From Gammaproteobacteria bacterium (GTDB lineage: Bacteria; Pseudomonadota; Gammaproteobacteria; PS1; Pseudothioglobaceae), in NCBI GenBank assembly GCA_030739975.1, contig JASLYC010000087.1:1-50130 (forward strand): DNA of 50,130 nucleotides. Reading direction: 5' to 3'. Below, piece after piece: positions 1 through 50,130 of the stretch (position 1 is its first letter; every line of letters starts with the position of its first letter). The notes under the pieces were generated by a model. That model did not search any database and was not told the origin of the DNA. It saw only the letters and a program-made list of their open reading frames with translations. Made by a program: the position numbers and the translations under genes.

Positions 1-648
1 GAGGTCGCACAAGAAGCCATAAAATATATAGTCAAGGACACTATTATAGTCGTAGGTACTGGCTCTACTGCTAATTTTTTTATAGACGCACTAGCGCCAA
101 TAAAAAACCAAATAAAGGGGGCAGTGGCGAGCTCTGTTGCAACTGCAGATAGGCTTACAAGTCATGGAATTAAAGTTTATGATTTAAATGAAGTCGATTC
201 AATTTCGGTATACATTGATGGTGCAGATGAGTCTGACAATGACTTTAATCTTATAAAAGGTGGCGGTGGTGCACTTACCCGTGAAAAAATTGTTGCAGCA
301 GTAGCACAAAAATTTGTTTGTATTGCTGATGAATCAAAGTTAGTTGAAATATTGGGTAACTTTGACCTTCCTGTTGAAGTTATTCCAATGGCAGCTAACT
401 ATGTGAAAAATGAAATTATAAGTAGAATCGGTGGATCTCCAAAAATTCGCGAAAACTTTGTCACGGATAATGGCAACTATATTCTAGATGTTCATGGTTT
501 GCAGATACTAAACCCAAAAGAGACAGAAAGAACTATTGATGCTATTATTGGCACAGTAACGAATGGCTTATTTGCTAATAGAGGGGCAGATATTTTATTA
601 TTAGGCACAAATGATGGAGTTAAAACCCTATCATTGAAACGTTCATAA
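1..648 (+). CDS. rpiA: Ribose-5-phosphate isomerase A (5' partial, open at window start)
   Basis: Frame continues upstream of the listed ORF to base 1 ([31 protein letters not shown]...); GTGSTA, DGADE and [11 protein letters not shown] motifs of RpiA. Confidence 0.95.
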
Positions 649-761
649 TCTCATATTTATAAGAATTTATTGTTATTTTTGTTGATAACAATTATTTAAC
701 TAATAGTGATTAAGTGTTATTTACTAACACACTAAACAACTATTAATGCAATTCTTAATTA

Positions 762-804
762 CTATTTCATTATATTTGACTATTATGAAATAGAAGTATA
801 AAAT
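762..804 (+). promoter_or_regulatory. Candidate sigma70 promoter (TTGACT 776-781, N17, TAAAAT 799-804) with overlapping 9-bp inverted repeat CTATTTCAT(762-770)/ATGAAATAG(785-793)
   Basis: Direct reading of bases upstream of tusA-dsrE2. Confidence 0.5.
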
Positions 805-881
805 TAATGTATCATATTAGCAATTATTCTAATATTTTTCTCAAAAAAAAGCATTTAATACAACCAATAAAGGAGATAAAA

Positions 882-1106
882 ATGGCTGACGAAACTCTAG
901 ATGCATCAGGACTAAACTGCCCTCTACCAATCTTAAAAACTAAAAAAGCACTTGCCCAAATGGATGCCGGCAAAGTATTAGAAGTTATTTCTACTGATGC
1001 TGGATCTGTAAAAGATATAGAAGCTTTTTGCAATCAAACTGGCAATAAATTAATCTCTAACGCTGAGAATGCAGGTAAATACTTATTTACTATAGAGAAA
1101 GTATAA
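882..1106 (+). CDS. tusA: TusA-family sulfurtransferase
   Basis: MADETLDASGLNCPLPILKTKKAL: conserved CPxP motif; start chosen at ATG 882 preceded by AAAGGAGAT rather than 807. Confidence 0.85.
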   Translation: MADETLDASGLNCPLPILKTKKALAQMDAGKVLEVISTDAGSVKDIEAFCNQTGNKLISNAENAGKYLFTIEKV

Positions 1107-1139
1107 CTCTAGTAATAATAAATCAAGGAGATAAGAGAT

Positions 1140-1655
1140 ATGCCAGAAAATAACAAAATGACCATTATAGCTACTAAAGGAACTTATGATTGGGGTTACC
1201 CTCCATTTATCCTAGCATCTACAGCTGTAGCTATGGATAAAGAAGTATCGATTTTCTTTACATTCTATGGACTCAATCTTTTATTAAAAGACCCTGAAAA
1301 ATTAAAAGTAACTCCAGTTGGAAACCCTGCAATGCCTATGAAGATGCCTTTCGGACCAAAGTGGCTAAGAAATATAGACTTCGGTCCAAAAATTCCAAAC
1401 GTTCTATGGAATATTCCTTTTGCTGAATCACTTGTAACCTGGATGATGAAAAAAACCATTGCAAACTGTGGAGTTGCAAAGCTTGTTGACCTAAGATCTA
1501 TGTGCCAAGAATTCGATGTTAAGTTTATTGCTTGCCAAATGACAGTTGATTTATTTGGCTATTCAGAAGATGACTTTATTGATGGTGTCGAATTTGGAGG
1601 CGCTGCAACATATTTTGATGAGGCTTCAACAGGAAATCATCACCTTTATATGTAA
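1140..1655 (+). CDS. DsrE/DsrF-like family protein (DsrE2-type)
   Basis: MTIIATKGTYDWGYPPFILASTAVAMDKEVSIFFTFYGLNLL fold signature; RBS CAAGGAGAT; paired with tusA. Confidence 0.8.
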   Translation: MPENNKMTIIATKGTYDWGYPPFILASTAVAMDKEVSIFFTFYGLNLLLKDPEKLKVTPVGNPAMPMKMPFGPKWLRNIDFGPKIPNVLWNIPFAESLVTWMMKKTIANCGVAKLVDLRSMCQEFDVKFIACQMTVDLFGYSEDDFIDGVEFGGAATYFDEASTGNHHLYM

Positions 1656-1677
1656 CTAATTAAACAACTCTTGATTT

Positions 1678-1703
1678 AAAAAACCCTTAATTAAGGGTTT
1701 TTT
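1678..1703. terminator. Bidirectional intrinsic terminator
   Basis: AAAACCCTTAATTAAGGGTTTT hairpin with A/T tracts between convergent genes. Confidence 0.8.
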
Positions 1704-1720
1704 TATACCTAAAATATAGA

Positions 1721-2380
1721 CTATCTCCAGTCCACAGAATTCCATCCATTCTTAGTCGCTACTTTATTTAGCTTTTCATCAGGATTTACTACAATAGGGT
1801 TTGTAACTAGCTCCAATAAAGGCAAATCATTGTGAGAGTCAGAATAAAATGTTGATTTATCTAGGGATTCTTTGGATGAGTTTAACCATAATGTAAGCTT
1901 CTCAACTTTGCCATTTTTATAGCAAGGAATCCCAAGAACATTCCCAGTATATTGACCATCTACTACTTCTAATTCTGTTGAAATTAGATTATCTATTCCG
2001 TAATGATTGACTATTGGTGCAGTAACAAAATTATTTGAAGCGGTGATTACTACTAAAGTATCGCCTTTATCTCTATGCCAACCAATGACCTTTTCTGCCT
2101 CAGGCAAAAACAACGCCTCAATTTTATCTTCCATAAATTGCTTATGGAATAAATTAAGTTCATCCATAGTGTATTTTGACAATGGTTCCATTGAAAATTC
2201 TGAGTAGGCATAAATATCTAACTTGCCTTTGCAGTATTGCTCATAAAAATATTTATTTTTTTCCTGATAGTAGGAAACATCAACAGCCCCTATCTCGCAC
2301 AAAAACTGGCCCCACAAGTAATCACTATCGCCACCAATTAATGTATTATCTAAATCAAATAAAGCCAGTGGCACTGTCAA
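1721..2380 (-). CDS. HAD-superfamily (IB) hydrolase, SerB-like phosphatase
   Basis: ALFDLDNTLIGGDSDYLW DxDxT motif, VVITASNNF, SDSHNDLPLL. Confidence 0.85.
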   Translation of the reverse strand: MTVPLALFDLDNTLIGGDSDYLWGQFLCEIGAVDVSYYQEKNKYFYEQYCKGKLDIYAYSEFSMEPLSKYTMDELNLFHKQFMEDKIEALFLPEAEKVIGWHRDKGDTLVVITASNNFVTAPIVNHYGIDNLISTELEVVDGQYTGNVLGIPCYKNGKVEKLTLWLNSSKESLDKSTFYSDSHNDLPLLELVTNPIVVNPDEKLNKVATKNGWNSVDWR

Positions 2381-2970
2381 CTCTCCGCAATTAAATTAAC
2401 AATTTGGTTTATATCGTCAAGGATATATAGAGACTCTAAATAATCGCTGTTAACATATTTAATTTTCTCTAGTTCTTCAAACCAAGTAACTAAAGGCTGC
2501 CAGAATTCTACTCCATAGAGAAAAACATCTATATCCTGTATTTTTTTTGTTTGAATCAGAGTAAGAATCTCTAGCAATTCATCTCCAGTACCAAAACCTC
2601 CAGGAAAACAAATGCAGGCACTAGAGTAATGCATCATTGAATATTTTCTTGTAAAAAAATGTTGAAAAGTTATGGACTCGTCAAGAAATGGATTTGGCGA
2701 CTGCTCATGCTCTAGATCTATATTAAACCCTATACTGGCAGATTTTCCTTCAAATGCACCATGATTAGCTGCCTCCATAATGCCAGGGCCGCCGCCAGTT
2801 AAAACATTGAAACCTTTGTCAGACAATAACTTTCCAGCTTTTCTCGCCTGTAAACATAGAATATCATTTTGGCTGGTCCTTGCTGATCCAATTATCGTTA
2901 CATTATTAGTGTAACCTTGAAGCAAGTTCTTTGCATTTGTCAACTCTGACTCAACTAATTTTAACTTCAT
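2377..2970 (-). CDS. TIGR00730/LOG family protein (nucleotide-5'-monophosphate glycosidase-like)
   Basis: GGGPGIMEAANHGAF and CFPGGFGTGDELLEILTLIQT (PGGxGTxxE). Confidence 0.9.
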   Translation of the reverse strand: MKLKLVESELTNAKNLLQGYTNNVTIIGSARTSQNDILCLQARKAGKLLSDKGFNVLTGGGPGIMEAANHGAFEGKSASIGFNIDLEHEQSPNPFLDESITFQHFFTRKYSMMHYSSACICFPGGFGTGDELLEILTLIQTKKIQDIDVFLYGVEFWQPLVTWFEELEKIKYVNSDYLESLYILDDINQIVNLIAES

Positions 2971-2977
2971 TATTATT

Positions 2978-4261
2978 TTATAGTTTGGCGAACACTCTAT
3001 CTGCAGCGTTAATAGTAAATTCTATATCTGCATCTGAATGCATAGATGAGATAAACCCTGCCTCATAAGCTGATGGAGCAAGATAGACCCCTTCATTAAG
3101 CATTAAACGATAAAAGTCCTTAAATAATTCTATATTACACATTGAGGATTGTTCAAAATTTGTCACCTTACTCTCTTTTGTAAAAAATAGGCCGAACATT
3201 CCCCCAACCACATTTGATGTCATGTTTATACCGTGAATCTTAGCTTTAGATAAAATTCCATTAACCAATTTATTAGCACTATAGTTCAACCTTTTGTAGA
3301 AGTCTTTGTCTTCTGAAAGAATATTTAGCATAGCTAATCCTGCAGACATAGATATAGGATTTCCAGACAATGTTCCTGCCTGATAGACTGGCCCCATAGG
3401 AGCTATAAACTCCATGATTTCTTTTCTACCGCCAAATGCTCCGACTGGAAGCCCCCCTCCAATAACTTTACCTAGAGTAGTTAAATCTGGATTAACATCA
3501 TAATAGGACTGAGCACCTCCAAGGGCTACGCGAAAACCTGTCATTACCTCATCAAAAATCAAAATAATATTATGTTCGTCACATGCCTTTCTAAGTCCAT
3601 GTAAAAAACCATCTACTGGAGGGATACAATTCATGTTGCCAGCTACTGGTTCAACAATAATACAGGCAACTTGAGAGCCAACTTCTTTTAACACCTCTAG
3701 AACCTGATTAATATTGTTATATTCCAACGTAAGTGTGTGCTCAGCTAATGAATCTGGAACGCCAGGTGAGGTAGGAACACCTAGAGTTAATGCTCCAGAG
3801 CCAGCTTTGACTAGCAAAGAGTCAGAGTGGCCATGGTAGCAACCTTCAAATTTTATAATTTTGTCTCTATTCGTATATCCTCTGGCTAGTCTAATCGCGC
3901 TCATTGTAGCTTCTGTTCCAGAGCTTACCATCCTAACTAGTTCTATGGATGGAACCAGTTCACAAACTTTTTTAGCTAAATTAGTTTCAATTTCAGTTGG
4001 AGCTCCAAATCCTAATCCATTATCTAACTCATCTTTAACAGCTCTCAACACGTCGGAATTTGCATGTCCAAGAATCATTGGCCCCCATGATGCCACATAA
4101 TCAATATACTTTTTTCCATCTACGTCAAATAAGTAAGCTCCATCACCTCGTGAAAAAAAAACTGGGCTACCGCCGACACCATTAAAAGCCCTTACTGGGG
4201 AGTTGACTCCCCCTGGAATAAATTCACTTGCCTGTTTAAATAAATAATTTGATTTAGTCAT
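2978..4261 (-). CDS. hemL: Glutamate-1-semialdehyde 2,1-aminomutase
   Basis: [56 protein letters not shown]; start at MTKSNYLF with ATGA overlap of holB. Confidence 0.95.
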
Positions 4262-5283
4262 TGTAGCCTTCTTTCTGGGTAAGTTATTTGAGGGTATTTC
4301 TTCAAGTGAGTGATATGAGACCATACTATCAGCACATTATCCAGCAATAATTTTGCGTTGACGGTAGTTTTATGCAAACTTATTGAAAAATATATATCAT
4401 CAAGAATATTAAATAGCCATCTCACATCAACCTTGCGAACTATTTTATTTAATTCAACTAGAGCTCCCTCATTATCTAAAACTTTTAGCCTTATACCTTC
4501 AATAACAATATTTTGAAGGCAGTTCAAGACACCTAGTTCATTGCCATCAATGTCATCTAATTTAATTATATTTGTAGGATGAATTGCAATATCTAATAAT
4601 TGATTTTGCCATTTTTGATAACTTATATAATCATCATTACTTAGTTCGTTAAGAACCTTAAATGGAACGCCATGAGCATTCTCTAGCAAAAGTGCTATAT
4701 CGAAATCAGATTTCTGAGCCTTACTAATATTATTAACAAGCCATTCTTGTGTCTGCTTCTCATAGGATGGTGGTATATGTACATTTTGACAACGAGAAAC
4801 GATAGTAGCAGGAAGATTTTTTGCATCATGAGCAAGTAAAACTATAAGTGTGTTATTACGTGGCTCCTCTAAAGTTTTCAATAAACTATTTGCCGCACTA
4901 ATATTCATCTGGTCAGCATAAAATAAAACTCCAATCTGTAATTCATCAGAAGTCTTGTTTAGTGCATCACAGAAAGCTCTTACTTGGTCTACTCTTATAT
5001 CCTTAGAAATATTTTTTGTATTTTCGTTGACCTCTCCTGCCCTGCAATAAATCATATTTTGATAATTTGAGCGTCTAATTAAGACTGGGTAGTCAAGTGC
5101 TTGCTTGATATTGTCTCTTTTTATTTTTTCTTTCTCTCCAGTTAATAAACCAACCAATTCTTGCATTAATTCAATCTTTCCCATTTGTACACTTCCAGTT
5201 ATAAGAAGTGCATGTGGCATATGATTTTGCTCAATCATTTGTTTTAATTTAGAAAAGGCTTTTTGGTGCCAAGGAAGAATCAT
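4258..5283 (-). CDS. holB: DNA polymerase III subunit delta'
   Basis: [37 protein letters not shown]-type signature; holB-tmk-mltG-pabC order as in E. coli. Confidence 0.85.
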
Positions 5284-5897
5284 AAATCTAACAGTATGTT
5301 TTTTATTTGTTGTGATGTGTTCTCAATTGATTTTGTTGCATCGATTAATTTTATACGGTCGGGAAACATTTGAGATCTTTGAATATATGAATCTCTTACT
5401 CGGGCAAAGAAATCCATTGTTTCTTGTTCAATTCTGTCCTTCATTCCTCTTGACTTAATGCGTCTCATTCCTAGCTCAATATCAACATCAAGAAGAAACG
5501 TTAAATCTGGAACAAATCCTTGCAATACCCATTTTTCTAACTCAGCAATACGCTTCACATCAAGCCCCCTTCCACCTCCCTGATAGGCATATGAAGCATC
5601 AGTAAATCTATCACTCAGAACCCAATGTCCACTCTCAAGGGCAGGAATTACCTTTGTTTGTATGTGCTCATTTCTATCTGCAAACATTAACAGTAATTCT
5701 GTATCGGAATGCATAGAGTCAATATCATTTCCCAACAGCAATTCTCTAATTTTTTCTCCAAGGTCGGTACCTCCTGGCTCTCTTGTTAATATCAGTTTTA
5801 TGCCTTTACTTTTCAATAAATTATAAATAAAATCGATCTGAGTGCTCTTTCCAGCACCTTCAACTCCATCAATTGTTATAAATTTTCCTCTTCTCAT
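5280..5897 (-). CDS. tmk: Thymidylate kinase
   Basis: FITIDGVEGAGKSTQ P-loop, LTREPGGTDLGEKIRELLL, DRFTDASYAYQGGGRGLD. Confidence 0.95.
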   Translation of the reverse strand: MRRGKFITIDGVEGAGKSTQIDFIYNLLKSKGIKLILTREPGGTDLGEKIRELLLGNDIDSMHSDTELLLMFADRNEHIQTKVIPALESGHWVLSDRFTDASYAYQGGGRGLDVKRIAELEKWVLQGFVPDLTFLLDVDIELGMRRIKSRGMKDRIEQETMDFFARVRDSYIQRSQMFPDRIKLIDATKSIENTSQQIKNILLDL

Positions 5898-5932
5898 AAT
5901 ATGTATTTTATCTTAGCAATAAAGATTAGCAT

Positions 5933-7735
5933 TTAAAGATTATTTAAGTATTTGTTGATATTTTTTTGGTGACCTTTGTAGGTGTCTGCAAAAGCATGAG
6001 TTCCATCTTTTTTTGACACAAAATACAAAGATTGACTATTGTCAGGATGTGAGGCTGCATATAGAGATTCAGCGCCAACAGAACCAATTGCTCCAGGTGG
6101 CAGGCCATGGTTCTTATAGGTATTATATGGGCTGTCAATTTTTAGGTCTTTTTTTGTCAATTTGCCAGTATATTTATTCCCTAATGCATAAACTATACTA
6201 GCGTCAGTTTGTAAGCGCATACCTTTTTTTAGTCTGCGCAAAAAAACTCCAGCTATCTGCGACTTCTCTTTATGATTTGCAGTTTCTTTCTCTACCAATG
6301 AGGCTAGAATCAACATTTCATCAATACTTTTTAGTGCTAATTCTTTTTGTCGATTTCTCCATACATTCTCTAGCTTTTCTTGCATTATTTTATTTGCCCT
6401 AGTCAAAACACTAGAAACAGTATCTCCATAATTTACTACATATGTATCTGGCCAAAACTTGCCTTCATATGGCTTGCTTATACCTACCAATTTCATAGTT
6501 TTATCAAAATCGTTAACTGACCTCAAGGAATCGTTTGTGCTCAATTGGTGATAATATTTTTGTAATGTTAATCCTTCTATAAGAGTTATCTTTCTTGTGG
6601 CAACCTTTGAATTTGAAAAATTAACAAGTAACTTATTTAAACTCATATCTGGGTTTATATCATAGTAACCAGATTTTAGAGTGTCATCAAGATTTAATAA
6701 CTTTGCTAATAAAACAAAATACCAACCTGAATTAATATATTTATACTCTTCAAGTTCATCTGCTACTGAATATATTGTGGAGCCAGGAGATATTTCGTAA
6801 ACAACATGTTTTTCGGTATGCACATTATTTGCAAAAAATAACCAAAAGGAAGACACTAATATAATCAACAATGTAATCCACTTCTTATAGCCTATTTCAA
6901 ACTTACTTTTAGCAGGAGCTACTTTGCTTTTATTTTGAACTGCCATAAAGGCGCCCATTATTCTTTTGGTGGTTTCATGAACTTTAAAAACTTGATCATT
7001 CACCATACAAACTGGCCTAACTCCAATAACGCTATTAGTAATAAAAATTTCATCGGAGTCTAAGATTTCTTTTACTGAAATTTCTTTAACGTTAACATTA
7101 ATTCCTAATTCTTCTGCTATTCTGATGACTACTTTTCTTCTTGTGCCTTCAATTCCGCAATGTTCAAGTATTGGTGTACTCAAGACCCCGTCCTTTATTG
7201 TAAATATATTAGCCTGACTCGCAGAAATGACAAAGCCTTGATTATCTAACATTATGCACTCATCACTTTTCATTCCGATCCTAGACATAACCTGTTCAAG
7301 CCTATTGCAGTGTTTAATACCTGACAAAGATGAATTTGCTGAGTAACCACTATGACAAATAGTTAGAGAATACTGATCTGGTATGCTTTCAGGAAACGTT
7401 GAAGCAATAACAATTCTGGTGGGCTCTATGTCTTCCTTAAACCCATAACCCCTTGAGCCTTCACCCCTAGATAGAATAATTTTTACAACACATTTATCCG
7501 CCTTAATAGACGAGATAGCTTTATTGATTTCTTTAAGCCACAGCGATTCCTTTACCGTATTTATACTTAATTTAGCTCTACCTTTTTCTAATCTGTCGAA
7601 ATGCTTTGACCAAAATCGCACCTTATTATTTTCGACTAGACAGGTCTCAAATAAACCATCGCCAAACAAAGATATTCTATTAAAAACGCTTAAATTTGAG
7701 CGCTTTTTGCCGTTTATAAGTACTACATGCTCCAT
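5933..7735 (-). CDS. Fusion: aminodeoxychorismate lyase (PabC) plus endolytic transglycosylase (MltG/YceG)
   Basis: N-terminal PLP lyase with GIKHCNRLEQVMSR; TM segment WITLLIILVSSFWLFFANNV; C-terminal YceG/MltG with LASLVEKETANHKEK, SPYNTYKNHGLPPGAIGSVG. Confidence 0.9.
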   Translation of the reverse strand: MEHVVLINGKKRSNLSVFNRISLFGDGLFETCLVENNKVRFWSKHFDRLEKGRAKLSINTVKESLWLKEINKAISSIKADKCVVKIILSRGEGSRGYGFKEDIEPTRIVIASTFPESIPDQYSLTICHSGYSANSSLSGIKHCNRLEQVMSRIGMKSDECIMLDNQGFVISASQANIFTIKDGVLSTPILEHCGIEGTRRKVVIRIAEELGINVNVKEISVKEILDSDEIFITNSVIGVRPVCMVNDQVFKVHETTKRIMGAFMAVQNKSKVAPAKSKFEIGYKKWITLLIILVSSFWLFFANNVHTEKHVVYEISPGSTIYSVADELEEYKYINSGWYFVLLAKLLNLDDTLKSGYYDINPDMSLNKLLVNFSNSKVATRKITLIEGLTLQKYYHQLSTNDSLRSVNDFDKTMKLVGISKPYEGKFWPDTYVVNYGDTVSSVLTRANKIMQEKLENVWRNRQKELALKSIDEMLILASLVEKETANHKEKSQIAGVFLRRLKKGMRLQTDASIVYALGNKYTGKLTKKDLKIDSPYNTYKNHGLPPGAIGSVGAESLYAASHPDNSQSLYFVSKKDGTHAFADTYKGHQKNINKYLNNL

Positions 7736-7852
7736 AACTAGATTATACCAATGCTAAGCAATTCTTATGACCAAGAGTCATGACCTATTTCCTCATATAA
7801 AGCAATTATTCTAAACTAAAAGCTGATTGCCTATTGTCAGCTAATAGAAATA

Positions 7853-7872
7853 ATTTAAAATGTATTTTAAAT
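7853..7872. repeat. Perfect AT-rich palindrome ATTTAAAAT-GT-ATTTTAAAT upstream of DUF1538 operon
   Basis: Direct reading; 9-bp arms. Confidence 0.4.
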
Positions 7873-7926
7873 ATATCTTATCTTTTTTTTGCATTTACAT
7901 TTAATTCCACTTTATAAAGGATTTAT

Positions 7927-8658
7927 ATGAGAAAAACTGTAAAGAAGTTTGCAGGTAATTTAACTAATAGCGCCAAAGACCTACTGCCAATTATATTAGT
8001 AGTTACTGTTTTTCAAATCTTTGTTTTAAAGCAAAACATACCCAATATTGAAGAAATTATAGTTGGAACTATTTTTGTTATTTTTGGTTTAACCTTATTC
8101 GTTTATGGACTTAAATTAGGCCTTTTTCCTATAGGCGATACATTGGCATATTCTTTCGTTAAAAGGGGTTCAATATTATTGCTAATATTATTTTCCTTTG
8201 CGCTAGGTTTTGGAACTACAGTTGCAGAGCCTGCATTAATATCCATTGCTAGAGAGGCAGCTTTAGTCGCACAGTCTGGTGGAATCATTAATACAGTAAC
8301 TGAAATTAAAGAATATTCGCAGATGCTACGTTACACTGTGGCAATATCAGTTGGTTTTTCTGTAGTAATAGGTGTCATTAAAATATTAAAGGGGTGGCCA
8401 ATTTATTGGATTATTATTGTTGGCTATTTATTAGTACTTTTCACTACATTTTTTGCGCCTGACTACATTATTGGTATAGCTTTTGACTCTGGTGGGGTTA
8501 CAACAAGCACCATTACTGTCCCATTGGTAATTGCACTTGGTGTTGGCTTAGCTAGCAGTATTCGTGGTAGAAATCCACTAATTGATGGTTTCGGAATAAT
8601 TGCTATTGCATCTATACTACCTATAATCGCTGTCATGATATTTGGCATTGTTCGATGA
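7927..8658 (+). CDS. DUF1538 family membrane protein (subunit A)
   Basis: FGTTVAEPALISIAREAA and FDSGGVTTSTITVPLVIALGVGLASSIRGRNPLIDGFG; multiple hydrophobic segments. Confidence 0.8.
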   Translation: MRKTVKKFAGNLTNSAKDLLPIILVVTVFQIFVLKQNIPNIEEIIVGTIFVIFGLTLFVYGLKLGLFPIGDTLAYSFVKRGSILLLILFSFALGFGTTVAEPALISIAREAALVAQSGGIINTVTEIKEYSQMLRYTVAISVGFSVVIGVIKILKGWPIYWIIIVGYLLVLFTTFFAPDYIIGIAFDSGGVTTSTITVPLVIALGVGLASSIRGRNPLIDGFGIIAIASILPIIAVMIFGIVR

Positions 8659-9410
8659 ATATTATTTACTCATTGATAGATATGTTTTTTGATGTTGCCC
8701 CTATTGCAATAGTGCTATTTGGGTTCCAAACAGTTATATTGAGACAAAAAATACCACAATTAAAAAAGGTCATCATCGGCTTCATTTTAGTTTGGATTGG
8801 GTTAACTTTATTTATTGTAGGACTCGAAAAGGCGCTCTTTCCTCTTGGAAAAATAATGGCAACACAGCTAACCTCTTCTGACTTTATCGGTAGCACTAAT
8901 GTGAACTGGAAAGATTATTATTGGGTATACATATTTTCTGGCTGTATTGGGTTTGCTACGACGATAGCTGAGCCATCTCTTTTAGCAGTTGCAATTAAAG
9001 CAAGCCAGGCATCTGGAGGAACTATCAAAGCCTGGCCATTACGTAACTCTGTCGCTATAGGTGTTGCAATTGGGATAGCCTTAGGTAGCTTTAGAATAGT
9101 TATTGGGGCACCACTTCACTGGTTCATCCTTGCCGGATATATAGTGATTCTAATACAAACATATTTTGCACCAAAAAGAATTGTTGCACTAGCATTTGAT
9201 TCAGGTGGAGTTACAACATCTACTGTAACGGTACCCCTGGTAGCAGCCCTTGGATTAGGCCTCGCAAGTTCAATTGAAGGCAGAAACCCACTTATTGACG
9301 GCTTTGGACTTATTGCTTTTGCAAGTCTTTTCCCGATAATAAGCTTGATGGCCTATATTCAAATTGTTGAGTTATTAAATAAAAATAAGCTAAAAAAATA
9401 CTATAATTAA
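8655..9410 (+). CDS. DUF1538 family membrane protein (subunit B)
   Basis: FATTIAEPSLLAVAIKAS and FDSGGVTTSTVTVPLVAALGLGLASSIEGRNPLIDGFG; 4-bp ATGA overlap with preceding paralogue. Confidence 0.8.
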   Translation: MNIIYSLIDMFFDVAPIAIVLFGFQTVILRQKIPQLKKVIIGFILVWIGLTLFIVGLEKALFPLGKIMATQLTSSDFIGSTNVNWKDYYWVYIFSGCIGFATTIAEPSLLAVAIKASQASGGTIKAWPLRNSVAIGVAIGIALGSFRIVIGAPLHWFILAGYIVILIQTYFAPKRIVALAFDSGGVTTSTVTVPLVAALGLGLASSIEGRNPLIDGFGLIAFASLFPIISLMAYIQIVELLNKNKLKKYYN

Positions 9411-9421
9411 AAGGAGGTTCT

Positions 9422-9772
9422 ATGCATTTTAAATTAATAATTGCTTTTGTAAGTAACGATAAAACAGATACAATTCTTGAAGCAGCAAGAGATAATGGTG
9501 CGACAGGTTCTACTGTTATATCACAAGCAAGAGGTGAAGGATTGGAGCACACTAAAACATTCTTTGGGCTGAATGTTGAAGCCCATAGGGATGTATTGTT
9601 ATTACTGGTAGAGCAGCACCTTTCCAGAAAAATCTTGGAAACAGTTGCAGAATCAGGTGAATTTGAATCGAACTCTAAGGAAGGTATCGCATTTCAGATT
9701 GATGTAGAAGACGCCGTTGGGGTCATGCATCAAATTGAAGCCTTAGAACACCAAGTGGAGGAAAAATTATGA
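9422..9772 (+). CDS. PII-like signalling protein
   Basis: MHFKLIIAFVSNDKTDTILEAARDNGATGSTVISQARGEG resembles GlnB/PII beta-alpha-beta core; strong RBS AAAAGGAGG. Confidence 0.75.
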   Translation: MHFKLIIAFVSNDKTDTILEAARDNGATGSTVISQARGEGLEHTKTFFGLNVEAHRDVLLLLVEQHLSRKILETVAESGEFESNSKEGIAFQIDVEDAVGVMHQIEALEHQVEEKL

Positions 9773-10164
9773 CAACGCCAACTTTTGTAAGAGATATTAT
9801 GTGGAAAAAGGTAGACATAGTAGATAGTAAATGTACGGTACTGAGCGCTTTAAATGACATGCAACATAAGAAAACTAAAATGCTAATTGTTGATAAATCT
9901 CATGATTATGACGAGTATGGGGTGGTATTGATTGCAGATATTGCCACAAAAGTTATAGCGAAAAATAGAGCATTAGATAGAGTAAATGTTTATGAAATTA
10001 TGACAAAACCATCAGTCTCTGTTACCTCAGACATGGATGTTAAGTACTGTGCAAGATTATTGTCTCATTTCGATTTATCTAGATGTCCAGTTATTGACAA
10101 TGGTAAAATTGTTGGGGTAATAAGTCAAACCTCAATTGTTTTTAACGGCCTTAGACCTGAGTGA
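9769..10164 (+). CDS. CBS-domain pair protein
   Basis: VRDIMWKKVDIVDSKCTVLSALNDM..., YEIMTKPSVSVTSDMDVKYCARLL...CPVIDNGKIVGVIS; ATGA overlap with PII-like gene. Confidence 0.85.
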   Translation: MTTPTFVRDIMWKKVDIVDSKCTVLSALNDMQHKKTKMLIVDKSHDYDEYGVVLIADIATKVIAKNRALDRVNVYEIMTKPSVSVTSDMDVKYCARLLSHFDLSRCPVIDNGKIVGVISQTSIVFNGLRPE

Positions 10165-10187
10165 CAATAAACAATTAATAAAATACT

Positions 10188-10218
10188 TTTACTAGTAAAT
10201 GAAAATTTCATTTTTACT
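10188..10218. repeat. Hairpin-forming spacer between CBS and DUF302 genes (TTTACTAGTAAA; AGTAAATGAAA/TTTCATTTTTACT)
   Basis: Direct reading; imperfect stem with 2-nt bulge. Confidence 0.35.
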
Positions 10219-10239
10219 TAAATGTGGAGAAATAAACAT

Positions 10240-10857
10240 ATGAATGCTATATTGGCTTTAATTAAATGGTTATTAATTTTAATAGGAGCTATAAGCGCTT
10301 ACTATCTAGTTCTTTTTCAGTTTAACTATGAAGGATTAACTAGCAAGGTTTTTAAAGAAATATGGTACCAAGAACTAGACGAAAAAGCTGTTTCAGTATA
10401 CGCAAAAATGGCCAACACACTTCTTGATACAAAAGATATTACTATGGCTACGATAGTGCGCGTACCTGTTGCTGAAGATGTATCCAATGAGGACGTTGAA
10501 GAAGCCATGGAAAGCATTGCTAACAATGAAGGGATACGTTCAGTTGGTAAATTACCTTTATCTGAAATGGTTGAACTTCAAACTGGTCAACCGCAAAGAT
10601 TCTTAAAGATTTTCCAATATTGCTCTCCACGTACTGCTATGACAATGGTAGACCATTCAGATGCATTTTCTGCATATTTACCTTGTAGAATAGCACTCAT
10701 CGAAGACAAAACTGGTCAAAGGTGGCTATATACATTAAACATGGATATGATGATTTATGGCGGCTCTCCACTGCCTCCAGATCTTCATGAAAAAGCATTA
10801 GAGGTTAAAAGAATCATAACTGCTATTCAAGATGGTGGAGCAGAAGGGGACTTTTAA
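10240..10857 (+). CDS. DUF302 domain-containing protein with N-terminal TM/signal anchor
   Basis: FQYCSPRTAMTMVDHSDAFSAYLPCRIALIEDKTGQRWLYTLNMDMMIYGG; start at ATG 10240 (TGGAGA RBS) preferred to 10222. Confidence 0.75.
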   Translation: MNAILALIKWLLILIGAISAYYLVLFQFNYEGLTSKVFKEIWYQELDEKAVSVYAKMANTLLDTKDITMATIVRVPVAEDVSNEDVEEAMESIANNEGIRSVGKLPLSEMVELQTGQPQRFLKIFQYCSPRTAMTMVDHSDAFSAYLPCRIALIEDKTGQRWLYTLNMDMMIYGGSPLPPDLHEKALEVKRIITAIQDGGAEGDF

Positions 10858-10919
10858 TTCTCTCTAATTTTTCTTGGCTCCTTTACTAAAGTTGCCAAAT
10901 ACAAAATATCACAATTCAT

Positions 10920-11858
10920 ATGAAAACTTATAACGACCTAGATTTTGGTGTCACCTGTATAGATACAGCTCATATCAGAAAAGAAATGGTTGCAGCTTAC
11001 CTTATTGAGGATGATGGTGAAGCTTGCTTCGTTGACACAGGAACTCACCTTACTGTCCCTAGATTACTTGAGGTATTAGACAAAAAGAATATTAGTTATC
11101 ATGATGTAAAACACATAATTTTGACTCATATACATCTTGATCATGCTGGTGGGGCTGGCCAACTACTTAAGCACCTCCCTAATGCGACTATTTTTGTTCA
11201 TAAACGAGGTGTAAGGCATTTAATTGACCCAACTAAACTCCGTGATGGAGTTATTGGTGTTTATGGTGAGTTATTCTTCAAGCAGTGTTTGGGTGACTTA
11301 CTGCCTATCCCCGAGGAAAGAATTGTCACAGCCAATGATGGTGATGAAATTTCTCTAGGCAATAGGGTTTTAAAGTTTATTAATACACCGGGACATGCAA
11401 AACATCATGTGTGTATTTGGGATGAAAAATCTAGAGGAATTTTTAGTGGTGACACCCTAGGAGTTAGCTATAGAGAATTTGATACTGAAAATGGAGAATT
11501 TATCTTTCCGCCCACTACACCAATACAATTTGACCCTGAAACTTGGATTAACACTATTGATAGTTTACTAGAACTAAAACCAGAAAGAGCTTACCTGGCA
11601 CACTATTGTATGATTCCTTTTCACCCACATATTGCAAATAAGTTGAAAAATGAGATTAACAATTTCTCTGCTATTGCGCAAAAACTAGCCTCCTCGAAAA
11701 ATCGTCATAAAGAAATTACTCTAGCATTGCTAGATCATTTGTTAAGTTCAACTAAAAAGCATGGAGTTGCTTTAGACCAGAATGTCCAATCAAAGCTATT
11801 TAAGGGCGACCTGGGTATTTGTGCAAGGGGTCTAGAGGTTTGGCTTGACCAGCAATAA
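10920..11858 (+). CDS. MBL-fold metallo-hydrolase
   Basis: ILTHIHLDHAGGAGQL (HxHxDH), TPGHAKHHVCIWDEKSRGIFSGDTLG. Confidence 0.9.
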   Translation: MKTYNDLDFGVTCIDTAHIRKEMVAAYLIEDDGEACFVDTGTHLTVPRLLEVLDKKNISYHDVKHIILTHIHLDHAGGAGQLLKHLPNATIFVHKRGVRHLIDPTKLRDGVIGVYGELFFKQCLGDLLPIPEERIVTANDGDEISLGNRVLKFINTPGHAKHHVCIWDEKSRGIFSGDTLGVSYREFDTENGEFIFPPTTPIQFDPETWINTIDSLLELKPERAYLAHYCMIPFHPHIANKLKNEINNFSAIAQKLASSKNRHKEITLALLDHLLSSTKKHGVALDQNVQSKLFKGDLGICARGLEVWLDQQ

Positions 11859-11917
11859 GTGTTGGAATTATCGTACTTAAGTGTGCATAAGAAATATTGT
11901 AATACATGTATGACAAA

Positions 11918-13342
11918 TCATATTTGATCAATGACGTATTGAGTCAAAAGAGGTACTGGGCGTCCAGTAGAGCCCTTACCTTTTCCACTAACCCAAGCAG
12001 TCCCAGCAATATCAAGATGAGCCCACCTATATTTTTTAGCGAACCTAGCAAGAAAACATGCGGCTGTAACAGTTCCAGCTTCACGACCACCTATATTTGC
12101 CATGTCAGCAAAATTAGATTTCAACAACTCATCATACTCATCGTCAAGAGGTAACTGCCAGGCAGTATCAAGTGCTTTATTCCCAGCGCTAATTAAATCA
12201 TTTGCCAATTCTTGGTTATTTGCCATTACTCCGCAATGATGCTTTCCTAATGCAATAATGACTGCTCCAGTTAGGGTAGCTGTGTCAATTACTACTTCTG
12301 GATTAAATTTTTCAACATATGTAAGTGCGTCACACAAGATTAGACGTCCCTCAGCATCTGTGTTTAGTATCTCAATAGTTTGTCCGGACATGCTTTTAAC
12401 TACATCGCCAGGCTTTGATGCATTATGAGCAGGCATATTCTCAACTGCTGGTACCACAACTACCAAGTTAACCTTTAATTTCATTTCAGAAACTGCCCGC
12501 ATAGTTCCTAATACAGAAGCTGCTCCACACATATCGTATTTCATTTCATCCATTGCTGCACCAGGCTTTAACGAGATACCTCCGCTATCAAATGTAACTC
12601 CCTTGCCAATAAGAACTATTGGTTTTGATTTACCGTTGCCTTTATAACTCAAAGTTATTAATTTTGGTGGTTCGATTGATCCTTTAGATACTGAAAGCAA
12701 TGAATTCATGCCTAATTTATGCATATCGTCACCTTCAAGGATTTCACATTCTAAACCAAATTCATTTGCTAATGACTTGGCGGTCTCAGCCAAATAGCTT
12801 GGAGTGCAAATATTAGAAGGCAGATCCCCTAAATTTCTAGCTAAAGCCATTCCATTCGCTGTTGCTAAACCTATTGTCAGCTCACGAGCATTAGCTTCTC
12901 CTGACTGAATAGCTATACTCTCAATAAGATTTGATTCTTCATTATTTGAACTAATTTTCCTAATTGTGTATGCTTCATTTTGTAACACCCTTGCCGTAGT
13001 TCTGTATACCCAAGATGTATCGAAACCCTCTATGCTGACCTGCTCTAACATAACACTCATTACCTTTAAATCTTTAAGCTTTGAATACAAAGACTTCAGG
13101 GCCTTCTGGTAATTTTTCGCAGTAACGGGTAATTCTCCTAAACCCAAAACTACCGTAATGTTTGTTTTGAAACCGCTAACATTGTTAAGTATCATTGCGT
13201 TGCCTGCTTTGGCATCAAAATGATTTAGCTCCACTGCCGCCTGAATATTTAAGTCTTTATTTTCGCTATCACAGAAGGCAAAAACTACTGCACAGTCGCC
13301 ATCGAAATGCTGCATTAATTGATTGGTTAAAGAAAACTCCAT
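11918..13342 (-). CDS. pepA: Leucyl aminopeptidase (M17)
   Basis: LIGKGVTFDSGGISLKPGAAMDEMKYDMCGAASVLG, NTDAEGRLILCDALTY. Confidence 0.95.
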   Translation of the reverse strand: MEFSLTNQLMQHFDGDCAVVFAFCDSENKDLNIQAAVELNHFDAKAGNAMILNNVSGFKTNITVVLGLGELPVTAKNYQKALKSLYSKLKDLKVMSVMLEQVSIEGFDTSWVYRTTARVLQNEAYTIRKISSNNEESNLIESIAIQSGEANARELTIGLATANGMALARNLGDLPSNICTPSYLAETAKSLANEFGLECEILEGDDMHKLGMNSLLSVSKGSIEPPKLITLSYKGNGKSKPIVLIGKGVTFDSGGISLKPGAAMDEMKYDMCGAASVLGTMRAVSEMKLKVNLVVVVPAVENMPAHNASKPGDVVKSMSGQTIEILNTDAEGRLILCDALTYVEKFNPEVVIDTATLTGAVIIALGKHHCGVMANNQELANDLISAGNKALDTAWQLPLDDEYDELLKSNFADMANIGGREAGTVTAACFLARFAKKYRWAHLDIAGTAWVSGKGKGSTGRPVPLLTQYVIDQI

Positions 13343-13421
13343 GCTTATCCCTAAAAAAAAATTATAATCCCGCTATTCTACCTAAAAAGGTAAAATTTAT
13401 CATTTTTTATAGACATATTTT

Positions 13422-14147
13422 ATGAGCATAAATAAATTATTTTTTACTTTAACACTGCTAGCTTTAAACGCATTTGCAAATGAAAAAGATATTGTCCAAA
13501 ATCTCGGTCAATATATACCCAACCTTAAAGAATCTGATATCGTAGAGTCTTCATTTAAGGGTGTTTATGAAATTATCTTAACTGAACCAAAGTTAGACAT
13601 AATTTATACTTCAGGTGACGGTCTTTTTCTAATTCAAGGTGATATTCTTGACTTAGAAAACGGTATAAACATTACTAAAAGAAGGCTTGCTAACCTTGCA
13701 ATAACAGCTCTTAAAAAAGCCAGTGAAAATGACAAAATTATTTACCGGGCAGAAGATGAAAAATACACTATAAATGTATTTACAGATGTAGACTGTCCTT
13801 ACTGCAGAAGGCTACACAAAGACTTGCCAAGTCTAAATGAGCTAGGCATAACTGTTAAATATCTTGCTTTTCCGAGGTCAGGCATTAATACGGAATCTTT
13901 TTATAAGTCTGTATCAATTTGGTGCGCTAAAGATAAAAAATTAGCAATGGATGTGGCAATGCTACAAATAGACTCTCCAACAATTAATTGTGACAGTCCG
14001 GTAGTCGACCATTTAAATCTTGCACAAAATGTTGGAGTCTCTGGAACTCCTTATATATTTTTTGAAAACGGTATAAATATCCCTGGATACGTTGAGCCCA
14101 AGGTGCTGTTACAAGAAATTCAGCGCTCTCTTGAAAGTTTCAAATAA
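13422..14147 (+). CDS. DsbC/DsbG-family thiol:disulfide interchange protein
   Basis: Signal peptide, VFTDVDCPYCRRLHKDLPSL (CPYC), cis-Pro GVSGTPYIFFENG. Confidence 0.9.
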   Translation: MSINKLFFTLTLLALNAFANEKDIVQNLGQYIPNLKESDIVESSFKGVYEIILTEPKLDIIYTSGDGLFLIQGDILDLENGINITKRRLANLAITALKKASENDKIIYRAEDEKYTINVFTDVDCPYCRRLHKDLPSLNELGITVKYLAFPRSGINTESFYKSVSIWCAKDKKLAMDVAMLQIDSPTINCDSPVVDHLNLAQNVGVSGTPYIFFENGINIPGYVEPKVLLQEIQRSLESFK

Positions 14148-15411
14148 TAATAACCCAAGAGCTGTTGCCCTTGAAGCAATATGCTCTGTTGTACTCAGGA
14201 AAGAATCTCTATCTAACTTTAAGTTTTCAGAATCTCTGCCTGACTTATCATTAGCTAAGTCTCTGACTTATAGCACGATTCGCTTCTATCATCAATTAAA
14301 CGATATTGTCTCATCGCTTCTCAAAAGCCCTATTGAGAGAAAGCACCTTGACATTCATTGCCTTATTTTATTGGGTGCAAATCAGATACTTTATTCCAAT
14401 ATACCTTCACATGCAGCAATTTTTGAGACAGTTGAGGTGGCTAATATATTAGATAAGTCTTGGGCTAAAGGCCTAGTAAACGCTATTTTACGAGAGATTG
14501 ATAGGAAACAAGACACTCTATTAAATAATACTCATTACTCACACCCTAGTTGGCTAGTTAAAAAAATTAAGCGTTATTATCCTAAAAACTTTGAGCAAAT
14601 ATTTTCCCAAAATAATATTCAGGCACCGATGACTATCAGGGTTAACCCTAGTTACAGCCTTGACAGCTACAAAAAATCTTTAGAATTGATAGGAATAGAT
14701 TCAGTAAAGTTAGCTGTTGCACCTCAATCATTAGTGCTAAAAAACGCCGTTGATGTATTCCTGTTGCCAAAATTTAATAATGGATCCTGCTATGTGCAAG
14801 ATGCATCAGCTCAACTAGCTGCTCATATAATTGAGCCAAAGGACAATGAGAGAATATTGGATGCTTGTGCAGCGCCAGGTGGAAAAACTATCCACTTGTC
14901 TGAACTAGCCCCAAATTCAGTAATAACTGCATTAGATTGCAATATATCTAGACTAGAGAAGCTTAAAGAAAATATTAATCGCCATAAAATAAAAAATGTG
15001 GCTGTGGCAATTGGAAATGCACAAAATCAAGATTGGTGGAATGGGGAAAAGTTTGACAAGATATTAATTGATGCGCCTTGCTCTGCTACTGGCATTATAC
15101 GTAGACATCCTGATATTAAATTACTCAGAAAGCCAAAAGACATAAATGCTCTTATAGCCTTGCAAAAAGAAATATTAGGAAACCTCTGGACCCTTTTAAA
15201 GCCTGGTGGAATATTGGTCTACTCCACTTGCTCCATCTTAAAATCTGAAAATGAAGAGCAAATTAGTAGTTTTTTTGACTCTCACAAAGATGCAACTGAA
15301 GAAAAGATTAAATTAGACTGGGGTATTGATGCGTGTTTCGGTAGGCAACAATTACCTACAAAGCATTTCGATGGTTTTTACTATGCTAGAATCATAAAAG
15401 ATATAATTTAA
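14131..15411 (+). CDS. rsmB: 16S rRNA (cytosine967-C5)-methyltransferase
   Basis: NusB-like N-terminus, LDACAAPGGKTIHLSELA, IDAPCSATGIIRRHPDIKLLR; TTG 14131 start proposed (ORF opens at TTG 14092). Confidence 0.85.
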   Translation: MKVSNNNNPRAVALEAICSVVLRKESLSNFKFSESLPDLSLAKSLTYSTIRFYHQLNDIVSSLLKSPIERKHLDIHCLILLGANQILYSNIPSHAAIFETVEVANILDKSWAKGLVNAILREIDRKQDTLLNNTHYSHPSWLVKKIKRYYPKNFEQIFSQNNIQAPMTIRVNPSYSLDSYKKSLELIGIDSVKLAVAPQSLVLKNAVDVFLLPKFNNGSCYVQDASAQLAAHIIEPKDNERILDACAAPGGKTIHLSELAPNSVITALDCNISRLEKLKENINRHKIKNVAVAIGNAQNQDWWNGEKFDKILIDAPCSATGIIRRHPDIKLLRKPKDINALIALQKEILGNLWTLLKPGGILVYSTCSILKSENEEQISSFFDSHKDATEEKIKLDWGIDACFGRQQLPTKHFDGFYYARIIKDII

Positions 15412-15489
15412 TGTATAAAAAATGCTAAATTATATTTGCCTGTAAATGATTACTTGTCAATATAAAATATAAAGGCGCCTTTATTAATT

Positions 15490-17838
15490 TTACGAGCTAT
15501 TGCTTTTTTCTAAAGCTATATCTAGAACCTCGTCAATCCATTTAACTTTAATTATTTCTAACTTGTTTTTAATCTTATCTGGGACCTCTGAAAGCTCCCT
15601 TTCATTGTCATCAGGGATTATTACTGTCTTTATGCCGCCACGTAGAGCAGCAAGCATTTTTTCTTTAAGGCCCCCTATTGGAGTCACCTCACCTCTTAAT
15701 GTAATCTCTCCAGTCATAGCAACATCCGCTTTAACTTTACGCCCAGTTAAAACAGAAACTAGGGCTGTACACATAGCTGCGCCTGCGCTCGGCCCATCCT
15801 TTGGAGTAGAGCCATCTGGCACATGAATATGAATATCAAGATTCTCCTGGAAATCATTTTTTATACCTAAATCTTTTGCTCTTGCTCTTGTAACACTCAT
15901 AGCAGCTTGAATTGACTCCTGCATAACATCCCCAAGCTGGCCAGTATAATTAAGTTTGCCCTTGCCCTTGTATGCAGCTGCTTCAATTGTTAATAAATCT
16001 CCCCCAACAGATGTCCAGGCCAGCCCTGTAACTTCTCCGATTTGATTATTCTCTTCTGCTAGACCAAAACGAAATTTTCTAACTCCAAGATATTTTTCTA
16101 AACTTTTAGCATTAATTAATGCTTTGCTTTTCCTTTTCTTAAGTAGAACTTCTTTAACTATTTTTCTACATATTTTACTTATTGTTCTATCTAGGCTTCT
16201 TACTCCTGCTTCTCTTGTATAGTAACGAATAATATTAATTATTGCAGAATCTTTAAATTCAATCTCGCTCGATTTTATGCCATTATTTTTCATAGCCTTT
16301 GACACTAAATGTCTTTTTGCAATTTGTAACTTCTCGTCCTCGGTATACCCAGACAGCTCAATAATTTCCATGCGATCTAATAGTGCTGAGGGAAAATCAA
16401 GAGAATTAGCGGTAGCAACAAACATAACCTGAGACAAATCGTAATCAACTTCTAAGTAGTGATCGTTAAAGGTATGGTTCTGTTCTGGATCAAGCACTTC
16501 AAGCATCGCAGAAGATGGGTCACCTCTATAATCTGAAGCCATCTTATCAATTTCATCAAGTAAAAAAAGTGGATTCTTTACTTTAACTTTTTGCATTTTT
16601 TGAACAATAGTTCCTGGCATTGCGCCGATATATGTCCTTCTATGGCCACGTATTTCTGCTTCATCCCTTACTCCACCAAGAGCCATACGTACATACTTTC
16701 TATTTACAGCATTGGCGATTGATTCACCTAATGAAGTTTTACCAACTCCTGGAGGGCCAACTAAACATAATATGTTAGCTTTATTGTGAGTTACACGGGT
16801 TTGCACTGCTAAATGCTCCAATATCCTTTCTTTAACTTTGTTTAACCCATAATGGTCATTATCAAGTACTGATTGTGCTTTATTCAAGTCCTTGTTTATT
16901 CTAGTTTTTTTATGCCACGGAACTTCGCATAAATTTTCTATATAAGTGCGTATTATTGAAGCGTCTGAAGACTGGGACGACATTCTTTGTAGTTTTCTTA
17001 ATTCATTATTAGCCTTTTCTTTGGCTGCTTTTGGCATTTTTGCATTGTTTATCTCAGACTGCATTTCTTCAATTTCATTTTCGTCATCAGCATGCCCTAA
17101 TTCCTTCTGAATAGATTTCATCTGTTCATTCAAGTAATAGTCTCTTTGGTTGGATTCCATCTGCTTACGAACACGAGACTGGACTTTCTTTTCAGCTTTT
17201 AAGACATCTATTTCACTTTCAATAGAAACAAGAATTTTATCTAATCTATCTTTTGCATTATCGTCTTCCAACAATGCTTGTTTTTCTTCTATCTTTAGTT
17301 GAAGATTGGCAATAATTACATCACTAAAACGCTCAATATCTTTTATTTCTTGAAGAACTTTAAAAACTTCTTCAGGTATTTTTTTATTTAATTTAATATA
17401 CCTTTCAAAATCATCCAGTGCGATCCTCATCATCGCTTCAATCTCTTTATCTTCGTCAATAGCTAAAGAGTATTCCTCTATTGAGACTTCTGTCAATTCT
17501 CCAGATTCAATAAATGTTTCTATTTTTGCCCTCTTAACACCCTCTACTAAAACTTTAATCGTCCCATCAGGCAGTTTAAGCATTTGAAGAATAGTAGCTA
17601 AGGTTCCAACCCTATATAGATCATCATTTTTTGGTTCCTCTATTTTTTCATCTTTTTGCGTTACCAAAAAAATATACTTATTTGCTGCCATAGCTTTGAC
17701 TATAGCATTTACTGATGATTTTCTTCCAATAAATAAAGGCATAACCGTGTGCGGAAAAACCACGACATCTCTCAATGGCAATAAGGGGACGCTATCCTTA
17801 GATAGGTCAATTGATTCTATAGGTGTCTCTTCTGCCAT
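15490..17838 (-). CDS. lon: ATP-dependent protease La
   Basis: PLLPLRDVVVFPHTVMPLFIGR, GPPGVGKTSLG, DGPSAGAAMCTAL. Confidence 0.97.
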   Translation of the reverse strand: MAEETPIESIDLSKDSVPLLPLRDVVVFPHTVMPLFIGRKSSVNAIVKAMAANKYIFLVTQKDEKIEEPKNDDLYRVGTLATILQMLKLPDGTIKVLVEGVKRAKIETFIESGELTEVSIEEYSLAIDEDKEIEAMMRIALDDFERYIKLNKKIPEEVFKVLQEIKDIERFSDVIIANLQLKIEEKQALLEDDNAKDRLDKILVSIESEIDVLKAEKKVQSRVRKQMESNQRDYYLNEQMKSIQKELGHADDENEIEEMQSEINNAKMPKAAKEKANNELRKLQRMSSQSSDASIIRTYIENLCEVPWHKKTRINKDLNKAQSVLDNDHYGLNKVKERILEHLAVQTRVTHNKANILCLVGPPGVGKTSLGESIANAVNRKYVRMALGGVRDEAEIRGHRRTYIGAMPGTIVQKMQKVKVKNPLFLLDEIDKMASDYRGDPSSAMLEVLDPEQNHTFNDHYLEVDYDLSQVMFVATANSLDFPSALLDRMEIIELSGYTEDEKLQIAKRHLVSKAMKNNGIKSSEIEFKDSAIINIIRYYTREAGVRSLDRTISKICRKIVKEVLLKKRKSKALINAKSLEKYLGVRKFRFGLAEENNQIGEVTGLAWTSVGGDLLTIEAAAYKGKGKLNYTGQLGDVMQESIQAAMSVTRARAKDLGIKNDFQENLDIHIHVPDGSTPKDGPSAGAAMCTALVSVLTGRKVKADVAMTGEITLRGEVTPIGGLKEKMLAALRGGIKTVIIPDDNERELSEVPDKIKNKLEIIKVKWIDEVLDIALEKSNSS

Positions 17839-17906
17839 AATAAATCAAAAAGATTCCAATTAAAGTTATTAATTCTAGAATGAATATTTTCTATAATTTA
17901 TAATTC

Positions 17907-19223
17907 TTATGCTGAAATTTCTTTAACTCCTTGTTTGTTTAATAATTTAGATAGATAGTGCTTAGTCACGTTAATTTCAAGTACCCACTGACCATATTCA
18001 TTTACTTTTTCTTTGTGTATATAACCAACATTATATATTTCACTTCTTATATGGGCATGGTTTACGTCTAGCTGTATTTTAGCTCTCTTCATCATGCCGC
18101 TTAACTTTTCTGACAGTGCTTGGCATAGTAAGTCTATGCCTTTTCCATTCTGTGCAGAAACCCATACACGATAAATTGTTCCATTCTTATCTCGGTCTAT
18201 CCTAGGAATAAAGTTTTGCAAGCAATCAATCTTATTCATGACCAATATATCAGGAATATCAGCTGCACCAATTTCATTGATAATTTTTTCTACCTGAGTT
18301 ATTTTTTCCATATTGTAGTCATCAGAAGCATCTACCACGTGAAGTATTATGTCTGATTTGACGGTCTCCTCTAGGGTAGATTTAAATGCTGCAACGAGAT
18401 CATGAGGAAGGTTCTGAATAAACCCAACTGTATCTGCAATTACCGCTTCTCCAGATGCTGGCAATACAACACGCCTTATTGTTGCATCTAGGGTTGCAAA
18501 CAACTGACTATCTGCAAAAACTGTAGACCCAGTCAATTGATTAAAGAGGGTCGATTTTCCAGCGTTAGTGTAGCCAGCAAGGGCAATCATTGGTAGCTCA
18601 TTTTTCACGCGTGATTTTCGACCTAAATCGCGTTGCTTGTGCACTTTATCTAATCGCTTTTTGAGGTATTTAATGCGCTGCGCTATGAGTCGCTTGTCAG
18701 TTTCTAATTGTGTTTCTCCTGGGCCCCTAAGGCCAATACCACCCTTCTGCCTCTCTAAGTGACTCCAACCCCTTATTAGGCGAGTTGAAAGATGTCTAAG
18801 TTGCGCAAGTTCAACTTGTAACTTACCTTCAAATGAACGCGCACGAAGAGCGAATATATCTAAAATTAGCCCAGTCCTATCCATAACTTGGCAGCTAAGT
18901 GCTTTTTCTAAGTTTCTTTCTTGTGATGGGGATAGCTCTGATGAGAATATTACTAATTCTATATTATTCTTTTTGACTAATTCTGCTATCTCTTTAACCT
19001 TACCAGGGCCAATCAAATACTGGATAGATGCAAAATTGCGTCTAACATTTATGGTGTTTATAATGCTTATACCAGAAGATTTTGCTAAATCACAAAATTC
19101 ATCAATTCCATTATGAATATTGGTGGTTCTTTGTATTTCAACATACACTAATAAAGCCCTTTCTCCCGTTCCAACAATATCTTGTTGGCGATCAAATAAT
19201 TCTAATGTTGCGTTCTTTAACAA
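17907..19223 (-). CDS. hflX: GTPase HflX
   Basis: GGIGLRGPGETQLETDKR, ALAGYTNAGKSTLFNQLTGS, ADTVGFIQNLPHDLVAAFKSTLEE. Confidence 0.95.
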   Translation of the reverse strand: MLKNATLELFDRQQDIVGTGERALLVYVEIQRTTNIHNGIDEFCDLAKSSGISIINTINVRRNFASIQYLIGPGKVKEIAELVKKNNIELVIFSSELSPSQERNLEKALSCQVMDRTGLILDIFALRARSFEGKLQVELAQLRHLSTRLIRGWSHLERQKGGIGLRGPGETQLETDKRLIAQRIKYLKKRLDKVHKQRDLGRKSRVKNELPMIALAGYTNAGKSTLFNQLTGSTVFADSQLFATLDATIRRVVLPASGEAVIADTVGFIQNLPHDLVAAFKSTLEETVKSDIILHVVDASDDYNMEKITQVEKIINEIGAADIPDILVMNKIDCLQNFIPRIDRDKNGTIYRVWVSAQNGKGIDLLCQALSEKLSGMMKRAKIQLDVNHAHIRSEIYNVGYIHKEKVNEYGQWVLEINVTKHYLSKLLNKQGVKEISA

Positions 19224-19231
19224 AGAATTAT

Positions 19232-20488
19232 TTAACTAGCTTTTTTAGATTTAATTTCTGATTTATACATCATTAATGGGGCTCTTTTATTCTCAACTAC
19301 AGCTTTGTCTATAACAACTTCAACTACATCATTTAACGAAGGAAGATCAAACATAGTATTAAGCAGTAACTCCTCAATAATTGATCTTAATCCTCTAGCG
19401 CCAGTTCCGCGTTTTATTGCCAACTTAGCAATTTCTGATAGTGCATTTTTTTTGAAGGTTAGCTTGACTCCCTCCATAGCAAAAAATTCTTTGAATTGCT
19501 TAACGACAGAGTTTTTTGGTTGAACAAGTATTTTAATTAATGCATCTTCACCTAACTCTTTAAGTGCAGTTTGAACCGGCAAACGTCCTACTAATTCTGG
19601 GATTAAGCCAAATTTAATTAAATCTTCAGGCTCTACAAGAGAAAATAATTCGCTCAATTCTTTTTCAGAGTTTTTTTCCTTTACATCTGCAGAGAATCCT
19701 ATACCAGTAGATTTTTCAACCCTCCTTGCAATAATTTTTTCTAGCCCTCCAAATGCCCCGCCACATATAAACAATATTTTAGATGTATCAATTTCAATTG
19801 TCTCTTGGTTTGGGTGTTTACGGCCTCCCTGGGGTGGAACTGATGCTATCGTACCCTCTATAAGCTTTAACATAGCCTGCTGAACTCCTTCTCCTGAAAC
19901 GTCACGAGTAATTGATGGGGAGTCTGAACGACGAGATATCTTGTCAATTTCGTCAATAAATATGATGCCTCGTTCTGCACGTTTTGGATCAAAATCGCAA
20001 CGTGACAATAGGCTTTTAATTACATTTTCTACATCATCGCCAACATAGCCCGCCTCGGTCAATGTTGTTGCATCTGCTACAGTAAATGGAACGTCTAGAA
20101 TTCTTGCAAGTGTTTGCGCCAGAAGAGTTTTGCCAGAACCTGTTGGCCCTATCAACAATATATTTGATTTTTCTAACTCGACATTATTTGAAATATAGCC
20201 ACTTTGTAAACGCTTGTAGTGATTGTAAACGGCTACAGATAGGACCTTTTTAGCATGCTCTTGGCCTATTACGTAGTCATTTAAAAAGCTGTTTATTTCT
20301 TTAGGAGTGTATTCCCATTCTTTGTGCTCTTCAGCAACTTCTTTTAGAGATTGTTCTTCAATTAAATTATGGCATGAACCAATACATTCGTTACAAATAT
20401 AAACACTAGGGCCAGCAATCAAACGCTCAACTTCAGATTTATTTTTGCCACAAAATGAGCAATGAAGTTCGTTTGTTATTTCTGCCAT
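19232..20488 (-). CDS. clpX: ATP-dependent protease ATP-binding subunit ClpX
   Basis: [27 protein letters not shown] zinc finger, [17 protein letters not shown]. Confidence 0.97.
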
Positions 20489-20506
20489 ATTTAATTTATT
20501 GTAGCC

Positions 20507-21103
20507 TTATCTTTTATTTAATACTTTATCAATCAATCCATATTTTACAGCCTCTGTAGATGACATAAAGTTGTCCCTATCTGTATCTTTTTGGATTGTT
20601 TTTAAGTTTTGGCCTGTATGTTTTTTCAAGATTAAATTTAATTTTTCTCTTACCTTTAGAATTTCTTTTGCATGTATATCAATGTCACTAGCCTGGCCTG
20701 AAAAACCACCTAAAGGTTGATGAATCATGCATCGCGCATGTGGTAAAGCAAATCTTTTCCCTTTAGCTCCAGCTGTCAACAATAAAGACCCCATACTTGC
20801 TGCTTGCCCAATACATAGGGTAGATATATCCGGCTTAATGAATTGCATAGTGTCATAGATCGCTAAACCTGCTGACACAGACCCTCCAGGGGAATTAATA
20901 TAAAGATGAATATCTTTATCTGGATTTTCTGACTCTAGGAATAATAATTGAGCGACAATCACATTGGCCATGTAGTCTTCTACCGGGCCAACCATAAAAA
21001 CAACCCTCTCTTTTAGAAGGCGGGAATATATGTCGTAAGCTCTCTCTCCTTTAGCAGACTGTTCGATAACTATAGGAACTTGATTAAGGTTTTTTATGCT
21101 CAT
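20507..21103 (-). CDS. clpP: ATP-dependent Clp protease proteolytic subunit
   Basis: [36 protein letters not shown]. Confidence 0.97.
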
Positions 21104-22399
21104 TTATCTTTGTTGTGTCACTTCCTCAAATTTCATATTATTGACTGTAACTTCGGCTTTTTCTAAAACTAGATCAACCACCTTTTGCTCTATAACTAAT
21201 GACTCTATACCTGCTAGTCTATTTGGGTCTTGATTATAATAGTTGATCATTTGTTGTGCATTCTCTCCATAGCTTTGTGAGATTTCCTTTAGTTTATCAT
21301 CAACTTGCTTCTTATCTGCACTAAGTTTGTTGTCTGCAACTATTTGTCTTACTAAAAATCCCAACTTTACACGTTTAGTTGCTTCTTCATTAAAGCTGGA
21401 CAAAGGAATATTTCCATTAGACGGTATTCCTTGTTCTTGAAGACGAGCCTCCATATCTTGCAGTAAAACCTGCGCTTCTGAATCAACACTAGCTTTTGGA
21501 ACATCGAACTCATTAGCCTTGAGAAGCTCTGAAAATACCGCGTCTTTATTCTTTTTTGCAGCAATTCCTTCGGCCTCTATCTGCATCTGTTCTTTCATCT
21601 TGTTATTCAAACCATCCATATCTTTTTCGCCAAATTTTTCAGCAAACTTTTCATCAAGTATTGGAGTTTTTGGCGACCCAACCTCTTTCACATTTACTTC
21701 AAAAGCAACATCTTTGCCTGCCAAGTTTTGTGCGTGATATTCCTTTGGAAAGGTTAAGTCAAGTGTTAATGATTTATTTACAACGATTCCTGTAAGGCCC
21801 TCTTCAAAACCTTCGATCATAGAGCCTTTGCCAAGGACAAGATTGAAGTTTTCGGCTTCTCCACCATCAAACACCTCTCCATCAATCATACCTTTAAAGT
21901 CAATAGTCAAACGATCTCCTGTTTTTGATTTACGCTTAACAGGTGAATATTCTGTTGATTGTTCCTTTAATCCATCAAGTGTTCTCTTCTCGTCTTCTTT
22001 GGTTATCTTAAATTCTATTTGTTCAACTTTTAGCTTAGAAAAATCCTCGGTCTTAATTTCAGGAACAACTTCGAACTCTACTGTGTAATAAAACGTTTTG
22101 CTATCTTTTGAATCAACTTTTGTTAGAGATGGTTGTGCAGCAGGATTGGCTTTAGAATCTTCTAATGCATCTGCAAGTGTTTCTTGAACTAGCTCATTAG
22201 CTGCATCTGCACTTGCATTTGCTCCAAACCTTTTTCTTAGAAGTGATATAGGTGCTCTACCCTTTCTAAACCCGTCAATCTTAACCTGAGAGGCCATATT
22301 TTGTAAAACCTTGTCGGTTTTTGAATTAAATTTATCAATTGGTAATTCAACTGTTAACGATCTGTTTAGACCTTCAAGTTTAGCTAATGAAGTTTTCAT
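21104..22399 (-). CDS. tig: Trigger factor
   Basis: IDGFRKGRAPISLLRKRFG; FKBP domain GDRLTIDFKGMIDGEVFDGGEAENFNLVLGKGSMIEGFEEGLTG. Confidence 0.95.
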   Translation of the reverse strand: MKTSLAKLEGLNRSLTVELPIDKFNSKTDKVLQNMASQVKIDGFRKGRAPISLLRKRFGANASADAANELVQETLADALEDSKANPAAQPSLTKVDSKDSKTFYYTVEFEVVPEIKTEDFSKLKVEQIEFKITKEDEKRTLDGLKEQSTEYSPVKRKSKTGDRLTIDFKGMIDGEVFDGGEAENFNLVLGKGSMIEGFEEGLTGIVVNKSLTLDLTFPKEYHAQNLAGKDVAFEVNVKEVGSPKTPILDEKFAEKFGEKDMDGLNNKMKEQMQIEAEGIAAKKNKDAVFSELLKANEFDVPKASVDSEAQVLLQDMEARLQEQGIPSNGNIPLSSFNEEATKRVKLGFLVRQIVADNKLSADKKQVDDKLKEISQSYGENAQQMINYYNQDPNRLAGIESLVIEQKVVDLVLEKAEVTVNNMKFEEVTQQR

Positions 22400-22551
22400 T
22401 TATATTAATTCCAGTATTATTTTAGAGAAAATGAATTATACCTTAAGAGGCTGTTACCTCAATATAATAACCATACTACAAAATTACATAGTCAATTCAA
22501 CTTGACAAATTTTGTATAACGTAAAAAACAAATATAAAGTTATATCTATAT

Positions 22552-23184
22552 TTAATGAAGCCCAGCAATATATTCAGAAACTGCTTCGATCTCGACATTT
22601 GTCAAACCCTTGGCAAGACCCGTCATCATGCCTTCGTAGTCATTAGACCTGCTAGCTGTTGTAGAGCCTGTTTGGCTATTAAGTGAGAATTGACGAAATG
22701 CATTTATTTGCTTTACTAGGTACATTGAGTGCTGAGATGCCAATGCTGGAAACTTAGCGCTTGGAACTCCTAAGCCTTCTGGTCCATGACAGGCGATACA
22801 AGCTGCAACCTCTCCTTCTTTTTTGCCACCTCTGTATATCTTTTCGCCTAACTCGATATTAGCACCCTTTTTAGCAAAGCCTTGGGTAATTTTTTGAGTA
22901 GAAAAGTAAGCAGCTATATCTTCCATATCTTGATCTGATAGGGCGGCAACTTGGCCGGCCATTATTGGATCAAATCTAGCGCCAGATTTATAGTCTTTCA
23001 ATTGCTTAACTAGGTACCCTTCTCCCTGCCCAGCTAACTTCGGAAAATTTGGCATAAGTGAATTTCCATTAGGGCCATGACAGCCTACACAAGCCATTGA
23101 TTTTTTTTCTCCAATCGAAGAGTCTCCAGATGCATTTAAAGCGGTAGAGAATACAAAAATAAATATAATAAATAATCTGTTCAT
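22552..23184 (-). CDS. Cytochrome c4-type dihaem protein
   Basis: Signal peptide; haem motifs CVGCH and CIACH. Confidence 0.9.
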   Translation of the reverse strand: MNRLFIIFIFVFSTALNASGDSSIGEKKSMACVGCHGPNGNSLMPNFPKLAGQGEGYLVKQLKDYKSGARFDPIMAGQVAALSDQDMEDIAAYFSTQKITQGFAKKGANIELGEKIYRGGKKEGEVAACIACHGPEGLGVPSAKFPALASQHSMYLVKQINAFRQFSLNSQTGSTTASRSNDYEGMMTGLAKGLTNVEIEAVSEYIAGLH

Positions 23185-23268
23185 TAGGGTAACTTTATAA
23201 AAAAAATAAGCCAGAATTATACTTTAATAATGGCTTATTTATTGAAAAAATACGGAAAACGCAAGAAA

Positions 23269-23562
23269 TTATTGACTTGAAAGATAATCAGCAATAGCTT
23301 GCTCGAATCCAGCAGTCATAGGAGCCATAGCGTTCATAGTTGGATCTTGGCGAGTTCCTGTTTGAAAATCTTTTAACTGCTGAACAAGCCAATCTGCATC
23401 CTTTCCAGCAAGGCTAGGGTAAGTAGAGATTGAAGATTTTCCACCAACTCCATGACAGCCTGCACATCCAAGTGCATTAAACATGTCTTCACCAGTTCCA
23501 GCTTGCACAGAATATGAACTTAACATTGAAAAAATTGCAACAACAAATAATACTTTTTTCAT
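23269..23562 (-). CDS. Small monohaem cytochrome c (c553-like)
   Basis: Signal peptide; CAGCHGVGG; YPSLAGKDADWLVQQLKDFQTG. Confidence 0.9.
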   Translation of the reverse strand: MKKVLFVVAIFSMLSSYSVQAGTGEDMFNALGCAGCHGVGGKSSISTYPSLAGKDADWLVQQLKDFQTGTRQDPTMNAMAPMTAGFEQAIADYLSSQ

Positions 23563-23674
23563 TTTTACTTCCTTAATTAATTAAATATAATATGGTATGC
23601 ACCATAACCTTTAAATTATACATTGATTTTGATTTTTTTTCAAAACTATAACACACTATATAGATATAAAAACA

Positions 23675-24274
23675 ATGAAAAATATTTATCATAAAGCTAA
23701 GTTTTTGCTTTCCTGTCCTTCACTTAAAGGGTGCCCGCCTGACACTGGTTACGAGATTGTCTTTGCTGGAAGATCTAACGCAGGAAAGTCAAGCTCAATT
23801 AACGCCTTAACACTCCAAAAAAAGCTTGCTAAAGTTTCAAGAACACCAGGCAGGACCCAGCACTTAGTATTTTTTGAATTGGATAAGAGTAGAAGATTGG
23901 TCGATTTACCTGGATATGGCTATGCAAAAGTGCCAGAACATATTAAACAAAAATGGCATAAAGATATGGCTGAATACTTCGATAGACGAAAATGCTTAAA
24001 AGGTGCTGTTCTTGTTATGGACATTCGACACCCATTAAAGCCTTTCGATTTAATGATGCTAGAATGGTGTGTGGTTGCTGAAATACCTGTACATATTCTT
24101 TTAACTAAGTCTGATAAATTAAAAAGAGGTGCAGCAAGCAATGCATTATTAAAAGTGGCCCGTGAAGTTAATAAATACCAATCAGTCACAATCCAACTAT
24201 TTTCATCTCTAAAAAAACAAGGGCTGGAAGATTTATGGGAACAACTTAACAATTTCTTTGATATTAATGAATAA
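23675..24274 (+). CDS. engB: Ribosome biogenesis GTP-binding protein YsxC/EngB
   Basis: [43 protein letters not shown]. Confidence 0.95.
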
Positions 24275-24281
24275 CTCTTAA

Positions 24282-26759
24282 ATGCTAATAAATGTAAACC
24301 TGGATTCTATAAAGCCAAATAACGTAATAGTTTTGGCGAACAATAGACAAGTTGTCGCATTAAAAAATACCTGGGAAAAGCAAAAGAAGAACTCTAAAAT
24401 ACCCAAAATATTATCATGGAAACAGTATCTTGTTGATTGCTGGGATATAGAAAAATTTAATTCATCATCCAGATTAATATCAGAAATAGAATCTAGGTAT
24501 TTAATAGCAAAATCAATTAACAAATTTAATCAAAATACCGATACTCGATTACTAGAAGAAGTAATAAAAAATAATAATTACTGTTGTGATTATATTATTA
24601 GTTTATCGAAATTATCGAATTCTAAAGTGACTGAGTCTGAGTTATTTAGTAAATGGATTTATCAATACAGAAAGATAAAATCGAACTTTGATTTAATAGA
24701 TATTAATGATTTGCCAAGTCTGTTGATAAATAGCAATAATAATTATCCATCAGTTCATATATATGGATTTAAAACTCTTACACCTATTCAGGTATCTTTA
24801 TTTAGCAAGGTTGGATATAAAACCATTAAAACAATTGAATCTAAGAGCAATATCTCTAGTAAAGTTTTTAATTCAACAGTAAATGAAGTACAAAGAGCTA
24901 TTATATGGGCCAAAAAATTACATGAACAAGAGCCTTCAAAATCCATCGTCATTGTTAGTCCTAATCTTAGTGAAATGTTGCAACAATTCAGGTCATCATT
25001 TGACCAAGAGTCCAAGGAATTACTGAAACAGGCCAATAAAAAATCTTACAATATATCTTTAGGTTTGCCACTCATTCATTACCCTTTTATTCAAAATATA
25101 ATTTATTTACTTGAACTTAGCTATCAACTTCAAGAAAATGCAATACAAAGTTCGACCTTTATAAAGGCTATATCTTCAGTTTATGTAGCTGAATATATTA
25201 ATGAAAGGTCTGCAAGAGCAATGTTAGTAAATAAGGTATTGTCAATGCCAAGGAGTGAATTCAGTTTGGATGATATTAAAGACCAATTATCAAAATGTCC
25301 TACACTTGAATATATTACACGGCAAACATCAAAAATCAGTATCCATAATAATAACCTGGATTTTCATTTAGATAAATTTAATCAAATACTGAAGTTATGG
25401 GGCTTCACTACTAATAGAGTACTATCAAGTATTGAATATCAATTGCTACAAAAGTACCTAACAACTAGTTTAGAGCTTAATAAAATATCATATCTTTATA
25501 AAAAGACTAGCTACAAAAATGCCCTTATGGAATTAAAAAAAATTCTTCATCAAGTAATATTCCAGCCCAAAGGAGGCAAAAATCAAATTCAAGTACTTGG
25601 CTCTCTAGAGGCTGAAGGAATACAATTTGACTATGCTTGGGTTGTTGGAATGACTAATAAATTTCTTCCTGCTAATATTAACTCTACACGATTTATACCA
25701 TTCAAAATTAGTTCTGAATATCAAATACCGGGCAGCAACTATGAACTATTAAATAGAGACTCAATAAATACTTTAAATGGACTAAGTAGCCTAGCAGAAG
25801 AGGTGGTTTTTTCTTATGCAAAAATTCATCTTAACGAAGAGCAAATGCCAACACCATTTGTAGACTTTAGTAATGATGTTGAAGAGTTTAATGAAAAAAT
25901 TCATATTAACAAAAACATTCAGTATATAGATGACTCAATCACAAACAAGATATTAACTAAACAAATAAAGTCTGGTGTAGCAATAATAAAAGATCAGATG
26001 GCTTGCCCATTCAAGGGTTTTGTACACAGATTAAATATTGATACTCCTGAAAAACCACACATTGGACTAGACCGACGCGAACAAGGAAAAATTATTCATG
26101 ACGCTCTACAATTAATATACGAAGAAATAAAATCAAAAGAAACCTTAATGCAGCTAAGTAAAAGTAGGCTGGAAAGAATAATCGACTCGAAAATAAGCTC
26201 AGCCCTTGGCAAGGTTTGTAATTCAGAATTCATTAAAATTGAAAAAATAAGAGTATCCAAACTGATAAACAAATTTATTGAACAAGATAAGTTGAGAGAT
26301 GATTTTGAAGTTATATCTACAGAGCAAACAATTAAAGCTGACATATCAGGTCTAAATTTTAATATAAGACTTGACAGGCTAGATAAGATGAAAAATGGTG
26401 ACAAAATAGTTTTTGATTACAAAACCGGAAAGACATCAATAAATAGTTTGTGTACTGACCCAATCAACGAGCCGCAACTTCCAATTTATGCGGTTACAAA
26501 TAAAACTGAAGGTGCAGCTTTTATAGAGATGGCATCGAATAATGTAAGCTTTAAGGGAATTTCAAAGAACAAGAACTCTTTGCCAAAACAATCAAATCGA
26601 AGAAGTAGCTGTGGAGATTGGGATGATCAGCTTGAGATATGGAGACATCAATTAAATTCAGCAAGTAAAAATTTTCAAAACGGCAGAGCTGATGTTATGC
26701 CCCATAAAGGTGCATGTAAATATTGTGAAAATGACCTACTTTGTAGAGTCGAGAAATGA
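24282..26759 (+). CDS. PD-(D/E)XK nuclease-domain protein, AddB-like/TIGR03623-type putative DNA repair protein
   Basis: CPFKGFVHRL, GKIIHDALQLIYEE, RLDRLDKMKNGDKIVFDYKTG, C-terminal CKYCENDLLCR (Cys set typical of Fe-S AddB-type nucleases). Confidence 0.75.
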   Translation: MLINVNLDSIKPNNVIVLANNRQVVALKNTWEKQKKNSKIPKILSWKQYLVDCWDIEKFNSSSRLISEIESRYLIAKSINKFNQNTDTRLLEEVIKNNNYCCDYIISLSKLSNSKVTESELFSKWIYQYRKIKSNFDLIDINDLPSLLINSNNNYPSVHIYGFKTLTPIQVSLFSKVGYKTIKTIESKSNISSKVFNSTVNEVQRAIIWAKKLHEQEPSKSIVIVSPNLSEMLQQFRSSFDQESKELLKQANKKSYNISLGLPLIHYPFIQNIIYLLELSYQLQENAIQSSTFIKAISSVYVAEYINERSARAMLVNKVLSMPRSEFSLDDIKDQLSKCPTLEYITRQTSKISIHNNNLDFHLDKFNQILKLWGFTTNRVLSSIEYQLLQKYLTTSLELNKISYLYKKTSYKNALMELKKILHQVIFQPKGGKNQIQVLGSLEAEGIQFDYAWVVGMTNKFLPANINSTRFIPFKISSEYQIPGSNYELLNRDSINTLNGLSSLAEEVVFSYAKIHLNEEQMPTPFVDFSNDVEEFNEKIHINKNIQYIDDSITNKILTKQIKSGVAIIKDQMACPFKGFVHRLNIDTPEKPHIGLDRREQGKIIHDALQLIYEEIKSKETLMQLSKSRLERIIDSKISSALGKVCNSEFIKIEKIRVSKLINKFIEQDKLRDDFEVISTEQTIKADISGLNFNIRLDRLDKMKNGDKIVFDYKTGKTSINSLCTDPINEPQLPIYAVTNKTEGAAFIEMASNNVSFKGISKNKNSLPKQSNRRSSCGDWDDQLEIWRHQLNSASKNFQNGRADVMPHKGACKYCENDLLCRVEK

Positions 26760-27815
26760 AGCAATAATTAGCTTTTTTTCCCTACTTATAGACATAGCTA
26801 TATTGCCTTTGTCAAATCTAGATGTGTCGATATTTGCCAGCAAGTCTCTAAGCTCAATTACTGGACTAATGTCAACCCCTAATAAGTCAAAAACCATAAC
26901 AACATCTTCGAATCTATCTTTACGCCTTACAGCGTCAGTTTCCTGAAAAAAATCAAATACCTTGTCGTTTGATTGCTGATAAAAGTTACAAACAAAGCTG
27001 TAGTATTTGCTTGTAATTAATGATAGTTGCCTATACTTTTTTGGACATTTTATTGAATCACAAAGAATTTCAATATTTGTAGAATTTTCATTAATAAGCC
27101 AAATAGCAAATTTAATAATTGACCTTTTGGTGTCGAGATTATCTAAATAAGCAAATTTGTTATTTATTAAACTATCTATAGTGGGGAATATTTTTTGGTA
27201 AGCGCCACATAAATACAAAATATTAAAAAATTGAGAGGGAGTTTCATATGATAATGCTTGATTTAACTCCTTAAATACCCTCTCCGGAGTTAACGCTGAA
27301 ACTTCTCCAGAAGATACCATACTTTTCATAAGTTTGATTGTTTCACTAGCTACACTAAATCCAAATGAGCTGAATCTTGCAGCGAATCTTGCCACCCTTA
27401 ATACACGAACAGGGTCATCAGAAAAGGCTTCTGTAATATGCCTTAATACTCCATCTTTTAAGTCTTTTTGGCCTTTAAATGGGTCAATCAAAGGCCCCTC
27501 GCCATCTAATTGTGCAATCGCGTTTATTGTAAGGTCACGTCTTGAAAGGTCTTCTTCTAGAGTAACCTTACTAGATACATTGAACTCAAAACCTTTGTAA
27601 CCAGGTCTTACACTTTTTTCTAGCCTTGCAAGTGCGAACTCTTCATGTTCTTTTGGGTCTAAAAATACTGGGAAATCTTTTCCTACTTGCTTATAGCCAA
27701 GACTTATCATCTCATCAACTGTTGAGCCGACTACTAGCCAGTCATTTTCAGTATCATCATTAGAAACGCCTAGCAATCTGTCCCTGATTGCACCGCCAAC
27801 TAAATATACTTTCAC
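26736..27815 (-). CDS. cca: CCA tRNA nucleotidyltransferase
   Basis: MKVYLVGGAIRDRLLG, NDWLVVG, RRDLTINAIAQ, DPVRVLRVARFAARF. Confidence 0.92.
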   Translation of the reverse strand: MKVYLVGGAIRDRLLGVSNDDTENDWLVVGSTVDEMISLGYKQVGKDFPVFLDPKEHEEFALARLEKSVRPGYKGFEFNVSSKVTLEEDLSRRDLTINAIAQLDGEGPLIDPFKGQKDLKDGVLRHITEAFSDDPVRVLRVARFAARFSSFGFSVASETIKLMKSMVSSGEVSALTPERVFKELNQALSYETPSQFFNILYLCGAYQKIFPTIDSLINNKFAYLDNLDTKRSIIKFAIWLINENSTNIEILCDSIKCPKKYRQLSLITSKYYSFVCNFYQQSNDKVFDFFQETDAVRRKDRFEDVVMVFDLLGVDISPVIELRDLLANIDTSRFDKGNIAMSISREKKLIIASFLDSTK

Positions 27816-27855
27816 ACTTGTATTTTCTAATAATTAAATGCCATATAATACACGA

Positions 27856-28224
27856 ATGGATTTAAATAAAAAACTTACACCTGAACAATATAAAGTGACT
27901 CAGCAATGTGGTACAGAACCTCCATTTAGTGGCAAATACTATAACCATTCAGAAGACGGTGACTATGTTTGTGTTTGCTGTGAACAAATACTATTTTCTT
28001 CTACTACAAAATTTGACTCTGGAACAGGTTGGCCAAGTTTTTCTGATATAACAAAAATTGAAAGCGTTAAGCTTATTGATGATAACTCATACGGCTATAT
28101 TAGGATTGAGGTTCGTTGCGCAAAATGTAATGCTCATCTTGGTCATGTATTTGATGATGGGCCAACACCTACAGGTAAACGTTACTGTATTAACTCTGCA
28201 TCCTTAGATTTTATAGAGTCATAA
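27856..28224 (+). CDS. msrB: Peptide-methionine (R)-S-oxide reductase
   Basis: [47 protein letters not shown]; start at ATG 27856 (alternative 27838). Confidence 0.93.
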
Positions 28225-28835
28225 TGCAACCAAACAAGCCGATTGCAATTGCTATAACCGGAGCATCTGGTATGCCCTATGCTATCTCTTTACTGAAAAA
28301 CCTTATCGAAACTGAGCAACTAATATACGTTATGATATCTCAAGCGGCCAATACTGTGCTTGCAATGGAGACCAATCTCAGGGTTGGTAATGATACTTCA
28401 ACAATAGAAGAGAAATTAACGGATTATCTCAAGGCAAAAAAAGGACAAATCAAAGTTTTTTCAAAAAATCAATGGACGGCTCCAGTTGCATCAGGGTCAA
28501 ATCCTCCAAGAGCTATGGTCGTATGCCCTTGCACTATGAGTACATTATCTGCTATAGCTAATGGTAATTCTGACAACTTAATGCATCGTGCAGCAGATGT
28601 AGCAATTAAGGAAAATAAAAAACTAATTATAGTGCCAAGGGAAACACCTTACTCAGCAATCCATCTTGAAAATATGCTCAAACTTTCAAGACTAGGTGTT
28701 GTGATAATGGACGCTAATCCTGCTTTTTACCAAAAACCAACAAGTATTGAAGATTTAGTTAATTTTGTTGTAGCACGTATTTTGGACCATTTAGGTATTA
28801 AACACAAATTACAAAAACCATGGCAAGAAGACTAG
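28224..28835 (+). CDS. ubiX: Flavin prenyltransferase UbiX
   Basis: IAIAITGASGMPYAISLL, PVASGSNPPRAMVVCPCTMSTLSAIANG, IVPRETPYSAIHLENML. Confidence 0.95.
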   Translation: MQPNKPIAIAITGASGMPYAISLLKNLIETEQLIYVMISQAANTVLAMETNLRVGNDTSTIEEKLTDYLKAKKGQIKVFSKNQWTAPVASGSNPPRAMVVCPCTMSTLSAIANGNSDNLMHRAADVAIKENKKLIIVPRETPYSAIHLENMLKLSRLGVVIMDANPAFYQKPTSIEDLVNFVVARILDHLGIKHKLQKPWQED

Positions 28836-28847
28836 TTGATAGTTTTA

Positions 28848-29630
28848 TTAAAACACAAGAACCATAAAGCCTAAAAACCCTAAAAATAAAGCAAACCCTT
28901 TTTTTAATTTCTTGCTATTAACTAAGTGTGTAACTTTGGCACCCAAAGGGGCAAATAATACACTCACAACTACTATACTTACTAAGGCCTTCAAATGAAT
29001 AAAGCCTAAACCCCCAGTAGCACTTTCTACTCCATAACCGGTCAATATAAAACCAATACTTCCTGATATTGCTATAGGCATACCTACTGCTGCTGATGTT
29101 GCAATCGCATTTTTTATTTCTACATTGTTATAGACCAAAAAAGGTGTTGTCATTGTCCCCCCTCCAATACCAACAATTGCTGAAACAAGTCCTATAATAT
29201 AACCTACAATCAGCCAAGTCCACCTTGATATAGCGTCCGCATGGCCAGAGGCACTCAACCCAAACCACATTATTAGTGCAACAGAAAGTTCAAAAAATGC
29301 AAAAAATATACGCAAAAAATCAAAACTCAAATATTTTGCAATTATTGCACCACTAAAAGCGCCAATTAATATTGTTGGGGTAAGATTTATAAAATTTTTC
29401 CAATGTATTGCTTTATGTTTGTGATGAGCCCAAACACTTGATATTGAAGTAAATACAATTGCTGCTAATGCTGTACCTATGGAAGTATGCATAAGTATAG
29501 ATTGATCGATAGTATTTGCCAATATATACAAAAGTGCGGGAACCATAATTAGTCCCCCGCCTACACCCAATAATCCGGCTACAAAGCCAGAAAATGCGCC
29601 AAGAAAAATTAACGGTACTATTTCAACCAC
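28848..29630 (-). CDS. TauE/SafE-family sulfite exporter-like permease
   Basis: FLGAFSGFVAGLLGVGGGLIMVPALL, GLVSAIVGIGGGTMTTPFLVYNNV duplicated GxGGG signature. Confidence 0.88.
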   Translation of the reverse strand: MVEIVPLIFLGAFSGFVAGLLGVGGGLIMVPALLYILANTIDQSILMHTSIGTALAAIVFTSISSVWAHHKHKAIHWKNFINLTPTILIGAFSGAIIAKYLSFDFLRIFFAFFELSVALIMWFGLSASGHADAISRWTWLIVGYIIGLVSAIVGIGGGTMTTPFLVYNNVEIKNAIATSAAVGMPIAISGSIGFILTGYGVESATGGLGFIHLKALVSIVVVSVLFAPLGAKVTHLVNSKKLKKGFALFLGFLGFMVLVF

Positions 29631-30346
29631 TCACTAACTTCTGAAATTAATAGTTCATCTTTGTCATTAAAAAAATGATCTGAATTTACCATTTTTTGAA
29701 AGTAGGCTTTATTGTTCTTTGAAGCATTCAGTCTATCTTTAACACTTTCTAATACTGAACTTAAGTCTGAATCTCCATACAAATCAAACACAGCTATATC
29801 TATTTCTGGTAAGAATTTAACGGCATTTTTCCCCATACCTACAGCAACAAATCGTGTAAATGTATGCTCGTTATTAGCCAAAAAGTGTGCAGACATTACT
29901 GTTCCTAAACTGTGCCCTATAAGTGTAGTTGGGTTAAGGCCTTGAGCCTTCAAATAGTTAATAGCTGATACTATCCTGCTATCAGAATTAGGAAACAGTG
30001 GAATATAATCTGCACCATGCATATCATTCGCAAGTACCGGCATTTGAATTGACAATGTATTAAATCCATTCTCAGTCAGGCCAACCCTAAGTGGTTGTAT
30101 TACTTGCGTCCAGTCTGGATGGATACCAGTACCATGCACAATAATTGCAGCCTCACTGCCTTCCTCTTCATCAAGAGTAAATATGGAAAAAAATTCATGG
30201 TTATCTGTACTCAGCCATACAGGGTCACCGTCAAGTATAGCGTCTTCAATTTCTTCAGCCCAGCGAGCCTCCTTTTCATAGTCAGGCAAAACTTGGGCTA
30301 TCACCATATTGCTTATAGCAAATAAAAAAATCAATAGTTTTTTCAT
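29618..30346 (-). CDS. DUF3530 family alpha/beta-hydrolase, secreted
   Basis: Signal peptide; IIVHGTGIHPDW, LIGHSLGTVMSAHF nucleophile elbow GHSLG. Confidence 0.75.
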   Translation of the reverse strand: MKKLLIFLFAISNMVIAQVLPDYEKEARWAEEIEDAILDGDPVWLSTDNHEFFSIFTLDEEEGSEAAIIVHGTGIHPDWTQVIQPLRVGLTENGFNTLSIQMPVLANDMHGADYIPLFPNSDSRIVSAINYLKAQGLNPTTLIGHSLGTVMSAHFLANNEHTFTRFVAVGMGKNAVKFLPEIDIAVFDLYGDSDLSSVLESVKDRLNASKNNKAYFQKMVNSDHFFNDKDELLISEVSEWLK

Positions 30347-30462
30347 AAAATAGTACCTCTTGATCGATTAAACAAGAATATAAAGTATAAATTCAAAACA
30401 ACATTAATTTAACACTAAATATGATAGTTTATAATAATATTATTTACAATTGGATTCATATT

Positions 30463-31059
30463 CTGGCAAAGCTATATTTCTACTATTCTTCAATGAATGC
30501 GGGTAAATCAACATCTTTACTCCAGTCCGCCTACAATTATAAAGAGCTAGGCATGAAGCCATTCTTATTGACTGCAGAAATTGATGACAGGTATAGTGTA
30601 GGGAAAGTAACCTCAAGAATTGGTTTAGAGGCAAAAGCAAATTTATTTAATAAAAATAGCAATCTTTTCAAACTGATTTCGGAGCAGAATAAAAAAGAGA
30701 CAATTGATTGTGTACTGATTGATGAAAGTCATTTTCTAAGTAAAGAACAAGTTAAGCAACTAGGACAAGTGGTTGACAGGCTAGATATACCTGTTTTATG
30801 TTATGGAATTCGAACAGACTTTAGGGGTGAACTTTTCCCTGGTAGTCAGTATTTATTAGCATGGGCTGACAATCTTAATGAACTTAAAACTGTTTGCTAC
30901 TGTGGACGTAAAGCAACCATGGTGGTGCGACTTGATACTGATGGTAAAATTGTAAGTGATGGGAATCAGGTTGTGATTGGGGGCAATGACCAATATCAAT
31001 CAATGTGTAGACGTCATTTTGCTGAACATATCTGGCCTCATAAGATCTCTGAAAAATGA
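30463..31059 (+). CDS. tdk: Thymidine kinase
   Basis: [53 protein letters not shown]; homologues start near codon 30463 (CTG), ORF ATG is at 30421. Confidence 0.9.
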
Positions 31060-32060
31060 AAGCTAAAACTCGCATACTATCTATTGACGGTGGAGGAATC
31101 AAAGGCATTGTTCCCGCGATAGTCTTAAATCATCTAGAAAAACGTCTCAAGCTTCTAAGTAATAACCCTAATGCAAGAATTGTTGATTATTTTGATTTAT
31201 TTTCTGGCACTAGTACCGGCGCTATAATTATTGCTGGTCTACTTGCACCTGACAAACATAATCGACCAAAATATAGCACTGAAGAAATCATCAATCTTTA
31301 TATAAAAAATGGCGATGTTATTTTCAACTCTTCTGTACTACAAGAAATAAAATCAGTTTCCGGGATTGTGAATGTTAAATATGAGCCTAAAGGTATAGAA
31401 TCTATCTTTGACGAATATTTTGGCAAAACTCAATTGAAGGACTTGCTAAAACCAACACTTATCCCGGTTTATGAACTATCAAGAGGAAAGAATTATTTTT
31501 TTCGTCAACAAAAAGCACAAATAAGTGAGCGCCATAATTATTACTTGAAAGATTTACTTAGGAGTGCAACTGCTGCAATTACTTATTTCCCTCCTTCTCA
31601 AATTTCTACAGTCAATAATAAAGCTCAGCGTTGTTTTATTGACGGTGGAGTTTTTGCTAATAACCCTGCACTTTCTGCCTATGCTGAGTTTCGTTATCAT
31701 AATCCAGAACTACATGCAAAAGACTCTATGATGCTTTCACTCGGAACTGGAACTCAAGTTACGCACCTAAACTGCGAAATGACTGCAAATTGGGGTGCCG
31801 CAGAATGGCATCACCAGGGGAGCTTTATGATATCTAATGCAATATCTTCTGTATCCCATTATCAGCTTAATGCAGTTTATGACAGTAGACCAAATTACCT
31901 CAGATTAGATGCATTATTTGATGATGCTCATTCAAGCAGTATGGACAATACTAAGAAAGACTACCTTAATTACCTTGTCTCCTTGGGAGAGACTATTGTA
32001 AATGAAAGACAAACAGATATAGAAGTCTTTGCACAAAAACTAGTTGAAATTGCGGAATAA
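31056..32060 (+). CDS. Patatin-like phospholipase
   Basis: [18 protein letters not shown] oxyanion loop, FSGTSTGAI (GxSxG), [12 protein letters not shown] (DGG). Confidence 0.93.
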
Positions 32061-32157
32061 ATGAAAGAATAAAAGGCTCTGTGTGACTCTACTATTATTA
32101 ATATTTTCTGGTCTTATTGTTGTAGTATAGCCGGCATTCTCACCACACAATACAGCC

Positions 32158-33804
32158 TTAATGAAGATCTTTCAGCTCTCTTCTAAGAACCTTACCAACA
32201 TTTGATTTTGGTAATTCAGAAATAAATTCCACGAGCTTTGGCACTTTGTAAGCTGTAAGATTGTCTCTACAGAATGCAATTAACTCTTCCGAGCTTAGGT
32301 TTTGCCCCTCATGAACCACAACAAACACCTTAACAACCTCCTGAGATTTTTCATCCTCTACGCCAATACAACCACACTCCATCACCGCAGGGTGTTCACT
32401 AACCACAGCCTCGACTTCATTGGGATAGACATTAAAGCCAGAGACAATAATCATGTCTTTTTTCCGATCTATAATATGGACATAGCCAGCCTCATCAATT
32501 GTGGCAATATCTCCCGAATTAAACCAACCGTTCTCGTCTACACCGGAGTCTTCTATTTTCCAGTAACCTTGCATAACTTGAGGGCCACGAATACATAACT
32601 CACCCGCCTGTCCAATTGGCAAAATTTGACCGCTATCATCTCTAACCTCTACTTCAGTAAAAAGTGCGGCCTTACCAATACTACCAGTAAAAGCTGGAGA
32701 ATCATATTCCATCGAAGTTACTAGAGGGGATGTTTCTGTTAAACCGTAAGCTTGCAGCAATACTGTGCCAGTAACTTTCTCCCACTTTTCTGCAGTAGAA
32801 GGTAGGGTTGCCATGCCGCCTGATAATGCTCCAATAAAGTTACTAAAATCCAGCTTACGAAAATCTTCATTATTGAGTAATGCTTCAAATAAGGTATTCA
32901 CACCAGACATAACATGAAATTTTTGTTTTTTGAGCGTCCCAACAAAAGTTGGTAAATCTCTTGGGTTTGTAATTAATATATTTTTCGCACCATGATAAAA
33001 CAGTGCAAAGGTATGGGCTGTTAGAGCGAAGATGTGATACAAAGGCAAAGGACAAACCACAGTTATCTGGCTATCTGTTGGCTTATCGAACCATTTAGGA
33101 TTAAAGATATGGTATGCCTGAGCTGAGTTAGCCATTAGATTACGATGGGTAAGTATAGCCCCTTTGCTAACACCAGTTGTGCCTCCGGTATATTGCAAGA
33201 ATGCCATATGCTCAATCGGTAAATCAATATCGATAAAGGCCTCTTTAGTGTCGCCTTGCATCACCTTGCCAAAGGCAAGCGAATTGCTTAGGTTAAATTT
33301 TGGCACAAGCTTTTTAATTTTTCTTACAACAAGATTAATAATCTTTCCTTTAAAGCCAAGCAGATCTCCTACAGTGGTAAGAACAATTTTATCAACACTT
33401 GCAAGATTTGCACTAGCAACTACATGACCAGCACCCTCCCAACAAAGTAGTATGTGAGCTTTTGAATCTTTTAATACGTGCTCCAATTCACGCTTAGTAT
33501 AAAGAGGATTAATATTTACAACGGTCATTCCCGCTTTCAGAGCGCCATAAACAATAACAGGATATGCCATCATATTTGGCATCATCACTGCCACTTTGTC
33601 ACCAACGTTGGCATTTTTCGCAAACCATGAAGCAAGGTGGTTCACACGCTCAGCGAGCTGCCCATAACTCATCTCAACATCAAAACTCTCAAAGGCAATC
33701 GAGTCCTTATAACGACCACAGGCCGTGTTAAAAAAGTCTACTAAATTGCTATTATTTTGAAAAATTTCTGTTTCTTCGATACTCTTTGGCACTTTTTTAC
33801 TCAT
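32158..33804 (-). CDS. fadD: Long-chain fatty acid--CoA ligase
   Basis: LQYTGGTTGVSKGAILTHRNL, LLQAYGLTETSPLVT, GWFNSGDIATIDEAGYVHIIDRKKDMIIVSGFNVYPNEVE. Confidence 0.92.
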   Translation of the reverse strand: MSKKVPKSIEETEIFQNNSNLVDFFNTACGRYKDSIAFESFDVEMSYGQLAERVNHLASWFAKNANVGDKVAVMMPNMMAYPVIVYGALKAGMTVVNINPLYTKRELEHVLKDSKAHILLCWEGAGHVVASANLASVDKIVLTTVGDLLGFKGKIINLVVRKIKKLVPKFNLSNSLAFGKVMQGDTKEAFIDIDLPIEHMAFLQYTGGTTGVSKGAILTHRNLMANSAQAYHIFNPKWFDKPTDSQITVVCPLPLYHIFALTAHTFALFYHGAKNILITNPRDLPTFVGTLKKQKFHVMSGVNTLFEALLNNEDFRKLDFSNFIGALSGGMATLPSTAEKWEKVTGTVLLQAYGLTETSPLVTSMEYDSPAFTGSIGKAALFTEVEVRDDSGQILPIGQAGELCIRGPQVMQGYWKIEDSGVDENGWFNSGDIATIDEAGYVHIIDRKKDMIIVSGFNVYPNEVEAVVSEHPAVMECGCIGVEDEKSQEVVKVFVVVHEGQNLSSEELIAFCRDNLTAYKVPKLVEFISELPKSNVGKVLRRELKDLH

Positions 33805-33838
33805 ACATCCTCCTCTTTGGTTGTAGTTACCTACAAAT

Positions 33839-34411
33839 TCACTTTAAGATATTTTCAAACGCCTCCTGATAGTAATTATAAACTTCTCCGCCTTCCCTGT
33901 ATGTATAACATGAATTGACAAATTTTTCTTTAATATATGTTAAATTTTCAAGATTAATTTCCTTATCCACTAATGAGTCATTGTGATTAATACTTTGGAA
34001 CGAAAGCGTCGCTGCATAAGCGAGTAGATCATTTATATGACGACAACCTTTTGCTCCACCAAATAACTTCAAGACTCGTTTATTAAAGCCAGGCTTAATA
34101 AACTCTCCTTTTAACAAGTGGCATTTTTCAACAGCTGTAGGGCAAATCAAATAAGGCGATTGATTGATAACAGCTTCAATATCAATAATTTCAAATTCAG
34201 AGGTCAAAGTCAGTCGTATCGCCATTTCATGCAATGGCTCTCCAGCAGCTATATAACCACGGTCCCTGTTATTAAACGTATAGGATTTTTTGTCAGTTAA
34301 AAAAACCTCTATATCCCAAAGGCCGTCCTCTCTGTGGTAGCCGTTACCAATATATCTACGACGGTGCCTAATATCTCTTTTTGCGGGTTTACTTAACATC
34401 TTTTGCTCCAA
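33839..34411 (-). CDS. DUF2889 domain-containing protein
   Basis: RHRRRYIGNGYHREDGLWDIEVFLTD, CPTAVEKCHLLKGEFIKPGF, GGAKGCRHINDLL. Confidence 0.75.
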   Translation of the reverse strand: MEQKMLSKPAKRDIRHRRRYIGNGYHREDGLWDIEVFLTDKKSYTFNNRDRGYIAAGEPLHEMAIRLTLTSEFEIIDIEAVINQSPYLICPTAVEKCHLLKGEFIKPGFNKRVLKLFGGAKGCRHINDLLAYAATLSFQSINHNDSLVDKEINLENLTYIKEKFVNSCYTYREGGEVYNYYQEAFENILK

Positions 34412-34428
34412 ATAAAATAGATAAAAAC

Positions 34429-35619
34429 TTACACTTTCTTAAGAATACCTGCAGCGCCCATTCCTGTACCGATGCACATAGAAATCATGCCGTACTTAAA
34501 ATTGTTTCTCTGCAGCGCAGAAACCAGGGTGGCCGTTCTAATAGCACCGGTTGCACCCAATGGGTGACCTAGTGCAATAGCACCACCTTGCGGATTGACC
34601 TTGGCTCTGTCAAGATTTAATTCATTAATTACCGCCAAAGATTGTGCTGCGAAAGCTTCGTTAAGCTCTATCCAACCGATATCATCAAGGGTTAGTCCGG
34701 CCCTCTTTAGTGCTTTTGGAATCGCTTTAACAGGGCCAATACCCATGATTTCTGCAGGAACACCGGCAACAGCATAAGCAACAAACTCCGCTTTCGGTGT
34801 TAAATTGTATTTCTTAACAGCAGCCTCACTGGCGATTAATACAGCAGCAGCACCGTCTGACATTTGCGAACTTGTTGCTGCCGTGACTGAGCCTTCTTGT
34901 GCAAACACTGTTCTTAATTTAGCTAAAGACTCTATACTGCTCCCTTCTCTTGGACCTTCATCTTGCGAGACAACATTCGTCTTAACGCTGTACTCTTTAG
35001 TCTCTAGTGAATAAACAGATTCAGTTGTTGTAATCGGCACAATCTCATCTGAAAACAAGCCCTCTTTATTGGCCTTAAGAGCCCTTTCATGGCTCTCCAG
35101 GGCAAAAGCATCTTGCTCTTCTCGCGATATCTTGTATTTATTGGCGACTTTTTCAGCAGTCAAACCCATACCGAAAGCAATCGCAATATTTTCATCTTCC
35201 GCTATTACTTTTGGGTTGACCGATGGCTTAAAGCCCATCATTGGTACTGTGCTCATACTCTCTACGCCAGCGGCAATAACCAAGTCGGCTGAGCCGGATT
35301 TGACCATTTCTGCAGCATTTGCTACCGCCTGCAAACCCGAAGCGCAAAAGCGATTGAGTGTGTAGGCAGGTGTTGAGTCCGGCAATCCTGCAAGCAGTGC
35401 TGCAATACGAGCGACATTAAGCCCTTGAGGGCCTTCAGGCATAGCACATCCGACAATAACATCATCGATATTGTTCTTTATTTCGTCAGCATGACTCAGT
35501 GTTGACAAAACACTTTGGATAGAATGAATCAATAGGTCATCCGCTCTGGTTTTAGATAAACTGCCACGCGCCTTGCCAACAGGTGTTCTTTTTGCATCAA
35601 TAATATAAGCTTTTGTCAT
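34429..35619 (-). CDS. fadA: Acetyl-CoA C-acyltransferase (3-ketoacyl-CoA thiolase)
   Basis: NRFCASGLQAVANAAEMVKSG, GGAIALGHPLGATGAI, CIGTGMGAAGIL. Confidence 0.93.
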   Translation of the reverse strand: MTKAYIIDAKRTPVGKARGSLSKTRADDLLIHSIQSVLSTLSHADEIKNNIDDVIVGCAMPEGPQGLNVARIAALLAGLPDSTPAYTLNRFCASGLQAVANAAEMVKSGSADLVIAAGVESMSTVPMMGFKPSVNPKVIAEDENIAIAFGMGLTAEKVANKYKISREEQDAFALESHERALKANKEGLFSDEIVPITTTESVYSLETKEYSVKTNVVSQDEGPREGSSIESLAKLRTVFAQEGSVTAATSSQMSDGAAAVLIASEAAVKKYNLTPKAEFVAYAVAGVPAEIMGIGPVKAIPKALKRAGLTLDDIGWIELNEAFAAQSLAVINELNLDRAKVNPQGGAIALGHPLGATGAIRTATLVSALQRNNFKYGMISMCIGTGMGAAGILKKV

Positions 35620-35631
35620 TCTAATCTCCAA

Positions 35632-38070
35632 TTAATTACGCAGTGGCTTGTTGTTTCTCAACATAAATTCAATTCGATCCTGAGTTTTTTCAGTACTCAG
35701 CAGTTTAATAAAAGCATTCGCCTCAAGATTAAGCATCATTTCTGAATTGACAATTGCATTTTCTTCAACATCTGAACCGGTCATCACTTTTGCTACTTCT
35801 GTCACACATAGTTTGTCATGGTCGGAGATAAATTCACCACCATAAAGATTGGCGACTTGCGCCATTACATTAGCATAACCCGCCTTGCCAACCACTTTAA
35901 AGGTGGCATCTTGAGGTGCTTTAAAGCCAGATTCAAGCATTGCTATTGCCTGTTGCCTGGCAACATAGAGCAACTCATTTGGATTGGCAATAATAATATC
36001 ATCCGCCTTTAAGTAACCCATTTGTTTCGCTTCCAACGCACTTGCTGAGACTTTTGCCATCGCAATTTGCTCAAAGTACTTAGCCAACAATGGGAAAATA
36101 TCATCGCTTTCTTTGTTGGTGTATGCACGTAGTGCCATTTCCTTGGAGCCACAACCCGCGGGCAACACACCAACGCCAACTTCAACCAAACCAATGTATG
36201 AGTTCATCGATGAGACAACACGATTACAATGAAGCAACAACTCGCAACCACCACCAAGTGCCAAACCGTCAACCGCTGCCACAGTCAAAATCTTACCATG
36301 CTTCAAGCGCATCACCATTTGCTGCAGCAGACCCACTATACGTCTGACTGAAGTCAATTCACCCAGTTTTGGCAAACTGGGGTTCATCACTTCAAAGGTT
36401 TTTTTCTTTGCTTTAGCCGCCAAACCCGGTTCTTTTTCAAGAAGTCCTAATTTCACTGCTGAGACAATCTCATATAGGTTTGCACCTGCGCAGAAATGCT
36501 CTTTCTCCTGCCTAAATATCAACGCATGAAAGCCATTTTCTTCCAAATAATCTAGTGCACTGTCAATACCGGTTATAACGCTAGCGCTTAGCACATTCAT
36601 TTTGGTATTAAATGAAATGCTTGCAATACCTTCCCCAAGGTCAATTAATTTAATGCTTTCACTTTCAAGCAAAATATTCTGCTCATGTACCTTCTCTCCA
36701 GCAAGAATTGGTTTGAAGAGTTGTCTTTCATATACAGGATGCGTTGATCTTGGAACATACGTTCCAAGCGTTGGATTAAAAGCACCATCCTCACAATAGA
36801 CGTATGAACAATTCAGTGCCCACTGAGGCAATTCTACCGACCCAAGTGTCTTGCACTTAGCAATATCGCTTAAAAGCATGCCACGAATCTCTTCCCAGCC
36901 CACCAATTGTGCCTGCTCAAAAATCCCACAACCCCAAGCAAATCCAGACCTAAGAGCTATATCAACACAACGAACAGTATCGGCAATATGCTCCAACTGA
37001 TAACAAGAATAATGAAAAACATCTCTATGAACAGACCATAAAAACTGCGCTTGCGGATCATCACATTCTGCCAAAGCCAGTAATGACTTTTCAATATTTC
37101 CGTTTTCTTTTAAAATCTTTTTAACAATCGGACTGATTGTATTATCCGAAAGACGGTAATCAGCAAGACCGGTATCAAATACATAAATATCTTTGCCACG
37201 CTTTTCGTAAATACCTTTTCTAGTTTTGCTACCTAACGCGCCTTGCTCAATCAAACCCTCTACCCAGCTAGGTAATTTGAATAACTCCAACCAAGGATCA
37301 TCTTTAGCATTATCAAAAATATTTTTGACCACGTTTTTCATCACGTCAAGTCCAACAACATCCAGAGTTCTGAATGAAGCACTAGCTGGTCGGCCAATCC
37401 TCTTCCCAGTCAGTGCATCAACAGTATCAGGTGATAGTTCGAAATCCTCAGCGTGCTTTAGAACAGCCATAAAGGAGAATACACCAATTCTGTTTGCAAT
37501 AAACGCAGGATTATCATTTGCGTATACCACCTCTTTACCCAATGCAGAAGTAATAAAACCTTCCGCCTTCTGGAGCAACTTTTCATCACTGTAATTTGTT
37601 CTAATCAGCTCCACTAGGGGTAAATACCTTGGTGGGTTGAAAAAATGTACGCCAAAGATGCGACTTCTCAAAGATTTTGGTGCATGCTCAGCAATAGCAT
37701 TAATAGACAAACCAGAAGTGTTAGTTACCAAAATAGCATCATCCCTAACAAAAGGGCTAATCTTGGTAAACAACTGTTTTTTAATATCTAAATTTTCAAT
37801 TATTGATTCCAAAATAAAATCACAGTCAGACAACAACTCTAGCGAGTCATAAGTGGCTGTTTTGATTGAATCAAGAATCGTTGGAATAGCCAAAGGTGTT
37901 GGCTTGAGCTTTTTCATTGTTTGCAGAGAAGTCTTAAGTACCTCTTCTGACATATCAAACATGGTTACTTCAATGCCTAGATTAGCAAAATGTGCGGCAA
38001 TTTGCCCACCCATAGTGCCAGAACCGAGTACAGCTACCTTACTAAAAGTTTTGTCAAAATACTGTTTCAT
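35632..38070 (-). CDS. Bifunctional 3-hydroxyacyl-CoA dehydrogenase/enoyl-CoA hydratase (FadN/FadB-type, HAD first)
   Basis: VAVLGSGTMGGQIAAHFANLG NAD-binding; FGVHFFNPPRYLPLVELI; C-terminal crotonase FCAGANLYEIV, AVDGLALGGGCELLLHCNRVV. Confidence 0.92.
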   Translation of the reverse strand: MKQYFDKTFSKVAVLGSGTMGGQIAAHFANLGIEVTMFDMSEEVLKTSLQTMKKLKPTPLAIPTILDSIKTATYDSLELLSDCDFILESIIENLDIKKQLFTKISPFVRDDAILVTNTSGLSINAIAEHAPKSLRSRIFGVHFFNPPRYLPLVELIRTNYSDEKLLQKAEGFITSALGKEVVYANDNPAFIANRIGVFSFMAVLKHAEDFELSPDTVDALTGKRIGRPASASFRTLDVVGLDVMKNVVKNIFDNAKDDPWLELFKLPSWVEGLIEQGALGSKTRKGIYEKRGKDIYVFDTGLADYRLSDNTISPIVKKILKENGNIEKSLLALAECDDPQAQFLWSVHRDVFHYSCYQLEHIADTVRCVDIALRSGFAWGCGIFEQAQLVGWEEIRGMLLSDIAKCKTLGSVELPQWALNCSYVYCEDGAFNPTLGTYVPRSTHPVYERQLFKPILAGEKVHEQNILLESESIKLIDLGEGIASISFNTKMNVLSASVITGIDSALDYLEENGFHALIFRQEKEHFCAGANLYEIVSAVKLGLLEKEPGLAAKAKKKTFEVMNPSLPKLGELTSVRRIVGLLQQMVMRLKHGKILTVAAVDGLALGGGCELLLHCNRVVSSMNSYIGLVEVGVGVLPAGCGSKEMALRAYTNKESDDIFPLLAKYFEQIAMAKVSASALEAKQMGYLKADDIIIANPNELLYVARQQAIAMLESGFKAPQDATFKVVGKAGYANVMAQVANLYGGEFISDHDKLCVTEVAKVMTGSDVEENAIVNSEMMLNLEANAFIKLLSTEKTQDRIEFMLRNNKPLRN

Positions 38071-38091
38071 GATTACCCTATTATTTAAAAT

Positions 38092-40560
38092 TTATATGTT
38101 GTTCTTTATCTCAAAGTCATCAACTCTGAGAGACTCTAATACATCCTCATGCCATACAAGCCAATTGTCTTTTTCTTCCACAGTTAGAACTTTGTCGTTA
38201 GTCAACGAGCTTAGCCATCCCTCTAATGACTGACTTGGCTGATACTTATAACCCGCTTTTTTCACTTTTTTCTTAAGTGGCTTAAGTAAGCTTGCTGCCT
38301 TATAACCTTTAAATAGAATTTCGAATTGATGCCCAGGATTGTCTTTCAAATCAGTACAAACACAAGAAGATAAATCACTAATCAGCCAATCAATATCTGC
38401 AACAGACTTTGCTGTGGCAATTATCATTCTATCATCAACTTTTGCCGCCGTAGTCGAGAATGGGAACAACAATAACTTTATGGTCTTTTTAACCAACCAA
38501 TTAACCGGCAAATTATCTAAATTCATACTCATTGCAGAGTCTGCTTCTGCGGCCAACTGCAACATTGACAAGCGCAAAACTTCGCTCACCTTTTTATTAT
38601 TTATGAACTTCTCCTCATAGAGTTTCAGGCAAGCGCTCATTTCATACATTGCTGCAATTGTATCGGCAAATCTGCCAGAAACCATTTCCTTGCGTTTTAA
38701 CGATCCAGTAAGAATAAATAAAGAAATATCACTCATTGCGGCAAACTTAGCAGACAACACAGATAAATTACGATAGTAAGTTTTAGTGTTAGAATCGCCA
38801 TACGTTTTGGCAAATCGTCCGCGCGACCATGAGAATAATACTGCTCTGGCGAAGTTATGCAAAAAGGAACTGATATGATTTGTTAGTGCTTTGTCAAAAG
38901 TGACAATACCGTTACCGCTCTTATCGTAAAGCGCATCTATTTCATCGAACATTGTCGCATGACAACGAATCAGACCCTGCCCAAAAACCATGAGACTTCT
39001 GGTTAAAATATTAGCACCTTCAACGGTAATACCAACCGGTGCTGAAGCGTAGACATTGGCAACATAATTTCTAGGACCTTGCATCACTGCTCGGCCGCCA
39101 TGAACATCCATCGCATCGATAGCTGATTGCTGCATCAATGTAGTGTTACGATATTTAACAATTGCAGAAATAATTGAAGGCTTATGGCCTGCATCAAGCG
39201 CCCAAGTAGAGAGATTAATATTGGCAGTTGCACGATAAGCATTGGTTGCCAATGTGGCTAGTTTTTCTTGAATGCCTTCTAGGTTGGCAATCGGCAAACC
39301 AAATTGTTCTCTAATTTGTGTATAGGCACTGGTAGTAAGCAGCATCGCTTGAGCCGCCGCTGTACCGGAAACCGGCAATGAAATACCACGACCAACACTC
39401 AAGCACTCCATTAGCATTCTCCAACCGTGGCCGATCATTTGATCTCCACCAATAATCCAATCCATTGGGATAAAGACATCCTTGCCAAATATTGGGCCAT
39501 TTTGAAACGGTTCACCAATAGGCTTGTGGCGAGTACCAATGCTAACACCTGCAGTGTTTCGTGGAATCAATGCACAAGTAATACCAAGATCTGTTTGCCC
39601 AAAAAGTGGATGATCTTTATCTAGCAAATTTTCTGGATCGAAGGCCTTGAATGCCAATCCAATAACGGTTGCAACTGGGGCAAGTGTAATATAACGCTTC
39701 TCCCAATTTACCCTCATTCCCAAAACTTTTTTGCCTTCATATTCACCATAACAGACAATGCCATTATCAACCAAAGATCCTGCATCTGAGCCAGCAACGG
39801 TAGAAGTTAGGGCAAAGCATGGGATTTCCTTACCTGCAGATAAGCGAGGCAAATACTGATCTTTTTGTGCGTCCGTACCATAATTTTGTAGTAACTCGCC
39901 CGGTCCAAGTGAGTTTGGCACCATTACAGAAATAGCTAAAACTGAAGCGGCAGAAGCAACTTGACCAACTATCATCGCATGAGCGTAATGAGAGAAACCT
40001 TTGCCGCCATATTGTTTAGAAATATTGATTGCCCAAAAACCGTTATCGGCAATATATTGCCAAACCTCTTTTGGTAAGTCATTCTCAGTAGAAATCTCAT
40101 ATGAATTAACCATAGAACATAATGTTTTAACTTCATTATCAATAAAGCTTTGCTCTTCTTTGGTGAGTTTCATCGCTTTAAGGTTTGATAACCTGCTCCA
40201 ATCAGGATTACCTTGAAAAAGTTCCGCATCCCACCAAACATCGCCAGCCTCTAAGGCAATCCTTTCTGTTTCACCAATTGGCGGCAACGTTTTACGCATC
40301 AACCCAAACAACGGCTTGGTGAGCAGAATTTTTCTAATTCCAGGGATAATATAAAAACCAAGAAAAAACAAAATACCCATTAGTATCTTCAAGCTTATTA
40401 GTTCAGTTTCGAGAGCAAGTGGAACAATAAAAATCGCACTCAAAAACCAAAGGTATGAAAGCTTTATTTGAGTTTTAGCCAATAACAATAGAGTCAATGC
40501 AAAAACTACAATCAACGTTGAGTATGGATTTTGGCTTAGATAATTTAAACATTCATTCAT
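38092..40560 (-). CDS. fadE: Acyl-CoA dehydrogenase (FadE-type, DUF1974 C-terminus)
   Basis: N-terminal TM; FALTSTVAGSDAGSL, MDVHGGRAVMQGPRNYVANVYASAPVGITVEGANILTRSLMVFGQG. Confidence 0.93.
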   Translation of the reverse strand: MNECLNYLSQNPYSTLIVVFALTLLLLAKTQIKLSYLWFLSAIFIVPLALETELISLKILMGILFFLGFYIIPGIRKILLTKPLFGLMRKTLPPIGETERIALEAGDVWWDAELFQGNPDWSRLSNLKAMKLTKEEQSFIDNEVKTLCSMVNSYEISTENDLPKEVWQYIADNGFWAINISKQYGGKGFSHYAHAMIVGQVASAASVLAISVMVPNSLGPGELLQNYGTDAQKDQYLPRLSAGKEIPCFALTSTVAGSDAGSLVDNGIVCYGEYEGKKVLGMRVNWEKRYITLAPVATVIGLAFKAFDPENLLDKDHPLFGQTDLGITCALIPRNTAGVSIGTRHKPIGEPFQNGPIFGKDVFIPMDWIIGGDQMIGHGWRMLMECLSVGRGISLPVSGTAAAQAMLLTTSAYTQIREQFGLPIANLEGIQEKLATLATNAYRATANINLSTWALDAGHKPSIISAIVKYRNTTLMQQSAIDAMDVHGGRAVMQGPRNYVANVYASAPVGITVEGANILTRSLMVFGQGLIRCHATMFDEIDALYDKSGNGIVTFDKALTNHISSFLHNFARAVLFSWSRGRFAKTYGDSNTKTYYRNLSVLSAKFAAMSDISLFILTGSLKRKEMVSGRFADTIAAMYEMSACLKLYEEKFINNKKVSEVLRLSMLQLAAEADSAMSMNLDNLPVNWLVKKTIKLLLFPFSTTAAKVDDRMIIATAKSVADIDWLISDLSSCVCTDLKDNPGHQFEILFKGYKAASLLKPLKKKVKKAGYKYQPSQSLEGWLSSLTNDKVLTVEEKDNWLVWHEDVLESLRVDDFEIKNNI

Positions 40561-40593
40561 TGCGATTTGCCTTTATTTAATTGCTAGACACAT

Positions 40594-40655
40594 ATTATAT
40601 TCGTCCATATCAATACTATAATTGATACAATATTACTAAAAGTTAACACTTTATT
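40594..40655 (-). promoter_or_regulatory. fadE operon promoter/operator: TATAAT (40594-40599, minus), half-site GTATCAAT (40621-40628), half-site GTGTTAAC (40642-40649)
   Basis: Conserved 39-bp block 40617-40655 matches 43249-43287 at 36/39; identical spacing to -10 box. Confidence 0.7.
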
Positions 40656-40712
40656 AAGTACACATTTTATAGAAAAGTGATGATGACATCAAAAAGGTAA
40701 AGCTTCAAAGTA

Positions 40713-41099
40713 TCACTCGCCTTGAAGCTGGGCAAGCATTTTCTTTTGAACTAGAAGAATAGCCTTAAGTGGTCGTAACATAACTTTAAAGTCAATAATT
40801 TTACCCTCATCATTCCAAGTAATGACATCCACACCGTTAACGTACAGCCCATCAATTTCAGCTTCAAATTCAAGCACGGCTTCATTGCCGCTAACTATCT
40901 CTCGTACATAAGTGAAAGAATACTGACTAAATAGATGAAAGGCCGCACTCAAATACTGGGATACGAGCACCTTACCTGCCTGAGGTGTGTGCATAACTGG
41001 CGAATGAAACACAGCATCATCTGCCAACAGATTGTTTAAATCCTCTAGCCTTTGTGTTTCAAGAATACGGTGCCAAACTTCTAGTGTGTTTATTATCAT
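40713..41099 (-). CDS. NTF2-like/SnoaL-fold protein
   Basis: WHRILETQRLEDLNNLLADDAVFHSPV, ITWNDEGKIIDFKVMLRPLKA. Confidence 0.75.
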   Translation of the reverse strand: MIINTLEVWHRILETQRLEDLNNLLADDAVFHSPVMHTPQAGKVLVSQYLSAAFHLFSQYSFTYVREIVSGNEAVLEFEAEIDGLYVNGVDVITWNDEGKIIDFKVMLRPLKAILLVQKKMLAQLQGE

Positions 41100-41120
41100 G
41101 TTAAGTTTCCTGTGCTTTAT

Positions 41121-43163
41121 TTAAAACGAGGCTGCCAATCTAGAGCCCTGGTTTATTGCTCGTTTTGCATCAAGCTCGGCAGCAACGTCAGCACCGCCAA
41201 TTAAATGTGAAGAAATTCCATTTTTCTCCAATTCAGCATGTAAATCGCGGAACGGCACTTGTCCAGTACAAAGAACTATAGTATCTACTGGTAAAACATG
41301 TGTATTACCATCAACCAAGTAATGCAAGCCTTCATCATCAATTTTGTTATATTTGACGCCAGGTACCATATTAATTTTTTTTGTTTTTAAACTGGCACGA
41401 TGGATCCAACCAGTAGTCTTGCCAAGCTCTGCCCCCAGTCGCGTCGTCTTTCTCTGAAGCAATGTGATTTCTCTGGTTAGTGTTGGCGTATCGGGCTTGA
41501 TACCAATAAGACCACCTCTCACTCTATTTTTTGAATCTATACCCCATTTATTCAAAAATGCTCCTACATCAATACTTGACTTGTTACCATCATGAGATAA
41601 ATACTCACAAATATCAAAGCCAATGCCGCCAGCACCGATCACTGCAACTCGCTCACCTACTTCCTTTTTGTCTCTCAAAACATCTAAATAAGATAGGACT
41701 TTTGGATGATCTTGTCCAGATATTCCAGGCTCTCTTGGTAGAACACCAGTTGCAATTACCACCTCGTCAAAATGACCAGCCTTTACGATTGCCATATCAA
41801 CTTTTTGACCAAGCACTACGTTAACATTTAATACCTCTAAACGTCTAGAGAAGTAACGCAAGGTTTCATAGAACTCTTCCTTTCCTGGAATTTGTTTTGC
41901 TATATTGAACTGTCCACCTATTTCTTTTGAGGCCTCGAATAAAGTCACCTGATGTCCGCATTCAGCAGCGACAGTTGCACAAGCTAGACCAGCTGGACCA
42001 GCTCCCACAACAGCGATACGTTTTGAGCTTATTTTTCTCTCATAGATTAAATCTAGTTCATGACATGCTTGTGGGTTGACTAAACAGCTGCTGCGCTTTC
42101 GATTAAATACATGGTCTAAGCATGCTTGATTGCAGCCAATGCAGGTGTTGATTTCATCTGCCCTGCCCTCAATGGCTTTACTAACAAAATTAGGATCAGC
42201 TAAAAAAGGCCGCGCCATTGAAACCATGTCGGCATCGCCTCTTGCCAATACAGACTCGGCAACTTCTGGTGTATTAATCCGATTACTAGCGATTAGAGGC
42301 ACTGAAACTTCACCACGCAACTTGGCCGTAACCCAAGTAAAGCACCCCCTAGGAACCATGGTTGCAATCGTTGGAATTCTTGCCTCGTGCCAGCCTATAC
42401 CAGTATTAATAATGCTCACTCCAGCTTCTTCTAAAGCTTTTGCTAGTATAACAACCTCTTCCCAAGTACTGCCTTTTTCAAGCAAATCCAGCATTGAGAG
42501 TCGGAAAATAAGAATGAAATCTGGACCGACAACTGCTCGGGTCTGCCTAACAATTTTCAAGGCCATTCGGATACGGTTCTCAAACAAACCGCCCCACTCA
42601 TCTGTACGTTCGTTGGTATGCTTTGCGATAAACTGATGAATGAAGTATCCTTCAGAGCCCATAATCTCTACACCATCGTAACCAGCCTGCTGCGCCAAAC
42701 TAGCACAATTAACGTAATCCTCGATCGATCTCAAAACACCTTGGTTAGATAATGCTTTTGGCTTAAAAGGCGTAATTGGTGATTTAATCGCAGAAGCAGA
42801 AACAACAAATGGATGATACCCATATCGCCCTGTGTGCAGAATTTGCATACAAATTAACCCTCCTTCTGCGTGAACCGCATCGGTGATAATACGATGTTTT
42901 TTTACTTCTTTTTTGTTGGATAATTTTGCAGAGAGAAGCATGGCCCGGCCCACTCTGTTTGGTGCGATTCCCCCAGTAACAATAAGTCCAGCACCGCCAC
43001 GAGCTCTTTGCGAATAAAAAGCTGCCATATTTTCAAAACCATCGGCTTCCTCTTCCATGCCGGTATGCATGGACCCCATTAATACCCTATTCTGTAGAGT
43101 AATTTTGCCAACCCTTAAAGGCTTCAAAAGGTTAGGGTACAGCGTATCACTTACAGTTGTCAT
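41121..43163 (-). CDS. fadH: 2,4-dienoyl-CoA reductase (NADPH), FMN/Fe-S/FAD
   Basis: OYE-like barrel, CIGCNQACLDHVFNRKRSSCLVNP Fe-S motif, IAVVGAGPAGLACATVAAECGHQVTLFE. Confidence 0.92.
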   Translation of the reverse strand: MTTVSDTLYPNLLKPLRVGKITLQNRVLMGSMHTGMEEEADGFENMAAFYSQRARGGAGLIVTGGIAPNRVGRAMLLSAKLSNKKEVKKHRIITDAVHAEGGLICMQILHTGRYGYHPFVVSASAIKSPITPFKPKALSNQGVLRSIEDYVNCASLAQQAGYDGVEIMGSEGYFIHQFIAKHTNERTDEWGGLFENRIRMALKIVRQTRAVVGPDFILIFRLSMLDLLEKGSTWEEVVILAKALEEAGVSIINTGIGWHEARIPTIATMVPRGCFTWVTAKLRGEVSVPLIASNRINTPEVAESVLARGDADMVSMARPFLADPNFVSKAIEGRADEINTCIGCNQACLDHVFNRKRSSCLVNPQACHELDLIYERKISSKRIAVVGAGPAGLACATVAAECGHQVTLFEASKEIGGQFNIAKQIPGKEEFYETLRYFSRRLEVLNVNVVLGQKVDMAIVKAGHFDEVVIATGVLPREPGISGQDHPKVLSYLDVLRDKKEVGERVAVIGAGGIGFDICEYLSHDGNKSSIDVGAFLNKWGIDSKNRVRGGLIGIKPDTPTLTREITLLQRKTTRLGAELGKTTGWIHRASLKTKKINMVPGVKYNKIDDEGLHYLVDGNTHVLPVDTIVLCTGQVPFRDLHAELEKNGISSHLIGGADVAAELDAKRAINQGSRLAASF

Positions 43164-43225
43164 TTATATCTCCTAATCAATCATTACTAACTGCTCGAAC
43201 AACAGTTATTTTTATTATGAAAGTA

Positions 43226-43287
43226 ATTATAGCTTTTCACTGTTGATATATAATTAACACAATATTACTAATAGTTAACACTTTATT
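43226..43287 (-). promoter_or_regulatory. fadH promoter/operator: TATAAT (43226-43231, minus), half-site GTGTTAAT (43253-43260), half-site GTGTTAAC (43274-43281)
   Basis: Same architecture as 40594-40655. Confidence 0.7.
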
Positions 43288-43340
43288 TATAGAGTCCTCT
43301 GACAATCTTACTAAATGAATACTCTAGCAACATCTAACCA

Positions 43341-44339
43341 ATGAACGTTCATAGCACTGTTTGGCGATCTATCTCTCGTCTTCAATACCTCTATCCTAAT
43401 GAAGTAAATCAAATATGCCAAAGAATAGGCATTTCTCCAAGCCTTTTGGCCGGCCACAATCTTACATTACCACTCACTTTATTCTTAAACTTCTTTATTG
43501 AGGCAGAAGATATTTTTGACGACGATCTATTTTCCATCAAATACGCGCGCATGGCACAAATACGGCCAAATTACTCAGAGATTTTAGGGATGATTTCACT
43601 CTATTCTCCTAATTTAATCGAAAGCTTTAATTTGGTGAATTCCTATATTAACCTTGAATTAGATGGTATCGATATCAGCTTGATTCAAAAAACCAACGTT
43701 GTTGATATTCGCTTTGTGGCCAATGCGGCTATTGAGCACGCTAGCTTATATGAAAACTTATGCATGTCAATCTTTGCCACTTTTATTAAATCGCTGCACC
43801 ATCCAATAGATAAACTAACAACAAAAACAACAACCAAACAAGCCACTAGTGTCGTTCGTTCTTTATTTCATTGCCCTATTCAATTTAAGGCTAACCACAC
43901 GGCGATAATACTCACGAACGAAGTATCACTTAAACAAAACCCAACCGCCAATCCAAAATTGATAAGTTTGTTGGAAATTATGGCAAAAGAAAAAATTACC
44001 CAAAAAGCGAACGAAGGCAACATAGTTAACAGACTTGAAGATATTTATAATAGTTATGAAGACCGCTACAGTAATATCAACATTACCGAAACATCAAATT
44101 TATTAGGCCTTAGTATCAACACTCTGCGTAGAGAGCTAAGTAAACGAAAGACTACATTTCGTCAAACACTAAATAATTTCAAGCTAAAAAAAGCCAAATC
44201 AATGCTAGCCAGCAACTATTCAGTTAAAAGAGTGGCGTATTCTCTTGGTTATACTGAGCCTTCAGCATTTGTACGCTGGTTTATTAATCAGGCCAAACAA
44301 ACGCCTAAAGAATACAAAAAAGAAGTAACACGCCAATAA
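43341..44339 (+). CDS. AraC-family transcriptional regulator (Arabinose_bd-like N-terminus plus HTH_18)
   Basis: TETSNLLGLSINTLRRELSKRKTTFRQTLNNFKLKKAKSMLASNYSVKRVAYSLGYTEPSAFVRWFINQAKQTPKEYK. Confidence 0.92.
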   Translation: MNVHSTVWRSISRLQYLYPNEVNQICQRIGISPSLLAGHNLTLPLTLFLNFFIEAEDIFDDDLFSIKYARMAQIRPNYSEILGMISLYSPNLIESFNLVNSYINLELDGIDISLIQKTNVVDIRFVANAAIEHASLYENLCMSIFATFIKSLHHPIDKLTTKTTTKQATSVVRSLFHCPIQFKANHTAIILTNEVSLKQNPTANPKLISLLEIMAKEKITQKANEGNIVNRLEDIYNSYEDRYSNINITETSNLLGLSINTLRRELSKRKTTFRQTLNNFKLKKAKSMLASNYSVKRVAYSLGYTEPSAFVRWFINQAKQTPKEYKKEVTRQ

Positions 44340-44366
44340 AATTAGCTTTGAAGAACTAGAAAAAAA

Positions 44367-44813
44367 TTAAGACAGCTTGGCCTTAATAAGTTGAGAAACA
44401 GCGCCCATGTCTGCTTTGCCGTCTAGTTGACCTTTAAGCATACCCATAAGCTTGCCCATGTCTTTCATGGAATCGGAGCCAGAATCGTTAATTGTCTTAT
44501 CTACAAATATCTCTACTTCTTCATCGCTTAACTGTTCAGGCATGTATTTTTTAATAATTTCTAACTCTGCCTCTTCGATTTCAACAAGGTCAGTTCGTCC
44601 AGCTAAATCAAATTGAGAGATAGAATCTTTACGTTGCTTAACCATTTTGTTAATTACAGTTAACACTTGAGAATCATCTAGCTCAACACGCTCATCAACT
44701 TCTTTTTGTTTTATTGCCTCAATTATCATACGCGTTGCACGCAGAAACTCTTTGTCTTTAGCTTTCATTGCTGACTTCATATCATCAGTAATGCGTTTCT
44801 TTAGCTCGGACAT
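44367..44813 (-). CDS. yqeY: GatB/YqeY domain protein
   Basis: LKKRITDDMKSAMKAKDKEFLRATRMIIEAIKQKEVDER; KYMPEQLSDEE. Confidence 0.9.
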   Translation of the reverse strand: MSELKKRITDDMKSAMKAKDKEFLRATRMIIEAIKQKEVDERVELDDSQVLTVINKMVKQRKDSISQFDLAGRTDLVEIEEAELEIIKKYMPEQLSDEEVEIFVDKTINDSGSDSMKDMGKLMGMLKGQLDGKADMGAVSQLIKAKLS

Positions 44814-44842
44814 TTTGAATTTATATCTTATGAAATTAATTC

Positions 44843-45058
44843 TTAATACATGCGCTTGCGACGAACACGATTTTTTGCCATCTCTTTATGTGTCCTCTTA
44901 ACAGCAGCTGCCTTTTTGCGCTTATTAACCCAAGTTTTCTTTTCATAAAATTCTTTCTTTCTTACGTCTGTTATTACACCAGCTCTGTCGCATGAACGAC
45001 GGAAACGTCTTAGCGCTATATCAAATGGCTCGTTCTCTCTTACTTTAATTGATGGCAT
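44843..45058 (-). CDS. rpsU: 30S ribosomal protein S21
   Basis: [28 protein letters not shown]. Confidence 0.97.
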
Positions 45059-45071
45059 ATATAGTTATCCT

Positions 45072-45473
45072 TTATGATTCGTTGTTGTTGTCAACATTTG
45101 CTGAATCCACTGAACTATCAAAGTCAACCAATTGAACTATTGCCATCGGTGCCTTGTCTCCTGTTCTAAATCCAGTTTTTAATATCCTTATATAACCTCC
45201 AGGACGGTCTTTATAGAAAGGACCTAGCTGTGTAAATAATTTAGCTACAGAGGCATCATCACGCAGTTTGGAAAATACAATTCGACGATTTGCAACACTA
45301 TCTGTTTTTGCTTTAGTTATTAGAGGCTCAACAACACGCCTAAGCTCTTTAGCTTTAGGTAGAGTTGTTTTGATAGTTTCGTGCAAGAATAATGAGTTAG
45401 CCATATTCTTAAACATCGCTTTGCGATGTGATGAATTACGATTTAGTTGTCTACCTGACTTTCTATGTCTCAT
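45072..45473 (-). CDS. rplQ: 50S ribosomal protein L17
   Basis: [28 protein letters not shown]. Confidence 0.97.
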
Positions 45474-45482
45474 TTCTTTTTC

Positions 45483-46463
45483 CTATTCGCTCATTAAATC
45501 AACTGGTGGCCAATTTGCAATCGCTGTACCTAACTCCAAACCTTTGTCAGTTAAAACTTCTTTAATTTCATTCAAAGATTTTCGACCAAGATTAGGTGTT
45601 CTAAGTAAGTCTTGCTCAGTCTTCTGAATTAAATCTCCGATATAGTATATTTGCTCTGCTTTCAAGCAATTAGCAGAACGGACTGTTAATTCTAATTCAT
45701 CAACGGCTGCTAATAGTTGAGGGTCGAAATCATCAGAAGTAGGCAAAGCTTCTTCTTCTTCAACTAATTCCAATTCAACAAATGATGATAGCTGATCTTG
45801 TAGAATTGATGCCGCTCTTTTAATAGCATCTTCAGCATCTACGGAGCCATTTGTTTCGATTAATATATTTAATTTGTCAAGATTTACTCTTTGGTCAACA
45901 CGTGCTGCATCTACAGTAAAACTGACTCTCTTAATTGGTGAAAAACTTGCATCTAATTGCATACCGCCAATTGTAGAGGCATCTTCATCTCGCGATACTG
46001 CAGTATCATAACCTACTCCAGTTTTAACCTTTAAAGTCATACGTATATGGCCACCGTCATTAACAGTTGCAATTACTTTATCAGGATTAAACACACTAAT
46101 ATCGTTACTGTTAGCCTCAATATCGGCTACAGTAATTTCACAAGGACCTTTTTTGTCTATAACTATCTCTGTAGTATCAGAAGTATTCAGAACAACAGAA
46201 ACCTCTTTAAGGTTTAATAAAATGTCTAATACATCTTCCTGTACACCTTCGATGGTTGAAAATTCATGCATAACACCATCTATGGCTACTTCAGTAATTG
46301 CAGCGCCATACATTGAAGACAAAAGTGTTCTTCTAAGTGCGTTACCTAATGTATGCCCAAAACCTCTCTCCAGAGGCTCTAGCATAACTCTAAATTCATT
46401 TTTTGAAATCTCGGTTGATCCAACTAATTTTGGTTTTAAAAAATCTTTAGCACTACCTTGCAT
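45483..46463 (-). CDS. rpoA: DNA-directed RNA polymerase subunit alpha
   Basis: [43 protein letters not shown]; start at [12 protein letters not shown]. Confidence 0.97.
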
Positions 46464-46473
46464 ATTTAATTCC

Positions 46474-47100
46474 TTATTTTGAATACAATTCAACAATTAA
46501 ATGCTCTTCTATATCTGACGATAGTTCGTCACGCGAAGGAACATTCTTAAAAACACCTTTAAGGGCTTTATTATCAACATCAACCCAGTCAGCTTGACCA
46601 GATTGTTCGGCTAGCTCGATAGCTAACTGAATGCGATTTTGTTTTTTTGACTTTTCTCTAACAGCTATTTCATCATCAGCACTTACCTGATATGAAGGTA
46701 TATTTACAATAGAGCCGTTTATGAGAATTGATTTGTGCGATACTAACTGTCTCGCCTCTGCTCGTGTAGAAGCAAATCCCATACGATAAACAACATTATC
46801 TAAACGACACTCTAGAAGAGACAATAAGTTTTCACCTGTTGATCCTTTCTTAGCGCTTGCCTTTTTATAGTAAAGACGGAATTGCTTTTCTAAGATTCCA
46901 TAAATGCGCCTGACTTTTTGTTTTTCACGTAATTGTAATCCGTACTCAGTGCCTTTTTGTCTTCTAGCAGTTGCTCCATGCATACCTGGAAGCTGGGTAA
47001 CTTTACATTTTGAATCTAACGATCTTATTCCACTCTTTAAAAATAGGTCTGTGCCTTCACGGCGCGCTAATTTACAAGTAGGTCCAGTATATCTAGCCAT
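46474..47100 (-). CDS. rpsD: 30S ribosomal protein S4
   Basis: [48 protein letters not shown]. Confidence 0.97.
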
Positions 47101-47109
47101 AATTTATCC

Positions 47110-47499
47110 TTATACTCTGCGTTTCTTAGAAGGACGACATCCATTATGAGGTATTGGCGTCACATCAGTGATTGATTGAATTTTTAAACCCTGCGCATTC
47201 AAGCCACGTATCGCAGAATCTCTTCCAGGACCAGGACCATTAACACGAACTTCTAGATTTTTCATACCAAAAGTCAACGCCTTTTCTCCACAATTACTAG
47301 CAGCTACTTGTGCAGCGAATGGGGTTGATTTTCTTGATCCTCTAAAGCCTGATCCGCCTGATGTTGCCCAACAAACTGCGTTGCCATGACGATCAGTTAT
47401 CATCACGATTGTATTATTAAATGTTGCATGGATATGCGCAATACCATCGGAAATAATTTTCTTTGATTTCTTTTTAGCTACTGTTTTTACCTTGGCCAT
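47110..47499 (-). CDS. rpsK: 30S ribosomal protein S11
   Basis: [46 protein letters not shown]. Confidence 0.97.
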
Positions 47500-47516
47500 T
47501 AATTTACTACCTATTA

Positions 47517-47870
47517 TTATTTGATTAAACGGCGAGGACCCTTGCGAGTTCTAGCATTAGTTTTAGTTCTCTGGCCACGAAGCGGTAATGATTTTCTATG
47601 TCGAATGCCTCTGTAACAGCCCAAATCCTTAAGTCGCTTAATATCTATTGCAACTTGACGCCTAAGGTCTCCCTCAACCTTATACTTAGCAACAACGTTT
47701 CTAATCAACTCCAGTTGATCCTCAGCTAAATCAATTACTTTAGTCTGTGGATCTAATTTTAATTCTTCGCATATCAATTTTGCTCTACTGGCGCCTATAC
47801 CAAATATTGACTGTAAACCAATAAAAATATGTTTATGTGTTGGGATATTGATTCCCGCTATTCTTGCCAT
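47517..47870 (-). CDS. rpsM: 30S ribosomal protein S13
   Basis: [51 protein letters not shown]. Confidence 0.97.
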
Positions 47871-47996
47871 AAATTTTCCTTATATCCTGTCTTTCTTTTT
47901 TGTATTTTTTGCTAATTTATTTAAGAAAATTAACAAAAAAATAAATTTTAAAAAAACCCGCAATTTTACTCTTGAGACCCTTTAATGTCAATTCTA

Positions 47997-48110
47997 TTAG
48001 CCCTGTCTTTGCTTATGACGAGGCTCCTTACATATGACCCTAACTACGCCATTACGTTTAACAACTTTACAGTTGTTACATATTTTTTTAACTGATGCTC
48101 TTACTTTCAT
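47997..48110 (-). CDS. rpmJ: 50S ribosomal protein L36 (absent from the supplied ORF track)
   Basis: Hand translation: [37 protein letters not shown], zinc-ribbon C..C...C...H. Confidence 0.95.
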
Positions 48111-48122
48111 AATTACTACCTT

Positions 48123-49421
48123 TTAGTTTAAACCAGCCTTCTTCATTAATGAATCGTATTGATTAGACATTAAATGAGACTGCGCTTGTGCGATAAAATC
48201 CATTACCACAACGACGATGATTAACAAAGAGGTGCCGCCAAAATAAAATGGCACGTTCCAATATAAAATCAAAAATTCTGGCAACAGGCATACTGCAGTT
48301 ATATATATTGCGCCTGAAGCAGTAAGTCTAGACATAACAGAATCGATATAATCTGCTGAATGTTGCCCTGGCCTAATACCGGGGATAAAGCCTCCAGATT
48401 TACGTAGATTATCTGCCGTATCTTTTGAGTCAAACGTAAGTGCAGTATAAAAGAATGTGAAAAATACTATTGCCAAACCATAAAAAATAACGTACAAAGG
48501 CTGGCCCGGAGAAATGCTTGCTGTTAAGTCTGCAAGCCATCCCATTCCCTCACTCTGAGAGAACCATCCACCTAATGTAGCAGGGAATAAAATAATACTT
48601 GATGCAAAAATTGGCGGTATAACTCCGGCCATATTTATCTTTAAAGGCAAGTATGAACTTTGTCCTCCAACCATTTTTCGGCCCTGCTGACGTTTAGCAT
48701 AATTTACTGTAATCCTTCTCTGTCCTCTCTCCATAAATACTACAAAGGCTGTAACTAATAGCGCCATAGCAAATATTATTATTACCAAAATTACTGTTAA
48801 CTCTCCAGTACTAACAAGCGATAATGTTGAACCAAGCGCAGAAGGAAGGCCGGAAACAATTCCAGCAAAAATTATCATGGAAATACCATTTCCTATACCT
48901 TTTTCAGTAATCTGTTCGCCAAGCCACATCAAAAATAAAGTTCCAGTTGTAAGAGTAATTACGGTTACTAAATTGAATGTAAATCCAGCCTGTGTAACCA
49001 ACGCAACTCCTCCAGCACTTTGAGATTGAAGCGCAAATGAAATTGCATTTGCTTGAAAAACTGCCAATACTACAGTTCCAATACGAGTGTACTGAGTAAT
49101 TTTTCTTCTACCTGTCTCACCTTCTTTTTTTAACTGCTCCAACTTTGGTACAACAGAAGTCATTAGCTGGATAATGATAGAAGCTGAGATGTATGGCATT
49201 ATGCCTAATGTAAATATAGATAACCTTTCTAGCGCTCCACCAGAAAACATATTAAACATATCCAAAATTGTGCCCTGTTGATCCTGCACTAATGAAGCTA
49301 GCGCTATGGGTGAAATAAATGGAATTGTTATATGCGTTCCTAGACGAAAAACGACTAACGCACCCAATAAAAAAAGGATGCGTCTTGTTAAATCTTCTGA
49401 AAGGCCTAAAGGTTGACTCAT
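48123..49421 (-). CDS. secY: Preprotein translocase subunit SecY
   Basis: [47 protein letters not shown]-type loop; [10 protein letters not shown]. Confidence 0.97.
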
Positions 49422-49424
49422 ATA

Positions 49425-49868
49425 TTACTCAATTATCGAGCCCTTAGCTGCCTCTATAGCTGCCTTTGCGCCCTTGGTTGCTTTAATACCTGTTAATTTA
49501 ACTGCCCTGGTTATTTCACCTGAAAGAATAACCTTAACTCTTAATATATTTTTTGTAATAAGATTGTGTTTCTTTAAAACTTCAATGTTTATATCGGTTT
49601 CTTCAAGCTTATTTATTTCAGACAAAGTTACCTGTGATGTAGTAATTGATACTCTTGATGAAAAACCAACCTTAGGTAGTCTACGCTGTAAAGGCATCTG
49701 TCCGCCTTCAAAGCCAATCTTAGAGAAACCGCCTGAGCGAGACTTTTGGCCTTTATGGCCACGACCACAGGTCTTACCAAAACCACTACCGATTCCTCGA
49801 CCAACGCGTTTCCTTGAAAATTTTTCACCCTCTGCTGGTGTTAGTGTATTTAATTGCATAGTACTCAT
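49425..49868 (-). CDS. rplO: 50S ribosomal protein L15
   Basis: [45 protein letters not shown]. Confidence 0.96.
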
Positions 49869-49873
49869 AATTC

Positions 49874-50130
49874 TTAACCTTCAACTCTAATCAAATAAGA
49901 TACTTTGTTAATCATGCCGCGTACCTCTGGAGTGTCTACTAATTCAACTGTTTGATTTATTCTTTTTAAACCTAGACCACTTATTGTTGCACGATGTGAT
50001 GGTATACGGCCATTAAAACTCTTTAACAATGTAACAGTGAGAGTTTTTTTATTAGCGGCAGCCTTCTTAACAGCTTCCTTTTTTGGGGCTGCTTTTTTAA
50101 CAGCTTCCTTTTTTGGGGCTACTTTTTTAA
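49874..50130 (-). CDS. rpmD: 50S ribosomal protein L30 with N-terminal K/A/P-rich repeat extension (5' partial at window end)
   Basis: Hand translation: ...[84 protein letters not shown]; location directly upstream of rplO. Confidence 0.92.
50071..50130. repeat. 30-bp tandem repeat, two copies visible (29/30 identical), plus a degenerate third unit at 50041-50070
   Basis: cagcttccttttttggggctgcttttttaa / cagcttccttttttggggctacttttttaa. Confidence 0.95.

Follow-up and report, generated by a model that had tools for sequence, protein, structure and literature searches.

The window analysed here, a stretch of 50,130 nucleotides, is the whole of one contig from a metagenome-assembled genome (1.51 Mb, 87% complete) with close relatives listed under the names Gammaproteobacteria SZUA-1055 and Candidatus Thioglobus sp. 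It contains two minus-strand units for fatty-acid degradation. One begins with a flavin oxidoreductase of 680 aa (41121–43163), followed as second gene by a SnoaL-like protein of 128 aa (40713–41099). The sequence-only reading had named the oxidoreductase fadH; its Oxidored_FMN and Pyr_redox_2 domains bear out a FadH-like protein, although no NCBIfam model passes its cut-off for the name itself. The other unit consists of fadE, an acyl-CoA dehydrogenase (38092–40560; NF007000 and NF009586 above cut-off), a fadB-type fusion of 3-hydroxyacyl-CoA dehydrogenase and enoyl-CoA hydratase (35632–38070), fadA, an acetyl-CoA C-acyltransferase (34429–35631; NF006553 above cut-off), a DUF2889 protein (33839–34411) whose place in this operon is kept in relatives, and a FadD-type long-chain acyl-CoA ligase (32158–33804).

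Divergent from fadH, on the plus strand, lies the gene for an AraC-family regulator of 332 aa (43341–44339). The protein has the C-terminal double helix-turn-helix and separate N-terminal domain of the AraC/XylS family, with HTH_18 scoring 56.2 bits (cut-off 33.6) and PF12625 (Arabinose_bd) 37.4 bits (cut-off 27.6). Its structure model is of moderate quality overall (pLDDT 72, pTM 0.48) and better in the helix-turn-helix region (pLDDT about 90), which matches the DNA-binding domain of GadX; the recognition regions are conserved across homologues of the regulator while much of the remainder diverges. The modelled N-terminal half also weakly matches H-NOX domains. We set aside a haem-based reading of these fold matches and put them down to a common topology of the modelled N-terminal half, which PF12625 may share.

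Upstream of each fad unit lies a 39-bp element on the minus strand, at 43249–43287 beside araC for the fadH-like unit and at 40617–40655 for fadE, and the two are identical at 36 of 39 bases. Each is built of two half-sites whose starts lie 21 bp apart. The distal half-site is AATAAAGTGTTAAC in both copies (43274–43287 and 40642–40655), and the proximal one is AATATTGTGTTAAT before the fadH-like unit (43253–43266) and AATATTGTATCAAT before fadE (40621–40634). A TATAAT hexamer follows 17 bp past each element (43226–43231 and 40594–40599), beginning 21 nt past the proximal 8-mer in both copies. The sequence-only reading had reported same-orientation elements alike at 36 of 39 bases upstream of both units, a 21-bp half-site repeat and a TATAAT 21 nt further on, and all of these proved exact on recomputation.

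The two elements form the best dispersed same-strand pair of 39-mers in the 50-kb window, the next pair scoring 31; an equal score is reached only by a tandem repeat at 50061/50091. The contig end there (50061–50130) is an imperfect 30-bp tandem repeat with copies 36/39 alike. At up to three mismatches, a 33-nt pattern matches only the two operator places in the window and none of 100 shuffles, and the full 39-bp element occurs at only these two places in its own 1.51-Mb genome, with no match in the reversed control. The motif is therefore not scattered over unrelated regions, an outcome that the sequence-only reading had named as telling against it. The genome scan it had proposed fared less well with the degenerate motif GTGTTAAC-N13-GTNTNAAT, which we rejected as a search tool: the third perfect match (C63:12154) falls inside an 811-aa coding region, and two mismatches yield 23 matches against 28 in the reversed control; it is far less specific than the 39-bp element.

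Comparison across loci defines the conserved unit as AATAAARTGTTAAY-N7-AATATTRTGTTAAY, two 14-bp half-sites (AATAnnRTGTTAAY) at a 21-bp pitch. The pitch of the geometry first proposed thus stands, and its 8-bp half-site gives way to one of 14 bp. Over 23 loci, the operator carries 1.59 bits of information per base and its flanks 0.40–0.42; the self-match at lag 21 (0.63) is the highest among lags 5–30, and the half-sites of 35 sites share a mean of 9.9 of 14 bases, compared with 5.2 after shuffling. The distance from the element to the −10 is 17 bp in 17/17 sites of the window's lineage, and in a distant clade the −10 (TATACT) lies 16 bp past the element in nearly all sites; the claim of exactly 21 nt to TATAAT consequently holds in the window's lineage and is one base too long for the distant clade.

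Neither of the two promoters has a −35 box; the place where one would lie is partly covered by the proximal half-site. Sigma-70 promoter prediction gave nothing above shuffle expectation at either window site, which is consistent with the missing −35 and agrees with the earlier remark that no good −35 is present. Direct repeats of about 15 bp at a pitch of about 21 bp, a poor −35 that they overlap and a fixed distance to the −10 are all found here; as judged from the DNA sequence, this combination is the layout of AraC/XylS class-II activation. One relative (G010, L062:10655-11500) has about 0.85 kb between the operator and its −10 and fadE, either an insertion or an assembly error (the genome is 6% contaminated), and this segment holds a truncated ORF that resembles trimethylamine methyltransferase, as named by its sequence.

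It is informative to consider these elements in light of their distribution within the Thioglobus/Pseudothioglobus group, for which we compared 83 genomes, 23 with araC (the window's and 22 relatives) and 60 without. The full-length regulator is present in 22/82 of the other family genomes. The order-level sample was identical to the family sample, the order search adding no regulator relatives, and none was found outside the family at E ≤ 1e-25 among 369 sampled genomes of the class. In loci long enough to show it, araC is divergent to the fad operon, usually ordered fadE-fadB-fadA-DUF2889-fadD. In the window, its genus mate and a trio of genomes from another genus (G015, G029 and G031), araC is separated from the fadE/fadB block by the fadH unit; in most other relatives fadE directly adjoins araC. 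All 22 relatives that have araC carry an operator next to it, ahead of fadE or fadH, even where AraC identity falls to 42%, and fadH-type loci that retain fadE have two operator copies, one per unit.

A sequence-only operator profile (R1), trained on the araC-adjacent sites of the araC genomes, scores at least 30 bits in 23/23 genomes with araC; in 60/60 without the gene it stays at or below 19.6 bits. This linkage partly reflects shared ancestry, because the site adjoins the gene in every genome, and R1 had these very sites in its training set; only the extra sites and the operator decay described below are independent. A matrix trained without the window's sites finds both of them, at 47.2 and 42.5 bits, and its next best match scores 0.8. 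The motif is thus conserved with araC across relatives (23/23 with the gene against 0/60 without it above 19.6 bits), the outcome opposite to the one first named as damaging. Further profile matches in the window's own genome (15.7 bits or less) we regard as noise, since araC-less genomes give matches of the same size; the highest-scoring one (C65:7077) has housekeeping genes around it. No operator was found at the malate synthase (C26) of that genome, and no third target was found in it at 87% completeness.

FadE orthologues of at least 66% identity and araC co-occur in 22/24 genomes. One exception (G020) has its fadE cut by a contig end. The other (G008, 99% complete) has kept fadE and lost araC, with putA in its place, and the 19.6-bit site that tops the araC-less genomes is its decayed fadE operator, the decay being worse in the proximal half-site (9/14 matching) than in the distal one (12/14). 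In a member of the window's own genus (G048), a 49-codon ORF (L055:9195-9344) fuses the start of the SnoaL-like gene in frame to the end of fadE. It is a deletion scar: the fadE promoter has gone together with most of the gene, so that fadBA now stand behind the fadH operator; this locus is also without FadD and DUF2889.

In most of the compared genomes the araC-fad block is found close to one shared locus (L17/GatB-Yqey), and its history appears to differ from that of the genomes that carry it. For Lon, the window is 82–83% identical to the trio G015, G029 and G031, and the trio is 87–90% identical to other members of its own genus. The reverse holds for FadB (89–90% between the window and members of the trio, about 75% between the trio and its own genus) and for AraC (80% as against 43–53%). 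From this reversal, the block of araC, operators and fad genes (34429–44339 of the window was compared) has most likely moved between the two genera.

The same three genomes carry operators beyond the fad locus. These sites, which lie outside the R1 training set, have E values of 2e-6 to 6e-5 for the stronger ones, and 6/6 have a −10-like hexamer at exactly 17 bp. They precede malate synthase G in G015 and G031, a lipase-like hydrolase resembling BipL in G029 (where 17 nt of the site recur without change, in direct orientation, at a 21-bp pitch), a TRAP dctP operon in G031 and a GntR/acyl-CoA-synthetase unit in G015 (contig C36); a weaker one (E 0.09) precedes a lipase resembling PAF-acetylhydrolase in G029. 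Isocitrate lyase lies near an extra site in one of these genomes. The promoter of the lipase gene (L118:3631-3740) matches a sister genome's fadE promoter at 54/62 positions, through operator, spacer and −10, and, judging from this match, is a case of promoter capture by near copying of the fadE promoter. In G015, about 77 nt including the operator are common to the malate synthase and GntR-unit promoters (L114:6588-6626 and L113:6532-6570). This shared stretch stops at a contig end (C44) and may reflect promoter duplication, strain mixing or an assembly effect; the C36 site is kept with the caveat that assembly or strain mixing may be involved.

We conclude that the 39-bp elements are very probably operators of the protein encoded at 43341–44339, acting by class-II activation on both fad units and probably in response to a fatty acid or CoA ester. 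That this protein directly controls both units, as the sequence-only reading had proposed, is strongly supported by comparative genomics; its binding to the elements, the activation, the sensing of fatty acids and the feedback on araC are steps that we infer. In this model, two regulator monomers would each bind a 14-bp half-site, both on the same face of the helix and at the 21-bp pitch. Because the proximal monomer would overlap the −35 position of a promoter with a perfect −10 and no −35, it could contact sigma-70 and recruit RNA polymerase, and the bound regulator would co-activate the fadH-snoaL and fadE-fadB-fadA-DUF2889-fadD units. The operator lies roughly 20–70 bp from the araC start codon in the loci examined, making autoregulation of araC through the operator likely from its position. 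The trigger would probably be a fatty acid or its CoA ester acting on the N-terminal domain. The nature of the targets (beta-oxidation, the glyoxylate shunt and lipases) points to such a ligand, and the suggestion is loosely supported, by analogy and through the structure model, by the resemblance that the N-terminal half bears to VirS and by the fact that ToxT and Rns bind fatty acids.

FadR, PsrA and FadP act mainly as repressors of beta-oxidation genes. It is worth considering that the same protein and operators might work in the opposite sense, the bound protein blocking the −35 region until freed by acyl-CoA, as with FadR and PsrA. The overlap of the operator with the −35 position would suit such blocking, and the known proteobacterial regulators of beta-oxidation, FadR, PsrA and FadP, are of GntR or TetR type (PMC5343134). 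However, a perfect −10 without a −35 suits a promoter that depends on an activator, and the half-site keeps its distance from the −10 constant, to the single base, throughout each clade, which contact with polymerase demands and blocking does not; we therefore think repression unlikely. The C-terminal domain of FadR (PF07840) was absent from 10 genomes, the window's included, in a search that detected the E. coli positive control, and palindromes of PsrA type (GAAAC-N4-GTTTC) are no commoner than chance in the window.

The operators might also serve a regulator encoded elsewhere, with araC a mere neighbour, and some relatives do have other AraC-type helix-turn-helix proteins (weak C-terminal matches). 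Against this stand the co-occurrence of operator and araC (23/23 against 0/60), the decay of the operator where araC was lost, and the probable joint transfer of araC, operators and fad genes, and we regard it as very improbable. Even smaller credence goes to the idea that the pair in the window is no more than a duplicated promoter and means nothing for regulation. The copied lipase promoter of G029, spacer included, shows that near-copies of this kind arise; yet the two copies here have diverged in the spacer that leads to the −10 and are still alike at 36/39 bases in the operator, and over 23 loci the operator alone is conserved above its flanks. Duplication accounts for the origin of the operators and not for their maintenance. 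Class-II activation by the AraC-family protein is thus the reading we retain, and on balance we lean towards a broader view built upon it: that a fatty-acid-responsive activator of the AraC family has replaced FadR, PsrA or FadP in the Thioglobus/Pseudothioglobus group as part of a mobile cassette of regulator, operators and fad operon that travels between genera, and that in one lineage genes for the glyoxylate shunt, for lipases and for transport were drawn under its control, at least once through a copy of the fadE promoter.

An AraC-type regulator would here fill a role usually held by FadR, PsrA or FadP, in a group of abundant marine bacteria related to sulfur oxidisers for which the control of fatty-acid use seems to be undescribed; we found nothing on that subject, and no AraC regulator of a fadEBA operon, in the open-licence literature. 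The regulator is defined, the operator is precisely delimited and the targets are few, and all can be put to the test in a heterologous host with no need to grow the organism itself. The locus also illustrates clearly how regulator, operator and pathway can travel as one, and how an operator erodes once its regulator has gone.

Among known systems, the FadR, PsrA and FadP regulons share the metabolic role of this locus, coordinated control of beta-oxidation. Those regulators belong to the GntR or TetR families and bind inverted repeats, whereas here an AraC-family protein is paired with a direct repeat. A compendium of proteobacterial regulons lists FadR (GntR) and PsrA and FadP (TetR) for fatty-acid degradation, and the word AraC is absent from it; it also describes control of aceBA by PsrA in Shewanella, glyoxylate-shunt genes joining beta-oxidation control in some lineages (PMC5343134). 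Among AraC-family proteins, CdpR of Pseudomonas aeruginosa (5chh) is the best full-length structural match by E-value and also a sequence match in the PDB, but identity in the structural alignment is 17% and its known role differs. VirS of Mycobacterium tuberculosis regulates mymA, an operon for fatty-acid modification with induction on lipid media (PMC9044949). In the N-terminal half, the model resembles VirS more closely than any other structure matched (8rcw; TM-score 0.72 by target and 0.47 by query, from a model of moderate confidence); the PDB search reported no sequence match to it, the taxon is unrelated and the mymA enzymes are not fadE, fadB or fadA. The activity of ToxT, Rns and HilD, likewise of the AraC family, is governed by fatty acids that bind close to the N-terminal domain (PMC8329261), and the helix-turn-helix half of ToxT and Rns is similar in sequence to that of the window's regulator in the PDB search. 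These three control virulence genes and are inhibited by fatty acids. The N-terminal domain of the window's regulator is PF12625 and, so far as can be judged from the model, differs from the ToxT/Rns fold. Closest in arrangement is XylS at Pm, where two monomers occupy two 15-bp direct repeats, each composed of box A, 6 bp and box B, at a site overlapping that of the polymerase (PMC5481539). Both systems have direct repeats for two monomers, a polymerase-overlapping site and a catabolic operon for carboxylic acids, binding being predicted here; they differ in their boxes (AATAAA and TGTTAA here, TGCA and GGTA for XylS), in the N-terminal domain and in the target, beta-oxidation as opposed to toluate degradation. 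The type of switch is therefore well known, and its use as a regulator of beta-oxidation in this lineage appears to be new.
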